Shown one piece after another: positions 1 through 64,000 of a DNA stretch of 64,000 nucleotides. The stretch is from positions 582,222-646,221 of the forward strand of contig NZ_PNXQ01000012.1 of NCBI RefSeq assembly GCF_005217525.1, in the 5' to 3' direction. Source of the stretch: Paenibacillus terrae. Its GTDB lineage: Bacteria > Bacillota > Bacilli > Paenibacillales > Paenibacillaceae. Within the stretch, counting starts at the first letter, position 1. Each line of letters begins with the position of its first letter. Position numbers and translations under genes: made by a program. The notes beneath the pieces were generated by a model that saw only the letters and a program-made list of their open reading frames with translations, ran no database searches and was not told the origin of the DNA.

Positions 1-60
1 TACATAATTTATTTAACTATGCATCATATGACGATTTTATGCTGAAAGGGTGGCTTATCC

Positions 61-1479
61 ATGACAATCACACCCACGATACGCGCAGAATTAGAAAAAT
101 ACCTCAGAAAAAATGGCTTAAGCAAAACTGAATTTGGACACATCGCAGGTTTGAATCCGGGTACAGTAAGCGGTATTGTGACGGGTAATAAGTCCATTTC
201 CGTTCACCAGTTGGATCGTATTACTGGAGGTATGGGTTTAGAACCAGACCATTTTCATGAACGTTACATTGAAGAGTGCATTATGGAAGAACCGCTGAAC
301 TGGAAAAGAATTAGGCCTTTTTTGTATAGATGTGTACAGTTTAATCGACTGGATTGCTTGCAGCGAGTTGTAGGCATGTTGCTAGATAATCCGGGCTATT
401 TTCCTCATCTCTTTGTAATAGCAGAGGATGCTTTCAAAAAAGGTTATAATGAAGCAGCGGCTTACCTATACGAGAACATCGCTGAGGGCGAGAAGTACCA
501 ACATTCTGATCGCTTGGCAGTCTGCCATTATCGTATATTCATAATTCAGGTTGGTGACGATCAGAATCGTAATCTCAAGGCAGCTACAAAATTTGAGGAT
601 TTTGTTGAACGCCTAGATGAAATAGATCAGCTTGACGCATTGAAGGACTTGGCGAACGTGTACAGGTCTTTGCGTCAATGGGACAAAGTTGATGAAACAG
701 CTAAAAAAATGAAGCAGAAAGCGAAAGTTCAATATTCAATGAAACATCAACAGAAGAGCCGAGAGCGTGAGGAACCTGATAAGAAGCTGAGTCGCCCCCT
801 GTTTGTGTACATCAGTTATGCCGATTTACTGCGTGCCAGTGTATGTGAAGCGCAAGGCGATTATCAACAAGCTCTACAATATACATACGCCTACGCTAAT
901 TTAGATTGGGTTAGGGAGACCGATGAGGATACCAAACACTGGATCGGTTTGTTTAAACACTGGTCACAAGCTAATATACTTGCATATAGGCTTTTATCTG
1001 GAGATGTAGGTGTGCTTCATGAATATCTAAACAGTATTGATGTATCATCTGATACAATTCAAGAAGATAGGGTCACTCAACTACTTAACATTATGACAGC
1101 AGCTAACCGCTATAAGCTAGGTGTAAATGATATACTTAAACGATTTGAAACTGAGATTGCGTCTTTCTCTCAGCGACCATCGTCTTCCGACATGTATACC
1201 CAGCAAGTAATACCAGACTACTCGGCATTATGTGGATATGAATTGGCTTATTATTATTTAAATCAAGGGATGTACGATGATGGTTTTAATCAGTTGTTTG
1301 GTGCAATGGTAAAAGCGCATATACTAAATAATGAAACATATTTTATAAATTGTATAGGTTTGTTTGTGCGCTTCAAAGTCCATGCGGTTCCCGAAACCAA
1401 AACAGAGTTTTACAATTTCATTGAAAAGGTGTGGTTACACAATGTTGAAAAAAGTGGTAATGCTGATCGTAGCGAGTAG
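61..1479 (+). CDS. AloR-like RRNPP quorum-sensing receptor (XRE HTH + TPR-like)
   Basis: The 472-residue protein begins with a Cro/C1-type helix-turn-helix (about residues 8-60) followed by about 400 residues of helical, TPR-like sequence. This is the layout of RRNPP peptide receptors (Rap, PlcR, AimR and the AimR-like Alo receptors of Paenibacillus). An ATG after an AAAGGG ribosome site sets the start. Its last 38 bases overlap a 40-codon signal-peptide-bearing gene, the usual arrangement for a receptor and its cognate propeptide. Such receptors bind the re-imported mature peptide and change their DNA or protein binding. Carriage on an integrated element suggests control of element behaviour or host sporulation, which is inference. 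Assignment to Alo rather than another RRNPP branch rests on genus and the peptide motif. Confidence 0.8.
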   Translation: MTITPTIRAELEKYLRKNGLSKTEFGHIAGLNPGTVSGIVTGNKSISVHQLDRITGGMGLEPDHFHERYIEECIMEEPLNWKRIRPFLYRCVQFNRLDCLQRVVGMLLDNPGYFPHLFVIAEDAFKKGYNEAAAYLYENIAEGEKYQHSDRLAVCHYRIFIIQVGDDQNRNLKAATKFEDFVERLDEIDQLDALKDLANVYRSLRQWDKVDETAKKMKQKAKVQYSMKHQQKSREREEPDKKLSRPLFVYISYADLLRASVCEAQGDYQQALQYTYAYANLDWVRETDEDTKHWIGLFKHWSQANILAYRLLSGDVGVLHEYLNSIDVSSDTIQEDRVTQLLNIMTAANRYKLGVNDILKRFETEIASFSQRPSSSDMYTQQVIPDYSALCGYELAYYYLNQGMYDDGFNQLFGAMVKAHILNNETYFINCIGLFVRFKVHAVPETKTEFYNFIEKVWLHNVEKSGNADRSE

Positions 1480-1564
1480 TTTTTTGTTTACCTTAATAAT
1501 GCCCATTCATCTGGACAGTCATAATGAGATATTTCAAACTTTTGCAACACATGGAGGAGCTTAA
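1442..1564 (+). CDS. AloP-like secreted signalling propeptide
   Basis: This is a 40-codon gene starting at an ATG inside the 3' end of the receptor gene. It has a basic N-terminus (MLKKVV), a hydrophobic segment ending near residue 21 and a polar tail ending ATHGGA. That is the form of Phr, AimP and AloP pre-propeptides, in which Sec export is followed by cleavage to release a C-terminal oligopeptide of about six residues. From memory, characterised Alo peptides carry a Ser-His-Gly type core, which the C-terminal Thr-His-Gly resembles. A GGTG-type ribosome site lies 10-15 bases upstream. The 38-base overlap suggests translational coupling to the receptor. The mature peptide is predicted, not shown. 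Confidence 0.78.
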   Translation: MLKKVVMLIVASSFLFTLIMPIHLDSHNEIFQTFATHGGA

Positions 1565-1721
1565 ACGTGACTCAAAATTTATATGAAAAAGGTTTTTAAT
1601 TACTACACTCCTAAAAAGGGTCTAGTTACGAAACAACAGGTCACCACGGGGGAATTTAATCTTTCATAATATGGATCAATGGGAAACAAGGCAGAACACT
1701 AAATCATATAAAATTTAAGAG

Positions 1722-1757
1722 AAGGTTAGATGGGATTGTCCGTCTAGCCTTTTTGAT
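1722..1757 (+). terminator. Rho-independent terminator after aloR-aloP
   Basis: A stem formed by AAGGTTAGATGG and CCGTCTAGCCTT (with G-U pairs) is followed by a T run. It lies about 160 bases after the propeptide stop and would end the signalling transcript. Confidence 0.75.
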
Positions 1758-1761
1758 TTGC

Positions 1762-1980
1762 ATGGAGTTAGAGAGGATTTATGGGATTGAACATGGAGGA
1801 GATAGGGGAAATCAGTATGTATCAAAAGAGGCAGACCAAAATAATTTTGGTCAGCAAAAAACACAAGCCGATATTGCACAAGAGTTAAACATAACAACTC
1901 AGCAACTTAGAAATTACAAAAAACTCCTGACACTTATTCCTGAATTACAGGATATGGTTGAGGAGCAGGATGTGTTTTGA
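1762..1980 (+). pseudogene. ParB-like DNA-binding protein fragment
   Basis: The 72-codon frame contains a YGIEHGGDR motif and then KTQADIAQELNI followed by LIPELQDMVE. These match the middle (KorB/HTH) part of ParB/Spo0J-like proteins found on phages and plasmids. Full-length relatives have an N-terminal ParB domain and a longer C-terminus, both missing here, and no good ribosome site is seen. It is therefore probably a remnant of a partition or regulatory gene. It could be expressed as a small DNA-binding protein, but nothing in the sequence favours that. Confidence 0.55.
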
Positions 1981-2276
1981 ACTTGTTTGCATAATTAACA
2001 CACCTGAATAAAGGGGGATGTGATTTGCATACACCTTGCTTCAATATCCACCGTGACAAATTGTTGTGCTTGGGTAGGTGATCAAAGCGCCCGATAAAAT
2101 GGCGAAATGTCCATCTGAAAGACATTGCAGAATCTATTGGCGAAAATGAATAGAGTAGGATCAATTAGACTGAAATAATAGCGGATCAAATTTATTTCTT
2201 CATTATAAGTATCTCTGGTTGTACTTGCTGGTAAAACGTAAGTTTCCTCCAATATCTTTTTTTTGAAAAATATTCG
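1981..2276 (+). other. Non-coding stretch with decayed coding remnants
   Basis: No convincing gene is visible. One short frame around 2110-2155 reads HLKDIAESIGENE, reminiscent of a helix-turn-helix start, but it lacks a start codon and a ribosome site, so it looks like gene debris continuing from the ParB-like fragment. Confidence 0.35.
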
Positions 2277-2305
2277 TTGACAGTATCGTAGGACAGTGTT
2301 ATATT
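2277..2305 (+). promoter_or_regulatory. Sigma-A promoter for the replication-gene transcript
   Basis: TTGACA at 2277-2282 and TATATT at 2300-2305 are separated by exactly 17 bases, a near-consensus vegetative promoter. It lies about 490 bases before the primase-like gene, so the transcript has a long leader holding a mini-ORF, a boxA-like motif and a hairpin. Confidence 0.72.
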
Positions 2306-2366
2306 ATGAATACACCATTTGAACGTAGCGAATTCAGTTGGAATCACAAAGAAATGGAGATACAAA

Positions 2367-2393
2367 ATGAAGCGAAAAGTATTGCGAAGGTAA
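2367..2393 (+). CDS. Possible 8-codon leader peptide MKRKVLRR
   Basis: An ATG lies 7 bases after a GGAG ribosome site, about 55 bases downstream of the predicted transcription start. The peptide is five-eighths basic and three of its codons are rare arginine codons (CGA, CGA, AGG). Its place between a strong promoter and a hairpin suggests a leader peptide for translation-linked attenuation. It may also be chance. Confidence 0.3.
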   Translation: MKRKVLRR

Positions 2394-2596
2394 AACGGAA
2401 TCGAAGAGTGTGAAAGTTAAGTAGTTGACAATACATATTGCATTACCACGAATACAATTAACACAGCAGATTTAAAACACAGTAAGTAGATGAGATGAAT
2501 ACTAGATTAGATAGTCGAAATAAAATTATTTTTAGGATTGGCAAACTTAATATTGTTTTATTTGTTCTGTCAAATTGGATAGTTAAGTTTATTTGT

Positions 2597-2625
2597 TGTG
2601 CGATCTTTGAAAACTGAAAAACAAC
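2597..2625 (+). promoter_or_regulatory. boxA-like antitermination motif
   Basis: GCGATCTTTGAAAACTGAA closely resembles the boxA-containing motif of Bacillus-group rRNA leaders and spacers, where Nus factors assemble. No rRNA gene is near. Here it precedes a terminator-like hairpin and the replication gene, so it may make transcription processive through the leader. The function is inferred from similarity only. Confidence 0.45.
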
Positions 2626-2669
2626 GGGAGTGGTTTATATTTCTGCGGAGATAACGGTCATTCATTCGC

Positions 2670-2706
2670 TAAAATATTCATTTATCTTTGAATGAAGATA
2701 TTTTTT
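2670..2706 (+). terminator. Terminator-like hairpin in the replication-gene leader
   Basis: AATATTCATT pairs with AATGAAGATATT (two-base bulge) and is followed by TTTTTT. It sits about 85 bases before the primase-like gene and downstream of the boxA-like motif, a placement expected for an attenuator. Confidence 0.5.
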
Positions 2707-2782
2707 GTTGAGTGCTGTGACTTATTTAGCTTGAAATATATTTGAATGAATAGATAATAACATATAAAACGAAGGGAGTAGT

Positions 2783-2803
2783 ATGTACTTTTGGCTTTTG
2801 TAG
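2783..2803 (+). CDS. Possible 6-codon upstream ORF overlapping the primase start
   Basis: An ATG 4 bases after AAGGGAG (2772-2778) reads MYFWLL and stops inside the first codons of the primase frame. Ribosomes ending here could reinitiate at the TTG at 2791. It is too short to rule out chance. Confidence 0.25.
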   Translation: MYFWLL

Positions 2804-5139
2804 AGACGCGAGATTTTATTCAAGTTACTGCTAACAACGGTAAGACTAATTTTTCATACATATTTGAAGGTAATGAAGACGAACGCTTATTTAATAGTAA
2901 GATTCATAAAAGTAAAATGAAATACTACATCAAAGAAGCTGTCAATGAATTTGAGGAATGGAATAAAAAGGGCTATGGAATTTATTTTTTGCCTAATGGT
3001 GGCGGTTACAAAAATGATGAGATAACAGAATTTCGTGCGTGTTTTATCGACATGGATATCAAGGATGAGATTGAACATGAATTTGTTGCTGCTGGATTTA
3101 CTGGAACCCCCAATGAATTACATGAGCTTGTAAAATCTAAGTTTTATTCGCTGAATAATACCGAGCAACTTAACTATAAACAGATATTCAGGTGTCGTGT
3201 TTCAGAATTAAAAAAACGCGGGATTCCTTCAAGCGCTATTGTAGAGACAAAGAACGGGTTCCATGTGTATTATTTACTCAATAACGACACACAGAGACAC
3301 CAATTTGAAACGCTAGAAGGATTTTTGATTTACATATTTAATGCAGATATGGCTGTGAAGAATCCAGCCCGATTACTACGAGTACCAGATACTATACACC
3401 TGAAAGATTCAAATGACCCATTTACAATAAAACTTGAGGAATGGAATCGAAGTATTCGGTATGATTCAGAAGATTTGATAGTTCGTCTTAGGAAAGTTGT
3501 TGAGAAGGTACATGCTCAAAAAGATTCGTTGTTATGCGTCAATTCACGTAAAGCGCCAACACATAATACTAAGCTACTGTCCAAAAAGAATGGTCTTCCC
3601 CTCAGAGTAGGAATAGATTATTCTTCAATGACTATCGGGAATATTCCTCTAATCAGTAAAGGGTTCGAAGGACTTTCAGAGCTAAAGAGAAGGCTAGGAT
3701 TAGACAATCAAGACGATCTGTGCTATATAGACCGGGATGATATCAGACAATTCTTGAAGAAACAAAATTTAAAGCAATTGCTTGGGGTGGAGGCTGACAG
3801 GTTTTATTGCATATTCCATAACAGTACCAATTCTACCAGTGGAAATATATACCCTTTTGATGATAAATGGTTTTATAAGTGCCATAGTTCACGGTGTGGT
3901 GTTCATTACGATATTGTTCAGACTATAGAGAGAATAACAAGGCTTCCTATACATAAAGCATTCGATTATTTAAAAGAACTCTACAATATAGCTGAGATTA
4001 AAACAGATTGGCAATTAGACCAAGAAAGGCTCATTGAGTTCAACATTGAGTTTCTGGAACGTTTTAAATATGATGTGGATTTACAAGAGAACTATCCATA
4101 TCTAACGAAGTTTCTGAAAACTAAAGGTACGTTAGGATTGCTGATACAAATACATGAAGTTGCAAGGAGGAAGCTTCCCCAACTCGCTAAAATGAGAAAT
4201 ATGGATTCAAGCAATGCTATTGTGTTTGCACCTATGAGGAAGGTCATAGAGGAGTTATTGAGCGAAAATTCTGATATACGTAACATTAATAAGGCCAATA
4301 CAAAAGTAGTGATCATGATATTTATGTATCTGCTTAATTGTGTTGGAATTGATCAATTACCTGATGAAATGCAGAGGAGAATTGAACAGTATCAAAAGGA
4401 GTCTCGTAAGAATAGTAATATCCATTACAATAATATAGCGAGATATTATGAAATAGTCAGCATGGATACTGAACGGCTTATACTGGCTGAAGAGATGAGC
4501 AAATTCTTTTATCAGAATCATCTAACAATTTTAAACTTTAATCGTGAACAGTTGATCAGCTTGTGTGGAGTAGAAGAGGGCAATCGTGTCTTCCCTGATC
4601 GCTCAGATGAAGAAATACCGGGCTTAAACCAATCCATCTCACAGGAGATTAAACGAGTAGTAAATAAGCTAATTCAGGTCAAGGGATGGACATATGACCA
4701 TGAAGTTATTGAGAATATAGATATCTCAGATTTCGATATGAAGCAACGATACAAAGACAGCTTCAAGTACATACCTAAAAAGAAGTCAGTTGAATTGGAT
4801 TCATTAACTGTACTGGATAATGATGTAGGATTTCAGAAGTGGCGTTATGGGTTTCTGGCTAAAAAACTAGCTATGAACATACCAGCAATTATTTCTAATC
4901 AGGAGTACCGTAAGGCAAGAGTAAATAAGCTATTGAGAAAGCAGTTTGACATTCCTATACATATTAAAGGTTTCGTTTATCATCAAGAAATTTCAGAACA
5001 AGGGATACAATTAGAAGACAAGGCTTCACATATCCTACGATTAAAGCAACATGATTTAAGTCTATCTAATGCTAAGATAGCTTCAATAGTTGGATGTTCA
5101 AGACAATATGTATCTAATATTCTTAAATGCAGAGATTAA
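2791..5139 (+). CDS. Primase-like replication protein (AEP-type with zinc finger and HTH)
   Basis: In the 782-residue protein, FIDMD near residue 92 and VETKNGFHVYYL near residue 150 match the metal-binding Asp-x-Asp and nucleotide-binding His motifs of archaeo-eukaryotic-type primase-polymerases of plasmids and phages. An ARLLRVPDT motif follows. A CHC2-like zinc motif lies around residues 345-375 (YCIFH then KCHSSRC). The last 40 residues form a helix-turn-helix (LSNAKIASIVGCSRQYVSNIL). No helicase P-loop was seen. It probably primes or initiates replication of the element. The start is a TTG 12 bases after AAGGGAG. An ATG 8 bases upstream opens a 6-codon overlapping frame, so start selection may be coupled. 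Confidence 0.7.
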   Translation: MAFVETRDFIQVTANNGKTNFSYIFEGNEDERLFNSKIHKSKMKYYIKEAVNEFEEWNKKGYGIYFLPNGGGYKNDEITEFRACFIDMDIKDEIEHEFVAAGFTGTPNELHELVKSKFYSLNNTEQLNYKQIFRCRVSELKKRGIPSSAIVETKNGFHVYYLLNNDTQRHQFETLEGFLIYIFNADMAVKNPARLLRVPDTIHLKDSNDPFTIKLEEWNRSIRYDSEDLIVRLRKVVEKVHAQKDSLLCVNSRKAPTHNTKLLSKKNGLPLRVGIDYSSMTIGNIPLISKGFEGLSELKRRLGLDNQDDLCYIDRDDIRQFLKKQNLKQLLGVEADRFYCIFHNSTNSTSGNIYPFDDKWFYKCHSSRCGVHYDIVQTIERITRLPIHKAFDYLKELYNIAEIKTDWQLDQERLIEFNIEFLERFKYDVDLQENYPYLTKFLKTKGTLGLLIQIHEVARRKLPQLAKMRNMDSSNAIVFAPMRKVIEELLSENSDIRNINKANTKVVIMIFMYLLNCVGIDQLPDEMQRRIEQYQKESRKNSNIHYNNIARYYEIVSMDTERLILAEEMSKFFYQNHLTILNFNREQLISLCGVEEGNRVFPDRSDEEIPGLNQSISQEIKRVVNKLIQVKGWTYDHEVIENIDISDFDMKQRYKDSFKYIPKKKSVELDSLTVLDNDVGFQKWRYGFLAKKLAMNIPAIISNQEYRKARVNKLLRKQFDIPIHIKGFVYHQEISEQGIQLEDKASHILRLKQHDLSLSNAKIASIVGCSRQYVSNILKCRD

Positions 5140-5169
5140 ACTTTATATTGATAATCTGATTATAAAAGT

Positions 5170-5260
5170 GTCAACTAAATGGTCATCTTTAAGCACCTCA
5201 TATCATTAGACTAAAGAGTAGTAACATTATGAGGTGCTTTAATAGGCATATTTAGTTGAC
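5170..5260. repeat. Nested inverted repeat between replication and cargo genes
   Basis: Outer 11-base arms (GTCAACTAAAT at 5170-5180 and its complement at 5250-5260) enclose inner 12-base arms (AAGCACCTCATA at 5191-5202 and its complement at 5228-5239). Both gaps between inner and outer arms are 10 bases and the loop is 25 bases. There is no T run, so it is not an ordinary terminator. Its position right after the primase gene makes an origin, a single-strand initiation site or a protein-bound regulatory site plausible. Confidence 0.7.
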
Positions 5261-5547
5261 AGGTGGATAACAGAATAAACAAAGTATTGGTCAAAAGTGG
5301 ATTATTATTGGCTTGTCTTCAGTACATCCTTTTTCTGAATAATCTATTAGGAAATTAAGATGTTTCTTCATAGACAAGGTATTTGTAAGGGGAAGGACAA
5401 TAACTGTTATTCATAGATAATAGTACAGAGATTAGAGTGTCAGAATGGATATGAAAGGGGTGATGTGGATTGAGCTAGTGTTGGATTGTCTTCACATGAA
5501 GTAAGGCAGATTTATATAAAATAATACATATAAAAAGGAGCGATTAA
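5261..5547. other. Intergenic stretch before the cargo cluster
   Basis: No gene is recognised. It contains several short ribosome-site-like purine tracts (AAGGGGAAGG near 5387, AAAGGGGTG near 5455) followed only by very short frames, and it ends with the AAAAGGAG ribosome site of the next gene. Confidence 0.4.
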
Positions 5548-5880
5548 ATGAATAGTACAATAAATATCCCTGCTAAAATGCAGGTCGATGCAGGTGTAAT
5601 GTACGAAAAATTCTTGAAAACTATTGAAAGAACAGAAGGGATTATGCAAAAGGCTGACTTTTCTATTAACAATGAATTGCAAATGCTACGCAACAAAGGG
5701 AAACAAGTGGCAGAAAGCATGACCGTTCAATTGAAGAAGATGACTAAAGGATCAATTGATTTAAATTTGACTCTAAGCGACTTGGAGAATTTCACAGAAG
5801 TTTTTGATAATTATATTGATGAACAAGAAAAGCTCATAGATGATTACTTAGATTTAATGAATAAATTTTGTAGAAAATAA
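5548..5880 (+). CDS. Small helical protein of unknown function
   Basis: This 110-residue protein starts 8 bases after AAAAAGGAG. It is acidic-basic mixed, almost entirely helical in character with heptad-like leucine and isoleucine spacing, and has no signal peptide, membrane segment or recognised motif. It opens a same-strand cluster running to 10368, separated from the next gene by 55 bases. A structural or coiled-coil adaptor role would fit, but I do not recognise the family. Confidence 0.75.
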   Translation: MNSTINIPAKMQVDAGVMYEKFLKTIERTEGIMQKADFSINNELQMLRNKGKQVAESMTVQLKKMTKGSIDLNLTLSDLENFTEVFDNYIDEQEKLIDDYLDLMNKFCRK

Positions 5881-5935
5881 TTCGATAATCTGAGAAGTAC
5901 AGGCAAGTAATATATACATAAGGGAGAAATATTAA

Positions 5936-6742
5936 ATGAACAAAAATTTTGAAATCAAAAAACAATTCAACAAGCTTGATGACTGTATGATGCAGATGAT
6001 ATGTGCTTTTGAGGATTTAAAGGCAGATCGAAAGTTCACAGTGTCTCAATCTGGTTTAATCAGAACATCCAAGGAAGCCGTAGAATTAATGACAGATGTA
6101 TCTTATAGGATACCAAGAATAAAAACAACAAGCGCCATCATTTATCTGAACAACATGGTCAACAAAGTTGATCAATATGAAAGAATTTTTAAAAAGGCTT
6201 CAAATGAAGCTAAACGTATTTGTACATATATTCGTGATAATTTGGATGAAGTAACCAAACAGGTTAAGAATGATTTTGAAAATAAGAAGGCCATGATGCT
6301 TGATATTGATTCCAGTTTAAAGGAAGCTTTTGAGAAGAATTATCCTAGCCTACAACACTATATAATCTTTTTCGATATGCACCCTCTTACGAAAGACGAA
6401 TTCCTTGGATTGTTTTCCTTCAATCGGGATAAAGATAGGGACGATTGGAGCAGATTGAACTATAAAGGAACGATTGAAGCAATTGAGGATTTGCCAGATG
6501 TAATTGATGGAAGTGCATTCTTAGATTTTGCTGCTACAGATAGTGTTTTATTGAATGACAGTGCTGTATCGGGATACCTCATGCATGAATGTATTAAATT
6601 GATGAAGCAACAGGGCTTTGACGTTCTGGATATGGTTCAGGATATTGTTGGACAGCCGCTACCATCATTCACAAGTACAGTGGATGAGCTTGGGAATATC
6701 ACAGACATGAAATTGAATAAGCCAAATTTGAAGTTAGTGTAA
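5936..6742 (+). CDS. Element protein of unknown function, 268 residues
   Basis: An ATG 8 bases after AAGGGAG sets the start. Residues 1-135 look like a long helical bundle. The C-terminal half is mixed and acidic (DKDRDDWSRLNY, IEAIEDLPDVIDG) and ends in a polar tail. There is no signal peptide or membrane segment. With the preceding 110-residue gene it forms a pair of helical proteins, suggesting a complex. I do not recognise the family. Confidence 0.75.
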   Translation: MNKNFEIKKQFNKLDDCMMQMICAFEDLKADRKFTVSQSGLIRTSKEAVELMTDVSYRIPRIKTTSAIIYLNNMVNKVDQYERIFKKASNEAKRICTYIRDNLDEVTKQVKNDFENKKAMMLDIDSSLKEAFEKNYPSLQHYIIFFDMHPLTKDEFLGLFSFNRDKDRDDWSRLNYKGTIEAIEDLPDVIDGSAFLDFAATDSVLLNDSAVSGYLMHECIKLMKQQGFDVLDMVQDIVGQPLPSFTSTVDELGNITDMKLNKPNLKLV

Positions 6743-6875
6743 ATATTTGCAGAATGATTATGTGGGGAGGTGAATCCGATGTAACATTAAATTGAGTTGG
6801 CCTGTCGGATTAGTTGATGAGTTGGTAAAAGTGGAGTGAATGTAAAAAAACTCAAATCAGAGAGGATAAAATGAA
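6743..6875 (+). other. Short gap with start-stop mini-ORFs
   Basis: A very strong ribosome site (GGGGAGGTG, 6764-6772) is followed 6 bases later by ATG TAA at 6779-6784, a start codon directly followed by a stop. A second mini-frame, ATG AAA TGA at 6871-6879, overlaps the start codon of the next gene. Such sites can hold ribosomes or couple translation, but they may be leftovers of decayed genes. Confidence 0.4.
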
Positions 6876-7112
6876 ATGAAATTAGGGGTACTTTTCAATT
6901 TTAAAGATGGAGAGAAATACAAGGCTAATGGCAGTTTTAATTACAACAACACTCAAGCAGAGCAGGATAAATTGTTGGAATGGATAAGTGGCTTTTCAAT
7001 GGGAATGGAAAATAACTCAGAAATTGATGTCATGCTGGATGATGAGCAGGTAACGAAACGATATTCTAACCTATATTCCGTGGAATTTATTGTAGAAAGT
7101 GAGGTACATTAA
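6876..7112 (+). CDS. Small protein of unknown function, 78 residues
   Basis: The start ATG follows AGAGG by about 10 bases and overlaps a 2-codon frame. The product is acidic with alternating hydrophobic patterns at both ends, suggesting a small alpha/beta fold. Its stop is one base before the likely TTG start of the next gene, so the two are probably co-translated. The family is not recognised. Confidence 0.65.
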   Translation: MKLGVLFNFKDGEKYKANGSFNYNNTQAEQDKLLEWISGFSMGMENNSEIDVMLDDEQVTKRYSNLYSVEFIVESEVH

Positions 7113-7113
7113 A

Positions 7114-7560
7114 TTGAAGATTCAGAATCAGCAGCTTGAATGGCTGGTGCAATTTTGCTTGAAATTTGAAATGAATGCTAAGGGCAGTCGTCAGCGTTCT
7201 AAGTTTATTAAAATCCTTCAGGATAAGGTAGAAGACTATCGGAATCATCGACAGGAGTTAATTGAACTGTACGCTTCAAAGGATGAGAATGGGAACCCGT
7301 TAATAATTCTTGATAATGGAGAGCGTTGTTATGATGTGGAAGATAAGAACGGCTATATGAAAGAATTTATAGAGTTACAATTGGAATATAATTACATAAA
7401 TCAGACAGAAGAAAATATTAAGATGCTAAAAATAGTAGGAGACGCTTATCTAAACCATGAGGACATGTTCTTGGGTATTGAGGGCGATTTTTATCACTAT
7501 ATTTGCATAGAGTTCGAGGAATTTTTCGAGAAGCAAGGTAAGGAAATTAGCAGCAAGTAG
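7114..7560 (+). CDS. Unknown element protein, 148 residues
   Basis: The TTG at 7114 is preferred because GTGAGG lies 8 bases upstream and the previous gene stops at 7112. A GTG at 7099 in the same frame would overlap that gene. The protein is helical and acidic, rich in Glu, Gln and Tyr, without a signal peptide or membrane segment. It belongs to the same transcription unit as its neighbours. The function cannot be inferred. Confidence 0.65.
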   Translation: MKIQNQQLEWLVQFCLKFEMNAKGSRQRSKFIKILQDKVEDYRNHRQELIELYASKDENGNPLIILDNGERCYDVEDKNGYMKEFIELQLEYNYINQTEENIKMLKIVGDAYLNHEDMFLGIEGDFYHYICIEFEEFFEKQGKEISSK

Positions 7561-7604
7561 AATATACCAGTAAATTAATACATAACAAAGGTGGATAAAA
7601 TAAT

Positions 7605-8627
7605 ATGAGTTTATGTGTAGCAGCTTCATTTGAAAGAGAGCATTATTTGGCGGTTGATACGGCAGTATCATTTCATAAAAATGGTCTTGTTTATCGTAAC
7701 GTAGATGGATTTTCGGAGAAGATAAAAATTATTGACGGAGAAGCGTATTTTTTCAGTGGAGACGTTGAATTGTGTTTGATGCTTCAAGTTAATTTTATGG
7801 AGCAGAAGGACAGGAACTTTGCTAAGTTAACTGAGATAGCAAAAGATTTGTTTGATAAGTATGCTGATCCCGGCGATAAATTGGCCTTCTCTAAATATGG
7901 ATTTGATAAAGATGGGAAGGCAACTATGGAGTTCAATAATAGTGAGTTAGGCTTTAAACCTCAGCCAATATATTATGGGAGTTCGAATATTCAGTTTACT
8001 ACCTATGGATCAAAAATGAGACAAGCTGGAAGTCATATTGATCTAAAAACCACATATATTACTCCTGATTTCTTCATTCCTATTTACGAAGCTGTAGCAG
8101 ATGAAGGTATCGGAAGATCAATCTACATGTATCATATTAAGTTCGATGAACACGGACGGACAGAAGAAATTCCTATTGCTGACCCTGTATATATTCGTAA
8201 GGCAAGTATGAAAAAGGTTAGAAATCATTCAACATTCGTTGGTGAAGGTGAGGACGCTTTTCCCGTAACAATTATGGGTGAAGGTGATGGAGCAAAGAAA
8301 TTCGACTCATCCAATGCATTCGACCCAGCAATGATTGGTGAGCCAATGAGTAGCAAAGGATTTCTGGTCAAGCCCAAGGGAAGTTACAGTATGATGTACT
8401 TCTCCTCCAACACTGGTTTTGAAAGGAGCATTACGCTAAACGATCAAGATATCACTATATTCGCTGATAAGGGGGCTATAACGTTAAAAGGAAAATCCTT
8501 TAATTTTATAACTCAAGGAGGGTCATTATTCGAAATGGCAGAGAATGGAGATATTAATTTTAAAACTAAAGGTAAAATTAGCTTTAACGGTACTCGATTC
8601 GACTTTAACACCCCTGACACACATTAG
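7605..8627 (+). CDS. Ntn-hydrolase-like protein with beta-rich C-terminus
   Basis: In the 340-residue protein the first 60 residues (CVAASFEREHYLAVDTAVS, then SEKIKIIDGEAYFFSG) recall the opening beta-strands of proteasome-subunit/HslV-type Ntn hydrolases: a nucleophile-like Cys4, a conserved Asp (residue 18) and a later Lys-containing strand before a Gly-rich turn. The last 80 residues show short repeating beta units (ITIFADKGAITLKG, INFKTKGKISFNG) like solenoid stalks or phage spike domains. It starts after GGTGG with 11-base spacing. If catalytic, the chain must be trimmed to expose Cys4 or Ser2. It could instead be a structural protein. Both readings are inference. Confidence 0.5.
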   Translation: MSLCVAASFEREHYLAVDTAVSFHKNGLVYRNVDGFSEKIKIIDGEAYFFSGDVELCLMLQVNFMEQKDRNFAKLTEIAKDLFDKYADPGDKLAFSKYGFDKDGKATMEFNNSELGFKPQPIYYGSSNIQFTTYGSKMRQAGSHIDLKTTYITPDFFIPIYEAVADEGIGRSIYMYHIKFDEHGRTEEIPIADPVYIRKASMKKVRNHSTFVGEGEDAFPVTIMGEGDGAKKFDSSNAFDPAMIGEPMSSKGFLVKPKGSYSMMYFSSNTGFERSITLNDQDITIFADKGAITLKGKSFNFITQGGSLFEMAENGDINFKTKGKISFNGTRFDFNTPDTH

Positions 8628-8709
8628 TTTATATTCCCCACTCTCCTATCCGATATATATTGTAAGTGTATGTAAATCATATACTAATCGAATAATTGGA
8701 GGATATACA

Positions 8710-9450
8710 ATGAAAAAGCGGATTCCAACGTTCCTTGCTGGTGCAATAGTCGGTGCAGCGGTAGTATTAAGTAGCGTAGCAGGTGCAAGTACATACTTAA
8801 AAGCAACATTAACTCCAAACACTAAAATTGTGGTTAACGGAGAGCAAGCCACGCTAAGTGATAGTCCCATAAATCTGAACGGCAAAGCCTATCTCCCTCT
8901 TAGAGATACAGCAAGTGCAATGGGTTTTAAAGTAGCAAGTGCAAGCAGTGGGAAAATTGAGTTGGTGAAAAGTAATGGAACGGTGTCTACTCCCTCCTCT
9001 ACCCCATCGACTGCAACAAGTACAAAAAGTGAGCCAGTAACAACAGCGGTTAAGCAAGGAGGTAAAACTTTTAACGTGGATCAATACACAAAAGGAGATA
9101 AGCTGGACTCAGAGAAGATTGCAGCAGCCATTGCTAGTGGTGAGTTGACGATTAATTCACAGGATGCAAACGGTGATAGTATTCTGCATTGGGTAATACG
9201 CAAGGATGACTACGCAACTTGGTTGATTATTAAGAAGAACGGATTGAACGTGAATATTTTAAATAATAAGAAGCAATCTCCATTACATGAGGCAGCTTTA
9301 CAAAATAGTAACTTTTATATTGGAGAACTGGAATCACTTCATGCCAATCCTAAATTGATGGATATTGAAGGAAAGAAACCAATTGAATATATCCGTTTAA
9401 ATTCTTCGAATTATATCTCTTTAGAGGTTTATATGATGAAAACAGATTGA
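8710..9450 (+). CDS. Secreted protein: copper amine oxidase-type N-domain plus ankyrin repeats
   Basis: The start ATG lies 7 bases after TTGGAGG and is chosen because it begins a clear signal peptide (MKKR then a hydrophobic stretch to about residue 28). Residues 35-80 match the copper-amine-oxidase N-terminal domain common on Paenibacillus surface proteins (IVVNGEQ, YLPLRDTASAMG). A Ser/Thr/Pro-rich linker follows at about 90-115, and then two or three ankyrin-like repeats (DANGDSILHWVIRKDD, NNKKQSPLHEAAL). It is exported, so it acts at the surface or outside, unlike the rest of the cluster. The target is unknown. An adhesion, immunity or toxin-neutralising role is possible. Confidence 0.7.
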   Translation: MKKRIPTFLAGAIVGAAVVLSSVAGASTYLKATLTPNTKIVVNGEQATLSDSPINLNGKAYLPLRDTASAMGFKVASASSGKIELVKSNGTVSTPSSTPSTATSTKSEPVTTAVKQGGKTFNVDQYTKGDKLDSEKIAAAIASGELTINSQDANGDSILHWVIRKDDYATWLIIKKNGLNVNILNNKKQSPLHEAALQNSNFYIGELESLHANPKLMDIEGKKPIEYIRLNSSNYISLEVYMMKTD

Positions 9451-9455
9451 ATTGA

Positions 9456-9490
9456 TTTGAGCGTCCATTGTTATTGGGCGCTCTACCCTT
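9456..9490 (+). terminator. Hairpin after the secreted ankyrin gene
   Basis: GAGCGTCC and GGGCGCTC form a stem with a 9-base loop, followed by a weak pyrimidine run. It may be a partial terminator within the cluster. Confidence 0.5.
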
Positions 9491-9546
9491 CTCCTATTTG
9501 AAGAGAACAGCAAATAAAACCAACATTTTACATGGAGGCAGATAAT

Positions 9547-10368
9547 TTGAGTAAAAAATTAGGAAGACCATTTAAAGTTAAGCCAGAGGTTATTGATAAG
9601 TGGATTCAAAAATATGGAGATCATAATTATGTGGATTATAAAATTAGGGCAATTAATTTCACTGAAAAGTTAATATCTAAAAAAGTTGTGAAATATGAAC
9701 ATGAATATGCAGCCTACCTTTTACATTGCAGCCTCTATTGCCGAATTGTTAATTGTCGCCACGGTGCTGGTATATATAAGGGTGTACATTGTGACTGGAA
9801 ATCAGCAGATGAGGCATTCTTACAAGTACTTGAACAGAGAAAAGATTTTTGGGAGGACTGGGTGCGAGTTACAACAGATTTTGTGAAGAATGGTCAGCAC
9901 AGATCAGATAGACCAACAGTGGATCGAATTCTTGAAGATGGTGGAATAGGGTATACGATTACCAATATTCAGGTGTTAACTTCAGGAGAGAATAGTTCCA
10001 AGGCAAAGCGTATTCCCCACTACTTGATAAAAGTGTATGACTCGCATAACCCAAAAGAATCAAAGACCTTTAAAAAGTATGCATCGAAGTCAGAGGCGTT
10101 AGCAGCAATTGGGTTAACACAAACAGAATCAGACTGTGGGAATTATTTTGAAATTGAGGGTTGTGCCTATCTCTTGCAATCTGAGGCACTTACGCATGGG
10201 GAGAAGGAATTGATTCAGAAAGAAGAAGACGACGATAAAGAGAAGACATATAGAGGATCAATTTTAATAGCAACAATAGAACTTGGTGATGGACGTACTG
10301 CAACAATAAGCAAAGAATTTACATATACCCAGTCAGCGGTAATATTCAAGGAACCTATAGCAGATTAA
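9547..10368 (+). CDS. HNH-endonuclease-like protein
   Basis: The TTG at 9547 is preferred because GGAGG lies 8 bases upstream. An in-frame ATG at 9532 would place that ribosome site inside the gene. Residues 118-140 (RPTVDRILEDGG, GYTITNIQVLT) match the core of phage-type HNH proteins, where the usual form is a DRID motif, a Lys-Gly-Tyr turn and an Asn-Ile/Val-x-Val strand. A canonical HNH histidine-asparagine pair is not obvious, so catalysis is uncertain. The C-terminal 100 residues form a charged region and a beta-rich tail. It may be a DNA-binding or nicking protein of the element. Confidence 0.55.
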   Translation: MSKKLGRPFKVKPEVIDKWIQKYGDHNYVDYKIRAINFTEKLISKKVVKYEHEYAAYLLHCSLYCRIVNCRHGAGIYKGVHCDWKSADEAFLQVLEQRKDFWEDWVRVTTDFVKNGQHRSDRPTVDRILEDGGIGYTITNIQVLTSGENSSKAKRIPHYLIKVYDSHNPKESKTFKKYASKSEALAAIGLTQTESDCGNYFEIEGCAYLLQSEALTHGEKELIQKEEDDDKEKTYRGSILIATIELGDGRTATISKEFTYTQSAVIFKEPIAD

Positions 10369-10444
10369 TATACATAGAAGTGAAGATTTTTAGATATCTT
10401 GTCATAAAATTAGCGCAAATAGCTTAACGGATTAAGTAAATTCC

Positions 10445-10472
10445 AAGCGCCTACTTTAGGCGTTTTTCTTTT
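10445..10472 (+). terminator. Rho-independent terminator of the cargo cluster
   Basis: CGCCTA and TAGGCG form a perfect stem around a 3-base loop, extended by A-T pairs, followed by TTTTTCTTTT. It lies 80 bases after the HNH-like gene. Confidence 0.85.
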
Positions 10473-10560
10473 CAATTTTTCACGCTATTTTCAACTCGAA
10501 ATATCCCACAAAAAATCGTCAATAAAAAGTCATAAGTCATCCAATTTTTCCCGTTGCATA

Positions 10561-10590
10561 TTGTACGTGTTACGTGACACGTGATACAAT
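10561..10590 (+). promoter_or_regulatory. Promoter with iterated operator for the toxin-antitoxin pair
   Basis: TTGTAC (10561-10566) and TACAAT (10585-10590) are 18 bases apart. The spacer is filled by three tandem near-copies of a 7-mer (ACGTGTT, ACGTGAC, ACGTGAT) that also form an imperfect palindrome. A repeat array between the -35 and -10 boxes fits autoregulation by the antitoxin or another DNA-binding protein. Nothing else is seen in 10600-10736. Confidence 0.6.
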
Positions 10591-10736
10591 GGTAATACGT
10601 TCTAAGAAACATTCTACGATATAGAGATAGCCCACAACAAACGAAGAACGTCTCGTAGACACATTACACAGTATAAGTTGCACTTTTGGGTGACATACTT
10701 TTAAGAAAAAAAGTATTACCTGTGGAGGTGTCTAAA

Positions 10737-10934
10737 ATGTGTGAGGAGGATAAGGATATGAGCATTGTACTAAATAATACACGAGCAAAATTAAACATTT
10801 TGAAAGCCAAAGCAAAACAAATAAAAAACGATCCTCATTTACGTCATCAGCCAAATAAAGAACAAATTGAGCGGTACAATGAAATTTGTGGCGATTTTGA
10901 AGAACATCAAATGCAAATTATAATTGAAAAGTGA
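10737..10934 (+). CDS. Putative antitoxin partner of the MazF-like toxin
   Basis: The 65-residue frame starts 8 bases after GGAGG. A second ATG at 10758, itself 7 bases after AGGAGGA, would give 58 residues, so either may be used. The protein is basic and helical in its first half and acidic after residue 40, without a MazE, ParD or ribbon-helix-helix motif that I can recognise. It ends 12 bases before the toxin gene. Its role is inferred only from that position and size. Confidence 0.5.
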   Translation: MCEEDKDMSIVLNNTRAKLNILKAKAKQIKNDPHLRHQPNKEQIERYNEICGDFEEHQMQIIIEK

Positions 10935-10946
10935 GTGGGATATTGA

Positions 10947-11315
10947 GTGGAATTATTTCGGGGTGATATTTATCATATTAAATTCCCATACACATTTGAT
11001 TCACGCTATCCAGACGGGAAAAATAAATTTGTTTTAGTGTTGCAATCTGGAGAATATTTTGAGAAATACAATACAGTAAGTATTCTTTTGATAACTTCCG
11101 ACGATTCTGAAAAAAATTATGAAACAACTGTTACCATCAAACAAGGAACTACAAGACTAAGGAAAGAGTCATATGTTGTATGTGCTCAACCTTATACTGT
11201 GAAAAAGTCATTGTTTGATGGTAATGGGTATCGTGGAAGATTAGATTCATCCGTTTTAGATGAAGTAGATGAAAAGTTGTACATAGGTCTTTGTATGGAT
11301 AGTCAAAATGAATAG
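10947..11315 (+). CDS. PemK/MazF-family endoribonuclease toxin
   Basis: The 122-residue protein starts at GTG. RGDIYHIKFPY at the N-terminus is the family's opening strand, KNKFVLVLQ is the second, and a later ILLITSDDSEK strand and RKESYVVCAQPYTVKKS block hold the conserved basic and Ser/Thr positions. The length is typical (about 110-120). Such toxins cut mRNA and are neutralised by a small upstream-encoded antitoxin, here the 65-residue product. The pair probably stabilises the integrated element. Confidence 0.75.
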   Translation: MELFRGDIYHIKFPYTFDSRYPDGKNKFVLVLQSGEYFEKYNTVSILLITSDDSEKNYETTVTIKQGTTRLRKESYVVCAQPYTVKKSLFDGNGYRGRLDSSVLDEVDEKLYIGLCMDSQNE

Positions 11316-11347
11316 TTAAAAGTACTTAGGTCACTTCTGAAACGTTG

Positions 11348-11382
11348 AGAGTCAATCCAATTATGGGTTGGCTCTTTTTTTG
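11348..11382 (+). terminator. Terminator after the toxin gene
   Basis: AGAGTCAATCC pairs with GGGTTGGCTCT (G-U pairs included) and is followed by seven T residues. Confidence 0.85.
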
Positions 11383-11516
11383 TAGGACAAAAGTATTAAT
11401 GACTTTAATAGAGAAAAAGAATTTTATTTAACTCATTGAAATTACTGATTTTTTTATATTAATATGATAACCTTTATATAGATTTTGCATTGTTTATACA
11501 TGGAGGTTATAACGTA

Positions 11517-13172
11517 ATGGTTAATTTCACTAACAATAAATGTACCATCTATTGCCGTGTTAGTTCAGACCGAGATGAACAAGCCAATTCGATTAATAAT
11601 CAAACATCAGGCTTAATTGATTATGCTGAACAAAACAATATGATCATTGCTGATTCAGGGGTATTCTGTCGTCGAAATCAAGAAAGCGAACCATTTAGAG
11701 GGTATATAGATGAAGGATTTTCAGGCGCTCAATCTGCTAAATATCGTAGAGCATTTCAACAGATGATATTTGACTCAAAAATGGGTTTGTTTAAAACTAT
11801 TCTTACCAAATCTGTTGCTCGTTTTGGACGGAATGTGAAGGATATGCTAATTACAATTGATGAGTTGGAGAAACAAGGTGTGGGGGTCTGGTTCGAAGAT
11901 ATTAAGGCATACTCTCTAAATGGTGCTGATAAAATTAGGATTCAGTTATTTGCTACATTAGCTGAAGAAGAAAGCAGAGCTAAAAGTGATAGCATTCAAT
12001 GGGCAAAAAAACAGGCTGCACGAAAAGGAATATGGGCAGGGCGTGAACCTTACGGATATAATATTGAAAAAGGTAAGTTAGTGGTTGATGAGTATGAAAA
12101 AAATATTGTGATCATGATTTTTGATTTGTATCTAAAAAAAGGGTACGGAGTAAGTAAAATTGCTAAAGTTTTAGAGGCAGAACTCAAAGTTCCCGGTAAA
12201 CGAGGAGGAAGATGGACAGGAAGCCATGTTGCTGGAATTCTCCAAAACAGTGTTTATACTGGGCATACAACTTTGCATAGAACACGAAAATCTAATATTA
12301 ATTTGGGATTAATTGAAAAAATACCTGAAAGTGATCAAATAAAGCTTGACGATGAATCGCTAAGAATCATAACAGATGAGACATTTGAATTAGCTGAAAT
12401 TGAGAGAAACAAGAGACCGAAAATGAAAGATTGTGAGAAAGGTATTGACACTAGATACTCTAATGCACACTTATTTTCCAATCTAATATATTGCTCCAAT
12501 TGTGGAGGTAGCATGAGGAAAAAGGTTCAAAAGACCACCCGTACTACACATCATTATTATTATTGTCGCAATCATGAAATATACGGCAACGATATTTGTA
12601 AATATCGAAATCTTCAGCGAGAAGAAGATCTTCTAGAATGGGTAAAAGAAGAATTTAGAACATTCATTGCTGATACAGATGATCATGAATTTAACTTCAA
12701 TTTGTTACTTGAAACTAAATATGAATCAGAGGATTTTGATACCCTTATCAAAGAAGCAAAAACAAAATTACTAGAAGTTGAAAATGAGAAAGAGGTTAAT
12801 TTTAGACTTCTATCAAAACAGATTATTGATGACGAAGATTTTGGAGCACGGAACACTGCAATCAAACTAGAAATCGAGAAATTAAAAAGTGAGATTAACA
12901 GATACTCAAACATCAATAAGGAAATTGAATTGTTCCATACTGAGTATAAGAACTTTATCAAGAGTTTAAGTGAAATTAATCTGGATAATTTAGATAACAT
13001 GACTTTGAGGAAATTCATTAGCGGTATAAGCATTGCTACAATGTGGATTCCCGGTGAAGGCGATGAAGAGCAGACAATTAGATCAATACATTGGAGATTC
13101 ATGGAGTGGGATCAGCTAGATATTATTAATGACCATGTTAAAAAGTTTGTTTTGGATAAGCAGCCTAAATAG
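11517..13172 (+). CDS. Large serine recombinase (element integrase)
   Basis: The ATG at 11517 follows GGAGG by 10 bases and gives 551 residues. The resolvase domain (about residues 8-165) shows YCRVSSDRDEQ with the catalytic Ser16, YIDEGFSG and ARFGRNVKDML. A recombinase domain follows (about 170-280), then a zinc ribbon near 325-370 (YCSNCGGSM then YYCRNHEIYGNDIC) and a C-terminal coiled coil. The catalytic domain has extra residues between the second helix and YIDEGFSG (an SGVFCRRNQESEPF stretch). The enzyme would join attP to attB by a two-base staggered cut. The right junction in cpaF lies about 660 bases downstream, as expected for an integrase near its att site. Confidence 0.92.
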   Translation: MVNFTNNKCTIYCRVSSDRDEQANSINNQTSGLIDYAEQNNMIIADSGVFCRRNQESEPFRGYIDEGFSGAQSAKYRRAFQQMIFDSKMGLFKTILTKSVARFGRNVKDMLITIDELEKQGVGVWFEDIKAYSLNGADKIRIQLFATLAEEESRAKSDSIQWAKKQAARKGIWAGREPYGYNIEKGKLVVDEYEKNIVIMIFDLYLKKGYGVSKIAKVLEAELKVPGKRGGRWTGSHVAGILQNSVYTGHTTLHRTRKSNINLGLIEKIPESDQIKLDDESLRIITDETFELAEIERNKRPKMKDCEKGIDTRYSNAHLFSNLIYCSNCGGSMRKKVQKTTRTTHHYYYCRNHEIYGNDICKYRNLQREEDLLEWVKEEFRTFIADTDDHEFNFNLLLETKYESEDFDTLIKEAKTKLLEVENEKEVNFRLLSKQIIDDEDFGARNTAIKLEIEKLKSEINRYSNINKEIELFHTEYKNFIKSLSEINLDNLDNMTLRKFISGISIATMWIPGEGDEEQTIRSIHWRFMEWDQLDIINDHVKKFVLDKQPK

Positions 13173-13208
13173 CTGCAATCAAAGGCAGTGAAACCAATTG
13201 GATACTAT

Positions 13209-13253
13209 AAGAGAGAAGCCGCTTATTTAATTATTTCTAAGGGCTTCTCTCTT
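13209..13253. terminator. Bidirectional terminator between integrase and the convergent gene
   Basis: AAGAGAGAAGCC (13209-13220) pairs perfectly with GGCTTCTCTCTT (13242-13253), with T-rich sequence on the plus-strand side. It can end both convergent transcripts. Confidence 0.8.
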
Positions 13254-13257
13254 TATT

Positions 13258-13662
13258 TTAATGGTTTGTAAGTTCTATTCTTTGTGTCAAAGTTTCCTGA
13301 TTTTTTAATTTAAGATACTCGTCTTTATCATAACTTGCGCCAAGTTCTTTAGATTGCTCTAAGAGTGAAAGGGAATCCACTATAGCTATGTTTTTTCTAT
13401 AGAAATAAAATTTCCTGAATTCACTGTGATTGAAGCTATCATTAAGCTCGATACCTACGATGTCACTAACAACAAAAGTCTTTATCTCTCCTCCTATCTC
13501 CAAAACAAGTAAAAGACAGTCACCTGATATAGTATCAAAAACTTGATATTCTAAAATCTTTCCTTTCACTTCTCCATATACATTTTCTGGGTACGGACTA
13601 AGTTTAGCATGAGAAAATTGCTGAAGAGATTGGATCACTGAATTGATGTTTGCATTAGACAT
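13258..13662 (-). CDS. Unknown protein next to attR, convergent to the integrase
   Basis: The 134-residue product starts after GGAGG (spacing about 6). The centre is a beta-rich region (KGKILEYQVFDTISGDCLLLVLEIGG written across two strands), flanked by helical ends. There is no signal peptide and no recognised motif. It is the last gene of the element and the only minus-strand gene on it. That position is where recombination directionality factors or immunity genes are sometimes found, but there is no sequence support for either. Confidence 0.65.
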   Translation of the reverse strand: MSNANINSVIQSLQQFSHAKLSPYPENVYGEVKGKILEYQVFDTISGDCLLLVLEIGGEIKTFVVSDIVGIELNDSFNHSEFRKFYFYRKNIAIVDSLSLLEQSKELGASYDKDEYLKLKNQETLTQRIELTNH

Positions 13663-13826
13663 GTTGAACCTCCGTTGTTAGATTAAATTATTCCTATATT
13701 ATATTCTGTACTATTATTTCACTTCCCTTCTTTTGCACCATATAAATTTGGGTCATTAGGTAGTTTTTTAATTATGGAATAGGCCTTAATGTACGTTGAA
13801 CAGTTTAGATATAATATTACCTTTTA

Positions 13827-13845
13827 ATAGATTTCTTACAAGCAA
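13827..13845 (+). other. Right attachment junction (attR) inside cpaF
   Basis: Immediately right of this point the frame reads LQAMNTGHDGS, an invariant CpaF block. Immediately left, AT-rich non-coding element sequence begins. In-frame reading extends only to 13815 before a stop. The partial match IDFLQAMN to the usual LDMLQAMN suggests that a few bases of core homology are shared by attP and attB. Confidence 0.7.
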
Positions 13846-14234
13846 TGAATACAGGACATGATGGGTCGTTATCGACGGGGCATGCGAATAATATCCGTGA
13901 TATGGTCAGCAGATTGGAAACGATGGTACTGGGAGGGGCTGATCTTCCGCTTGATGTGGTACGGCAACAGATCAGCTCGGCCATTGATATATTCGTGCAT
14001 CTGTCACGATTGCGTGACAAATCCAGACGGGTGCTGGAAATTAGCGAGGTAACTGGCTTTGAAAATGGTGAAGTGATACTCAATCCGCTCTATCGGTTTC
14101 AGGAGCGGGGTGAAAGTAAAGGACGCATCGTCGGAGGGCTGGAGCGTTGCGGTGAAGGTCTGCAGCATACGTTGAAGCTTCAAATGGCCGGAATGAAGCC
14201 GGAAAGCTGGAGCAGGGGGGAAGCTTCGGTATGA
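13836..14234 (+). pseudogene. cpaF: cpaF/tadA 3' fragment (Tad pilus ATPase, split by the element)
   Basis: The 132 codons encode the C-terminal end of a CpaF/TadA-type secretion ATPase. NTGHDGSLSTGHANN is the conserved histidine box after Walker B, PLDVVRQQISSAIDIFVHLSRLRD is the following helix, and RRVLEISEV is a conserved strand. CpaF proteins are about 400-500 residues, and everything upstream, including Walker A, is missing. There is no usable ribosome site at the internal ATG (13845), so the fragment is not expected to be functional unless the element excises. It overlaps tadB by four bases (ATGA), showing that the original operon continued directly. Confidence 0.9.
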
Positions 14235-15028
14235 AGCCAGGAAAAGCGGCTGTGAAGCCGGAGCAAGCATCCCGTCAGGCTACTTCCCTGCCAGACTACA
14301 CGGTATATACATTGTCACCTGTGCAAAAAAGCCTGTGTATCCTCATTAGTGGCGTGCTATTCGCAATGATCGGCTATCTTTTTTATCATCAATGGATATT
14401 GTCGTTGCTGTGCGCTGCTGGAGCTTTGGTGACGCCTCGTTATTTTCGGCAGTTTTTGCTGCAACGGCGCAGGTCGGCTCTAGGCATCCAATTCAAGCAG
14501 GCTTTATATTCGCTCTCGTCTTCCCTTTCCGCGGGAAGGTCGGTGGAGAACGGCTTTCGTGAGGCGGTGGAGGATTTGAGGCTGCTTAGCCCGGATGGAG
14601 ATCATGATCTGATTTTTGAATTTAACATTATTACAGCCTATCTGGAAATTGGACAACCCGTGGAGACGGCTCTGCAGGATTTTGCTCATCGGGCGCAGAT
14701 GGAGGATATTACGAATTTTGCGGACGTGTTTGCAGCTTGCAAACGAACCGGGGGTGATCTGGTGGAGGTCGTACGACGGGCTTCAAGTGTTATAGGGGAG
14801 AAGCTGGAAATTCAGCAAGAGATCGGTGTGATGATCGCGCAGAAACGTTTTGAATCGAGAGTTATGTTTGCGGCGCCTTTTTTGTTTGTACTGTTTATGA
14901 CCATGACTGCGGGAGATTACATGATGCCGTTATACAGCGGGACAGGTATGATTTTGTCTACCTTTTGCCTATTGGTGCTTGGTGGCTGCCTCGTATGGAT
15001 TAACCACATTATGAAAATTGAGGTGTAA
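14231..15028 (+). CDS. tadB: TadB-like type II secretion F-domain membrane protein
   Basis: The 265-residue protein has two hydrophobic segments near residues 33-75 and two near 210-262 that flank a cytoplasmic F domain (FKQALYSLSSSLSAGRSVENGF and ACKRTGGDLVEV are typical). It is an inner-membrane platform protein that works with the CpaF ATPase to assemble Flp pili. The start overlaps the cpaF stop, so translation was normally coupled to the gene now interrupted. Its expression may therefore be reduced in the integrated state. Confidence 0.85.
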   Translation: MKPGKAAVKPEQASRQATSLPDYTVYTLSPVQKSLCILISGVLFAMIGYLFYHQWILSLLCAAGALVTPRYFRQFLLQRRRSALGIQFKQALYSLSSSLSAGRSVENGFREAVEDLRLLSPDGDHDLIFEFNIITAYLEIGQPVETALQDFAHRAQMEDITNFADVFAACKRTGGDLVEVVRRASSVIGEKLEIQQEIGVMIAQKRFESRVMFAAPFLFVLFMTMTAGDYMMPLYSGTGMILSTFCLLVLGGCLVWINHIMKIEV

Positions 15029-15040
15029 GGAGAGATAGGC

Positions 15041-15919
15041 GTGGTGATGTTGGTTTGTCTGGTCATGCTGGTTCTGCAAGTGGGAGGTTGGGTGGTGCTG
15101 AACCGGATATATGGTGCTAAGTATGGGAGCTTTCGTCATATGAAACTGGAAGGACTGCGGCTGCAAAGGCTCTCGGTTCCTTTCGTACACATGATCCATG
15201 CTTCACGTGCCGCCCAAAGACTGCCTTTGCTGATGTTCAAGCTACAGCGCTCGGTACAAAAGCTGTACGGTATGCGCAACAGTGGGGAAAAAACGATGCT
15301 TTTTCTGGCCGAAATGGTGGGTTACGGATACATGATGGCGGCTGGTGGAGCTTTAATATCGCTCATGATGGGCGGGGATACGACCGGGCTAGTGCTCGGA
15401 TTGGGGCTGGGTATTCTGGTGCCCATCGCGCTGGTCAAGGATCTGCACGGAAAGGTACAGAAGCGGGATCAGCAAATTTTAATGGAATTGCCTGAATTAC
15501 TGAGTAAAATCATGCTTTTGGTCGGCGCAGGCGAGACGGTACAGCGGGCATTGCTTCATTGCGTGGAGCGCAAAGGGACGGATACGGTACATCCGTTGTA
15601 CCGGGAGCTGCGTCAGACGGTGGGGGAATGGGAAAGTGGCTATTCCTTTCAACAGGCATTTGAGCATTTGAGCAAGCGCTGCGGCATTCAGGAAATGACG
15701 GTGTTTACGACAACGGTGTTGCTGAATATGAGACGCGGCGGAAGCGATTTTGTGATGGCTTTACGTGAGTTGTCCCAGACGTTATGGAGCAAGCGGACTT
15801 CAATTAGCCGCACAAGAGGAGAGCAGGCTTCATCTAAGCTGGTATTTCCGATGGCGCTGATTTTGCTAACGGTTATTGTGCTTGTGGGTGCTCCCGCTTT
15901 AATGATGATGAATATGTAG
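15041..15919 (+). CDS. tadC: TadC-like type II secretion F-domain membrane protein
   Basis: The 292-residue protein starts at GTG 15041 after AAGGAGAG. A hydrophobic N-terminus is followed by two central membrane segments (about residues 92-140), an F domain with the ELLSKIMLLVGAGETVQRAL signature and a C-terminal membrane helix. It pairs with TadB as the membrane platform. It sits 12 bases after tadB and 13 before the pilin gene. Confidence 0.85.
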   Translation: MVMLVCLVMLVLQVGGWVVLNRIYGAKYGSFRHMKLEGLRLQRLSVPFVHMIHASRAAQRLPLLMFKLQRSVQKLYGMRNSGEKTMLFLAEMVGYGYMMAAGGALISLMMGGDTTGLVLGLGLGILVPIALVKDLHGKVQKRDQQILMELPELLSKIMLLVGAGETVQRALLHCVERKGTDTVHPLYRELRQTVGEWESGYSFQQAFEHLSKRCGIQEMTVFTTTVLLNMRRGGSDFVMALRELSQTLWSKRTSISRTRGEQASSKLVFPMALILLTVIVLVGAPALMMMNM

Positions 15920-15932
15920 GAGGAATACAACG

Positions 15933-16124
15933 ATGATGACATTAGTAACATGCAGTATTCGTAAATTGTACAAGGATGAGGACGGTTTGGGTACGTTGGA
16001 AATGATCTTGATTATCGCGATTCTGATTGCGGTGGCGATTATTTTCAAGGATCAGATCAAGAAGATTGTAGAAGGTCTGTTGAAAAAAGCGGATAAAAAG
16101 AGTAACGACTTCATGGATTCATAA
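15933..16124 (+). CDS. Flp1-like pilin
   Basis: This is a 63-residue protein. Residues 14-40 hold the Flp1 signature: acidic-Gly-Leu-Gly-Thr-Leu-Glu followed by a hydrophobic helix (MILIIAILIAVAIIF) and then a basic tail. The Gly before Thr-Leu-Glu is the probable prepilin cleavage region used by the A24 peptidase encoded at 20129. It is the likely major pilus subunit. The start has two adjacent ATGs after AGGAGG. The stop overlaps the next start by one base. Confidence 0.85.
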   Translation: MMTLVTCSIRKLYKDEDGLGTLEMILIIAILIAVAIIFKDQIKKIVEGLLKKADKKSNDFMDS

Positions 16125-16792
16125 TGCTGCGCAATTTGGCACACAAAGAGGAAGGGAGCTTCTCATTGGAAGCTTCCCTCGTCTTTCCCATACTGTTGCT
16201 GGTCATTTTTGTGATGTTATTTTTTTGCCTGTACATATATCAAAAATCCATCTTGGTGCAGGTCGCTTCTACGGCTTCGGAGCGAGCCGCTTATAGCTGG
16301 GATAACAGCTTCAAGGAACCGCGTACAGGCGCATTCACCCAAGGACAACGAGATTCGCTTTATTGGCGCTTGAAGGATGATGCCATGCTGGGTGTTTTGT
16401 TTGGGTGGGCTGGAGCCAATAATCAGGTAAGTGTGCAGGTGCCTGGTGGCGGTGGAGGAGGCGATTTGCCCGCTCAGAAGCTATCCCACGCCGAGAGTGG
16501 CATGCCTGCCGGTATGCAGGGACAGATGACATATGAGAACAGCCTGATCAGCCGTAAGGTGACGACAGAGCTGAATAAAATAGTGAAAGTGCCTTTGCTG
16601 AATCAGTTTCTGGATCAGACGGATTTGCAGGGAACAATGAGCTCGGGTGTGGTAGAGCCTGTGGAATGGATTCGCACCGTAGAGCTGGTTCGATATTACG
16701 GAGCAAAATTTATGGGCAGAGGCTCAGGTGAAAAGATAAATCCGGCAGTTGCAGGACAAGTATTAACGCAATATGGACAGAACGGTCCGTAA
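16124..16792 (+). CDS. TadE-like pseudopilin
   Basis: In the 222-residue protein, EEGSFSLEASLVFPILLLVIF near residues 10-30 is the TadE signature: a glycine-serine cleavage site, the conserved Glu five residues later and a single membrane helix. The rest is an exported domain with a Gly-rich loop around residues 105-112. It is translationally coupled to the pilin gene (shared A). It probably acts as a minor pilin in Flp pilus assembly. Confidence 0.8.
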   Translation: MLRNLAHKEEGSFSLEASLVFPILLLVIFVMLFFCLYIYQKSILVQVASTASERAAYSWDNSFKEPRTGAFTQGQRDSLYWRLKDDAMLGVLFGWAGANNQVSVQVPGGGGGGDLPAQKLSHAESGMPAGMQGQMTYENSLISRKVTTELNKIVKVPLLNQFLDQTDLQGTMSSGVVEPVEWIRTVELVRYYGAKFMGRGSGEKINPAVAGQVLTQYGQNGP

Positions 16793-16831
16793 GAAGCGGA
16801 GAACACGAATGGACTGGAAGGGAGGAAGCGA

Positions 16832-19048
16832 GTGTTTGGAAAAGGACGTAATGCACAGGATGGTGAGTCAGGTGCCGTCACGGTTTTTTTGATTCTGATT
16901 TTAGCGGTCATGTTTGGCTTTATTGCTGTTTTTATTGATTATGCGCGAATTGCTGCATTACATGTGCAAACTGAACGGTTGACCCATGCGGCGGTTCGTT
17001 CAGTGATGTCTGCCTATGATCCGGCATTACAACAGGATTACGGTCTGTTTGCCTATGGTGAGAGCAGCGGAGAGCAAATTATGGTCAAAGTACTGAACGA
17101 CAGCGCCAAGCGCACGCCGCGTGCAGACACACTGCCACTTATGAACACGAAGCTGGATTCAAGCTCTTTACACATGGAAAGAGAGCTTGGTAAATATGCC
17201 ATATTTAACGAGCAGATTCGTGAAGAAATGAAGTATAAAGCGCCTGTCGATTTTACAGTGGAAGTGCTCGAAAAGCTGAAGCCGCTCTCTCAGAATATGA
17301 AAGAGGCTTCGCACACGGTCGATTTGCTGAAACGGCTGCAAAAGCTGTATGACAAACGCGAGGCCAAGCTGGATGACATGCTGGAGAAGCAGCGTGAGGC
17401 AGGAGCTAATATGGAAGAGGTTCGCAAACGGATCATTAAACAGAGGGGTGCGTATATCCCCAATCAGTATATTTGGGATTCGCTTGAGGTTGTAGCCGAT
17501 ATTGCCGCCCAATATAAGCATTACGTGCATGTGTATGAGGATAATAAAAAGAGTGTAGACGACGTTAAAATCATGCAGATGGAGAAATATGCGAGAAGGG
17601 CGAGATCGGCACTTGATCGTCTGGGTCAAGCTATGACCAAGGCAGGAAAAGAACATGATGAGCTGCTTGTAGAGGCTAAGGAGCCGCTGAATGAAGCCAG
17701 GCAAATTAACGAAGAGATGCGTCAAGTCATTGCTCAATATAAACAGAGAGCTGCCAATGCAGGGTATGATGAGGTTTCCGCAGCCCCTACTCCGAGTGGA
17801 GGGAGCTCCAGTGCTGATCCGTCTGTAGGAAGCGCAAGGCAAAAGGCTGACGATTTATTGATTCCAGATAAGGAATTTGATCAGATGGAAGCGACTATAG
17901 AAAAGCAGCGAACGGCTATTCATACGGTTAACAACAGATTAACGAGCATGATCCGCACGCTATCCTTTTATACAGATCCGAATCTTAATACAGATATGTT
18001 CAGACAAGAAGTGATCTCAACGCTCAAGGAAATGGATCAATATTTGAATGTGTATGCCTGGTCGGGGCCTTCTAATGTACTCAATGATGAAGCCAGAGCA
18101 ATGGACACGCGACGTGGACCTGATAAAGAACGCAAAAAAATGGAAAAAGAGGCGAAGAGCAAGCTCAAGCAAGCCTATCAGATCATTGAAATGCTTTCCA
18201 AAGGTACGCAAAGTGCCGGACCATTTCAAAAGCTGGAGCAGTATTACAATGAAAGTATCTCTTTTAACCAGTCTGCATCCAGCCCGTCTGTATCCGCTGA
18301 TTTGTCCTATGATACCTATGATGCGGCAGGAGCTTCCATGGACAGTATGGATGGTCTATACGGGGCGGCATCCGGCTTGCTGACGCAACTTGGGGATGAA
18401 TTTTTCCAGAATGAATATGCGCTTTCTTACTTTAATCACGTGGATTTTAGCCGATTTGGCAGTTTAGCCGGATCAGGTGGGAGGGTTGGGAATACAGCGC
18501 AAATTTTGGGAGATCAACTGGAGTTGAATAATCAGGAGGTCGAGTACATTCTGTACGGTTTCCATAATCCGACCGGAAACCTGGCCTCCGCTTATGGCGA
18601 GATTTTTGCTATGAGGCTGGCCATTCGCACGATGGAGGGTTTGGTCAAAAATAGCTCCAAAGGCAATCCGTTAGTCGTTTTGGCGGCAGCTGTTCTATAT
18701 GGGGTAGAGAAGGCGATTGAAGATATGATTATGCTGGCCCAGAAGGGGTATGTACCTTTGTCTGATTTTCTTAAATTTCGAATGACGTACAAGGATCATT
18801 TGCGATTGTTCCTCATGCTCCATAGTAATAATGAACGCAAAATGTCCCGTATGCTGGCCTTGATCCGCCTGAATACAGATGTCAATCCTGCTGAACGGCA
18901 AACGTATGCAAGGGGCGAGGTTAAGAATGGGATGAAGCTGTTGTTTTTACCTGGGGTGATGAAGATGCTGGGCCTGGCTTCAGAGGAAGGCGAAAGCATT
19001 AAGGGAAGTGTGTACTATGTTACGAAAACAGCGCATTTTTCTTATTAA
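16832..19048 (+). CDS. Large TadG-like membrane-anchored coiled-coil protein
   Basis: The 738-residue protein starts at GTG after GGGAGG. Residues 12-40 (ESGAVTVFLILILAVMFGFIAVF) form the N-terminal TadE/TadG-type membrane anchor. Long heptad-rich coiled coils follow (about 110-320 and 350-470), with a Ser/Pro-rich break near 310-330, and then a compact C-terminal domain with a hydrophobic segment near 605-625. Proteins of this layout (DUF5702-like) recur in Firmicute Tad loci, probably as a surface or assembly scaffold. It overlaps the next gene by 32 bases. Confidence 0.75.
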   Translation: MFGKGRNAQDGESGAVTVFLILILAVMFGFIAVFIDYARIAALHVQTERLTHAAVRSVMSAYDPALQQDYGLFAYGESSGEQIMVKVLNDSAKRTPRADTLPLMNTKLDSSSLHMERELGKYAIFNEQIREEMKYKAPVDFTVEVLEKLKPLSQNMKEASHTVDLLKRLQKLYDKREAKLDDMLEKQREAGANMEEVRKRIIKQRGAYIPNQYIWDSLEVVADIAAQYKHYVHVYEDNKKSVDDVKIMQMEKYARRARSALDRLGQAMTKAGKEHDELLVEAKEPLNEARQINEEMRQVIAQYKQRAANAGYDEVSAAPTPSGGSSSADPSVGSARQKADDLLIPDKEFDQMEATIEKQRTAIHTVNNRLTSMIRTLSFYTDPNLNTDMFRQEVISTLKEMDQYLNVYAWSGPSNVLNDEARAMDTRRGPDKERKKMEKEAKSKLKQAYQIIEMLSKGTQSAGPFQKLEQYYNESISFNQSASSPSVSADLSYDTYDAAGASMDSMDGLYGAASGLLTQLGDEFFQNEYALSYFNHVDFSRFGSLAGSGGRVGNTAQILGDQLELNNQEVEYILYGFHNPTGNLASAYGEIFAMRLAIRTMEGLVKNSSKGNPLVVLAAAVLYGVEKAIEDMIMLAQKGYVPLSDFLKFRMTYKDHLRLFLMLHSNNERKMSRMLALIRLNTDVNPAERQTYARGEVKNGMKLLFLPGVMKMLGLASEEGESIKGSVYYVTKTAHFSY

Positions 19049-20036
19049 TCGGTATTTACAGCGAGTTGGTGGACGGAGTCGTCGTGAACAAGGAAGTATC
19101 GTTTTAGAAGCATCGCTGGTGTTGCCGTTGTTTTTGTTTTTTATTATTTTTCTGATTTATATGGTACAGATGACGCTGGTATCTACGGCCTTACAGACCA
19201 CCGCTTCTGAAGCGGTCAAACAGGTTTCGGCTAAAATCTATCCGGTGTCTCTGGCTGTGGATGCGGCATCTGCGAAAATAGATGCGGTCCGCCAACCGCT
19301 GGATGAGCTGCCCAAGTTATCTGTGAGTGAATATGCAAGCCAATTCGCTGCCCAACTGCCACCTCCCATCGGTGATTGGGTAGAAAGCGCTGTGCAGGGG
19401 GGAAAAAAGCCCATGGAGGAGCTACGTGGGCGCTTGACAGAAGCCGCGCTTGATCCTGTTCTAAAGCCGCTGTTAAAGCCTTTTATAGAGGAAAGCATTC
19501 TGGAGTATGACCGTATACATGTAACGAGCGTGCATGTGCCGTCTCTTACGGGAACTAAGGACCCTTATTTTAGGGTGGAACTGTCTTATGAGCTGCCGAT
19601 GAAGGTTCCTTTTCTGTATCGTAGTATTGTACTCCAGACAGCGGCAGAGGAACGTCTCTGGATCGGTGATACGGGAGAGGGAGCAGGTACAGGAGATGCT
19701 ACAGCAGCTAACAATGCCCAGAGCTCCATACAGTTGCTTGCCAAGCCTGAGCCTGCCGTGAAGGGTGTATATAACTTGATCAAGGCCAAAGTGGAACCTG
19801 GTACGTCAGCTAATCTTTCTGTACTTTATAAGTCGGGCCAAAGCACGGCTCAACACTTGGGCTGGACCTCTGCCGATGCGGACGGGATTATTGAATGGAA
19901 CTGGTTTGTAGGTACAAACACGACACCCGGTCAATGGAACTTTGTGATCGAAACGGACGATGGACAACGTATCGAGGTTCCATTTTCGGTAGAGAAGACG
20001 ACCGACGGGGAGAGGAACACGGATGGTTCGCCATAG
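19017..20036 (+). CDS. Second TadE-like pseudopilin
   Basis: The ATG at 19017 is chosen because AAGGGA lies 10 bases upstream. A GTG at 19008 is an alternative. Near residues 23-55, EQGSIVLEASLVLPLFLFFIIFLIY repeats the TadE signature seen at 16124. The exported region is long (about 285 residues) with a beta-rich C-terminal domain. It is larger than typical TadE proteins, so it may also have a surface role. Confidence 0.75.
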   Translation: MLRKQRIFLINRYLQRVGGRSRREQGSIVLEASLVLPLFLFFIIFLIYMVQMTLVSTALQTTASEAVKQVSAKIYPVSLAVDAASAKIDAVRQPLDELPKLSVSEYASQFAAQLPPPIGDWVESAVQGGKKPMEELRGRLTEAALDPVLKPLLKPFIEESILEYDRIHVTSVHVPSLTGTKDPYFRVELSYELPMKVPFLYRSIVLQTAAEERLWIGDTGEGAGTGDATAANNAQSSIQLLAKPEPAVKGVYNLIKAKVEPGTSANLSVLYKSGQSTAQHLGWTSADADGIIEWNWFVGTNTTPGQWNFVIETDDGQRIEVPFSVEKTTDGERNTDGSP

Positions 20037-20128
20037 CACTTTTATATGGGAACGATGCGAATAGATAGAGAAAATAACGATGGAAAAGGTTTGAAACGCT
20101 TCGTGCTTATCATTAAGGGGGAATTGCA

Positions 20129-20641
20129 TTGACGTGGATGTATATCGTATGTGGTGTTTTGCTGGCGATTGCGCTGGTCACGGATTTACGTAGTATGAAA
20201 ATTCCTAACAAGCTTACGCTGCCCGGCATGGCGATGGGCTTGCTGTTTAATACGATGTTTGGGGGCTGGCATGGATTTTTATTTGCAGCGGCTGGATTGG
20301 GGACGGGATTCGGCTTCATGTTGATTCTGTACTGGATGGGAGCTGTAGGTGCTGGCGATGTGAAGCTGTTTGGCTTGATCGGAGCATGGACGGGGGCTGC
20401 TTTTGCATGGCAATCGGCTCTCTATTCGATTTTTTTCGCGGGTATTATTGGAGTGGTGATCCTGCTGTGGAGACGGGAAACCATAATGAGATTGCGGCGT
20501 GTGGCTTTTAATCTGGGGGGATTCTTTCTGTTTCGCAGCGGCAAGGCGCTGACGAACGGGAGAGAGGCACACCTCAGGTTTCCTTTTATGACCGCCGTCA
20601 TTCCGGGAGCGATCAGTGCTTATCTTTATTTTTTGCCATAA
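20129..20641 (+). CDS. A24 prepilin peptidase (TadV/CpaA-like)
   Basis: The 170-residue multi-span membrane protein starts at TTG 6 bases after AAGGGGGA. The two catalytic aspartates of the A24 family are visible: Asp19 in TDLRSMKIPN and the Asp of GAGDVK near residue 76. It would cleave the Flp1-like and TadE-like prepilins encoded just upstream. The membrane topology and length match TadV/CpaA rather than the larger PilD/ComC enzymes that also methylate. Confidence 0.88.
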   Translation: MTWMYIVCGVLLAIALVTDLRSMKIPNKLTLPGMAMGLLFNTMFGGWHGFLFAAAGLGTGFGFMLILYWMGAVGAGDVKLFGLIGAWTGAAFAWQSALYSIFFAGIIGVVILLWRRETIMRLRRVAFNLGGFFLFRSGKALTNGREAHLRFPFMTAVIPGAISAYLYFLP

Positions 20642-20706
20642 CTTACGCAGTTAGGTAAATATGATGGTACTCACGGGAATCGGGAAAATGCTAAGGAGGT
20701 CATGAA

Positions 20707-22632
20707 TTGTTTGGTTTAAGCAGGGATTTTGCCCGCAACGGCGGGACATTTATGATTTTGAACAAGGAAGGCGGGCTTAAGACCGATGATTTAAATTCCG
20801 TGCAAACTGGAATGATGACTGGCAATCGGATTCCCGGTCTTCTGGAGCTAAGAATCAAGGATGTCGATTTTCAGGTGGAGCTGCACTACGATATTTCGGG
20901 TCAACGTATGCTGTCTCAGATATGGAAGGGAGGGGGAGTGTCGACTTCCGATTTCTACCGGATTCTTTTTGAAGTGGCGGATGCCCTCCATCGTAGTCCG
21001 CAGTATATGCTGGATATGCGCCAATTTATTTTGCATGAGGATTATATCTTTATGAGCGGTTCAGGCTCAAGGGAAAACGTCAGTTTAACCTATGTTCCTT
21101 TGCAGGGGGTACTGTATGAAAGACAGGCTGGGAGCCAATTTAAGCAATTGGTTATTCGCTTGATGACACGTGTGGTTCATTTTCAAGGGGACCATATGCA
21201 GCGCATATTTGAACTGTGCGACAGGAATGAATTGGATCCGGGGGCGCTGAAGGAGCTGCTGCTGCAAGGGATGACAGTCGGTGCAGACAGCGTTAGCGTT
21301 CAAGGCGAAGCTGGAGAAGCACGCAGTAGAGATACTCATGCTCGAATGGGAGTTCAAGGAGAGCGTGATGGATTGCATTCAACAGCATATCGGAAAGATT
21401 TTCCTTATGCTGATCGATCCTTACCCGCTCATTCGTCAACGCGTGATCATTCAACGAGCCGAGCGGGATATGGGCAAGGAGAAGAATCTAAATTTTTCGC
21501 CTCAAGGGACCAGAGATCTCAGGAAAAAATGCATGAGGATCAGGAGATGCTTCAGGAAATTCAGGAGCTTAAACGGATCAATCGACTCAAGCAGTCCATA
21601 AAGCCACAGGAGAATGATGAGGTAGATACAGATATAGAAGAATCGAAGTCTGCGTTGCAGAAGTATAAAACGTACATTGCTTTAGGCTGTCTTCTCGCTT
21701 CGGCTATCGTGTGGCGATATATTTATCTGGACCATCCAGAGACGGTGCCGCTTGGTATTTCTGTAGTGCTTACCTTGGTACTCGCAGTCGTTGCTCATAT
21801 GAGCTGGACGGGAAAATGGGGGCGCAAGGGCGCTTCGTCGCATACCTATGCCGACTCAGTCCCTGTGCTGGATTCGGAATGGCTTGGCGAAGCTTCTCCT
21901 GCACAGCGGAAAAATGACCGTTATCAGGTCGATAAGCTAACCGGATTCGTAGCAGGGCGTCAGAATAAGGATAAGCGCTTTTCCGATTCAGGTGATCAAG
22001 GACAAGAAAGCTGGCGCTGGTCTTTTCCTGACCAGAAATCTGAAAATATGAGTAGCTGGGATACGGGCCAAGGAGATAAAGCTTCTGCACGTCACGACTT
22101 GCACGAGCCACAGGGGATAGGTGTGGCTCGAAGAAATGATTTGGAAGCTAGTGATACCAGCGAGGCATATTATAAGTCCTTGTCTGGTGTGACGGAGCTG
22201 CTAAATGCTACATCAAGGCAGGAAACGGTGCTGCTTCGTGCAGATCAGGGGATGCATATTCCACACGTTCAGCAATCACCGATTGCTTGTCTGGAGCGCA
22301 AGCCGCCGGGAAGTGGAGCGGCCGAGCGCATTCGATTGCAGCCGGATCAATTTGTTGCAGGCAGCTTTTTCATCGGGAGAGACCCGCAATTGGTCCAGTT
22401 TGTAGAACAAACGGAGGGAGCGTCCCGTTCTCATATTGAGCTTTGTGTAGACGCAGAAGGACAAGGCCACATCGTCAAGGATTTGTCCTCGACGAACGGA
22501 ACCGTTCTGAACGGAGAGCCGATGGTGCCTTACAAGGAGTATGCAATGAAGGACGGAGATACTTTTAAAATAGCCGGAGTATCCTATACTTATCGACTGG
22601 AATCTTTTAAATCTTCCTCCAACGCTTCTTGA
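20707..22632 (+). CDS. DUF6382 and FHA-domain membrane protein
   Basis: The 641-residue protein starts at TTG 6 bases after AAGGAGG. Residues 1-190 match the DUF6382 module common in Paenibacillus. Two hydrophobic segments lie at about 318-360, followed by a disordered charged linker and a C-terminal FHA domain (about 550-635) with GRDP, SRSHIEL and the STNGTVLNG phosphothreonine-binding core. It may couple Ser/Thr phosphorylation to pilus function, which is inferred from location. A diverged copy of its last 57 codons lies at 24287. Confidence 0.8.
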   Translation: MFGLSRDFARNGGTFMILNKEGGLKTDDLNSVQTGMMTGNRIPGLLELRIKDVDFQVELHYDISGQRMLSQIWKGGGVSTSDFYRILFEVADALHRSPQYMLDMRQFILHEDYIFMSGSGSRENVSLTYVPLQGVLYERQAGSQFKQLVIRLMTRVVHFQGDHMQRIFELCDRNELDPGALKELLLQGMTVGADSVSVQGEAGEARSRDTHARMGVQGERDGLHSTAYRKDFPYADRSLPAHSSTRDHSTSRAGYGQGEESKFFASRDQRSQEKMHEDQEMLQEIQELKRINRLKQSIKPQENDEVDTDIEESKSALQKYKTYIALGCLLASAIVWRYIYLDHPETVPLGISVVLTLVLAVVAHMSWTGKWGRKGASSHTYADSVPVLDSEWLGEASPAQRKNDRYQVDKLTGFVAGRQNKDKRFSDSGDQGQESWRWSFPDQKSENMSSWDTGQGDKASARHDLHEPQGIGVARRNDLEASDTSEAYYKSLSGVTELLNATSRQETVLLRADQGMHIPHVQQSPIACLERKPPGSGAAERIRLQPDQFVAGSFFIGRDPQLVQFVEQTEGASRSHIELCVDAEGQGHIVKDLSSTNGTVLNGEPMVPYKEYAMKDGDTFKIAGVSYTYRLESFKSSSNAS

Positions 22633-22691
22633 GTGAAGGGTAGTTTGATATGTATAAAGAAGAAGCCCGATTAATGTTATGGGCTTCTTTT
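22465..22691 (+). repeat. Direct repeat copy A (FHA tail and terminator)
   Basis: This 227-base segment, the end of the FHA gene plus its terminator, recurs at 24287-24513 with roughly 85% identity by eye. The two copies bracket a small accessory island. Confidence 0.85.
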
Positions 22692-22692
22692 G
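22656..22692 (+). terminator. Terminator of the Tad locus
   Basis: AAGAAGCCC pairs with GGGCTTCTT and is followed by TT. The same hairpin is repeated at 24475. Confidence 0.8.
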
Positions 22693-22712
22693 AATTTTGA
22701 TAGATTGGAGGT

Positions 22713-22952
22713 TTATTCAGTTTCTTCCATTTGAACAACGTCAAATAATTCCCCTAAAGTAATTCCTAAATATCCACAAATATTGGCTAGCAATGAAGTT
22801 GAAAGGCGTGAATTATCCATTCCCTGATTATTCACTAATTTATATATCGTTCCGATTCTCTCTCCTGTATCTTTTGATAGCTTATAAGGTGTAATGTTTT
22901 TTTCTTTAAGAATTCTCTCCAAGTTACAGGTTAATTCGAATTTAATATTCAT
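22713..22952 (-). CDS. XRE-family transcriptional regulator
   Basis: This 79-residue protein is essentially one Cro/C1 helix-turn-helix (NLERILKEKNITPYKLSKDTG then IYKLVNNQG and LANICGYLGITLGELF), similar to small YozG-type regulators. It starts after a weak ribosome site (GGAGG then 11 bases). It lies on the opposite strand to the secreted protein gene downstream and may regulate it or itself. Confidence 0.85.
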   Translation of the reverse strand: MNIKFELTCNLERILKEKNITPYKLSKDTGERIGTIYKLVNNQGMDNSRLSTSLLANICGYLGITLGELFDVVQMEETE

Positions 22953-23103
22953 GACAATGGATAGCCTCCAAGAACATATTAAATGATTACTGACAACGGA
23001 TGCATATAGTCTTATATTGTTTATATAATCAACAAATGTTCATGTTCATTAAATGATTTTATCATTTTAGTAAAGGGATGTACAACATACACTTAGCTTT
23101 GCT

Positions 23104-23352
23104 ATGGACATTTTACCAAAAAAGTGGAGTTATTATAGGCAGAATCTTGAGGCTGTACGTGAATCTGATGTTTTGGTTATCACGCATTCACGCTATAAAA
23201 AGTTGTGTGAAGACGATGAACTAAGGCGATGGTTCACAGAGGGCAGAACGTTAAAATTTAATCCATTTCTACCAAAAAAATCATTGGAAACAATTGACTT
23301 TTTCCAAGCGTATACCGATAATACTAATAAGGGGTTATTGCTGTTCTACTAG
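23104..23352 (+). pseudogene. Probable gene fragment of unknown origin
   Basis: The 82-codon frame has a protein-like composition (VRESDVLVITHSRYKKL, then DELRRWFTEGRTLKFNPF) but no ribosome site before its ATG, and it lies inside the recombined island. It may be the tail of a truncated enzyme. I do not recognise the parent family. Confidence 0.35.
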
Positions 23353-23437
23353 AAAACGTCATCCTTTTGAAAATAGGTCTTTATGCTAGGATAGCAATTC
23401 ATACCACCTTAATAATATTTTTTGGAGGTAAAAAAGT

Positions 23438-24025
23438 ATGAGCATGAAAAAACGTTTAGGTGCAATGTTACTGGCGGTATCCATGAGTGCCGCAATGTCC
23501 GTGACTGCATTTGCAGCGGAGCCGAATGTTAAGGTATCCACCAATGTGGCTGGTGAAACTGTCTATACACAGACAGTGGATGTACAGTTAAGTGCCGCTC
23601 CCAATGCTTCCAGCAGCAGTAAAACAGTGAGCGCAGGCAAAAGCCTAGGGTTGGCATTAGCCCCTGGCAAAAGCGGTTTTTCCGATCAGGTTAGCTTCCG
23701 GTTTACGTCATTGCCTCTTAATGCCAAGGTAAAGTCGATTGAGATTGACCCAGGAAGAGGAATTATCAACAACAACAATAAAAATCTGCTAGGGGCAGTT
23801 GTTTTTTCTAAGTTGGATGTAATCTCTCCTAGCGGCAAATCTGCTACTATCGCATGGAAGCCCAGTGGAATGACTGAGAGAGCAAGTTTTCTAGATCAGG
23901 AAGCACGTGGTACATGGACAGCACAGGTCTTTGGAACAAACATTGCAAGTTCTACCGGAGATAGATGGTTCGGCAGCCTTTCTTATAAATCTGTTGAAAT
24001 GACTATTTCCTACGTTTTGGAATAA
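23438..24025 (+). CDS. Secreted P-domain-like protein
   Basis: The 195-residue protein starts after TTGGAGG. A signal peptide is clear (MKKRLGAMLLAVSMS, cleavage after AFA near residue 28). The mature part is beta-rich. KLDVISPSGKSATIAW, an acidic Phe-Leu-Asp turn and GTWTAQVFG followed by a final hydrophobic strand resemble the P/Homo-B jelly-roll found beside secreted proteases, here without any protease domain. It could be a stand-alone binding or matrix protein. The P-domain match is by eye. Confidence 0.6.
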   Translation: MSMKKRLGAMLLAVSMSAAMSVTAFAAEPNVKVSTNVAGETVYTQTVDVQLSAAPNASSSSKTVSAGKSLGLALAPGKSGFSDQVSFRFTSLPLNAKVKSIEIDPGRGIINNNNKNLLGAVVFSKLDVISPSGKSATIAWKPSGMTERASFLDQEARGTWTAQVFGTNIASSTGDRWFGSLSYKSVEMTISYVLE

Positions 24026-24039
24026 TCCGTTAGGCTAGG

Positions 24040-24078
24040 GCGGGGTAATCTCTTTGGATTGCCCCGCTTCATTTTTTC
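24040..24078 (+). terminator. Terminator after the secreted protein gene
   Basis: GCGGGGTAATC and GGATTGCCCCGC form a stem followed by TTCATTTTTT. Confidence 0.85.
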
Positions 24079-24170
24079 TGTCATTCATCTTTACTTTTCC
24101 TAAAAAACTGACAATGAATTGTGGTGTACGAAAACATATATTTCCTCATTACAGAATTAGGAGGAAAGCA

Positions 24171-24332
24171 ATGAACATTTCACGTATGCCGACATTTACA
24201 AGCAGTTACGGCCGGTTGCAAAACACTGATATGGGAAAAGACGAAATCAAAAAGACGGATAAAAGTTCCAACGCAGAGAGCAGCACGGCCACATCATCAA
24301 GGATTTGTCCTCGACGAACGGAACTGTTCTGA
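24171..24332 (+). pseudogene. 5' end of an unknown gene fused to FHA-tail DNA
   Basis: An ATG 7 bases after TTAGGAGG opens a plausible polar N-terminus (MNISRMPTFTSSYGRL). After about 36 codons the frame runs into the FHA repeat in the wrong reading frame and stops at 24332. The gene was evidently truncated by the recombination that placed the repeat here. Confidence 0.55.
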
Positions 24333-24457
24333 ATGGAGAGGCGATGGTACCATACAAGAAGTTCATCCCGAATGCTGGAGACACTTTTAAGATTGCCGGA
24401 GTGTCCTACGCTTATAGACTGGAGTCTTTTAAATCTTCCGCCAACGCCTCTGAGTGA
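24287..24457 (+). pseudogene. Diverged FHA-domain C-terminal fragment
   Basis: These 56 codons plus stop correspond to the end of the protein at 20707 (STNGTVLNGEAMVPYK, then GDTFKIAGVSYAYRLES). They differ by clustered substitutions, including a replaced stretch after the Lys-Lys pair. It lacks its own start. The divergence argues for a tail from a related strain's gene, not a recent local duplication. Confidence 0.8.
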
Positions 24458-24513
24458 AATAGTTTGATATGTATAAAGAAGAAGCCTATTAATGTTATGG
24501 GCTTCTTTTTTTA
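24287..24513 (+). repeat. Direct repeat copy B (diverged FHA tail and terminator)
   Basis: This is the counterpart of 22465-22691. It includes the FHA codons, the TAGTTTGATATGTATAAAGA spacer and the GGGCTTC terminator hairpin, here with a longer T run. Confidence 0.85.
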
Positions 24514-24589
24514 TATAGGTGTACGCAATCACGAAAGCCGTTCTCTAGACTCCCCGCTGGTATATATACAAACTAAGAAACAGACAATG

Positions 24590-24950
24590 GCCTTTGACCA
24601 CCTGGAGAGATTTGATCATTAGCCCCCTAACCGAAAACCATAAGGAGGTCGTCCGCCCAAAGATCGTCGTTAGATGCTGAATGCCGTACTTTGGATTGCT
24701 CGTACTGGCGCTCTATGGCGAGATTTGTCTGCCTATTATGGTTCCTGGTCTTCCGCCTACAGTTTTTTCTGGCGCTTACAAAAGGCGGGGATATGGGACA
24801 TCATTTTGGATCATGTTTCGATAGAACCCGATTGGAGCCAGGTCATGATCGACACGACCGTAGTCCGTGTCCACCAGCATGGATCGGGCGTAAAGGGGCA
24901 AGCTAAGCAAGCAATCAAGTAGATTTTGAAAATGAACTGCTTATTTTGAA
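24590..24950 (+). pseudogene. IS5-family transposase remnant
   Basis: MLNAVLWIARTGALWRDL, followed by WSSAYSFFWRLQKAGIWD and VMIDTTVVRVHQH, is the conserved N-terminal half (first transposase domain with the first catalytic Asp) of IS5-group ORFs. Upstream codons recalling the family start contain stops, and the reading ends after GQAKQAIK, before the second catalytic region. No terminal inverted repeats were found. It is dead. Confidence 0.8.
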
Positions 24951-24988
24951 AACACAATTTTATGATGATGAAGAGGGGGTGTTTCTTG

Positions 24989-25506
24989 ATGACGAATAGT
25001 AGAATGAATTCTATGGTTGATGAATATTTAAGTAAAGCTAAAAAGTGGCAGGAAGAATTTGAGAAATTGAGAATGATCATTCTTGACTTTCAGCTGACCG
25101 AAGAATTGAAGTGGGTTGTTCCTTGTTACATGATGCCCACGGTATTCTAATCCAACAAACGGAGAATGTACAGGCGGGGCGCCAGATTCGGTTCACCAAT
25201 GTTCGGGAAATAGTTGCAATGGAAACCATCTTGAAGGCCTATATTTATGAAGCCATTGAGGTTGAAAAAGCTGGTTTGAAAGTCGATTTAAAAAACAATA
25301 TAGAATTCATAATTCCTGAAGAACTTCAAAATAAATTCGATGAAATCCCTGCCTTGAAAACTGCTTTTGAAGCATTGACGCCCGGACGGCAAAGGGCATA
25401 CATTCTTTATTTTTCTGAACCCAAACAATCCAAAACTCGGGAGTCAAGGGTTGAAAAATATATGCCGCAAATTCTCATTGGAAAGGGATTAAATGATAGA
25501 AAATAG
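24989..25506 (+). pseudogene. ydeI-like (YdeI/OmpD-associated) gene with internal deletion
   Basis: The first frame reads VDEYLSKAKKWQEEFEKLR and TEELKWVVPCYM, the start of YdeI-family proteins. It stops at about 25150. A second frame then resumes with LLHDAHGILIQQTENVQAG and continues to the family's normal C-terminus. About 35-40 central residues are missing and the two halves are out of frame, so a deletion has inactivated the gene. It lies next to the IS5 remnant. Confidence 0.75.
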
Positions 25507-25562
25507 CATCTTGTGTGAAAATATTTCATTAACTGAGGAGTTTGCACAATCCTGACCTAAAT

Positions 25563-25617
25563 AAAAGAGGAACCCTAGGCTAATAAGGATATTATCAGTC
25601 CAGAGTTCTTCTTTTTT
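25563..25617. terminator. Terminator between ydeI remnant and the epimerase gene
   Basis: AAGAGGAAC and GTTCTTCTT form the base of an extended imperfect hairpin with a T run on the plus strand and an A run on the other side, so it may act in both directions for the convergent genes. Confidence 0.6.
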
Positions 25618-25620
25618 AAT

Positions 25621-26535
25621 TCAATGCTGCTTATGAGGAGAATGTAGTTCCTCCAGTGCTTCCTTCAGTGAAGGGTAGTTAAACTGAAATCCGTGCTCCA
25701 GCGCCTTGCGCGGGATTACTTTTTGACCGTCTAAAACGAGGGTACTCATCTCGCCGACCAGCTTTTGTACGAGAACGCCGGGAACGGGGAACCAGTGTGG
25801 GCGGTGGTATACCTCAGCCACGGTTTTACCAAACTGGTCGTTCGTCAATGGATGTGGTGATGAAGCGTTCACAGCCCCGGCGATATTCGGCGTATGGATG
25901 CAATGGGTGATCAGGCGGACGATATCCTTAATATGAATCCAGCTCATCCATTGATGGCCGCTGCCTATTTTGCCGCCGAATCCGAAGCTGTAAGGCAGCT
26001 TCATCAGTGGAAATGCACCGCGTTTGCTGTCCAGTACGAGACTAATGCGCAGCTTGATTAACCGGGCATTGGAAGGGTAGGCGTTGGCGGCCTCCTCCCA
26101 CTGCTCGACCACTTGAGACAGAAAGTCTTCCGAACGGCGCGGGCTGGTTTCATCGAACGTTTCAGTAAGAGATGTACCGTAGGCGGCGACAGCCGAAGCC
26201 TGAATGATAACTTCCGGCTTTTTTTGCAGAGCATTTAGTGCTTGGGCTAATTTGGCAACAGACAACAGGCGTGATTGGAGAATCCTTTGTTTGGACTTGT
26301 CCGTCCAGCGCTGGTTCAGCGTCTCGCCTGCCAAATTAATGGCCACATCTGTGCCCTCTAATGATTCCGGTTTTTGTTTCAGCTCGTTCCAGCTCATATA
26401 TTGCAAGCGTGGGCTAGCTTCGTGACCTGCCATGGGTTTACGGGTGATTATCTTCACCGTATGCCCGTCGTTGAGCAAGCTTTTGGTCAGCGCACACCCT
26501 ACTAATCCAGTACCTCCGCATATGACGATGTTCAT
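25621..26535 (-). CDS. TIGR01777-family SDR epimerase
   Basis: The 304-residue protein begins MNIVICGGTGLVG, an NAD(P)-binding Rossmann motif, and then shows INLAGETLNQRW and ASAVAAYG, hallmarks of the YfcH/SulA-like TIGR01777 family. The C-terminal 50 residues (ALEHGFQFNYPSLKEAL) match its DUF1731 tail. The substrate is unknown in the family. A ribosome site GGAGAG precedes the ATG. It is transcribed alone. Confidence 0.88.
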   Translation of the reverse strand: MNIVICGGTGLVGCALTKSLLNDGHTVKIITRKPMAGHEASPRLQYMSWNELKQKPESLEGTDVAINLAGETLNQRWTDKSKQRILQSRLLSVAKLAQALNALQKKPEVIIQASAVAAYGTSLTETFDETSPRRSEDFLSQVVEQWEEAANAYPSNARLIKLRISLVLDSKRGAFPLMKLPYSFGFGGKIGSGHQWMSWIHIKDIVRLITHCIHTPNIAGAVNASSPHPLTNDQFGKTVAEVYHRPHWFPVPGVLVQKLVGEMSTLVLDGQKVIPRKALEHGFQFNYPSLKEALEELHSPHKQH

Positions 26536-26806
26536 GGAGTTCGACTCTCCTTCCGATTCGCAAAAAATATGTATGTTATAGAATATAACCCTTTTTAAGA
26601 AAAAAACCTCATTCGAATGTACCTGTATACGCTAAAGGATGTCAATCCATGCCATCATTTACCTCGTTTCCCTTCGTGTATTCCTGATTTGTGTGTGCAC
26701 TACCATAAAAGCCATGTTGTTTGATTTCAATAATCACGTTAAAATGATTAAATCAAAATAAGATAAGCATAACAGAATAACAAGGATAAGGGGATGAAAC
26801 CGAATC
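26536..26806. other. Intergenic region between divergent genes
   Basis: It must hold divergent promoters for the epimerase and nfo genes. No strong consensus pair, hairpin or repeat stands out. Confidence 0.4.
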
Positions 26807-27934
26807 ATGCTGAAAATTGGTTCTCATGTGTCCTTCTCGGACAAGGGTCTGCTCAGCGCTACAAAAGAAGCGTCTTCATACGGGTCCAGTTCGTTCATGA
26901 TATACACGGGGGCACCGCAAAACACGCGTCGTAAGCCGATGGAATCCATGTATCTGGAGGAAGGCAAGCAGTTGATGGCTGAAAAAAGGATGGATGATAT
27001 CGTGGTGCATGCCCCGTATATTATCAATCTCGGCTCTTACAAAGAAAATACCTATGAGCTGGCAGTCAGCTTTCTTCAAGAGGAAATTCGTCGCACCCAC
27101 GCGATTGGCGTGAAAAATATCGTGCTTCATCCGGGCGCTTTTACCGATAAGGATGCTGAATATGGAATTGGGCGTATCGCCGACGGTTTGAATGAGGTAC
27201 TGAACGGCGTGAAGGAGACGGATGTTAACATTGCGCTGGAAACGATGGCAGGCAAAGGCACCGAAATGGGCCGCAGCTTCGAAGAAATTGCCTCCATTAT
27301 AGATAAAGTAGAGCACAACGAGCGTCTTACCGTTTGTATGGATACCTGTCACATACACGATGCCGGCTATGACATTGTGAATGATCTGGACGGCGTGCTG
27401 GAGCAATTTGATCGTATTGTCGGGCTGGATCGCATCGCAGTGGTTCACGTCAATGACAGTAAAAATGCGGTTGGCGCCCATAAAGACCGTCATACTCCGA
27501 TTGGATCGGGCTGGTTAGGCTATCAGACCATTCATAACGTGGTGCATCATGATGCGCTTCAAGGCCGCCCGTTTATTTTGGAAACGCCATGGATCGGGAA
27601 GGAAGCGAAAACCCAGCGTCCAATGTATGAGGTTGAAATCGCTTTGCTTCGCGGGAATGTGAAGGAGCGTTTTGGCGATGAATTTTTGGGTCAGGTAGAG
27701 CAGTTGCATTCGTTTTTCAAAAAGCAGGATGTGGATGTGCGTAACTTTGTACTGGATACCTGGACGCTGCTGAAAAATGATGCCAAAGCGAAAAAAGCCG
27801 ATCCACGCGAACCGCTGGAACGTCTGTATGACATGGTAACGGAAGCAGCACTATTTCCGGAGTTGAGCGAAGAACATATTAATCATCGTCTGATTGCCTG
27901 GTTTGCCGGCAGTCATTTGCCAGTGACGGTATAA
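26807..27934 (+). CDS. nfo: Endonuclease IV with C-terminal extension
   Basis: Residues 1-285 match AP endonuclease IV, a zinc TIM barrel that cuts 5' of abasic sites. [15 protein letters not shown] (metal His), ALETMAGKG (metal Glu), [13 protein letters not shown] and HVNDSK are all present. The protein is 375 residues, whereas most family members are 280-300. The extra 90 residues (from about 286) are charged and helical with a Trp-Phe-Ala-Gly end and have no known role. It is followed after 22 bases by purU, probably in one transcript. Confidence 0.93.
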
Positions 27935-27956
27935 GCCAAGGGGGAATTGTAGCCAC

Positions 27957-28856
27957 ATGGAACTTCACGTAAAACATCAGCCAAACAGCACTCAATCTGC
28001 GCATGAAAACCGTGCGCGTATGCTCGTATCCTGTCCTGATGGCCCGGGTATTGTAGCGGCCGTGTCTCGCTTTTTGTATGAGCATGGCGCCAATATTGTT
28101 CAATCTGATCAATACACGATGGACCCGTCCGGCGGTATGTTTTTTATGCGGGTTGAATTTGATCTGCCATACTTGAGTGAAACCCAGTCTCAACTGGAGC
28201 AGGATTTTGCCGCGGTTGCAGAACAATTCCGAATGGAGTGGACGATTTCAGCGGTCAGCCGCAAGAAAAAGCTCGCTATTTTCGTTTCCAAAGAAGATCA
28301 TTGTCTGGTGGAGCTATTGTGGCAATGGCAGGCAGGGGATCTGGATGCGGATATTTCTTTGGTCGTCAGCAATCATCCCGATATGAAGGAGTATGTGGAA
28401 TCTTTCGGCATTCCGTATCACCATATTCCGGTGACAGCCGATACCAAACCGGAGGCGGAGCGCTGTCAACTGGAGGTTATTGGTGAGGATATCGACGTCA
28501 TTATCTTGGCCCGTTACATGCAGATTATTTCACCCAAGTTCATTGAGCATTATCGCAACCGGATCATTAATATCCATCATTCGTTCCTGCCTGCATTCGT
28601 GGGTGGAAAGCCATATGCTCAAGCCTATAATCGCGGTGTGAAAATTATTGGCGCTACTGCGCATTATGTAACTGAGGAACTGGACGGCGGCCCGATCATC
28701 GAGCAGGATGTGCAGCGGGTAAGCCATGGTGATGACGTCAATGAGTTAAAACGGATCGGTCGCACCATTGAGCGGGTCGTTTTGGCAAGAGCCGTGAAGT
28801 GGCATGCGGAGGACCGAATTTTGGTTCATGAAAACAAAACGGTCGTTTTTAACTGA
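27957..28856 (+). CDS. purU: Formyltetrahydrofolate deformylase
   Basis: The 299-residue protein has an N-terminal ACT domain (ARMLVSCPDGPGIVAAVS) and a formyltransferase-fold hydrolase domain with the catalytic Asn-His-Asp set visible in NIHHSFLPAF and DGGPIIEQD. It releases formate from 10-formyl-THF, which supplies purine synthesis via PurT and balances one-carbon pools. It sits 22 bases after nfo and is closed by a terminator. Confidence 0.95.
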   Translation: MELHVKHQPNSTQSAHENRARMLVSCPDGPGIVAAVSRFLYEHGANIVQSDQYTMDPSGGMFFMRVEFDLPYLSETQSQLEQDFAAVAEQFRMEWTISAVSRKKKLAIFVSKEDHCLVELLWQWQAGDLDADISLVVSNHPDMKEYVESFGIPYHHIPVTADTKPEAERCQLEVIGEDIDVIILARYMQIISPKFIEHYRNRIINIHHSFLPAFVGGKPYAQAYNRGVKIIGATAHYVTEELDGGPIIEQDVQRVSHGDDVNELKRIGRTIERVVLARAVKWHAEDRILVHENKTVVFN

Positions 28857-28893
28857 TTTTTATATTTGAAGCTCATACATCTTCCAAGCAAAG

Positions 28894-28922
28894 CCCGTCG
28901 AGATGACGGGTTTTTTCTTTTT
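28894..28922 (+). terminator. Terminator after purU
   Basis: CCCGTC and GACGGG form a stem with a 5-base loop, followed by a long T run. Confidence 0.9.
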
Positions 28923-29148
28923 TTTATGCGGAAATTCAGTGTCAAAACCGGACAAAATACGTTATTTTTCGCGATTCTATGATTTTTAAACAATTTTCTA
29001 AATTAAGTCACCATCTTCAAGCGTGTTAAGGAACGATAGTTTCAATGGTAAGGTGGAGATGAATTTCAGTTTGGCGTAGCCAAAAGGTTTGCTTATTATT
29101 TGGGTTGGTTTATAATCAGTCGTATCGAGCATAAGGGTTGGTATATCA

Positions 29149-29547
29149 ATGAAATTAGATAGTAATAATCATTCAGTATTCTTATTGTATTATCATCTCG
29201 TACTTGTCGTGAAATATAGAAGAAATGTATTTGATGATGAAATATCCGATTATGCAAAAGACATGTTTGTGCGACTTGCGGAGGGTTACAACATAACTCT
29301 GATGGAATGGAATCATGACAATAACCATGTTCACGTTCTGTTCAAAGCACATCCGAACACTGAAATGACAAAGTTCATAAATGCGTATAAGAGTGCAAGT
29401 TCTCGACTCATCAAAAGAGATTTTCCGCAAGTCAGAAAGAAGCTTTGGAAAGAAATGTTTTGGTCAAGAAGTTTTTGCTTACTTACAACAGGTGGCTTGT
29501 CTGTTGAGGTAATAAAGAAGTATATAGAAAATCAAGGCCAAAAGTGA
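29149..29547 (+). CDS. tnpA: Y1 (HUH) transposase TnpA
   Basis: The 132-residue protein has the full family layout. A beta-strand YYHLVLVVKYRR opens it, the metal-binding HUH motif is His60-Val-His62 in NNHVHVLF, and the nucleophilic tyrosine is Tyr125 in EVIKKYIENQ. No frameshift or missing residue is seen, so it should be active. It cuts and rejoins single-stranded DNA at the hairpin ends of the element. Confidence 0.93.
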   Translation: MKLDSNNHSVFLLYYHLVLVVKYRRNVFDDEISDYAKDMFVRLAEGYNITLMEWNHDNNHVHVLFKAHPNTEMTKFINAYKSASSRLIKRDFPQVRKKLWKEMFWSRSFCLLTTGGLSVEVIKKYIENQGQK

Positions 29548-29558
29548 GATAAGAATAT

Positions 29559-30674
29559 ATGGCTAAATATAATAAAGCATATAAGTTCCGTTTGTATCCA
29601 ACAGAGGAACAAGCCCACCTTATGCGTAAAACTTTTGGTTGTGTTCGTTTTGTGTATAACAAAATGTTAGCTGAACGCAAGGAAGTATACGAACAGTTCA
29701 AGGACGATAAAGAAGCCTTGAAAAAGCAAAAGTTCCCTACCCCTGCTAAGAACAAAGATGAGTTTGTGTGGCTGAAAGAAGTCGATTCTTTGGCATTGGC
29801 TAATGCCCAATTAAACTTGCAGACTGCTTACAGAAATTTCTATAGTGGAACGACTGACTTCCCTACATTTAAGAGTAAGAAGGCAAGAAAATCATACACA
29901 ACCCATGTTGTGAACGGAAACATTATGCTTATGAATGGCTATATCAAATTACCAAAGCTCAAACGGGTGAAAGTAAAACAACATAGAGAAATCCCTGCTG
30001 AACATATCATGAAGTCATGTACGATCTCGATGACATCCACTGGGAAATACTACGTGTCTATTCTCACTGAATATGAGATGGAACGTATTCAAAAACAAGT
30101 TCAAACCGTTGTTGGGTTAGACTTTACAATGGCTGAACTATATGTCGGTAGTGAGGGTGAGAAAGCCAATTATCCTCGTTTCTACCGTCAAATGTTAGAT
30201 CGTTTAGTGAAAGCACAACGTACCTTATCCAGACGTGTGAAAGGTTCTTCTCGTTGGAACAAGCAAAGGATGGTAGTAGCAAAGATTCATGAAAAAATCA
30301 CCAACCCACGAAAAGACTTTCTACATAAGGAATCACACAAATTGGCCAAACGGTATGATGGAGTGGTCATTGAAGATCTCAACATGAAAGGAATGTCGCA
30401 AGCCCTGAACTTTGGCAAAAGCGTTGCTGACAATGCTTGGGGAATGTTCACGACATTTCTCCAATACAAGTTAGAGGAGCAAGGAAAAAAACTGATAAAA
30501 ATAGACAAGTGGTTTCCATCGTCTAAGACTTGCTCGTGTTGCGGTAAAGTAAAGGAATCTCTATCCCTTTCTGAACGTATATTCCACTGTGAATGTGGTT
30601 TTGTGTCAGATAGGGATGGGAACGCTTCTATCAATATCAGAAGCGAAGGATTGCGGCTGTTAGAGCAATTATAG
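29559..30674 (+). CDS. tnpB: RNA-guided nuclease TnpB
   Basis: The 371-residue protein has an N-terminal OrfB helix-turn-helix-like region (YNKAYKFRLYPTEEQ). The RuvC triad is intact: Asp188 in VVGLDF, Glu272 in VVIEDLNMKG and Asp353 in SDRDGNASINI. The zinc ribbon is CSCCG (325-329) with CECG (344-347). TnpB uses an omega RNA made from the element's right end to cleave donor sites and favour element retention. The frame is complete, so both activity and a guide are expected. Confidence 0.93.
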   Translation: MAKYNKAYKFRLYPTEEQAHLMRKTFGCVRFVYNKMLAERKEVYEQFKDDKEALKKQKFPTPAKNKDEFVWLKEVDSLALANAQLNLQTAYRNFYSGTTDFPTFKSKKARKSYTTHVVNGNIMLMNGYIKLPKLKRVKVKQHREIPAEHIMKSCTISMTSTGKYYVSILTEYEMERIQKQVQTVVGLDFTMAELYVGSEGEKANYPRFYRQMLDRLVKAQRTLSRRVKGSSRWNKQRMVVAKIHEKITNPRKDFLHKESHKLAKRYDGVVIEDLNMKGMSQALNFGKSVADNAWGMFTTFLQYKLEEQGKKLIKIDKWFPSSKTCSCCGKVKESLSLSERIFHCECGFVSDRDGNASINIRSEGLRLLEQL

Positions 30675-30807
30675 CCCACAATAGAGCATGGTTCAGGCTT
30701 GATAGCTAAGTAAATTTCGTACCGTTAGGTACGATTACCTTAGAAGCCCTCACCTCTAAGCGTTAGTGTAAGTGGAGGGTAGTTCACATGAGGTTAATAC
30801 TTTGCGG
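30640..30807 (+). ncRNA. Predicted TnpB omega RNA and guide
   Basis: In characterised elements the guide RNA scaffold is the 3' end of tnpB plus the right-end structure, and the guide is the first 16-20 bases of flanking DNA. Here the scaffold would run from the end of tnpB through hairpins at 30718-30733 and about 30749-30780 to AGTTCAC at 30787. The guide would start at 30788 (ATGAGGTTAATACTTTG). The 5' limit is approximate. Confidence 0.6.
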
Positions 30808-30863
30808 GTATATTTAAATGAGGACCTGGTACGATATTTCGACAATCAACTTTATAAACGATC

Positions 30864-30892
30864 TGGCAAACCTGCACGGCAAATGGTACAAT
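30864..30892 (+). promoter_or_regulatory. Probable tkt promoter
   Basis: CTGGCA (30864-30869), a 17-base spacer and TACAAT (30887-30892) preceded by TGG (extended -10) lie 140 bases before the tkt start and just right of the IS element, so the insertion did not cut it. Confidence 0.55.
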
Positions 30893-31032
30893 GTTTAAGG
30901 ATGTATAAGTCATATTGAAACATTCAAGCAGATTCACTCACTTCAATGGGCGTCGTTACTATAGGAGACGGCGGTATTGGAGAGCATGACCTAATGCAAT
31001 TGGATACTTTTTACAATATGAGGAGGCTAACC

Positions 31033-33078
31033 ATGACTGACCAGAATCAAGCGATTCAAAAGGATGAAAACTCCACGATCGACAATTTGTCCATTACGAC
31101 AATCCGTACGTTGGCAATTGATGCCATCGAGAAAGCAAACTCGGGACATCCCGGCATGCCGATGGGTTCCGCGCCGATGGGCTACCAACTATTTGCTAAA
31201 ACGATGAATCATAACCCGAATCACCCTACATGGATTAACCGTGACCGTTTTGTACTGTCCGCTGGACACGGCTCCATGCTGCTGTACAGCCTGCTGCACC
31301 TGAGCGGCTATGATCTGCCTATGGAAGAACTGAAACAATTCCGTCAATGGGGCAGCCTTACACCAGGTCATCCTGAGTTTGGACACACCGCTGGTGTAGA
31401 CGCTACAACCGGACCTCTGGGACAAGGCGTAGCTATGGCCGTAGGTATGGCAATGGCTGAAGCTCAATTGGGCGCAACCTATAATAAAGATCAATTCAAA
31501 GTTGTGGATCACTTCACCTATGCAATCTGTGGCGATGGCGATCTGATGGAGGGCCTGTCTCACGAAGCGGCTTCGCTGGCTGGACGTTTGCAATTGGGCA
31601 AGCTGATCGTATTGTTTGATTCCAATGATATTACACTGGACGGCAAGCTGAACCTGTCCTCTTCCGAGAGTGTTGCCAAACGCTTTGAAGCTTACAACTG
31701 GCAAGTGCTGCGCGTAGAAGACGGTAACGACCTTCCAGCGATCCAAAAAGCAATTGAAGAAGCGCAAGGCGACTCCACACGTCCTACGTTGATTGAAGTG
31801 AAAACAGTCATCGGCTACGGAAGCCCGAACAAACAAGGTAAAGGCGGACATGGCGGTACTCACGGTTCCCCACTGGGTGCAGATGAAGCCAAGCTGACTA
31901 AAGAATTTTACAAATGGGTATACGAAGAGGACTTCCACGTACCGCAAGAGGTTCGCGAGCATTTTGCTAAAGTAAAAGAGCGCGGCATCGCAGCTAACAA
32001 AGCATGGGATGAACAGTTCGCGAAATACAAAGCGGCTCACCCTGACCTGGCAGCTCAGTTCGAAACAGCGGTAAACGGCGATCTTCCAGAAGGATGGGAC
32101 CGTGACCTTCCGAAGTACACGACTGAAGACAAAGCAGTTTCGACTCGCGTGGCTTCCGGTAATGCACTGAACGGATTGGCTCCAAACGTACCGTTCCTGA
32201 CTGGCGGATCTGCCGATCTGGAAAGCTCCACGATGACACACTTGAACAACCTGACGAACTTTACGCCAGAAGACTATGCTGGCCGTAACATCTATTTCGG
32301 TATCCGTGAGTTTGGTATGGCTGCTGCGATGAATGGTATGACATTGCACCAAGGGGTAAAAGTATTCGGCGGTACATTCTTCGTGTTTACGGATTACCTG
32401 CGTCCGGCCGTTCGTCTGGCAGCTCTAATGGGATTGCCTGTAACTTACGTTCTGACTCACGACAGTATTGCTGTTGGTGAAGACGGCCCGACTCATGAGC
32501 CGATCGAACAATTGGCTTCCCTGCGTATTATCCCGAACCTGACGGTTATTCGTCCGGCGGATGGCAATGAAACTTCCGCTGCTTGGGCTTACACGCTGGA
32601 AAACAAGAAAAACCCGGTTGCTCTGGTATTGACTCGTCAAAACCTGCCAATCCTGGCTGCTACTGCTGAACATGCACGCGAAGGTATTAAACGCGGTGCT
32701 TATGTCGTTGCAGATGCGACAGACGGCAAGCCGGTTGCTCAAATTCTGGCTACGGGTTCCGAAGTACAACTGGCTGTTAAAGCTCAGGAAGCACTGGCGG
32801 AGCAAGGTATCCAAGTACGCGTTATCAGCTTCCCAAGCTGGGATTTGTTCGAAAAACAAGACAAAGCATACAAAGATTCCGTTCTGCTGCCTGAAGTAAA
32901 AGCACGTTTGGCTGTAGAAATGGCTTATCCACTGGGCTGGGAAAAATATGTCGGCGACCAAGGCGACATTCTCGGTATCAGCACATTTGGCGCATCCGCA
33001 CCTGGCGACCGCGTCATTAAGGAATATGGTTTTACGGTAGAGAACGTTGTTAATCGTGTAAAAGCTTTGTTGAAATAA
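31033..33078 (+). CDS. tkt: Transketolase
   Basis: The ATG at 31033 is chosen because GAGGAGG lies 8 bases upstream. Longer in-frame starts upstream lack a ribosome site. At 681 residues it has the full three-domain enzyme: [10 protein letters not shown], the thiamine diphosphate motif GDGDLMEG continuing to a conserved NDIT, and the pyrimidine-domain block [14 protein letters not shown] and [13 protein letters not shown]. It transfers two-carbon units in the non-oxidative pentose phosphate pathway. It is transcribed alone. Confidence 0.97.
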
Positions 33079-33090
33079 AACAACCTATTA

Positions 33091-33134
33091 AACAGACAGT
33101 CGTAACCTGAGTAAGGCTTACGGCTGTTTGTTTC
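33091..33134 (+). terminator. Terminator after tkt
   Basis: AACAGACAGTCGTAACCT pairs imperfectly with AGGCTTACGGCTGTTTGTT around a short loop, ending in T-rich sequence. Confidence 0.75.
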
Positions 33135-33249
33135 GTACATTGAGGAACTTTGCGGCCGTGTGTATTTTCGTACTGAGGCTTGGAACAAATATATGTTATG
33201 ATCCATAAATATTCATTCAACCATTGATGAGCAGATGAGGGGATAACGA

Positions 33250-33564
33250 ATGACACAGTTTGATGGAGTCAGCGTAGTTAAAAAAGCAAATATATATTAC
33301 GACGGTCAGGTTACAAGCCGTACGGTTATTTTGGGTGACGGCAGTAAGGTAACATTGGGAATTATGCTGCCTGGAACGTATGAATTTGGCACGGATTCTC
33401 GTGAGATTATGGAGATTTTGGCAGGGGATTTGAAGGTGTTGCTTCCAGGTACTGAGGAATGGCTGGAAATACAGGGAACGGCAACGTTCCACGTGCCTGC
33501 GCAATCTTCCTTCAAGCTGGAAGTACGAAGCGTAACGGATTACTGCTGTTCTTACCCGGAATAA
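33250..33564 (+). CDS. ppnP: Pyrimidine/purine nucleoside phosphorylase (PpnP)
   Basis: The 104-residue protein matches the DUF1255/YaiE cupin family across its length: [43 protein letters not shown] and [13 protein letters not shown]. It phosphorolyses several nucleosides to base and ribose-1-phosphate. It starts 8 bases after GAGGGG. It stands alone between tkt and a convergent dehydrogenase gene. Confidence 0.93.
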
Positions 33565-33570
33565 GCAGTG

Positions 33571-33617
33571 AAAAAAGGGCAAGCACCACTTGATTTTAAG
33601 CCAAGTGTGCTTCCCCT
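33571..33617 (-). terminator. Terminator for the minus-strand dehydrogenase gene
   Basis: GCACCACTTG and CAAGTGTGC (one-base bulge) plus GGG/CCC form a stem. On the minus strand it is followed by TTTTTT (33571-33576). Confidence 0.75.
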
Positions 33618-33674
33618 ATAAGCTATGCGATATGTACAAAGCACAGCAACATGGATAACAAAGAAGGATGCGGC

Positions 33675-34574
33675 TTATTTGAGTGGCTTACCGCCAATAG
33701 TGTGGCCGATCCAAGCCTCATAGGTCTTCACGACAGCGGACAAGTCCTCATCTCCGTAGCCTTGCGTTTGCCCGGCTTGAAACAGGCTTTTGGCAATGGA
33801 CAGCATAGGCGCCGGAATGGACTGGCTATCCGTCAGCGAGGCAGCAAGCTTCAAGTCTTTGAGCATCAAGGCCAGTGAGAACTGGTTGCTGAAATCATGC
33901 TCGATGATTTTGCGTCCTTTCAGGTCAGCAGCCTTGCTGCCTGCCGATCCGAGCTGTACCAGCTCAAGGAAGCTTTCCGCCGGAATACCGGATTTGGCGG
34001 CGATGGCAAAGCCCTCAGCCAGAGCGAGATTGTTAATACCGACCATCGTGTTATGTGCGAGCTTGGCTACGGCCCCGCTGCCATTCGGTCCCATGTGAAG
34101 CACCTTTTTGCCCAGCGTATCAAAAACGTCCGACTGTGCGGCAATGGCCTCCGCGTCACCGCCGACCATGAACACGAGCGTACCGTCCACAGCAGCAGGC
34201 TTACTGCCCGTTACCGGAGCATCAATGAAGGAACATCCCAGCTTGTCCGCTTCGGCGGCCAGTTGTTTGACCAGCTCAGGTGAAATGGTGCTGTTGTCCA
34301 TCACAGTTACACCAGGCGTAAGACCGGCAAACACGCCGTCCTCGCCGTAGTAGATATCGTGGATCGAGTTATCATCGCTGACCATGGTAATGACCAGCTG
34401 TTGACCTTCAGCCGCCTCACGGGGCGTTGAAGCCGTACGAGCGCCTTGTTCTACCAGTGGTTCGCAGCGTGAAGCGGTGCGGTTGTAGACCGTGACTCCA
34501 TATCCCTGCTTCAACAGATTGGATGCCATCGGGGCGCCCATGGTGCCCAGTCCGATAAATCCGATGTTTTTCAT
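33675..34574 (-). CDS. Beta-hydroxyacid dehydrogenase (3-hydroxyisobutyrate dehydrogenase-like)
   Basis: The 299-residue protein opens with GFIGLGTMGAPMASNL (NAD(P) site). It contains the substrate motif FIDAPVTGSKPAA, the catalytic Lys in GAVAKLAHNTMVG and the cofactor-binding DLKLAASLTDS near the C-terminus. It reduces or oxidises a small beta-hydroxyacid or semialdehyde (tartronate semialdehyde, succinic semialdehyde or 3-hydroxyisobutyrate). The exact substrate cannot be read from the sequence. It starts after AGAAAGGTG. Confidence 0.9.
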   Translation of the reverse strand: MKNIGFIGLGTMGAPMASNLLKQGYGVTVYNRTASRCEPLVEQGARTASTPREAAEGQQLVITMVSDDNSIHDIYYGEDGVFAGLTPGVTVMDNSTISPELVKQLAAEADKLGCSFIDAPVTGSKPAAVDGTLVFMVGGDAEAIAAQSDVFDTLGKKVLHMGPNGSGAVAKLAHNTMVGINNLALAEGFAIAAKSGIPAESFLELVQLGSAGSKAADLKGRKIIEHDFSNQFSLALMLKDLKLAASLTDSQSIPAPMLSIAKSLFQAGQTQGYGDEDLSAVVKTYEAWIGHTIGGKPLK

Positions 34575-34829
34575 AGCTAATCACCTTTCTTGTTGGAGGT
34601 TGCCGTCCGATGCAGATACACGAGTTCGGCTTGAATTGACTGTTTATATATAGGTTGATCTCTATTTATTGTAGCATGGGTATCCTACCCTATCTACACC
34701 AGGGCCTGGCAAGGCACCGGACACACAGGTAACGCAAGCTTGTCAGGCCCTGCAAATTAAAGTATCCTATTCCTAAGTCCTTATGTTCGTATTCATGGTC
34801 TTAGCAATACAAAACAGGAGGTTCCAAAC

Positions 34830-36185
34830 ATGTCTAAAAAAGTTATTTTCGATTACACCAAAGCGCTCTCCTTTATAGGACAGCACGAAATTGATTATTT
34901 TGCAGAACCGATCAAGCTGGCTCATGAGCAGCTGCATAACCAAACCGGTGTAGGTTCCGATTTCCTGGGTTGGATTGACTTGCCTACCAATTATGATAAA
35001 GAAGAATTTGCACGCATCCAAAAAGCTGCTGCAAAAATCCAAAGTGATTCCGAAGTGCTGATCGTCATCGGCATCGGCGGTTCTTACCTTGGCGCACGCG
35101 CTGCGATTGAAATGCTGTCGCATTCCTTCCACAATGCACTGCCTAAGGACAAGCGCAAAGGCCCGGCTGTTTATTTTGCAGGCAATAACATCAGCTCTAC
35201 ATATGTGAATCATCTGTTGGAACTGATTGAAGGAAAAGACTTCTCCGTGAATGTCATTTCCAAATCAGGTACAACAACAGAGCCAGCTATCGCTTTCCGC
35301 GTATTCCGTGCGGCTCTGGAGAAAAAATACGGTAAAGAAGAAGCGCGCAAACGTATTTATGCAACAACCGATAAAGAACGTGGCGCTTTGAAAAAACTGG
35401 CCAACGAGGAAGGCTACGAATCCTTCATTATTCCTGATGATGTAGGTGGCCGTTACTCCGTGCTGACAGCAGTAGGCTTGCTGCCGATTGCTACAGCAGG
35501 TATTAACATTGAGGAAATGCTCCAAGGGGCGGCAGACGCTTCCAAGGAATACAGCAATCCGAATGTAGCTGAGAACGAGGCTTACCAATATGCAGCCGTT
35601 CGTAACGCGTTGTACCGCAAAGGTAAAGCTATTGAAATTCTTGTGAACTATGAGCCGTCCCTGCATTTCGTTTCCGAGTGGTGGAAACAATTGTACGGCG
35701 AAAGCGAAGGCAAGGATTACAAAGGGATCTACCCTGCTTCCGTTGACTTCTCGACAGACCTGCACTCCATGGGACAATTCATTCAGGAAGGTAGCCGCAA
35801 CATTTTCGAAACGGTTATCCAAGTGGAAAATGTACCTAGCCACATCACCATCGAAGCAGATGAGGATGATCTGGATGGACTGAACTTCCTGGCAGGCAAA
35901 ACGGTGGACTTTGTAAATAAAAAAGCATTCCAGGGTACATTGCTGGCTCACACAGACGGACAAGTACCAAATCTGATCGTGAACATTCCTGACCTGAGTC
36001 CTTACTCCTTTGGGTACCTGGCTTATTTCTTCGAAAAAGCTTGCGGCATCAGCGGCTACCTGTTGGGTGTAAATCCGTTCGATCAACCAGGCGTGGAAGC
36101 TTACAAGAAAAACATGTTTGCCCTGTTGGGTAAACCAGGCTTCGAAGAGCAAAAAGCGGAGCTTGAAGCGAGATTGTCCGAATAA
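34830..36185 (+). CDS. pgi: Glucose-6-phosphate isomerase
   Basis: The 451-residue protein is of the Bacillus-type length. It shows [12 protein letters not shown] (sugar-phosphate site), [11 protein letters not shown], the catalytic Glu in the QEGSR block and a C-terminal Lys region. It interconverts glucose-6-phosphate and fructose-6-phosphate at the top of glycolysis. It starts 8 bases after AGGAGG. Confidence 0.96.
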
Positions 36186-36260
36186 GGAAGCTGTAGACTC
36201 CTGAATGAAACAGGATTTCAGATAGGAGCGTTATAGCGTATAGCACCAAATAAAGTACAG

Positions 36261-36305
36261 GAAAGCAGTTCACCGGCTGCCAGAAGCGGGGGACTGCTTT
36301 CTTGT
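36261..36305 (+). terminator. Hairpin after pgi
   Basis: GAAAGCAGTTC and GGACTGCTTTC form an 11-base stem followed by a weak T-rich end. It lies between pgi and yigZ. Confidence 0.65.
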
Positions 36306-36334
36306 AAAATGAAGTAAGGAAGGTTATTTGTGAT

Positions 36335-36967
36335 ATGTTGGAACAATACCGAACTGTACGCGGCTCCGGCAGCAAGGAAATTGTGATCCGGAAATCCCGT
36401 TTTATCGGTCACATCCAGCCTGTTCAGACCGAGGAAGAAGCGGCGGCTTTTATCGAGCGCATTAAAAAAGAGCATTGGAACGCAACCCATAATTGTTCTG
36501 CCTATATGATCGGGGAACGAGACGAAATCCAGAAGCAATCGGATGACGGTGAACCGAGTGGTACGGCGGGCAAGCCTATTTTGGAGGTTATCCGTAACCA
36601 GAAGCTGAAAAATGTGGCAATTGTCGTTACCCGTTACTTTGGGGGGATTTTGCTGGGAGCAGGCGGTCTGATTCGTGCCTATTCAGACGGTGCTGTTGCA
36701 GCCATTGAGGCAGGGGATGCGATTACGCGTGTGCTGCGTCGTGAAATTTTTGTGGAATTGGATTACACCTGGTTGGGCAAAGTGGAAAATGAATTGCGAA
36801 ATCGCAGCATCCGTACAGGAGAAACCATGTTTACGGATAAAGTTACCTTAACCTGTCTGCCGCTGGCTGGTGATGCGGAATCCTTCAGCAACTGGATAAC
36901 AGACTTGACACAGGGACAATCGCTTGTGTCGGAGGGAGAGCAGCTTTACTTTATTGAAGGGGAATAA
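36335..36967 (+). CDS. yigZ: YigZ/IMPACT-family protein
   Basis: The 210-residue protein has the UPF0029 N-terminal domain (KSRFIGHIQPVQTEEEA, HNCSAYMIG, SDDGEPSGTAGKPIL, VVTRYFGGILLGAGGLIRAYS) and a DUF1949 C-terminal domain. The family is related to eukaryotic IMPACT and has been linked to ribosome-associated stress responses, but its bacterial role is not settled. It is co-transcribed with the TetR gene 5 bases downstream. Confidence 0.93.
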   Translation: MLEQYRTVRGSGSKEIVIRKSRFIGHIQPVQTEEEAAAFIERIKKEHWNATHNCSAYMIGERDEIQKQSDDGEPSGTAGKPILEVIRNQKLKNVAIVVTRYFGGILLGAGGLIRAYSDGAVAAIEAGDAITRVLRREIFVELDYTWLGKVENELRNRSIRTGETMFTDKVTLTCLPLAGDAESFSNWITDLTQGQSLVSEGEQLYFIEGE

Positions 36968-36972
36968 AAAAT

Positions 36973-37554
36973 ATGGCTAGAAGAGCAGTAGAACAGGAGT
37001 TGTCAAGAGGGCGGATTCTGGAAGCGGCCAGGCACTTGTTTATTACCAAGGGCTACCGTGCTATTTCAATGCGCAGCATTGGCCAGCATCTGGGTTACAG
37101 TCATGGTTCATTATACTATCATTTTAAAGAGAAGGCTGAACTGTTCTACGCCATTGTGATTGAGGATTTTAATACGTTACGCGGGATTTTACTGCAAGGA
37201 GCAACAGGCACGCTGGAGGATGGTCTGAACAGACTGGAGCACTTGATGCTGGAGTTTATCCGTTTTGGCTTGGAAAATCCTTATCAATATGAAATTATGT
37301 TCATGATGCATGATGAAGAACTGTTCGCATACTGTCGCACGGAGCAAAACCGTTGTGTGGAATTATTTGCGTCCATGATTCGTCAGGAATTAAGTGGTCA
37401 GGGACATTCAGAGGAAGATTGTTCACGAGTACCGCAAAGTCTGTTTTTGTCTATGCACGGCTTTGTGTCCTTTTACATTCAGGATGGTTTAACATTTGAA
37501 GAGATCAGGCCCGCTGCTTTGGCACATGTAAAGCTGCTGTGCAGAAACCTATGA
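36973..37554 (+). CDS. TetR/AcrR-family transcriptional regulator
   Basis: In the 193-residue protein, residues 8-55 form the helix-turn-helix (RILEAARHLFITKGYRAISM, GYSHGSLYYHFKEKAELF). The ligand domain resembles the WHG/TetR_C_33 type. It sits 5 bases after yigZ without an independent promoter. The target is unknown. The divergently placed ABC ATPase gene downstream is a candidate. Confidence 0.9.
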   Translation: MARRAVEQELSRGRILEAARHLFITKGYRAISMRSIGQHLGYSHGSLYYHFKEKAELFYAIVIEDFNTLRGILLQGATGTLEDGLNRLEHLMLEFIRFGLENPYQYEIMFMMHDEELFAYCRTEQNRCVELFASMIRQELSGQGHSEEDCSRVPQSLFLSMHGFVSFYIQDGLTFEEIRPAALAHVKLLCRNL

Positions 37555-38048
37555 GCGTACCTGCAATCACACGCCTCGGCTATGAATCTGTAGGACGCTT
37601 TTCTGGGTATATTCACTTCATGACGGTGCCTTATCATTACGGTAATTTGCGAAAGCGACTAAGATTGTAACAGACGATGATGCATCCAGCAGGAGAACAT
37701 CATGGTCTGTTTTTTTACATGGTCAGCCCTTTATGACTTTTACATGATACTGGCGCAGCGTGTAATATCACGTATCTCATCTCGTCCGCTAGTGGATAAT
37801 TCTAAAGTATGCAACATTATTCCCCTCTCCCTTCTTCTTATTACTTTACCCATTTTACTTTACCCAATGAACACCTGACGTAATATATAGAGTTGACGAC
37901 GAAAGCTTTCCTTTGATAAAGTATCACATAAGAAAAACATAGTATATACATTGGAATAATAATATGATTTCAAATGAGGTATGCGCTTTGCCGTAAGCAA
38001 GGTTGCTGCTCCTGCACAGGTTCAGAAGCGGAAAGGAAGTGTACGGTT
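37555..38048 (+). promoter_or_regulatory. Long intergenic region: terminator and promoter for the ABC ATPase gene
   Basis: AACAGACGATGATG (37669-37682) and CATCATGGTCTGTT (37699-37712), followed by a T run to 37717, form a strong terminator for the yigZ-tetR unit. TTGACG (37893-37898), 18 bases and TAAAGT (37917-37922) are a likely promoter for the ATPase. No other gene or riboswitch was recognised in these 494 bases. Confidence 0.6.
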
Positions 38049-39110
38049 ATGCATGTAGAAGTAAGGGGTTTAAACAAGCATTTCGGTAATTTTCACGCGG
38101 TTAAGGACGTATCCTTTGATATTCAAGCGGGTCATTTGATTGGTTTACTCGGTCCGAGTGGTGGCGGTAAAACGTCCATTCTTCGGATTTTGGCGGGTCT
38201 GGAGCAACCGGATGCGGGCGAAATTCATTTTCACGGAAAAAGGGTAAACGAGCTGGCCCCGCAGGAACGCGGAATCGGATTTGTATTTCAAAACTATGCT
38301 TTGTTCAAGCACATGAGCGTGTATGACAATATTGCCTTTGGTCTAAAAGTGAAAAAAAGCTCCAAAGCCCGCATCAAGGAACGCGTCACAGAGCTGGTCG
38401 AGCTGACAGGACTCAAAGGCTTCGAGCATCGTTATCCGCATCAGTTGTCCGGTGGACAACGGCAGCGGGTTGCTTTTGCACGCGCCTTGGCACCAGAGCC
38501 TCAATTGCTGCTGCTGGATGAGCCTTTTGCAGCCATTGACGCCAAGATTCGCCAAGAGCTGCGTACCTGGCTGCGGGAGTTGATTGAGCGGGTGGGGATC
38601 ACTTCGATTTTCGTCACGCATGATCAGGATGAGGCTATTGAAGTAGCCGATGAAATTATGGTGATTAATCAGGGACGGCTGGAGCAGAAGGGAACACCTT
38701 GGGATATCTATAAAAAGCCGGGGACGCCGTTCGTAGCTTCCTTTATCGGGGAATCGACGGTGATCGAGCAAGCGGACAGTCTCAAAGGCTTCGAGGAAGC
38801 TGCCGGAACGGGAGCGCGTGCCTTGATCCGTCCGGAGTATATTGATGTCGGGCCAAGCGAGGAGTTTGCGCTTTTGTCGGCGACCGAGGAAGGCATTGTG
38901 AAGCATTTGCATTTTCGGGGGAGTGAATGGATGGTTGAAGTACAGGTCGGGGATCATCGACTCATGACGTACCGTTCGCTGGAGAAGTCCATGCTGGAGC
39001 CTGGTCAGCAGGTGCGCGTGCTAGTGCATCGGGCTTATCTGTATAACGACCAGTCCAGTTGGATGGTGGAAAACCGTCTCAAGAAGGATCCAATGCCTGT
39101 TATGATTTAA
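38049..39110 (+). CDS. CysA-like ABC transporter ATPase (orphan)
   Basis: The ATG at 38049 gives 353 residues and begins the conserved domain directly. GGAAAGGAAG lies about 9 bases upstream. Walker A is GPSGGGKTS, the signature LSGGQRQRVAFARAL, Walker B LLLLDEPFAAID, and the switch His lies in FVTHDQDEA. The C-terminus holds a TOBE domain. Overall it is closest to sulfate/thiosulfate CysA. No permease or binding-protein gene is adjacent, so it must serve components encoded elsewhere. Confidence 0.88.
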   Translation: MHVEVRGLNKHFGNFHAVKDVSFDIQAGHLIGLLGPSGGGKTSILRILAGLEQPDAGEIHFHGKRVNELAPQERGIGFVFQNYALFKHMSVYDNIAFGLKVKKSSKARIKERVTELVELTGLKGFEHRYPHQLSGGQRQRVAFARALAPEPQLLLLDEPFAAIDAKIRQELRTWLRELIERVGITSIFVTHDQDEAIEVADEIMVINQGRLEQKGTPWDIYKKPGTPFVASFIGESTVIEQADSLKGFEEAAGTGARALIRPEYIDVGPSEEFALLSATEEGIVKHLHFRGSEWMVEVQVGDHRLMTYRSLEKSMLEPGQQVRVLVHRAYLYNDQSSWMVENRLKKDPMPVMI

Positions 39111-39263
39111 AATTTTAACGCGATCAAACATAAAGGGGATGTCCGCCTGTATTTAGGGGTTTGGGGCATGCTCTTTTTGGCGTTGGGAGTGGAGGATTTA
39201 CGCAAGGTTGGTGTGTTCGATATAATAGTAGTAAAAACAACCAGTATAGATAGGAGTTAAACC

Positions 39264-40034
39264 ATGAATCGGCTTATTTTTCTTGGCACGGGGGATGCGA
39301 TGGGTGTTCCGCGTGTGTATTGTGATTGTCTCGTATGTACGGAGGCCCGCACGACAGGGGCAAATGTGAGGCTGAGGTCGTCTGTACTGATCGAAAGCGA
39401 GACGGAGGACTTTATGATTGATTGCGGCCCGGACTGGTCCGAGCAGATGGAAATACGCGGGCTTCGCTTCATCCGTACGATTCTCGTGACGCATGCACAT
39501 TTTGACCATATTGGAGGACTGCCGGAATGGGCGGACGCCTGTCGCTGGACCGGGAACAGAGGTCGTTTGTACGCTCCACAAGAGGTCATCGACACGATCC
39601 TGCGTCAATTTTCCTGGCTTCCGGGGCATATTGACCTTATCCCTGTCGATCAGGGAGCCTTGCTTGGTGGATGGAATATCCGGGGTTGGCGTGTGAATCA
39701 CGGGAAGAACGGATATGCTTACGCTTATCGATTGGAAAAGGACGGCTTCTCGTGGGCCTACTGTTCGGATTCAATCGGACTAAATGATGCGGAAATTCTG
39801 CCCCTGCACAATCTGGATATGCTCATACTGGGAACGAGCTTTTATCATGAAGAGGCCGAATATGCAACCCGCTCGGTATATGACATGCTGGAGGCTCAGG
39901 AGCTTATAGAGAGACTCCAGCCCAACAGCACCGTGTTTACACATATGTCCCATGATGTGGATGTCACACGCAACTACGGGCTTCTGGAAGGGATCAGCCT
40001 GGCACGGACTGGAATGAGCCTGCCATTGGAATAA
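39264..40034 (+). CDS. Metallo-beta-lactamase-fold hydrolase (PhnP-like)
   Basis: The 256-residue protein has LGTGDAMGVPRVYCDCLVC at the start, a CxCxxC-bearing loop as in PhnP, the metal motif THAHFDHIGG and later DxGxN and His positions (CSDSIG, FTHMSHDVD). PhnP cleaves cyclic ribose phosphates and other relatives act on RNA or nucleotides. No phosphonate genes are nearby, so the substrate is open. It has its own ribosome site (TAGGAG). Confidence 0.85.
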   Translation: MNRLIFLGTGDAMGVPRVYCDCLVCTEARTTGANVRLRSSVLIESETEDFMIDCGPDWSEQMEIRGLRFIRTILVTHAHFDHIGGLPEWADACRWTGNRGRLYAPQEVIDTILRQFSWLPGHIDLIPVDQGALLGGWNIRGWRVNHGKNGYAYAYRLEKDGFSWAYCSDSIGLNDAEILPLHNLDMLILGTSFYHEEAEYATRSVYDMLEAQELIERLQPNSTVFTHMSHDVDVTRNYGLLEGISLARTGMSLPLE

Positions 40035-40043
40035 TGCTGTCCC

Positions 40044-41537
40044 TTACATCGTTCGGCTGATGCGGAGAAGGGTCGCGATGCCTTCTTTGATTTGCAACTC
40101 ATTGGCATACGAATAGGACAATCTCACATGTGTTTTGCCTTCCTCGCCAATCGGATCGAATACATTACCCGGTACGAAGGTGACCGACTCCTGTACGCAT
40201 TTGGCGAGCAGTTCATTAGGTTTCAACGTAGAAGGCAACTGGAGCCACAGACTGAGGCCGCCTGCCGGGCTGGTCCATGTCCAGCCGGAATCGCGGAGGC
40301 TGTCTTCCATCGTTTCCTTACGGATCTGGAGCGCGATACATATCTTTTTGAGATGCTGCTGCATGCGTGGAGATTGAAAGTATTGCAGGAACAGCTTTTG
40401 ATTCAGCAGTGGCGAGCCGTTATCTACCAGCGCTTTGACGTTCAGCAGGCTGTTCATAAGCTGTGGCCGGCAAGTCACGGCTGCGATTCGCAGACCTGGC
40501 GCGACATATTTGCTATAGCTGCGAATGTAGACGACGCTTCCCGAAATATCATAAGCAAAAATAGGTAACGGCGGCTTTTGCCCAAAGCTGATGTCATAGG
40601 TACTGTCGTCCTCGACAATAAGGCAGCCGTAGCGCTCGGCCAGCTCGGGCAGACGTTTGCGCTGTTCATCGGGTACCGTGAAGCCAGTCGGGTTATGAAA
40701 CGTTGGATTGATATAGAACGCACGTGGCTTTTCTGTCTTCATGCACCATTCAATGTGTTCCATATCATAGCCTTCCGGTCGGATATCGGTCATGGTCAGG
40801 CGCGCACCTTGTCTGCGGAATATTTCCATAGCAGGGCCATAAGCGGGACGCTCGGTCAATACGCGATCCCCTGTCTGGATCAGAGAACGGGAAATCAGGT
40901 CGATGGCCTGCTGTGCTCCGGAAGTAATCAGTACTTCGTCTGGTGACAATGCAAAATGCTTATCGACGCTAAAATGCTGCGCCATCGCATCCCGAAGCTC
41001 GGAATCGCCCTGTACAGAGGAATAAGTGGCCGCTACTTTCGGATGCTTTTCAAATACCTGCATCATCAGCTCACCCCAATATCGGTTGGGCAGGAGAGAC
41101 GGGTCAATCAGCGCTTTGGAAAACTGAAAATTCGCATTCACCGATTGAACGCGGCTAAGTCCATCCATTCCCCTCCAGGCTGAAACAGACGGATCATCTG
41201 CCGCATGGGCGGATTCGGAGTGAAACGTAAGGTCAATGGATGAATGCCCCGGGTAGCCAGCATATTTCGCATGGCCGGTCGCTGGGGAAGCATGAACATA
41301 ATATCCAGATTTGTCCTTTACATAAACCAGCCCCCGTTGCTTCAACTCCTGATAGGCCCGGAAAACGGTTAGCCGATGTACACCCAACTCCTGAGCCAGG
41401 CTTCGTACGGATGGCAGCTTCGTGTCTGCTTGCCAATCCCCGCGATCAATCCGCACAGTCACATAATGGATGACCTGCTCATACAGCTTTAAGGCATGAT
41501 CGGCTGGAAAAAGTAATTCGCTGTTGTTCTTGCCCAC
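40044..41537 (-). CDS. MocR-family regulator (GntR HTH with aminotransferase domain)
   Basis: The start is set at the GTG at 41537, which lies 10 bases after AAAAGGAG. Upstream in-frame ATGs lack such a site and would overlap the promoter. At 497 residues it has a GntR winged helix (about 10-75: LYEQVIHYVTVRIDRG, LPSVRSLAQELGVHRLTVFRAYQEL) and a fold-type I aminotransferase domain with the PLP lysine in YIRSYSKYVAPGLR. MocR proteins sense PLP or amino compounds. The divergent EamA exporter gene is the likely target. Confidence 0.9.
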   Translation of the reverse strand: MGKNNSELLFPADHALKLYEQVIHYVTVRIDRGDWQADTKLPSVRSLAQELGVHRLTVFRAYQELKQRGLVYVKDKSGYYVHASPATGHAKYAGYPGHSSIDLTFHSESAHAADDPSVSAWRGMDGLSRVQSVNANFQFSKALIDPSLLPNRYWGELMMQVFEKHPKVAATYSSVQGDSELRDAMAQHFSVDKHFALSPDEVLITSGAQQAIDLISRSLIQTGDRVLTERPAYGPAMEIFRRQGARLTMTDIRPEGYDMEHIEWCMKTEKPRAFYINPTFHNPTGFTVPDEQRKRLPELAERYGCLIVEDDSTYDISFGQKPPLPIFAYDISGSVVYIRSYSKYVAPGLRIAAVTCRPQLMNSLLNVKALVDNGSPLLNQKLFLQYFQSPRMQQHLKKICIALQIRKETMEDSLRDSGWTWTSPAGGLSLWLQLPSTLKPNELLAKCVQESVTFVPGNVFDPIGEEGKTHVRLSYSYANELQIKEGIATLLRISRTM

Positions 41538-41564
41538 TCGCTCCACACTCCTTTTGTGTATTTT

Positions 41565-41593
41565 ACTATAAAACATTTCAAAACCGCATACAA
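41565..41593 (-). promoter_or_regulatory. Promoter of the MocR regulator gene
   Basis: On the minus strand, TTGTAT (41588-41593) and TATAGT (41565-41570) are separated by 17 bases. The -10 box ends 27 bases before the GTG start. Confidence 0.65.
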
Positions 41594-41621
41594 CTGTTCT
41601 GTAGGTATACATCTGTTCTGT
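41594..41621. promoter_or_regulatory. Direct-repeat operator for the MocR regulator
   Basis: CTGTTCTGT occurs at 41594-41602 and again at 41613-41621, a 19-base period, between the divergent genes and touching the regulator's -35 box. MocR proteins typically bind direct repeats in such shared regions. Confidence 0.6.
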
Positions 41622-41668
41622 TCGTCTCCCTGTATGCTTGAAAGCAACTGAAGGGAGAGGGACGTATC

Positions 41669-42580
41669 ATGATTGGTATCGCGTTTACGATAATGTGTCT
41701 TATTTTTGGTACAACGTTTTTGGCAATAAAAGTGGGAGTAGAAGCGGGACTTCCTCCGTTTTTTTCGGCAGGCGTACGTTTTTTCGCGGCAGGAGCTATT
41801 TTGTTTATCGCCATGAAGATGATGGGGAAAGTTCGCTGGTCGTTATTATGGCAGAAGGAAATGGTACTCATTGGAGCGGGAACGACCTTTGGTACGTTTT
41901 CAGCCTTGTATTGGGCAGAGCAATATGTCAGTTCGGGGATCGGAGCTATTTTGTCAGCTACCGGACCGATGATGATTGTTATTTTGCAATCAATGCTGCT
42001 AAGGCAAAAAACGTCGCGGATTACAGTCATTGGCTGCATGATCAGCTTTCTTGGCGTGGTGCTGGTGGTGCTGCCCGGATTGGCGGTTCAGATTAGCGGC
42101 CTGTGGCTGGCGGGATGCCTTGTCATTTTGCTGGGGGAGCTGTGTTATTCCGGGGGTGCTCTTTATTCCAAGCGGGTGATGGATGTATTTCGTGAAACCA
42201 ACCCGATTGCTCTGAATGCGGTGCAAATGCTCCATGGGGGATGGATGCTGCTGTTACTGTCTGCGATTACGGAGCCGTGGAGTTCTGAGGGGTGGCAGTA
42301 CCTTCCTGCCATGGGCTCTTTATTGTATCTGATTCTGTTTGGTTCGATGATTGCACATACACTGTTTTACTGGCTCATGGAGCGTACAAATCCTCTTTTC
42401 CCGACGACGTGGTTGTATATTTCACCGCCGATTGCGGTGGGATTGGGAGCCTTGGTGTACGGAGAGCATGTAAGCTGGTGGATGCTGGCGGGAGTGTTGC
42501 TCATTGTGACCGGATTAATGCTTATGAACAATGGAATGATCCGTCTGGTGAACAGGCGAAAGGTGCGTTCTGCTGCCTGA
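41669..42580 (+). CDS. EamA-family (DMT) transporter
   Basis: The 303-residue protein has ten hydrophobic segments arranged as two EamA halves. GTTFLAIKVGVEAGLPPFFSAGVRF is written across the first pair, and a second half repeats the pattern from about residue 150. The family exports amino acids and other metabolites. Its pairing with a divergent MocR regulator is a common arrangement and suggests an amino-acid or PLP-linked efflux system. It starts after AAGGGAGAGG. Confidence 0.88.
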   Translation: MIGIAFTIMCLIFGTTFLAIKVGVEAGLPPFFSAGVRFFAAGAILFIAMKMMGKVRWSLLWQKEMVLIGAGTTFGTFSALYWAEQYVSSGIGAILSATGPMMIVILQSMLLRQKTSRITVIGCMISFLGVVLVVLPGLAVQISGLWLAGCLVILLGELCYSGGALYSKRVMDVFRETNPIALNAVQMLHGGWMLLLLSAITEPWSSEGWQYLPAMGSLLYLILFGSMIAHTLFYWLMERTNPLFPTTWLYISPPIAVGLGALVYGEHVSWWMLAGVLLIVTGLMLMNNGMIRLVNRRKVRSAA

Positions 42581-42696
42581 TATTCAGAAGCTGTTAGGCA
42601 CCCTATGATAGGACAGAAAAAACCTCCAAGCTGCCGCGTGTTACTGAATATGCGACGTTTGGAGGTTTTGTTGTGTTGCTATTTCATTAGCACAAA

Positions 42697-43497
42697 TTAT
42701 TCAGCATTCAGCACGAATTTGTCGATGGCGTGCTTAACACCGTCTTCGTTATTGCTGCTAGTGATGTAATCAGCCAGCTTTTTCAAATCAGGAATGGCAT
42801 TCTCCATCGCTATGCCGAGGCCTGCGCATTCGAGCATTTCGTGATCATTCCAGGAGTCGCCGATTGCAATCGTTTCGGACAGATCACAGCCGTAATGGTT
42901 AGCAAGGAACGTAAGAGCGTGACCCTTAGTGCCTTCATGATGCATGATTTCCAGAAAATGAGGCTTGGATTTGGTAATATGCACTTCATCACCAAGCAGC
43001 TCGCGCAGTTCTGGAATCAATTTGTCAAGCACTTCCGGCTCGTCAATAATCAGCATTTTAGGCGTAGGAAGTTCTACCAATTTGCTGAATACAGGCTCAA
43101 CAAAATATTCCGTATTGTTTAGCGCGGTGTAATCTTTGATTTTCTGATTATCTTCACGTGTGTACAATTTGTCATCTATATACGTTTGCAGATGCAAATT
43201 GCGTTCCACGCAGAATTCATACAAGCGACGTGCAGCCACGAGTGGAACATAACGCTCATACAGCACGTTTTCGTCCAGCAGGTTTTTAATCAAGGCACCT
43301 TGGTACGTAATGATCGGAACGTTCAAGCCAGTTTGGCGGGCGAGTTGTTTGGCAGATGCATAAGCACGTCCTGTTGCAAGTGTAACCACGACACCTTTGG
43401 CTACAGCAGCTTCAAGCGCCAGTTGCGTTGCAGGAGTAACTTCTTTCTGGTCGTTAATGAGTGTATCATCAATATCAATGGCAATTAATTTATACAT
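42697..43497 (-). CDS. Cof-type HAD hydrolase (YidA-like)
   Basis: The ATG at 43497, after AAAGGAGAG, is chosen over an upstream in-frame start. In the 266-residue protein, DIDDTLIND is HAD motif I, TLATGRAYAS motif II, a Lys before the GDSWNDHEML motif III/IV completes the site, and a C2-type cap lies between. Family members dephosphorylate sugar phosphates. The physiological substrate is unknown. Confidence 0.9.
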   Translation of the reverse strand: MYKLIAIDIDDTLINDQKEVTPATQLALEAAVAKGVVVTLATGRAYASAKQLARQTGLNVPIITYQGALIKNLLDENVLYERYVPLVAARRLYEFCVERNLHLQTYIDDKLYTREDNQKIKDYTALNNTEYFVEPVFSKLVELPTPKMLIIDEPEVLDKLIPELRELLGDEVHITKSKPHFLEIMHHEGTKGHALTFLANHYGCDLSETIAIGDSWNDHEMLECAGLGIAMENAIPDLKKLADYITSSNNEDGVKHAIDKFVLNAE

Positions 43498-43581
43498 ATC
43501 GGTATTCTCTCCTTTATCTCTATCATGGGGCAATGTCCAAATTGTATCTTATAATATTCAAAATGACAATATCACAATGAA

Positions 43582-43614
43582 AAGGGGACGACTCCCTTAA
43601 GAGCCTGTCCCCTT
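43582..43614. terminator. Hairpin between lplA and the Cof gene
   Basis: AAGGGGAC and GTCCCCTT form an 8-base perfect stem. On the minus strand it is followed by TTTCATT, so it may end lplA transcription. Confidence 0.6.
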
Positions 43615-43659
43615 ATAACCACTGAAGAATTGGATTGAATCAATGGGAAAAAGTGGCTG

Positions 43660-44661
43660 TTAGTCTTCCAAAAATACGAGTCCTACAAAATCATCCAGCT
43701 CAATATTTCCGAAATAATGCTTCAAATCAAGAGGGGACAAGGCTTGACGAACCTCACCTTCATCGTAGCGTTTGCCGCGCAGAATATTTTCAATATCAGC
43801 AACGTCACCCACACCGAAGAAATCGCCGTAGATTTTAATATCACGGATGTGGCCTTCCTTGAGATCCATGCGGATATCAATAATGCCAACCGGAAATTTA
43901 CGTGTGTGCTTGATATTGCTTTCAGGGGATTGACCGTAATTCCAATCCCACGATTGGTAGCGTTCAGCGGAAATTTCATGGATTTTGGCCCAATCGGCAT
44001 CGGTTAGCTTATATTGGGGTACCTGGTCCACCTCTGCACCGAATATGTGACGCAGCAGCTCCTCGCGGAATTGCTCAATGGTCATCTCGCGGTCCATCAG
44101 CTCGCTGATGTTAGCAACGCGGCTGCGGACAGATTTGGTACTTTTGGATTTAAACTTTTCGGGATTGGCGTGCAGTGATGCAGCCACATTGTCCAGATTC
44201 AGGTTAAACATCAATGTACCATGGCTGAACATGCGTCCGCGTGTGGCAAATTGCGCGTTCCCTGAAATTTTGCGCTCACCGACCTGAAGATCGTTGCGTC
44301 CAGTCATTTCGGCTTCCACACCCATTTGGCGCAGGGCGTCTATGACAGGCTGCGTGAATTTGAGGAAATTATGAAAGGACTCCCCGTTATCCTTGGTAAT
44401 GAAGCTGAAATTTAAATTACCGAGGTCATGATATACAGCCCCGCCGCCGGACAGGCGACGAACGACTTGAATGTTGTTGTCTCTGACAAACTCGGCGTTG
44501 ATTTCTTCAATGGTATTTTGATGCTTGCCTATAATAATAGAAGGCTGATTAATGTAAAACAGCAGATAGCTGTCGTCCAACTGAAGATGCTTGAGCGCGT
44601 ACTCCTCAATGGCAAGATTAATGGCTGGATCGTGTATGCCCTGGTTGTCGATGAACAGCAT
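43660..44661 (-). CDS. lplA: Lipoate-protein ligase A
   Basis: The ATG at 44661 is 7 bases after GGAGG. An ATG two codons upstream is too close to it. At 333 residues it shows RRLSGGGAVYHDLGNLNFS, NDLQVGERKISGNAQ with the conserved Lys, SHGTLMFNLNLD, and the accessory C-terminal domain. It activates scavenged lipoate with ATP and attaches it to E2 and H proteins. It is transcribed alone on the minus strand. Confidence 0.95.
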   Translation of the reverse strand: MLFIDNQGIHDPAINLAIEEYALKHLQLDDSYLLFYINQPSIIIGKHQNTIEEINAEFVRDNNIQVVRRLSGGGAVYHDLGNLNFSFITKDNGESFHNFLKFTQPVIDALRQMGVEAEMTGRNDLQVGERKISGNAQFATRGRMFSHGTLMFNLNLDNVAASLHANPEKFKSKSTKSVRSRVANISELMDREMTIEQFREELLRHIFGAEVDQVPQYKLTDADWAKIHEISAERYQSWDWNYGQSPESNIKHTRKFPVGIIDIRMDLKEGHIRDIKIYGDFFGVGDVADIENILRGKRYDEGEVRQALSPLDLKHYFGNIELDDFVGLVFLED

Positions 44662-44825
44662 GTCCATTCCTCCGTATATACAAACTGTGTAGTTTTATGT
44701 GTAGCTCTTTCTATTGTAACCCAAGTCAGCGACGTACACAAAAGCTCATTTGCATTGACGGGACGCAAAAAGCAGTCCCATAATGGAGCTAAATGATTCG
44801 GAACGGTCGGAAAGGATGATAGGCA

Positions 44826-45929
44826 ATGATTGAGGTTTACGGTCACGGCGGGGACAGGGAGACGGCTGCGGCGACATTCGGCGGGGCGGCTGCGGATTTT
44901 GTAGATTTTAGCGCAAATATTAATCCGCTGGGTCCGCCACCGGAGGTGCTTGAGGTGCTGCAAAGTGCGTTGGACACTGTGGTTCGCTATCCAGATCCCG
45001 GGCACCGGAATTTTAAAAATATGCTGGCGCGGCGACTGCATGTTCCACCAGAGTCGCTGAGTATCGGAAACGGCGCGGCTGAGAGCATGGCGTTGCTGTT
45101 ACTGGGACTGGCTCCCAAGCGTGTAGGCACAGTGGAGCCGTGCTTTTCGGAATATGCCGAGCTGGCGGGTAAATTCGGAGCCGAGGTAAGCCGGGTGTAC
45201 GGCAAGGCCTCGCTTCAATGGAAGGCGGACGTGGAAGACATACTTCAGCTCATGGAGCAGGTGGATGTTCTGTTCCTCGGTCAGCCGAATAATCCGAACG
45301 GTGTACAATACGGCGATCAGGAGCTGCGGGAGCTGGCAGAGGCAGCGGGGAAAATGGGCACCGTGCTGGTGGTGGATGAAGCGTTTATTGATTTTATCCC
45401 GCTAGAGCGGCAAATTTCACTGCTGCCTGTGCTGGATCGGTATCCCCATGTGATTTTGATCCGGTCGATGACGAAATTTTATGCCATTCCAGGCTTGCGC
45501 TTGGGCTACGCGGTTGCTCATCCGGATTATATCCGGCGAATGACGGCCAAGCAGGTAACCTGGAGCGTGAACGGACTGGCGTTGCTGGCTGGTGAGGCAT
45601 GTTTGCGAAGCGGTGAGGCGTATGAGCGCCGCACGCAGGAGCTGATTGCTACGGAGCGTAGTCGTCTGCTGACCGCTTTGGCGGAATGGGGCTGCGGTGT
45701 CATCCCCGGTGAAGCGAATTACGTGCTGGCACGGGCGCCGGGGACGTGGAGTGCATCGGCCATTCAACAGGCGCTTGGACAGCGCGGGATTCTTATACGA
45801 AGCTGTGCCATGTACCCGGGGCTGACGACGAGCCATTTTCGAATTGCGGTCAAGGACGCGGAAGCCAACGGCACGCTGCTGTCGGTATTGGGCGAAGTGC
45901 TGGAGGAGGAACGGCGGCGTGATAGTTAG
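44826..45929 (+). CDS. cobD: L-threonine-O-3-phosphate decarboxylase
   Basis: The 367-residue fold-type I PLP enzyme resembles histidinol-phosphate aminotransferase: FSANINPLGPPPEVL, LFLGQPNNPNG, VVDEAFIDF and the PLP lysine in IRSMTKFYAIPGLRLGYA. Its place before cbiB identifies it as the enzyme making (R)-1-amino-2-propanol phosphate for the cobalamin side chain. It starts after GGAAAGGATG. cbiB begins inside its last codons. No cobalamin riboswitch is seen in the 158 bases upstream. Confidence 0.92.
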   Translation: MIEVYGHGGDRETAAATFGGAAADFVDFSANINPLGPPPEVLEVLQSALDTVVRYPDPGHRNFKNMLARRLHVPPESLSIGNGAAESMALLLLGLAPKRVGTVEPCFSEYAELAGKFGAEVSRVYGKASLQWKADVEDILQLMEQVDVLFLGQPNNPNGVQYGDQELRELAEAAGKMGTVLVVDEAFIDFIPLERQISLLPVLDRYPHVILIRSMTKFYAIPGLRLGYAVAHPDYIRRMTAKQVTWSVNGLALLAGEACLRSGEAYERRTQELIATERSRLLTALAEWGCGVIPGEANYVLARAPGTWSASAIQQALGQRGILIRSCAMYPGLTTSHFRIAVKDAEANGTLLSVLGEVLEEERRRDS

Positions 45930-46890
45930 CTTGATCATAATGGCTGCATATCTTCTGGACAGGCTGATCGGCGATCCGAGGTGGTTGCCACATCCGGTCA
46001 TCGGCATGGGACATGCCATTTCTGCCTTGGAAAAGGCGATTCGCCGCCGGGTTCACAGTGACCGTGGTTTGAAACGCGCTGGCTTGCTGCTGCCACTAAT
46101 TGTGGTGGGCGGCTCCTTCGCGCTTGCCTGGGCGCTACTGCGCTGGTTTGCCTGGATTCATCCGTGGCTGTCTATCGGCGCGGAAATGGTGCTGATCGCC
46201 ACCACGATTGCTTCCAAAGGACTAAAGGACGCGGGAATGGCAGTCTATCGGGAATTGAAGGCGGGTGACCTGCCTGCGGCACGCCGGGAGTTGGGGATGA
46301 TCGTTGGGCGGGATACGCAGCAGCTTGATGAGCCTGAGATTGTACGCGGTACCGTCGAAACAGTGGCTGAAAATATCGTGGACGCGATTATTTCCCCGCT
46401 TTTTTATGCCCTGATCGGGGGAGCACCCTTAGCTCTTGCTTATCGTGCCGTGAATACCCTCGATTCCATGGTTGGCTACAAAAATGAAAAGTATCTGCAT
46501 TTGGGCTGGGCCTCGGCACGTCTGGATGATGTCGCTAATTACATCCCGGCACGCCTGACAGCGGGGATGCTGGTAGTAGCGGCGTGGATTTATCGGCATG
46601 ATGCTGGACGTAGCTGGCGTACGGTAAGGCGAGATGCGCGGCTGCATCCCAGTCCGAACAGTGGTTTTCCAGAATCAGCAGTTGCGGGTGCGTTGGGAAT
46701 TCGCCTCGGGGGCTATAATGTATATCATGGCGTGCGCTCCTTCCGTGCATATATGGGAGAGCAGGTACGACAGATGGAGCCGGATGATATCCGACATACG
46801 ATCCGGCTGATGTTTGCCGTGTCCAGCATGTTTGCGGGATTGTGTCTGTTCGTGTCCGCCGGATGCTATGCATTGGGGTGGACGCAGTGA
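45919..46890 (+). CDS. cbiB: Adenosylcobinamide-phosphate synthase
   Basis: The GTG at 45919, 8 bases after AGGAGGA, is chosen. The 323-residue multi-span membrane protein shows DRLIGDPRWLPHPVIGMG at the start, TVETVAENIVDAIISPLFYALIGG, LDSMVGYKNEKY and PNSGFPESAVAGALGI, all diagnostic. It joins aminopropanol phosphate to adenosylcobyric acid. It overlaps cobD by 11 bases and the next gene by one. Confidence 0.95.
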   Translation: MIVSLIIMAAYLLDRLIGDPRWLPHPVIGMGHAISALEKAIRRRVHSDRGLKRAGLLLPLIVVGGSFALAWALLRWFAWIHPWLSIGAEMVLIATTIASKGLKDAGMAVYRELKAGDLPAARRELGMIVGRDTQQLDEPEIVRGTVETVAENIVDAIISPLFYALIGGAPLALAYRAVNTLDSMVGYKNEKYLHLGWASARLDDVANYIPARLTAGMLVVAAWIYRHDAGRSWRTVRRDARLHPSPNSGFPESAVAGALGIRLGGYNVYHGVRSFRAYMGEQVRQMEPDDIRHTIRLMFAVSSMFAGLCLFVSAGCYALGWTQ

Positions 46891-47684
46891 TGAAGCGTGA
46901 CGCACCGAACACTGGGAATAGAGCAGGAAGTGAGATGACCTTGAAGCATGATTTTACAGAAAACCCGCCATGGGATTTGGAGCTTGTGCTGGTACGTCAC
47001 GGCACAACCTTATGGAACAGGGAACGTCGATATCTGGGGCACTCCGATCTGGGCTTGCTACCGGGAGCAGAGCAGGAATTAGAGCCTTTGCGGGAACAAT
47101 TACAGAGATATTCCTTTGCCCGAATCTATTGCAGTGACTTGATACGTTGTCGTCAGACCTTGCAGATCATTTTGCCAGAATCGGAACTGAAACCAGATAA
47201 TATGTCTGCTTGGTCTGCCATCATGGAGCCACGTCTGAGAGAGCTTCATTTTGGGGAATGGGATGGAAAAACGTATGATATGCTCAAGGATGAGGCGTTG
47301 TACCGCGCGTGGATTGATGAGCCGCAACGGGTTACGCCGCCGGGTGGAGAGCCCTGGAAAGACTTTGTGAACCGCCTTGGTGAATTTCTAGACTCTTTGT
47401 ATGAGTGGCCTAAAATGATGGAGATTCAGAAAACAGGTTTGTCTGATGCTCCGCCTTCCGTTCTGGTCGTTACGCATGGGGGAGTGATTCGTCAGTTGGC
47501 TTGTATGCTGGTGCCGAGGCATGATTTTTGGAGCCTGAATCCGAAGCCGGGAGCGGCCATTACGATTCAGTTGAGGTTGGAGCAAAAGCTGCTTGAAGAT
47601 TTAACCACTACCCGTTCTACAGCATCGCATCTGGATTTGGTTACAGGGCACAAATTCACCGGATGGTTGGTCGAGCAGACATGA
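46890..47684 (+). CDS. cobC: Alpha-ribazole phosphatase (histidine phosphatase family)
   Basis: The ATG shares its A with the cbiB stop. In the 264-residue protein, LVLVRHGTTLWNRERRYLGHSD is the RHG phosphohistidine motif, CSDLIRCRQT the second, LRELHFGEWDG the third, and VTHGGVIRQL holds the second catalytic His. Location identifies it as CobC, removing phosphate from alpha-ribazole phosphate or cobalamin phosphate. It is longer than typical CobC (about 200) because of an N-terminal extension of 33 residues before the core. Confidence 0.88.
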   Translation: MKRDAPNTGNRAGSEMTLKHDFTENPPWDLELVLVRHGTTLWNRERRYLGHSDLGLLPGAEQELEPLREQLQRYSFARIYCSDLIRCRQTLQIILPESELKPDNMSAWSAIMEPRLRELHFGEWDGKTYDMLKDEALYRAWIDEPQRVTPPGGEPWKDFVNRLGEFLDSLYEWPKMMEIQKTGLSDAPPSVLVVTHGGVIRQLACMLVPRHDFWSLNPKPGAAITIQLRLEQKLLEDLTTTRSTASHLDLVTGHKFTGWLVEQT

Positions 47685-47899
47685 TGTTTATAGCTCTTCT
47701 CCGCATTCGCTACTCTTGAAAAACCGGGATAAATTAACTACCTATATACTTCTCATAATCACAGACATAGGGCAGGTTAACAGGCGGTTTGGGTTGTAAG
47801 CCAGTCTTTTTTAACCTATAATCATCAAGTAAAAGAACGGCTTGACCAGCACTACATCAAATATCCAGCAGACGAGGTCGGCGCAGTGGAATGAAACCC

Positions 47900-48062
47900 T
47901 CGGGTTCTTTCCGGTGCGCTGTTAAAAGGGAAGCCGGTGTAAATCCGGCGCGGTCCCGCCACTGTAAATGGAAAATTGCCAGCCCGCTCTGCTTTATGTG
48001 CCACAAGCTTATGAAGGAGCAGCAGGCTGTCGCATGTTTCTGTAAGTCAGGATACCTGCCCG
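47900..48062 (+). ncRNA. Cobalamin riboswitch aptamer
   Basis: The conserved core is clear: AAAAGGGAAGCCGGTG, then AAATCCGG, CGGTCCCGCCACTGTAA and, after a variable arm, the B12 box AGTCAGGATACCTGCC at 48045-48060. Adenosylcobalamin binding would fold it to favour the downstream terminator and reduce expression of the btuF to cbiP genes. The exact P1 limits are approximate. Nothing was recognised in 47685-47890. Confidence 0.95.
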
Positions 48063-48162
48063 TCCGCCTGTCACCATAGTCCTTCGAGGAAAGGATGACG
48101 TGTTCGCAGTGACTGTCCATGCGGAAGAAACTGCCGCCTGCGTACGATCTGCGCTAACGTGA

Positions 48163-48198
48163 CCCCTGTGTCCTTATCTGAGGATGCAGGGGTTTTTT
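48163..48198 (+). terminator. Terminator (riboswitch expression platform)
   Basis: CCCCTGTGTCC and GGATGCAGGGG form a strong stem followed by six T residues, 100 bases after the aptamer and 87 before btuF. It is the likely off-switch under cobalamin control. Confidence 0.88.
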
Positions 48199-48284
48199 GA
48201 AAGGAAAAGAAGGCTGGATTTTGCAGATATCGGATGATGTTCAAGTGACGCTCTTAAAAGAATTTATATGGAGGGGTGTAAATC

Positions 48285-49289
48285 ATGGCAGGGAATAGAA
48301 TAAAGGTCTGGACTACAGGCTTATTGGCTCTGGTCTTGGCGGTTGTGCTGAGTGCATGTGGAGCTAACGGAAAGAACGCTGAAAATAAAGGGGATCAAGC
48401 CTCACAGCAACCGGGACAGACGGCAACCGCTCAGGAGCCTCCGGGCAAAACGGTCTACCCGCTGACCATTAAGGATGCGACCGGGCAGGAGTTTACGTTC
48501 AAAAAAGCGCCGGACAAAATCGTTTCCGTCTCCCCGGCTGAAACCGAGGCGCTGTTCGCCATCGGACTGGATAAGGAAATTGTCGGTGTATCGGACTATT
48601 CGGATTACCCGGAAGCAGCTACGAAGAAGCCCAAAGTGGGCGGCATAATGAAGCCGAATGAAGAGGCGATCATTGCTGCGAATCCGGAAGTCGTTTTTGC
48701 AGGGATATCACTCAGTGAGCAGGCGACAACCAAGCTGCGTGACCTGGGAATTATGATTTTTAAAACCGAGCCGAAAACGGTTGAAGATGTCATGGCTAAC
48801 ATCGAACTATATGGGAAAATTACCGATCATCAGAAAGAAGCGAGAGCGGTAACCGACAAGATGAGAGCCGATGTAGCGGAAGTGAAAAACGGTGTTAAAA
48901 ATATCGGTAAAGGGCAAAAGCTGAGAGTCTACGTCGAATTTTCACCCGGTTGGACGGTCGGCAAGGGCGAGTTTATGGACGAGCTGATTTCTTTGGCGGG
49001 CGGGGAAAATGTCGCTGCAACCCAAAAGGGCTGGTACCAGATCAGTGAGGAAAATATTATTGCGGCCAATCCGGACGTCATTTTATACAGCAAAAATGTC
49101 AAGGACGACAAAACAGGCCAGACACTGGGCGATATCATCAAAGCCCGTAGTGGGTGGGATCAAATATCGGCTGTTCGTCTCAACCGGGTGTTTGCGGTGG
49201 ATGATAATTTGATCAGTCGTCCGGGTCCGCGGGTAACGGAAGGTCTCAAGGAAGTGGCCAAGGGTGTGTATCCTGAAATTTTCAAATGA
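48285..49289 (+). CDS. btuF: Corrinoid ABC transporter substrate-binding lipoprotein
   Basis: The 334-residue protein has a signal peptide and lipobox LSAC (Cys at about residue 25), then a helical-backbone periplasmic-binding fold with DKIVSVSPAETEALFAIGL and the PGPRVTEGLKEV end. Riboswitch control and neighbouring cobalamin genes point to a corrinoid as substrate, not an iron siderophore. It starts after GGAGGGG and overlaps btuC by four bases. Confidence 0.9.
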   Translation: MAGNRIKVWTTGLLALVLAVVLSACGANGKNAENKGDQASQQPGQTATAQEPPGKTVYPLTIKDATGQEFTFKKAPDKIVSVSPAETEALFAIGLDKEIVGVSDYSDYPEAATKKPKVGGIMKPNEEAIIAANPEVVFAGISLSEQATTKLRDLGIMIFKTEPKTVEDVMANIELYGKITDHQKEARAVTDKMRADVAEVKNGVKNIGKGQKLRVYVEFSPGWTVGKGEFMDELISLAGGENVAATQKGWYQISEENIIAANPDVILYSKNVKDDKTGQTLGDIIKARSGWDQISAVRLNRVFAVDDNLISRPGPRVTEGLKEVAKGVYPEIFK

Positions 49290-50332
49290 ATCGTAGGCTG
49301 ATCGGCTTTGGAGGGGCAGGCCTCGCCTTATTGCTGCTGACGCTGCTGCTCTGTCTCGGCATCGGTTCGGCCAAGCTTCCCGTCAGCCAAATCGCGGGTA
49401 TTCTGGTCAACCATCTGCCGTGGTTAGGTGAGACGGTTACACCGGATTGGAATACATCTACAGAGCAGATTATTTTGAAGGTCAGACTGCCGCGTGTGTT
49501 ACTGGGTATGCTGGTAGGCGCAGCGCTTGCGCTGGCGGGAGCCGGATTTCAGGGTGTGCTGCGCAATCCGCTTGCTGATCCTTACACGCTGGGGGTATCC
49601 TCGGGGGCTTCGGTAGGGGCAGCAGTGCTTATTTATTGGGGGCTTCAATTTTCGTTTGTAGGCGTATGGACACTGCCGCTGGTGGCGTTTACGACCGGAA
49701 TGCTGACGTTGTGGATGGTGCTGACACTGGCGAGGGAAGGCGGCAAAATTCCGACGCAAAGCCTTATTTTATCGGGTGTGGTGATGCAATCTTTTTTGGG
49801 AGCCGTCGTTTCCTTTCTGACAGCCATGTCCAGGGAGACGGTCAATGAAATATTGTACTGGACAATGGGAAGCCTCAGTCTGCGCGGTTGGTCGTATACA
49901 GGCATCCTTTTGCCTTATGTGGTCATTGGGCTGGTGTTTCTGTGGAACCGGGCACGAGTGCTGAACATTCTGGCCTTGGGTGAACGTCAGGCGGCTCATA
50001 TGGGGGTTAATGTAGATGCAACGAAGTTATCTGTTCTGATCATATCCACGCTGCTGACAGCCTCGGCTGTCTCGGTATGCGGAGTGATTGGCTTTGTGGG
50101 ACTTGTTGTACCGCATATCATCCGTTTGGTGACGGGTCCCGACTATCGGATGATTGTTCCGTTATCCGCGCTGGGCGGGGCTATTTTTATGGCTTGGGCC
50201 GATACTGCGGCACGTACGCTACTGGCTCCGACGGAAATTCCGCTTGGTGTCATGACAGCCTTTGTCGGTGCTCCGTTCTTCGCATATCTCCTGTACCGGA
50301 ACAAGAAGCTGCGCAGGGGGGGATTGCTGTGA
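49286..50332 (+). CDS. btuC: Corrinoid ABC transporter permease
   Basis: The 348-residue FecCD/BtuC-type permease has about ten membrane segments. LPRVLLGMLVGAALALAGAGFQG and NPLADPYTLGVSSGASVGA are the family signatures. The C-terminal coupling region (IPLGVMTAFVGAPFFAYLLYR) is also present. It is translationally coupled to btuF upstream (ATGA) and the ATPase downstream (GTGA). Confidence 0.94.
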   Translation: MNRRLIGFGGAGLALLLLTLLLCLGIGSAKLPVSQIAGILVNHLPWLGETVTPDWNTSTEQIILKVRLPRVLLGMLVGAALALAGAGFQGVLRNPLADPYTLGVSSGASVGAAVLIYWGLQFSFVGVWTLPLVAFTTGMLTLWMVLTLAREGGKIPTQSLILSGVVMQSFLGAVVSFLTAMSRETVNEILYWTMGSLSLRGWSYTGILLPYVVIGLVFLWNRARVLNILALGERQAAHMGVNVDATKLSVLIISTLLTASAVSVCGVIGFVGLVVPHIIRLVTGPDYRMIVPLSALGGAIFMAWADTAARTLLAPTEIPLGVMTAFVGAPFFAYLLYRNKKLRRGGLL

Positions 50333-51195
50333 AGGAGCTAGGTGGACCACAAAAGCTGCGGGTCCGTGCCTTGGAGATTACCAGTCTGAGTCGTGATTTC
50401 GGTGAGTTCCATGCGTTAAAAAATATTAGCTGGAGCATAGACGAAGGAGATTGGTGGGGGATCATCGGTCCGAACGGAAGTGGAAAATCGACGTTGCTGC
50501 ATCTGCTTTCCGGTGTGGATCACCCGACTTCGGGCAACGTGCTTGTATATGGTAAAAAGGTCAGCAGCTATGGCAGAAAAGAGCTTTCCCGCCTCGTAGC
50601 TGTACTCCAGCAGGAAGGGCTTCCCCCGGTCGGTTACACGGTAAGGGAAGTCGTGGAAATGGGGCGATTTCCCCATCAGGACTGGTTTGGCAGAGAAAAG
50701 TTGGAAAAGGAAAAAGGGATGGACCCGGGAGTCATCACGGATCGTGTGCTGGAGAGGCTGGGTCTTACCAGCTTGGCGGACAGGCCGTTAGACCGTTTGA
50801 GTGGGGGACAGCGGCAGCGCGTGGCTTTGGCGAAGGTGATGGTGCAGGAGCCGCAGATTTTGCTGCTGGATGAGCCTACAACCTATCTGGATCTGCGCTA
50901 TCAGCTTGAATTTATGGAGCTGCTGGCGGAATGGCGCCGGGAAACAGGTGTGACGATTATATCTGTTCTGCATGATCTCAATTTGACTGCCCAGTTTTGT
51001 GATGATTTGCTTGTGCTCAAGGATGGGATGGTTGAGGGGTTAGGAGCTTCATCAGAGCTGTTAACAGAGGAACAAATACGCCATGTGTATGGTGTTGAGC
51101 CAGTGATGCTGCCTCACCCGGATAGTGGTGTGCCGCAGCTTTTACTGCGAAGACGTGCAAGGGATGTATCTGGTCAGGGTGAACGACTTGAGTAG
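50329..51195 (+). CDS. btuD: Corrinoid ABC transporter ATPase
   Basis: The GTG at 50329 is 7 bases after AGGGGGG and overlaps the btuC stop. At 288 residues Walker A is GPNGSGKST, the signature LSGGQRQRVALAKVM, Walker B ILLLDEPTTYLD, and the switch His lies in SVLHDLNL. It energises BtuC. The long in-frame extension upstream is only a shadow of btuC. Confidence 0.94.
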   Translation: MKELGGPQKLRVRALEITSLSRDFGEFHALKNISWSIDEGDWWGIIGPNGSGKSTLLHLLSGVDHPTSGNVLVYGKKVSSYGRKELSRLVAVLQQEGLPPVGYTVREVVEMGRFPHQDWFGREKLEKEKGMDPGVITDRVLERLGLTSLADRPLDRLSGGQRQRVALAKVMVQEPQILLLDEPTTYLDLRYQLEFMELLAEWRRETGVTIISVLHDLNLTAQFCDDLLVLKDGMVEGLGASSELLTEEQIRHVYGVEPVMLPHPDSGVPQLLLRRRARDVSGQGERLE

Positions 51196-51274
51196 CTTGC
51201 TTGAGCCAAGTGCTGAAGCAACAGAATTTATGATGAGATCGCTAAACACATATAGGGAGCAGGGAGTGAAGGGC

Positions 51275-52345
51275 ATGAACGAAAAATTACAGCAGTTGAT
51301 CGCCAGCATTGCACAGCAGGACGGGGCGGCAGCCTTGGCGGCCTCGGAGCATCTGGATCAATTAACGAAGCCACCGGGAAGTCTGGGAAAGCTGGAAAGT
51401 CTGGCTATACAGTTGGCAGGCATTACGGGGGTGGACAAGCCTGAGTTTAACCGCAAAACGGTTATGGTCATGGCAGCGGATCATGGTGTGTGTGAAGAGG
51501 GGGTCAGCGCCTTCCCGGCTGAGGTTACACAGCAAATGCTGTATAACATGCTGTCCGGTGGCGCGGCAATTAACGTGCTGGCACGTCATGCAGGCGCAGA
51601 TGTCAAAGTGGTAGACGTGGGTGTGAACGCAGATGTCGCTCATGCGGATCTGGTGAACCGTAAGGTGCGTATGGGTACCGCAAACATGGCGAAGGGGCCG
51701 GCGATGCTGCGTACGGAAGCCGAGCAAGCGATTTTGGCTGGAGCTGAAGCCGTGGCGGAAGCAGTCAAAGGCGGCACACGACTGTTCGTAACCGGAGAGC
51801 TGGGCATTGGAAATACGACGGCCAGCGCTGCGGTCGTATGTGCTCTTACCGGGCTGGAGCCAGAAATAATCGTCGGCCGGGGCACAGGTGTGGATTCGGC
51901 TGGGCTGACCCGTAAAATAGCGGTCGTCTGCCGCGCATTGGACGTGAACCAGCCTGACGGAAACGACGCCCTTGACGTACTGACCAAGGTCGGCGGTCTG
52001 GAGATAGCCGCCTTGGCAGGCGTCATCCTCGGCGCAGCCGCTCATCGCTGTCCGGTCGTGCTGGACGGCTTTATCTCGGGCGCTGCTGCGCTGGCTGCGC
52101 GTACACTTGCGCCTGCAAGCGCAGCGTATATGCTCGCTTCGCACGCCTCGGACGAGCGCGGGCACGCGGCGGTGCTCCGCGAGCTCAAGCTGGAGCCGAT
52201 GCTTCATCTGGACATGCGGCTCGGGGAGGGCACAGGCGGTGCGCTTAGCCTGCACCTGATTGATGCGGCGTGCCGCATTATGCGCGAAATGGCGACCTTT
52301 GCCGATGCAGGCGTATCGGACGGTCAGGGAGCCGCGCAGCGATGA
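51275..52345 (+). CDS. cobT: Nicotinate-nucleotide-dimethylbenzimidazole phosphoribosyltransferase
   Basis: The ATG at 51275 is 8 bases after AGGGAG. Longer in-frame starts overlap btuD. The 356-residue protein shows LDQLTKPPGSLGKLE, VMAADHGVCEEGVSAFP, GELGIGNTTASAAV, GRGTGVDS and the catalytic Glu in MRLGEGTGGALSL. It makes alpha-ribazole phosphate, the lower ligand nucleotide. The last third is markedly GC-rich compared with the flanks. It overlaps cobU by four bases. Confidence 0.96.
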   Translation: MNEKLQQLIASIAQQDGAAALAASEHLDQLTKPPGSLGKLESLAIQLAGITGVDKPEFNRKTVMVMAADHGVCEEGVSAFPAEVTQQMLYNMLSGGAAINVLARHAGADVKVVDVGVNADVAHADLVNRKVRMGTANMAKGPAMLRTEAEQAILAGAEAVAEAVKGGTRLFVTGELGIGNTTASAAVVCALTGLEPEIIVGRGTGVDSAGLTRKIAVVCRALDVNQPDGNDALDVLTKVGGLEIAALAGVILGAAAHRCPVVLDGFISGAAALAARTLAPASAAYMLASHASDERGHAAVLRELKLEPMLHLDMRLGEGTGGALSLHLIDAACRIMREMATFADAGVSDGQGAAQR

Positions 52346-53106
52346 AGGCGCTCGTGACCGGCGGCGCACGCAGCGGTAAAAGCGGCTTTGCCGAGCGATT
52401 GTGCATGTCGCGCGCCCCGCGCGCCTGCTACATTGCAACGGCGCAAGCCTATGACGTGGAGATGAAGGAGCGTATCGCCCTTCATCGGCTCCAGCGCGAG
52501 TCTGCCGGGTACGACTGGCAGACGCTGGAGGAAGCGCAGGCGCTGCCGGAGCTGCTGTGGCGCCTGGGCAGCGGCGTAGAGCCACGGCTGGCTGCGCAAG
52601 GCGACAAGCCTGCCGACGAAGCCTCCGCGTCGGGGGCATCTGCTGCGTTCTCAGTGGCGCAGCCTGCCGACGCATCGCCAACAGGCGAAGGCCGCAGCGT
52701 TTTGCATTCTGCGGCGCGGTCTGCCGCTGCGGAACAGCAGATCGGCAATGGCACTGTCGATCTGCACGCCAGCCAAGCACCGCAGCCAGCGTCCGCACCG
52801 ATGGTGCTGGTCGACTGCCTGACCTTCTGGCTGTCGAACGTGCTGCTGGCCGCAGGCAAGGACGGCGATGCTGCGGCCCGTGCCGCCATGGATGAACTGG
52901 CGATAGCTGTGGAGCAGTATCCGGGGCCACTTGTCATCGTGACCAATGAGGTCGGTGATGGCATTGTGCCCGAGTATCCGCTTGGACGGCTGTATCGGGA
53001 TTTAAGCGGGGTGATGAATCAGCGGATCGCCCGCCTTTGTGATGAGGTATTTTTGGTGACGGCTGGCATTCCCGTAGAATTAAAACAGTTGGAATACAAG
53101 CTATGA
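52342..53106 (+). CDS. cobU: Adenosylcobinamide kinase/guanylyltransferase with central insertion
   Basis: The ATG at 52342 overlaps the cobT stop. ALVTGGARSGKSGFAERL is the P-loop, and the catalytic-His region RIALHRLQRESAGYDWQTLEEA follows, with VLVDCLTFWLSNVLL and VTNEVGDGIVPEYPLGRLYRDLSG after it. CobU enzymes are about 180 residues, and this one is 254. The excess is an Ala/Ser/Gly-rich stretch of about 70 residues (roughly 78-152) between the two conserved halves. All core motifs remain, so activity is likely. The insertion is very GC-rich and probably a disordered loop. Confidence 0.93.
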   Translation: MKALVTGGARSGKSGFAERLCMSRAPRACYIATAQAYDVEMKERIALHRLQRESAGYDWQTLEEAQALPELLWRLGSGVEPRLAAQGDKPADEASASGASAAFSVAQPADASPTGEGRSVLHSAARSAAAEQQIGNGTVDLHASQAPQPASAPMVLVDCLTFWLSNVLLAAGKDGDAAARAAMDELAIAVEQYPGPLVIVTNEVGDGIVPEYPLGRLYRDLSGVMNQRIARLCDEVFLVTAGIPVELKQLEYKL

Positions 53107-53975
53107 GTGGCGAACGTCAGGCGATTGCGGCTGCTTTTCAATTTTTGTCCCGTCTTCCAGTTAAGGCAGAGCTGGATTTTTCGCCAGAGCTGCTAAAACG
53201 TAGTGCAAGCTATTATCCGTTGGTAGGGATGGTCATCGGCCTCATCGTATGGTGCTTTGCAGCGCTTGCCTCTCTGGTATTGCCACCGTTGCCATGTGCA
53301 GTTCTTACTCTTGCCGTTTGGGTGTGGCTCACGGGTGGACTGCATCTGGACGGCTGGATGGATGCGGCTGATGCTTTATTCAGCTACCGTTCCCGTGAAC
53401 GGATGCTGGAGATTATGAAGGATAGCCGTGTAGGAGCGATGGGCGTCATTGCTTGTGTGTTGTTGCTTATGCTCAAGGCTTCTTTGCTGTATACGGTGCT
53501 GGCTGAACGGGATCTGTCCGGTTTATTGCTGCTTCCGATGGTTTGGAGCCGCTGGTTTATGGTAAGCGCGATGAAGCGCTGGCCGAAAGCTCGTAATGAT
53601 GATGGACTGGCAGCGCGTTTTGCCGATATGAGTAGCAGACGTGCCGGATTGGCTGTGTTCTGGGCTGTACTCATCACGTTGGGTGCCGCAGCAGGGCAAT
53701 GTATCATTGCCGGATGGTTCACAGGAACAGGCGGCATGGACATGGACAATACATCTTTTACAGCGTATGGGCATTCAATCTTTTCCCATCCGGGCGAATT
53801 AGCCATCTGGACAGGCTTTTTGCTGCTGCCGCTGCTGGCCAATGCTGTTGGAAGCTTCACAGCAAGCCGTATTAACCGCCGTTTGGGTGGACTGACAGGG
53901 GATATTTACGGAGCTTTGAACGAATTGCTGGAGACCGTTTTATTGCTGTTTATTGTGATTTTGTGCGGACTGTAA
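53103..53975 (+). CDS. cobS: Adenosylcobinamide-GDP ribazoletransferase
   Basis: The 290-residue integral membrane protein shows FLSRLPVKAELDFSPELL at the start, LTGGLHLDGWMDAADALFS with the Asp motif, SRVGAMGVIACVLLLMLK, and GLTGDIYGALNELLETVLLL near the end. It joins alpha-ribazole to adenosylcobinamide-GDP, the last step of loop assembly. It overlaps cobU by four bases. Confidence 0.95.
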   Translation: MSGERQAIAAAFQFLSRLPVKAELDFSPELLKRSASYYPLVGMVIGLIVWCFAALASLVLPPLPCAVLTLAVWVWLTGGLHLDGWMDAADALFSYRSRERMLEIMKDSRVGAMGVIACVLLLMLKASLLYTVLAERDLSGLLLLPMVWSRWFMVSAMKRWPKARNDDGLAARFADMSSRRAGLAVFWAVLITLGAAAGQCIIAGWFTGTGGMDMDNTSFTAYGHSIFSHPGELAIWTGFLLLPLLANAVGSFTASRINRRLGGLTGDIYGALNELLETVLLLFIVILCGL

Positions 53976-54014
53976 GCAGATTTTTAAATGAATTGGTAAA
54001 AGGAGAAGAGGCAA

Positions 54015-55631
54015 TTGTCAACTTTCGAACCGTCCCGCACGAATCCCGCAGCAGTGCTTATGCTTCAGGGCACAGCATCGGATGTGGGCAAAAGCGTGGT
54101 GACCACTGCACTGTGCCGTATATTCACGCAGGATGGCTATCATCCCGCACCGTTCAAGTCACAAAATATGGCGCTAAATTCTTATGTCACCGAGGACGGC
54201 AAAGAAATTGGACGCGCTCAGGGTGTGCAGGCAGAAGCCTGCGGTATTGAAGCGACGACCGACATGAATCCGATTCTGATCAAGCCGGTCAAGGATATGC
54301 ATTCACAAATTGTTGTTCACGGTGTGCCTTATGCATATATGAGTGCTTCCGATTATCGAAAGGAATTTTTGCCGCAAGCCAAACAGACGGTCATGGACGC
54401 GCTGAATCGGCTGCGTGATACCTATGATATTGTGCTTATGGAAGGGGCAGGCAGTCCGGCAGAAATTAATTTAAAGGACCGCGATATTGTAAATATGAAT
54501 CTTGCAGGTTGGGCGGACGCTCCAGTGCTGCTTATTTCGGATATCGACCGGGGTGGTGTTTTCGCTTCCCTAGTAGGAACGATTGAGCTGCTAGAGCCGC
54601 ATGAGGTGCAGCGTATCCGTGGATTTGTCATTAACAAGTTCAGAGGGGATCTGTCCCTGCTTCAGCCGGGATTGGACTGGCTGGAGGAACGAACCGGTAT
54701 TCCTGTACTCGGCGTGCTGCCCTATCTACCGGATATCCGCATTGAGGCAGAGGATTCTGTGGTGCTGGACAAGAAGCCCAAGCTGTCTGCAAAGGATAAA
54801 GCGCTGGACATCGCGGTCATTCGTTATCCGCGTATTTCCAATTTTACAGACACGGATGCTTTGGCCGCAGAGCCGGATGTGAGTGTACGTTATGTCACGG
54901 AGGCCGGAGAACTGGGGGTACCTGACGCTATTATTTTACCGGGGACGAAGGACACGATTGGCGATCTGCTTGAATTGCGGACAAGAGGTCTGGAGCAGGA
55001 CATTCGGGAGGCTATGAACGCGGGACGCACGCAGTTGGTTGGCATTTGTGGAGGCTATCAGATGCTCGGCACAGCCTTGTTTGATCCCGAAGCGGTCGAA
55101 TCTGGGTTGCCGCAGCAGGCAGAAGGGTTGGGCTGGCTGGCTCTATCCACGACCTTTTTAAAGGAAAAGCAAACGGTACGCGTACAGGGAACCTTGTCTG
55201 ATCACTGCCCATTGTTGCTAAATGCACCCGATTCGGATTCTGCTCCCACGACGATGATTGAAGGCTATGAAATACATATGGGCGTCACGGAGTGTGTTAC
55301 GGAACTACACGCGCCTTCAGATGGCACCGAGGGAATGAACCCAATGCACACCTTATTCCATATCCGTCGCGGCGAGGGAACAGCTTTTGAGGAGGGTTGG
55401 GGAACAGCGGATGGTAAAGTATGGGGTACCTATTTGCATGGTGTGTTTGATAATGATCGTTTTCGCCGTTCCTGGCTGGATGGATTGAGACAAGCCAAGG
55501 GCTTGGCAGGGCTGGATAGCACCTTTACCGTACGTGAAGCCAAGGAACGTGAGTTTGACCGTGTTGCAGAGGTGGTGCGGGCTCATTTGGACATGGACCG
55601 AATCTACCGCATTATGGGGATGGACTTTTAA
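54015..55631 (+). CDS. cbiP: Adenosylcobyric acid synthase
   Basis: The TTG start is 9 bases after AGGAG. The 538-residue protein has MLQGTASDVGKSVVTTALCR (ATP-binding dethiobiotin-synthetase-like domain), FKSQNMALNSYVT, LMEGAGSPAEINL, and a glutamine amidotransferase domain with nucleophile Cys in VGICGGYQMLG and His in GTYLHGVFDN. It amidates four corrin carboxylates. It ends the riboswitch-controlled unit, followed by a terminator. Confidence 0.96.
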   Translation: MSTFEPSRTNPAAVLMLQGTASDVGKSVVTTALCRIFTQDGYHPAPFKSQNMALNSYVTEDGKEIGRAQGVQAEACGIEATTDMNPILIKPVKDMHSQIVVHGVPYAYMSASDYRKEFLPQAKQTVMDALNRLRDTYDIVLMEGAGSPAEINLKDRDIVNMNLAGWADAPVLLISDIDRGGVFASLVGTIELLEPHEVQRIRGFVINKFRGDLSLLQPGLDWLEERTGIPVLGVLPYLPDIRIEAEDSVVLDKKPKLSAKDKALDIAVIRYPRISNFTDTDALAAEPDVSVRYVTEAGELGVPDAIILPGTKDTIGDLLELRTRGLEQDIREAMNAGRTQLVGICGGYQMLGTALFDPEAVESGLPQQAEGLGWLALSTTFLKEKQTVRVQGTLSDHCPLLLNAPDSDSAPTTMIEGYEIHMGVTECVTELHAPSDGTEGMNPMHTLFHIRRGEGTAFEEGWGTADGKVWGTYLHGVFDNDRFRRSWLDGLRQAKGLAGLDSTFTVREAKEREFDRVAEVVRAHLDMDRIYRIMGMDF

Positions 55632-55671
55632 CCTTTATAGATGATCGTATAACATCACGCTTTAAAAAAAT

Positions 55672-55718
55672 AAAGAGGTATCTCCACAGCCGTGTTCGTG
55701 GCCGCGAGATACCTCTTT
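55672..55718. terminator. Bidirectional terminator between cbiP and the chemoreceptor gene
   Basis: AAAGAGGTATCTC (55672-55684) pairs perfectly with GAGATACCTCTTT (55706-55718). It serves both convergent genes. Confidence 0.88.
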
Positions 55719-55732
55719 CATTGTAGTTCAGC

Positions 55733-57433
55733 TTACTTGATTTTGAATTTTTGTACGGCTGTTTGCAGTTCGGTCGCTTGTTTGCTTAATTGGCGTACGA
55801 CCTCGCTGTAGCCTTCCATTTCATTCAGTTGCTCATCGGAATTTAAACCGATTTCCTGAATCATAAGCTTGGCATTGGCAGCGATGAGAGCTGTCTCTTC
55901 CACGGAAGCCGATACTTCCTCCGAGCTGGCGGATACCTGCTCCGTTGCTGCGGATACCGTCTGAATCGTCGCGTTGATCGTCTGCATGAGCTGACTTAGC
56001 TGATTAAAGGCTGTACTCGCTTGCTGCACCATTTCCGTTCCCGAATGAATTTCACGGCTGACCCGGGTCACAGAGTCAACGGACTGTTGCGATACTTCCT
56101 GAATGGTTACCAGGTAATCGGAAATTTGCTGTGTCGCTTCTTTCGACTGCTCGGCGAGCTTCCGAACTTCTCCGGCTACAACGGCGAAGCCGCGTCCATG
56201 CTCACCCGCACGGGCAGCCTCAATGGAGGCATTCAGGGACAACATTTGGATCTGCTTCGTAATATCAAAAATAGCTGAAACAATGCTACCAATGGCTTCG
56301 GAGCGCTCATTCATACTATGGATGTATCGAAGCGACTCATCGGCAGCCAGTCCTACCTGCGACATTTGGGCAACAGCATTTTGAGCGAGCGTATTACCGT
56401 TCACTGTTTCTTCAGTCGCTTCACTGATCTGATCGGATACATCATTGGCAGAGGAGGCGATATGCTGAACACCTTGAGCGATTTCCTCCATAGCCTGTGC
56501 ATTTTCCGCAGAAGCGGAAGCTATGCTGGTACTGCCCTTTGCCACTTCCTCTGCAGCAACGGTGGAGTCCTGTACTTTTACACCCATGGCTTCAGTTCGG
56601 CGAAGCAGCTCGTCCGAGCCTTTTACAACTGCATTGGATGTGGAAAGCACATGACCGATCATTTCTTTCAGATTATGGGACATGGATTGGAAGCTACGGG
56701 CAAGCTGCGCAATTTCGTTGTTACCGATAACCTTCGGTTCCTGTGACAGGTCACCTTGAGCAATTTTTTCACTATGACGAACCAGTTCAGCAATAGGCTC
56801 TACAACCTTGCGTATGATAAGCGTAGAAATAATTCCTCCCAGCAGGAGTGTTGCAATTGTAATACCTATGCAAATCCATAAAATTTGTTGGGATTTATCC
56901 TGCACAAACCCCACATCCTCGTTCACACCCAAGACCAGATTACTACCCGCTATGGCAAAGAAGGCGGTTTTGTGTATTCCGTATGAATCGCTGTAAATAT
57001 CGCTAACATTCATCTCGCCTTGTTTTGCTTTTTTGATATCCTCCACAGGAACAAGTACATCCTTAACCTTATATACCGATTTTTCATTTCGTGCGACAAC
57101 TTCGGCCTTATCGTCTTTCACCACTGCGATATATGCCGATTCAAGCTTAAGTGTGTTGACCTTATCCTGAAGATAAGATTCCATCTGCATACCAGACCCG
57201 GAATCCGAACCATTTCCTTGCTGTGCCTGAACTGCCAAAGAAATATTAAGATCCTGATACACACTCTTGGCCCCGGTTTCCAGCATTTGATCCACCTGAG
57301 GCATGACACTGTTATTAATGATACTCATGGAAACTGCATAAAAACTGACACTGAACAGAAGGGACGCAAAGAGCAGAATCAATAAAATCATAATCCGTAA
57401 TTTTGCGCCAATGGAACGATTTAAACGCTGCAT
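55733..57433 (-). CDS. Methyl-accepting chemotaxis protein
   Basis: The ATG at 57433, after AGAGGAG, is chosen. The 566-residue protein has a first membrane segment at about 12-37 and an extracellular sensor of about 145 residues (single-Cache-like, with AYIAVVKDDKAEVVARNEKSV). It continues with a second membrane segment at about 185-210, a HAMP domain, and a signalling coiled coil whose tip reads EAARAGEHGRGFAVVAGEVRKLAEQS. The ligand is unknown. It is a single-gene unit. Confidence 0.93.
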   Translation of the reverse strand: MQRLNRSIGAKLRIMILLILLFASLLFSVSFYAVSMSIINNSVMPQVDQMLETGAKSVYQDLNISLAVQAQQGNGSDSGSGMQMESYLQDKVNTLKLESAYIAVVKDDKAEVVARNEKSVYKVKDVLVPVEDIKKAKQGEMNVSDIYSDSYGIHKTAFFAIAGSNLVLGVNEDVGFVQDKSQQILWICIGITIATLLLGGIISTLIIRKVVEPIAELVRHSEKIAQGDLSQEPKVIGNNEIAQLARSFQSMSHNLKEMIGHVLSTSNAVVKGSDELLRRTEAMGVKVQDSTVAAEEVAKGSTSIASASAENAQAMEEIAQGVQHIASSANDVSDQISEATEETVNGNTLAQNAVAQMSQVGLAADESLRYIHSMNERSEAIGSIVSAIFDITKQIQMLSLNASIEAARAGEHGRGFAVVAGEVRKLAEQSKEATQQISDYLVTIQEVSQQSVDSVTRVSREIHSGTEMVQQASTAFNQLSQLMQTINATIQTVSAATEQVSASSEEVSASVEETALIAANAKLMIQEIGLNSDEQLNEMEGYSEVVRQLSKQATELQTAVQKFKIK

Positions 57434-57872
57434 GAAAAATCTCCTCTCACATGATAACACGTTATGATCTACTTATTTTCCTTTTCTGCTTGAAGAAAAA
57501 ACTGAAAACGTTCGGATTCTATGTATATTTCAGTTGTATTCAAGGGGCAAGAACAAGAAAGGGAAGCAATTCATGAATTACTAAAAAGTAGGTTAGACCT
57601 ATTTTACATAATTAACAGGCGGTTGAATAGTCATATTTGCCCAAAAACAAACAAAAAAATGTAACTATGGTCGTAGGCTATTAGATGTAAGCTTGATGTA
57701 AAATCATCAGAGCATGAAAATGAATATCTCATTCCTTCTTTTAAGACTATTGTAAAAAAGAAGGAATGAAAGTAGTATAAGGAATGTCGCTTTCCATGTA
57801 CTTCCTAATAAGTTGTTTATATTAAGTACAAATGTGGCCTTCAATATACATAAAAAAGGGGAAAAGGCTTTT
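57434..57872 (+). promoter_or_regulatory. Intergenic region with a perfect 14-base hairpin
   Basis: TCATTCCTTCTTTT (57729-57742) and its exact complement (57756-57769) flank a 13-base loop. There is no T run. The position about 105 bases before the EIIC gene start suggests a leader or operator. No consensus promoter or RAT/antiterminator site is evident here. Confidence 0.5.
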
Positions 57873-59108
57873 ATGAATCAGGATTTACTTTCCAAAGAAA
57901 TGAGTTCGCAGGCAGGAGGAGAAAACAAACAGGAGCTTGCTTCCGGCAATGGGAAAGCTGGCACAGCAAGGAATCCGATAAGTCGACTATTTGATTTTAT
58001 TTCGGGCGTATTTACTTCAATCCTGCCCGCACTGATCGGGGCGGGAATCATTCAGGTGATTGCTTCTGTCTTGTTGTATCTGGATCTTCATTCTAATTTT
58101 AAAATTTTTACAATTGTAATGTACATTGGCGGATTAGTATTTTATCTTTTACCCATTTTGGTAGCTGTAAGTGCAGCCAAAAAGCTTGGCAGCAATATAT
58201 TCATTGCAGCGGTCATCGGGGGCTGCTCATTTTTTCCCGGCCTTACAGAAATGCTGAAGTCCGCTAAAGAGATCAGCTCGACCAGTTTACCAGTGGCGGA
58301 GCCGAGGTATATTTCTTCCTTTATACTAATCCTGATTGCTGTTTGGCTTGCAGCGAAGATTGAGCAAGGGTTGGGCAAATTTAATCGCTATGCCATAAAG
58401 CTGATTATTGTCCCCACGTTGACGCTCATGATTATCATGCCGTTATTGCTGTTTGTTTTCGGTCCTCTATGGACTAAACTTGCTCATACGTTGTCGGAAG
58501 AGTTTTCTTCAATGTTTTTTTTCAATGGGGAAGTTGTTGCAGGTTTGCTGTTTGGAGGCACGTTACCTCTGCTTCAATTTACGGGCATGCAATATATGAT
58601 GATAAACGATATGTTGGAATCCATTGCTGCGATGGGATATGATTATATTGCTCCTGTCATAGTGGCGGCGGTTATGGCTCAAGCGGGGGCGGCGTTCGGC
58701 GTATGTATTAAATCCAAAAATGCCAAAGTCAAGGTGCTGGCCGCCTCTACAGGCCTTCTGGCTTTGCTGGGAATCCTTGAACCGGCCATGTATGGTGTGA
58801 ATGTACGTTTCAAAAAGCCGTTTTTTGCCGCATTGATCGGCGGGGCTATTGGTGGTGCGTTTATGTGTTTTTTTGAAACAGCGCTCACAGCTTTGTCAGG
58901 CTTATTCGGACTAATGACTTTACCGTTGTATACTGATTCCACCCTTGTGTACGCCGTTTTGGGAATAGTAATTTCGTTTGTGACGGCTGGTGTAATTACG
59001 TATTTTATGGGCTTTGCGGATGAACAAGAGGAACACTCCAAAGGAGCAACTGCATCTGGCATTAGCACAGCTTCGGACTTGGTTGTGGAAAAGAGTGCAA
59101 ACAGTTAG
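57873..59108 (+). CDS. PTS EIIC-only beta-glucoside-type permease with vestigial EIIB start
   Basis: The ATG at 57873 follows AAAAGGGG. The 411-residue protein holds a complete EIIC membrane domain (NPISRLFDFISGVFTSILPAL, GIQ- and ILEPAMYGVNVRFKKPFFAAL motifs). The first 20 residues (MNQDLLSKEMSSQAGGENK) mirror the EIIB start of BglP at 60432, but the next 75 or so residues, including the phospho-Cys, are absent and there is no EIIA. It cannot phosphorylate alone and would need EIIB/EIIA from another PTS, or act as a facilitator or sensor. Confidence 0.85.
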   Translation: MNQDLLSKEMSSQAGGENKQELASGNGKAGTARNPISRLFDFISGVFTSILPALIGAGIIQVIASVLLYLDLHSNFKIFTIVMYIGGLVFYLLPILVAVSAAKKLGSNIFIAAVIGGCSFFPGLTEMLKSAKEISSTSLPVAEPRYISSFILILIAVWLAAKIEQGLGKFNRYAIKLIIVPTLTLMIIMPLLLFVFGPLWTKLAHTLSEEFSSMFFFNGEVVAGLLFGGTLPLLQFTGMQYMMINDMLESIAAMGYDYIAPVIVAAVMAQAGAAFGVCIKSKNAKVKVLAASTGLLALLGILEPAMYGVNVRFKKPFFAALIGGAIGGAFMCFFETALTALSGLFGLMTLPLYTDSTLVYAVLGIVISFVTAGVITYFMGFADEQEEHSKGATASGISTASDLVVEKSANS

Positions 59109-59250
59109 GAGACTTCAATTAAACCGTCGCAGGATGTGTCATTCCACACATTGGGCAAACATGTTTTCTAACTTCAAAAGCGGATACGCGGCAGCACCAT
59201 CATGCTGATTAACGTAAGTGATTTGGTGTTGTAGCTCGCCTAGGTACCTT
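59109..59250 (+). other. Short non-coding stretch after the EIIC gene
   Basis: No gene, hairpin or motif is recognised. A brief frame near 59110-59165 has no start or ribosome site. Confidence 0.4.
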
Positions 59251-59266
59251 ATGAAAGTGTTTACAA
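59251..59266 (+). promoter_or_regulatory. cre-like catabolite repression site
   Basis: ATGAAAGTGTTTACAA matches the CcpA-binding consensus WTGNAARCGNWWWCAW except for T at the central C. It lies 7 bases before the -35 box of the licT promoter, a good place for glucose repression. Confidence 0.6.
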
Positions 59267-59273
59267 AAAAAAC

Positions 59274-59302
59274 TTGTCAGCTCAATTCTTATATGATATT
59301 AT
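59274..59302 (+). promoter_or_regulatory. licT promoter
   Basis: TTGTCA (59274-59279), 17 bases and TATTAT (59297-59302) form a near-consensus vegetative promoter upstream of the RAT/terminator switch. Confidence 0.68.
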
Positions 59303-59332
59303 GATGGCAGTTATTCAAAACTGCACATTCGT

Positions 59333-59407
59333 GGGTTGTTACTGAACATATCAGGCAAAACCATAAGCAGGCACTAAGTGTCAGTTTTGGTATTGCCTTT
59401 TTTTACT
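59333..59407 (+). promoter_or_regulatory. RAT antiterminator and overlapping terminator before licT
   Basis: GGGTTGTTACTG (59333-59344) and CAGGCAAAACC (59352-59362) are the two sides of a LicT/SacY-type ribonucleic antiterminator. GGCAAAACC also pairs with GGTATTGCC followed by a T run to form the competing terminator. Binding of active LicT would allow read-through into its own gene. Confidence 0.88.
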
Positions 59408-59432
59408 ACTCCAAGCGGCCTAAGGTGATGGA

Positions 59433-60266
59433 ATGAAGATAGCAAAGGTGCTGAATAACAATGTCGTAACGGTCATTGATGAGCAGCAGAAAGAATTAGT
59501 CATTATGGGAAGAGGCATTGCTTTTAAAAAAAGTGCAGGCGATGAGATTGATGAAGGGCATATCGAGAAAATCTTTAAGCTTGAAAGCACCGAGGTTTCC
59601 CGCAAACTGATGACCCTGATGTCTGATATCCCTATTGAATATGTTGAAATTTCTGATGAGATTATTCAATATGCCAAAACGATACTCGGTGTGGAATTGC
59701 ATGACAGCATCTATATTTCGCTGACGGATCATATCCATTTTGCCATAGAGCGTTATCGTTTGGGGATGGATATAAAAAACGCCCTTTTCTGGGAAATCAA
59801 ACGAATGTACCGCAAGGAGTTTTCGATTGGGACCAAGGCACTGCACATGATTCAGGACAAGCTGGGAGTTACGCTTCCGGATGATGAAGGAGCCTTCATT
59901 GCTCTGCATCTGGTGAATGCTCAGCTCAACAGCGAAATGCGCGAAACGATAGCCCTGACTAATATCGTCAAGGATATCATGAACATTGTAAGCCGCTTTT
60001 TTGTAATGGAGCTGGATGAAGAGTCGTTAAGCTACTACCGCTTTATTACACATCTCAAATTTTTTGCTCAACGGGTAATGAATGGGACCCCTGTACAAAA
60101 TGCAGATAATTCCCTTCATGATATGGTTAAGGTGCAGTACAAGAATGCCTATGCCTGTGCTGAAAAAATAAGAGATTATACGACTAAAATCTATGGTCGG
60201 AGCTTGTCCCAGGATGAGATGCTATATCTCACCATTCATATCGAGCGTATCATTAAAAATCAATGA
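59433..60266 (+). CDS. licT: BglG/LicT-family transcriptional antiterminator
   Basis: The 277-residue protein has the RNA-binding CAT domain at residues 1-55 (MKIAKVLNNNVVTVIDEQQKE, MGRGIAFKK), PRD1 at about 65-170 with conserved His residues (SLTDHIHFAIERY) and PRD2 at about 175-277, ending LYLTIHIERI. PTS phosphorylation of PRD histidines controls dimerisation. Two matching RAT sites flank the gene, so it controls itself and bglP. Confidence 0.95.
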   Translation: MKIAKVLNNNVVTVIDEQQKELVIMGRGIAFKKSAGDEIDEGHIEKIFKLESTEVSRKLMTLMSDIPIEYVEISDEIIQYAKTILGVELHDSIYISLTDHIHFAIERYRLGMDIKNALFWEIKRMYRKEFSIGTKALHMIQDKLGVTLPDDEGAFIALHLVNAQLNSEMRETIALTNIVKDIMNIVSRFFVMELDEESLSYYRFITHLKFFAQRVMNGTPVQNADNSLHDMVKVQYKNAYACAEKIRDYTTKIYGRSLSQDEMLYLTIHIERIIKNQ

Positions 60267-60289
60267 TTTCATGGATGATCAGGGATTTA

Positions 60290-60384
60290 GGATTGCTACT
60301 TCCAAACCAGAAGGCAAAACCTGAATGCTGAAAGAAGATTGGCTTTTTATAAAGCTGTCTGCTTTCTGTATTCAGGTTTTTTTA
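60290..60384 (+). promoter_or_regulatory. RAT antiterminator and terminator before bglP
   Basis: GGATTGCTACTTCC and AAGGCAAAACC (60290-60321) form a second RAT. AAACCTGAAT (60317-60326) also pairs with ATTCAGGTTT (60370-60379) followed by a T run as the terminator. The two structures share the AAACC bases and exclude each other. Confidence 0.88.
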
Positions 60385-60431
60385 TTGCCAATTTACGCAT
60401 TTTATACCTTAAAAGAAAAGAGGAAACCCTC

Positions 60432-62336
60432 ATGGATCGAAATCAATTATCCAAAGAGATACTTACACTGGTCGGTGGTGAAGAGAATGTTGAGCAGGTA
60501 GTTCACTGCATGACTCGTCTGCGCTTCAATCTTCATGATGATAAGAAAGCTCAGAAGGAGCAGCTGCAAAAAACGGATGGCGTTATGGGAGTGATGGAGA
60601 GTGGTGGTCAGTTTCAGGTTATTATCGGTAATGATGTAGCTAACGTGTACAAATCGTTGGTGAGCAACATGTCCAAGGTACCACAAAGTGAAACAGGCGT
60701 AAGCAATGCATCCAAGAAAAAACAAAACCCGATCAGCAGTCTGTTTGACTTTATAGCGGGTATGTTTACACCTATTTTGCCGGCGATCACCGGTGCAGGT
60801 ATGATCAAAGGGATCATTGCTCTATTAGTGGCAATGAACTGGATGTCCGATAAGAGCCAAACCTATACGATTTTAGCGGCCATAGGTGACGGAGCATTCT
60901 ACTTCCTGCCGATTATTCTGGCTGTGAGTGCTGCTAGAAAACTGGGAAGTAACATGTTTATCGCGGCTGCGATAGGTGCCTCTATTTTGCATCCGACGAT
61001 TACGGCATTGCTGGCATCCAATGTGAAGGTCAGCTTTATCGGTCTTCCGGTGACGGCGGCCACTTATTCTTCGACCGTTATTCCAATCGTTATTGCGATC
61101 TGGGTGGCGTCCTATGTTGAAAAATTTATTGATAAGTATACGCATGCATCACTGAAGCTGCTTGTTGTTCCGACACTGACTCTGTTGATTATTGTACCTT
61201 TGACGTTGATTGCTGTAGGGCCGTTGGGCTCGATTATTGGTAATGGCTTGTCTGGCGGTATCTCTTGGTTGTTTGAAAATACAGGTGCCCTTGCAGGCTT
61301 GCTGCTTGGCGGTACTTTCTCCCTGATCATCATGACAGGTATGCACTACGCGTTGGTTCCGATCATGATCGGTTCTATTGCAACGTTGGGCTTTGACTAT
61401 ATGATTCCGATTATGGGAGCAGCCAACCTGGCTCAGGCTGGTGCTGCACTGGGGGTATTCTTAAAATCCAAAAATGACAAAGTCAAGACAGTGGCTTTCT
61501 CCACGAGCTTGACAGCTATTATGGGTGTAACCGAGCCTGCAATGTATGGTGTAAACATGCGTTTTAAAAAACCATTTACGGCAGCGCTGATCGGGGGAGC
61601 CATCGGCGGGGGCTTCATGAGCTTGTTTGGCACAAAAGCGTATGTCATAGGTGGATTGGTTGGTTTGCCTGGTCTGGCGATGTTTATTGGACCGACTTTC
61701 TTGTACGCAATCCTTGGTCTCGTGATTGCTTTTGTGGCTGCTACAGTGATTACCTATTTCATGGGCTTTGAAGATGTGAAGGAAGAAGAAGTACCACAAG
61801 CATCTGCAGTAGCTGGCGGAGATACCTCTTCTGGGGAAGTAGGTCAATCTGCTGTGACCTCACTGCCAAAAGGTGAGAAAATCCCGGTATACAGCCCGAT
61901 TATGGGTGAGGTTAAGCCGCTTAGTGAAGTCAATGACCCTGCTTTTTCTCAGGAAATCATGGGTAGAGGATGGGCTATTGAGCCATCTGAAGGTCGAGTT
62001 GTTTCTCCAGTTGTAGGTACCGTATTCTCCATTTCCAAAAGTGGACATGCCGTAGGTTTGGTGAGTGATGCCGGGCTTGAAATGCTCATACACGTTGGGA
62101 TGGATACGGTTAAGCTGAAAGGCCTCTATTTTACCCCTCATGTGAAAGCAGGGGATCGAGTAAAGGTAGGCGATCTCTTGCTGGAGTTTGATCTGGCGGA
62201 AATTCGCAAGGCTGGTTACGAAACGATTACACCTGTTATTGTTACAAACGTAGCTCAGTTTAGTGAGCTGGAGCCTGCTGGAAATGAGCATAAAGTGGTT
62301 AAGGAACAGGAGCTTTTTTATACAGTAATCGTCTAA
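60432..62336 (+). CDS. bglP: PTS beta-glucoside EIIBCA
   Basis: The ATG at 60432 after AGAGGAAA begins the EIIB domain. The 634-residue protein has EIIB (1-85, phospho-Cys26 in VVHCMTRLRF) and EIIC (about 100-465, with NPISSLFDFIAGMFTPILPA and EPAMYGVNMRFKKPF). Its EIIA domain (about 480-634) has the phospho-His near residue 554 in LIHVGMDTVKLKG. It imports and phosphorylates beta-glucosides and also phosphorylates LicT when substrate is absent. No 6-phospho-beta-glucosidase gene follows in this window. Confidence 0.95.
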   Translation: MDRNQLSKEILTLVGGEENVEQVVHCMTRLRFNLHDDKKAQKEQLQKTDGVMGVMESGGQFQVIIGNDVANVYKSLVSNMSKVPQSETGVSNASKKKQNPISSLFDFIAGMFTPILPAITGAGMIKGIIALLVAMNWMSDKSQTYTILAAIGDGAFYFLPIILAVSAARKLGSNMFIAAAIGASILHPTITALLASNVKVSFIGLPVTAATYSSTVIPIVIAIWVASYVEKFIDKYTHASLKLLVVPTLTLLIIVPLTLIAVGPLGSIIGNGLSGGISWLFENTGALAGLLLGGTFSLIIMTGMHYALVPIMIGSIATLGFDYMIPIMGAANLAQAGAALGVFLKSKNDKVKTVAFSTSLTAIMGVTEPAMYGVNMRFKKPFTAALIGGAIGGGFMSLFGTKAYVIGGLVGLPGLAMFIGPTFLYAILGLVIAFVAATVITYFMGFEDVKEEEVPQASAVAGGDTSSGEVGQSAVTSLPKGEKIPVYSPIMGEVKPLSEVNDPAFSQEIMGRGWAIEPSEGRVVSPVVGTVFSISKSGHAVGLVSDAGLEMLIHVGMDTVKLKGLYFTPHVKAGDRVKVGDLLLEFDLAEIRKAGYETITPVIVTNVAQFSELEPAGNEHKVVKEQELFYTVIV

Positions 62337-62390
62337 CGACAATAAAAGATTTTACGTATAATCTAACATCAATCGTTGGATTCTAACCAA

Positions 62391-62426
62391 AGGCAAGTCT
62401 TCGAAACAGGAAGACTTGCCTTTTTG
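62391..62426 (+). terminator. Terminator after bglP
   Basis: GGCAAGTCTTC and GAAGACTTGCC form an 11-base perfect stem with a 7-base loop, followed by TTTTT. Confidence 0.92.
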
Positions 62427-62572
62427 CGTTTTCAATGTAATCCCCCAAAGCTAAGCGGGCTTCAACCCATTTATTAAAACAAAACCTACAAAAATAGTTG
62501 GTATTGTGATATAGTAATTAACGGATTAAAGGGTCATTTTATAAAATATCATCTATCTGGAGGAGATAACAT

Positions 62573-63970
62573 ATGGATACCTTGTTTATTATTTTAAATG
62601 TGCTTGTGCTGCTTGCACTGCTCGGCGTGTTGGTCTGGATGCAGAAAAAGCACATTTCCTTTACAAAAAGGGTATTTGCCGGACTGGGCTTCGGGCTGAT
62701 TTACGGGGCTATTCTTCAATACGCCTATGGTGCGGGCTCAGAGGTCATTACGAAATCAGTCGATTGGTTCAACCTCGCAGGCAATGGTTATGTTCGTTTG
62801 CTGCAAATGGTAGTTATCCCGCTCATCATGGTGTCGATTATTTCAGCCATTATGAATTTGAAGGGAAGGCAGAACCTTGGCAAAATAAGCGTGTCCATCA
62901 TTGCTGTACTGCTGATTACAACGGCTATTGCCGCTTCGGTCAGTATTGTGACCAGCTTGTCGTTCGATCTTAAAGCGATTGAGATTCAAAATGGGGAGAA
63001 GGAACAAGCACAGGGCTTGAAGATGGAGGAGCGTCTTGGAACAGTTCAGGATATGACGATTCCACAGCAGGTGCTGGAATTTATTCCATCCAATCCTTTT
63101 GAGGATATGACGGGAGCTCGTCGTACTTCGACGCTGGCAGTAGTGATTTTCTCGGCTTTTATCGGGGTGGCCGTGCTTGGACTGGATCGTAAAAAGCCAG
63201 AGCAGGCGCAAACCTTCCGTAAAGTAATTGATGCCGTGTACGCTGTAGTGATGCGGATTGTGACGCTGGTGCTGAGATTGACGCCTTACGGTATTTTGGC
63301 GCTGATTACTAAAGTTGTAGCCACGACGAATCCGGATGAAATCTTGAAGCTGATCAAGTTTGTGCTCGCTTCTTATGTGGCCCTGTTGGTCATGTTCGTC
63401 ATTCATCTTATTTTGCTGGCTCTGTTCGGCTATAACCCGGTAACGTATGTGAAAAAAGTATTGCCTACGCTGGTTTTTGCCTTTACATCCCGTTCCAGTG
63501 CGGCTACGATTCCGCTGAATGTTGAAACGCAAACGAAAAAGCTGGGTGTATCGGACGGCATCGCGAATCTGTCTGCCACCTTGGGAGCGACCATTGGACA
63601 AAACGGCTGTGCAGGTATATATCCGGCCATGCTGGCGGTCATGATTGCGCCAACCGTGGGCATAAATCCCACGAGCTGGGATTTTATCCTCACGCTCATT
63701 CTAGTCGTTACGGTCAGCTCCTTCGGCGTGGCGGGTGTAGGCGGTGGTGCCACCTTCGCTTCCTTGATCGTGCTTTCGACCATGAACTTGCCCGTAGCCT
63801 TGGCGGGATTGCTTATTTCGGTTGAGCCACTAATCGATATGGGACGCACAGCGCTGAATGTCAATGATTCCATTACAGCAGGACTCATTTCAGGCAAGGT
63901 GCTCAAGGAGAATGATCAGGACGTGTTCAACGACCACGGCATGGATTTGGATGCGGCGGCACGCTCCTGA
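62573..63970 (+). CDS. tcyP: L-cystine symporter (TcyP-like)
   Basis: The 465-residue dicarboxylate/amino acid:cation symporter family protein has about eight to ten hydrophobic segments. The reentrant-loop motif FTSRSSAATIPLN, GQNGCAGIYPAMLAVMIAP and the NDSITAGLISGKV C-terminus are those of TcyP (YhcL), the sodium-coupled cystine importer. It starts 7 bases after GGAGGAG. TATAGT near 62513 may be its -10 box. Regulation by sulfur is known in relatives, but no operator is recognised here. Confidence 0.9.
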   Translation: MDTLFIILNVLVLLALLGVLVWMQKKHISFTKRVFAGLGFGLIYGAILQYAYGAGSEVITKSVDWFNLAGNGYVRLLQMVVIPLIMVSIISAIMNLKGRQNLGKISVSIIAVLLITTAIAASVSIVTSLSFDLKAIEIQNGEKEQAQGLKMEERLGTVQDMTIPQQVLEFIPSNPFEDMTGARRTSTLAVVIFSAFIGVAVLGLDRKKPEQAQTFRKVIDAVYAVVMRIVTLVLRLTPYGILALITKVVATTNPDEILKLIKFVLASYVALLVMFVIHLILLALFGYNPVTYVKKVLPTLVFAFTSRSSAATIPLNVETQTKKLGVSDGIANLSATLGATIGQNGCAGIYPAMLAVMIAPTVGINPTSWDFILTLILVVTVSSFGVAGVGGGATFASLIVLSTMNLPVALAGLLISVEPLIDMGRTALNVNDSITAGLISGKVLKENDQDVFNDHGMDLDAAARS

Positions 63971-64000
63971 TTGGGATGATAGAAACTCTCCACGTAGTCT

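Follow-up and report, generated by a model that had tools for sequence, protein, structure and literature searches.

The DNA analyzed here, a stretch of 64,000 nucleotides from Paenibacillus terrae (the window), carries at its left end a gene pair, receptor plus propeptide, that belongs to the Alo (AloR-AloP) family published for Paenibacillaceae. Judged from the alignments, the receptor is a mosaic of two lineages, and relatives of the pair often sit directly before genes for WXG100-domain toxins. Both observations are new here, and no published description of receptor mosaics or of the Alo-toxin link was found in a search of the open-licence literature. The pair is probably an Alo switch on a tadA island, with a mosaic receptor and with its WXG100 toxin cassette missing. 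The features of the window are collected in Table 1.

Table 1. Features of the receptor-propeptide locus and the surrounding element (window positions).
Feature	Position	Strand	Basis
aloR-like receptor, 472 aa	61..1479	+	ATG start; homology, sub-cut-off HTH/TPR models
N-terminal (HTH) part of receptor gene, P. terrae L039-like lineage	61..550	+	95-99% DNA identity to L039
Receptor middle stretch, mostly nearest own-genome paralogue L002	551..900	+	76-89% DNA identity
C-terminal receptor part and propeptide, ATHGGA lineage	901..1564	+	79-98% DNA identity to G033, G041, L116
aloP-like propeptide, 40 aa, C-terminus ATHGGA	1442..1564	+	ATG start; MLKKVVMLIVASSFLFTLIMPIHLDSHNEIFQTFATHGGA
Probable terminator of the pair: 16-bp hairpin, then T-rich DNA	1719..1754	+	whole 196-nt stretch z -2.6
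75-aa ORF; same stretch lies between Alo pair and toxin in relatives	1753..1980	+	ORF list, comparison
Place where relatives have ~1.7-1.8 kb more with WXG100-domain ORF	1967..2032	.	P. brasilensis L035, G038, G072 (L119)
Promoter-like site, 11/12 consensus bases	2277..2305	+	pattern scan
782-aa ORF, possible replication protein	2791..5139	+	weak primase/helicase similarity
268-aa ORF common to other islands	5936..6742	+	sequence comparison
MazF/PemK-like protein, next to recombinase	10947..11315	+	Pfam match
Large serine recombinase, 560 aa, next to the element's right end	11490..13172	+	Resolvase, Recombinase, zinc-ribbon domains, all over cut-off
Right crossover dinucleotide CA (attR)	13839..13840	.	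left partner at contig C12:570343
tadA C-terminal half, as ORF	13845..14234	+	T2SSE match

An earlier note on this DNA had described a 472-residue HTH-TPR receptor overlapping by 38 bases a 40-codon propeptide ending ATHGGA, and the ORF coordinates confirm this to the base, with the overlap at 1442-1479. As for the HTH-TPR fold of RRNPP receptors, the window receptor matches HTH_3 (E 4e-4) and TPR models of Pfam, every one below its cut-off, and its comparison with solved structures returned HTH-type and chance matches only. The propeptide is a short ORF directly 3' of the receptor, with a hydrophobic N-terminus by a simple hydrophobicity score. The hairpin behind the pair was missing from the output of a pattern scan. 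A stretch of 10 N in the assembly lies directly left of window base 1 (L028:19991-20000), and homology to the relative G041 is continuous across it.

Membership in the Alo family rests on homology and on the recurring arrangement of the two genes. Aligned over 99% of its length, the receptor is 54% identical to a plasmid-borne receptor, other than AloR13 itself, from the strain that defined Alo, P. polymyxa ATCC 842 (PMC7425212). In its own genome, 26 places match the receptor at E<=0.01, 16 of them long and with at least 30% identity (one with an in-frame stop, one without the first 68 residues). Propeptides were looked for at 21 of the 26 places, and several hydrophobic ones were found in place, with ends such as VGGA, IGGA, VGGM, GHHGGL, and HGAGG. 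Of 60 genomes of the genus, 51 have matches at E<=1e-30; matches were also found in 34 plasmid records, 2 IMG/VR contigs and, distantly, 2 Brevibacillus phages. The numbers within the genome and across the genus indicate that the pair is more than a chance arrangement. Among 41 different receptors of at least 50% identity, the propeptide lies at exactly -38 in 24, and 6 have no accepted propeptide; the window's own was scored at -59 in this count, as the script chose an upstream TTG, its ATG being at -38. ATHGGA ends the propeptide of 6 of the 41, namely the window's own and those of G033, G014, G041, P. terrae L033, and a P. peoriae plasmid. On the two IMG/VR contigs L041 (3300-3572) and L042 (2266-2538), tandem propeptides stand behind one receptor of another type, the second ending in ATHGGA. 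The Alo-like receptor of the Brevibacillus phage SecTim467 is distant (26% identical, hhalign 100%); it is overlapped by a 45-aa ORF, as in the window pair, and this ORF has no Alo motif at its end. In that phage (L123:2679-4502), Spo0E lies upstream of the receptor and its overlapping ORF.

The layout had been called arbitrium or Alo in the earlier note. The Alo part stands, on the AloR homology and the propeptide, whereas the AimR part does not: in the HMM comparison that the note had proposed, the receptor scores 18.4 bits with the AimR equivalog model, whose cut-off is 70, and membership in AimR was rejected. A comparison with SPbeta AimR by hhalign gave a probability of 0.6%, a weak test with a thin alignment (Neff 1.9). 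The arbitrium AimR-AimP genes of SPbeta (NC_001884) likewise lie together on an integrated element, but the window receptor has no detectable similarity to SPbeta AimR and stays far below the cut-off of its model.

The closest described system is Alo13 of P. polymyxa ATCC 842, in which an HTH-TPR receptor is likewise followed by a short propeptide whose C-terminus is a hexapeptide (SHGRGG in Alo13, ATHGGA in the window), and many copies per genome are common to both sets (PMC7425212). Secretion was described for the Alo propeptides, and SHGRGG shuts off a promoter driven by AloR13 (PMC7425212). Unlike Alo13, the window pair lies inside a tadA element and has a mosaic receptor, and its relatives have downstream WXG100-domain toxins. 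By analogy with Alo13, the pair could regulate host genes, either sporulation via Spo0E or other Alo loci, the element being a mere carrier. Expression of spo0E and of other aloP genes drops in response to the AloP13 peptide (PMC7425212), and Spo0E is found near Alo-like receptors on plasmids and in one phage; however, no spo0E adjoins the window pair among the ORFs scanned, which included part of the small ORFs, and we consider this explanation unlikely.

DNA identities of the receptor gene were calculated in 100-base windows against six compared sequences. Window bases 1-550 are 95-99% identical to P. terrae L039, an island receptor whose propeptide ends in GQHGGM. From 901 to 1550, propeptide included, identity to L039 drops to 43-62%, and the receptors with ATHGGA from G033, G041, and the P. 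peoriae plasmid reach 79-98%. A break test, on a trio picked after viewing the sliding windows, placed the change near 591, with L039 agreeing at 170 of 175 discriminating sites to the left and 47 of 336 to the right (0 of 500 permutations). In the protein, identity over residues 1-170 is 96% with L039 and 56-58% with the ATHGGA receptors; over residues 281-460 it is 37% and 87-88%, respectively. The L039 island also contains the 782-aa ORF of the window in an 89% identical form, so that the HTH half fits the island and the sensing half an outside lineage.

Across 52 of 67 receptors, the other 15 having been dropped for lack of an accepted propeptide, identity of the last 8 pheromone residues tracks that of the C-terminal receptor half more closely (partial r 0.70) than that of the N-terminal one (0.23); both values exceed all 999 permutations. 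In a distant AloR group (L060-L074; 20 receptors), residues 1-210 share 93-97% identity and the remainder 39-66% (94 of 185 pairs, those with an N-terminal half at least 90% identical). Fourfold sites in this group differ in both halves (0.48 and 0.61), pointing to a long-constrained half and a diversifying one rather than to recent copying. The aloR leader is common to receptors with differing HTH parts (L119, L002) and is therefore not a mark of the target.

The claim that the pair is carried by an integrated element interrupting a Tad-pilus gene was borne out, with a CA core at both junctions and an empty site in another genome of the species. The element measures 25,717 bp, from C12:570343 on the contig to window position 13839, half of it lying left of the window, and most of the evidence for it comes from beyond positions 61-1564. 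It splits tadA into an N-half from C12:569485 and a C-half; the two T2SSE matches over cut-off in the own genome are these halves, and a third is below cut-off. Genome G007 of the same species has the exact 52-bp empty site, and tadA rejoined across the element is an open frame that agrees with G007 tadA in 415 of 418 letters, stop included. Of 30 bases in the inner arms, 21 are symmetric, a score reached at 6 of 50,000 random places. A half-site resembling an attachment-site arm lies at 11446-11475, directly upstream of the recombinase gene, where self-regulation is possible. Shortened tadA genes are found in 5 of 60 genomes (own, G041, G045, G057, and G038). The elements of G045 and G057 have the same CA core, with arms symmetric at 19/30 and 17/30; G041 shares the left tadA junction, and the interruption in G038 falls some 30 bases beyond this site. 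Elements have inserted into tadA repeatedly, at two sites separated by about 30 bases; the CA core flanks three of them on both sides, and of a fourth only the left junction survives.

SPbeta integrates by a large serine recombinase, and the skin element, like SPbeta in spsM, splits a host gene. The window element resembles these in splitting a host gene that a serine recombinase could rejoin; unlike theirs, its target is tadA. A full phage was rejected, as no terminase, portal, or capsid match was found with PHROGs among 20 element ORFs (of about 35 of at least 60 aa), which gave a weak minor-tail match only. A 216-aa ORF left of the window was discarded as an element marker, having 5 copies in the own genome. 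The MazF/PemK-like gene is preceded by an 82-aa ORF without Pfam match, and genes of similar size occur in G045 and G057. No known RNA family reached the gathering threshold in L001, L028, L098, and L091, and window positions 1-14300 gave chance-like matches only.

The position of the pair raises the arbitrium-like explanation that it senses the number of element-carrying cells and controls excision or replication, and hence tadA integrity. The pair lies inside the element, a possible replication gene follows it, and joining the flanks restores an uninterrupted tadA frame. The gene for a tyrosine recombinase stops about 0.8 kb before the pair; of 23 AloR loci examined, own included, 8 have a tyrosine recombinase or resolvase no more than 0.8 kb upstream (7 on the same strand, 1 opposite), the 23 loci having been picked partly for island genes. 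However, no AloR match was found in the same-site elements of G045 and G057, so the pair is dispensable for elements of this kind, and similar pairs occur on plasmids without such context. Nor did a shared operator stand out when the regions near 2277 and 11490, where the earlier note had suggested looking for the receptor's binding site, were searched for motifs: nothing convincing was found there, and the shared 14-mers upstream of the recombinases (8 vs 2.3 and 6 vs 1.7 in shuffles) stay within about 2.3 sd in AT-rich DNA. Promoter-like sites numbered 7, with 10.5 expected in shuffles. Density control of excision, replication, or adhesion through the pilus is possible, and we regard the arbitrium-like explanation as a whole as improbable.

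The association of related Alo switches with WXG100-domain toxin genes was examined in 9 genomes, where 61 WXG100 matches were found, 32 of them with an open frame of at least 230 aa. With 150 of 165 AloR matches listed, 11 of the 32 long ORFs have an AloR at most 7.5 kb upstream on the same strand, compared with 0.30 expected and at most 3 in 2000 random draws, the limits of 7.5 kb and 230 aa having been chosen after examples were seen. Among the AloR matches listed, 7 of these 11 have one at most 800 bases away, and 2 of the 29 short WXG100 ORFs have an AloR within the 7.5 kb. The paralogue L002 of the own genome, 68% identical, precedes one of the 11. The toxins examined carry WXG100, and that of L114 has a CdiA-CT-like RNase domain and a CdiI-like neighbor. 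The N-terminal WXG100 domain is shared with the WXG100/LXG polymorphic toxins (PMC8321402, PMC10765036), none of which is encoded at the window locus itself. About 90 bases of strongly similar DNA precede LXG-type genes in 6 loci (L002, L035, L102, L098, L040, and L117); as a conserved promoter this stretch was set aside, no test linking it to AloR.

At the window locus, no toxin is present where three relatives (L035, G038, G072) have one. Around 1967/1978, the flanking DNA on either side lines up with that of P. brasilensis L035, which carries 1.8 kb with the toxin at this point; the WXG100-domain match of L119 (G072) is 115 aa. The head module of pair, hairpin, and 75-aa ORF is conserved. 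Loss here and gain in the relatives appear equally compatible with this comparison. The pair might be a relic, functionless after toxin loss: the toxin is missing from its usual place, and G041 keeps the pair, with ATHGGA, on a tadA-element remnant without the tadA C-half. Yet both ORFs are intact and the ATHGGA signal was kept while the DNA diverged, which makes a relic distinctly unlikely. Most likely, the pair came as the head of an island toxin cassette, is now without the toxin, and is a transcription switch. Against this reading stand the lack of an operator in the motif searches, the absence of the toxin here, and a loose linkage to island genes: AloR matches were absent near the 268-aa ORF in G065 (20 kb examined) and near distant relatives of the 782-aa ORF in G048, G056, and G057 (20 kb each; 40 kb in G057).

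Peptide processing, DNA target, direction of regulation, and present function of such a switch are what we infer, with export, re-import, and binding modeled on Alo13 (PMC7425212). AloP would be exported and trimmed to a C-terminal peptide of about ATHGGA, which would be taken up again and recognized by the TPR-containing C-terminal half of AloR; binding would alter transcription driven by the HTH half. Recombination would have joined the island-lineage DNA-binding half to a pheromone-sensing half and the accompanying propeptide gene, so that the same targets would now answer another signal. As the toxin cassette is missing, the switch would act only on remaining island promoters or on other loci.

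Alo systems are known as the most numerous peptide signals of a single genome, and to our knowledge outputs have been described for very few of them. We tentatively propose, at somewhat less than even confidence, that Alo loci are modular, the DNA-binding half staying with its targets while the sensing half and propeptide are exchanged or diversify together, which would rewire the signals to the outputs, and that many pairs head WXG100 cassettes of mobile islands, where lineage-specific peptides would gate contact killing. If the toxin link is true, many Alo systems would switch interbacterial killing according to cell density. The mosaic receptor is a natural domain swap, making rewiring by exchange of a sensing half and its signal gene directly testable, and the tadA element adds a case in which mobile DNA may turn a pilus gene off and on.
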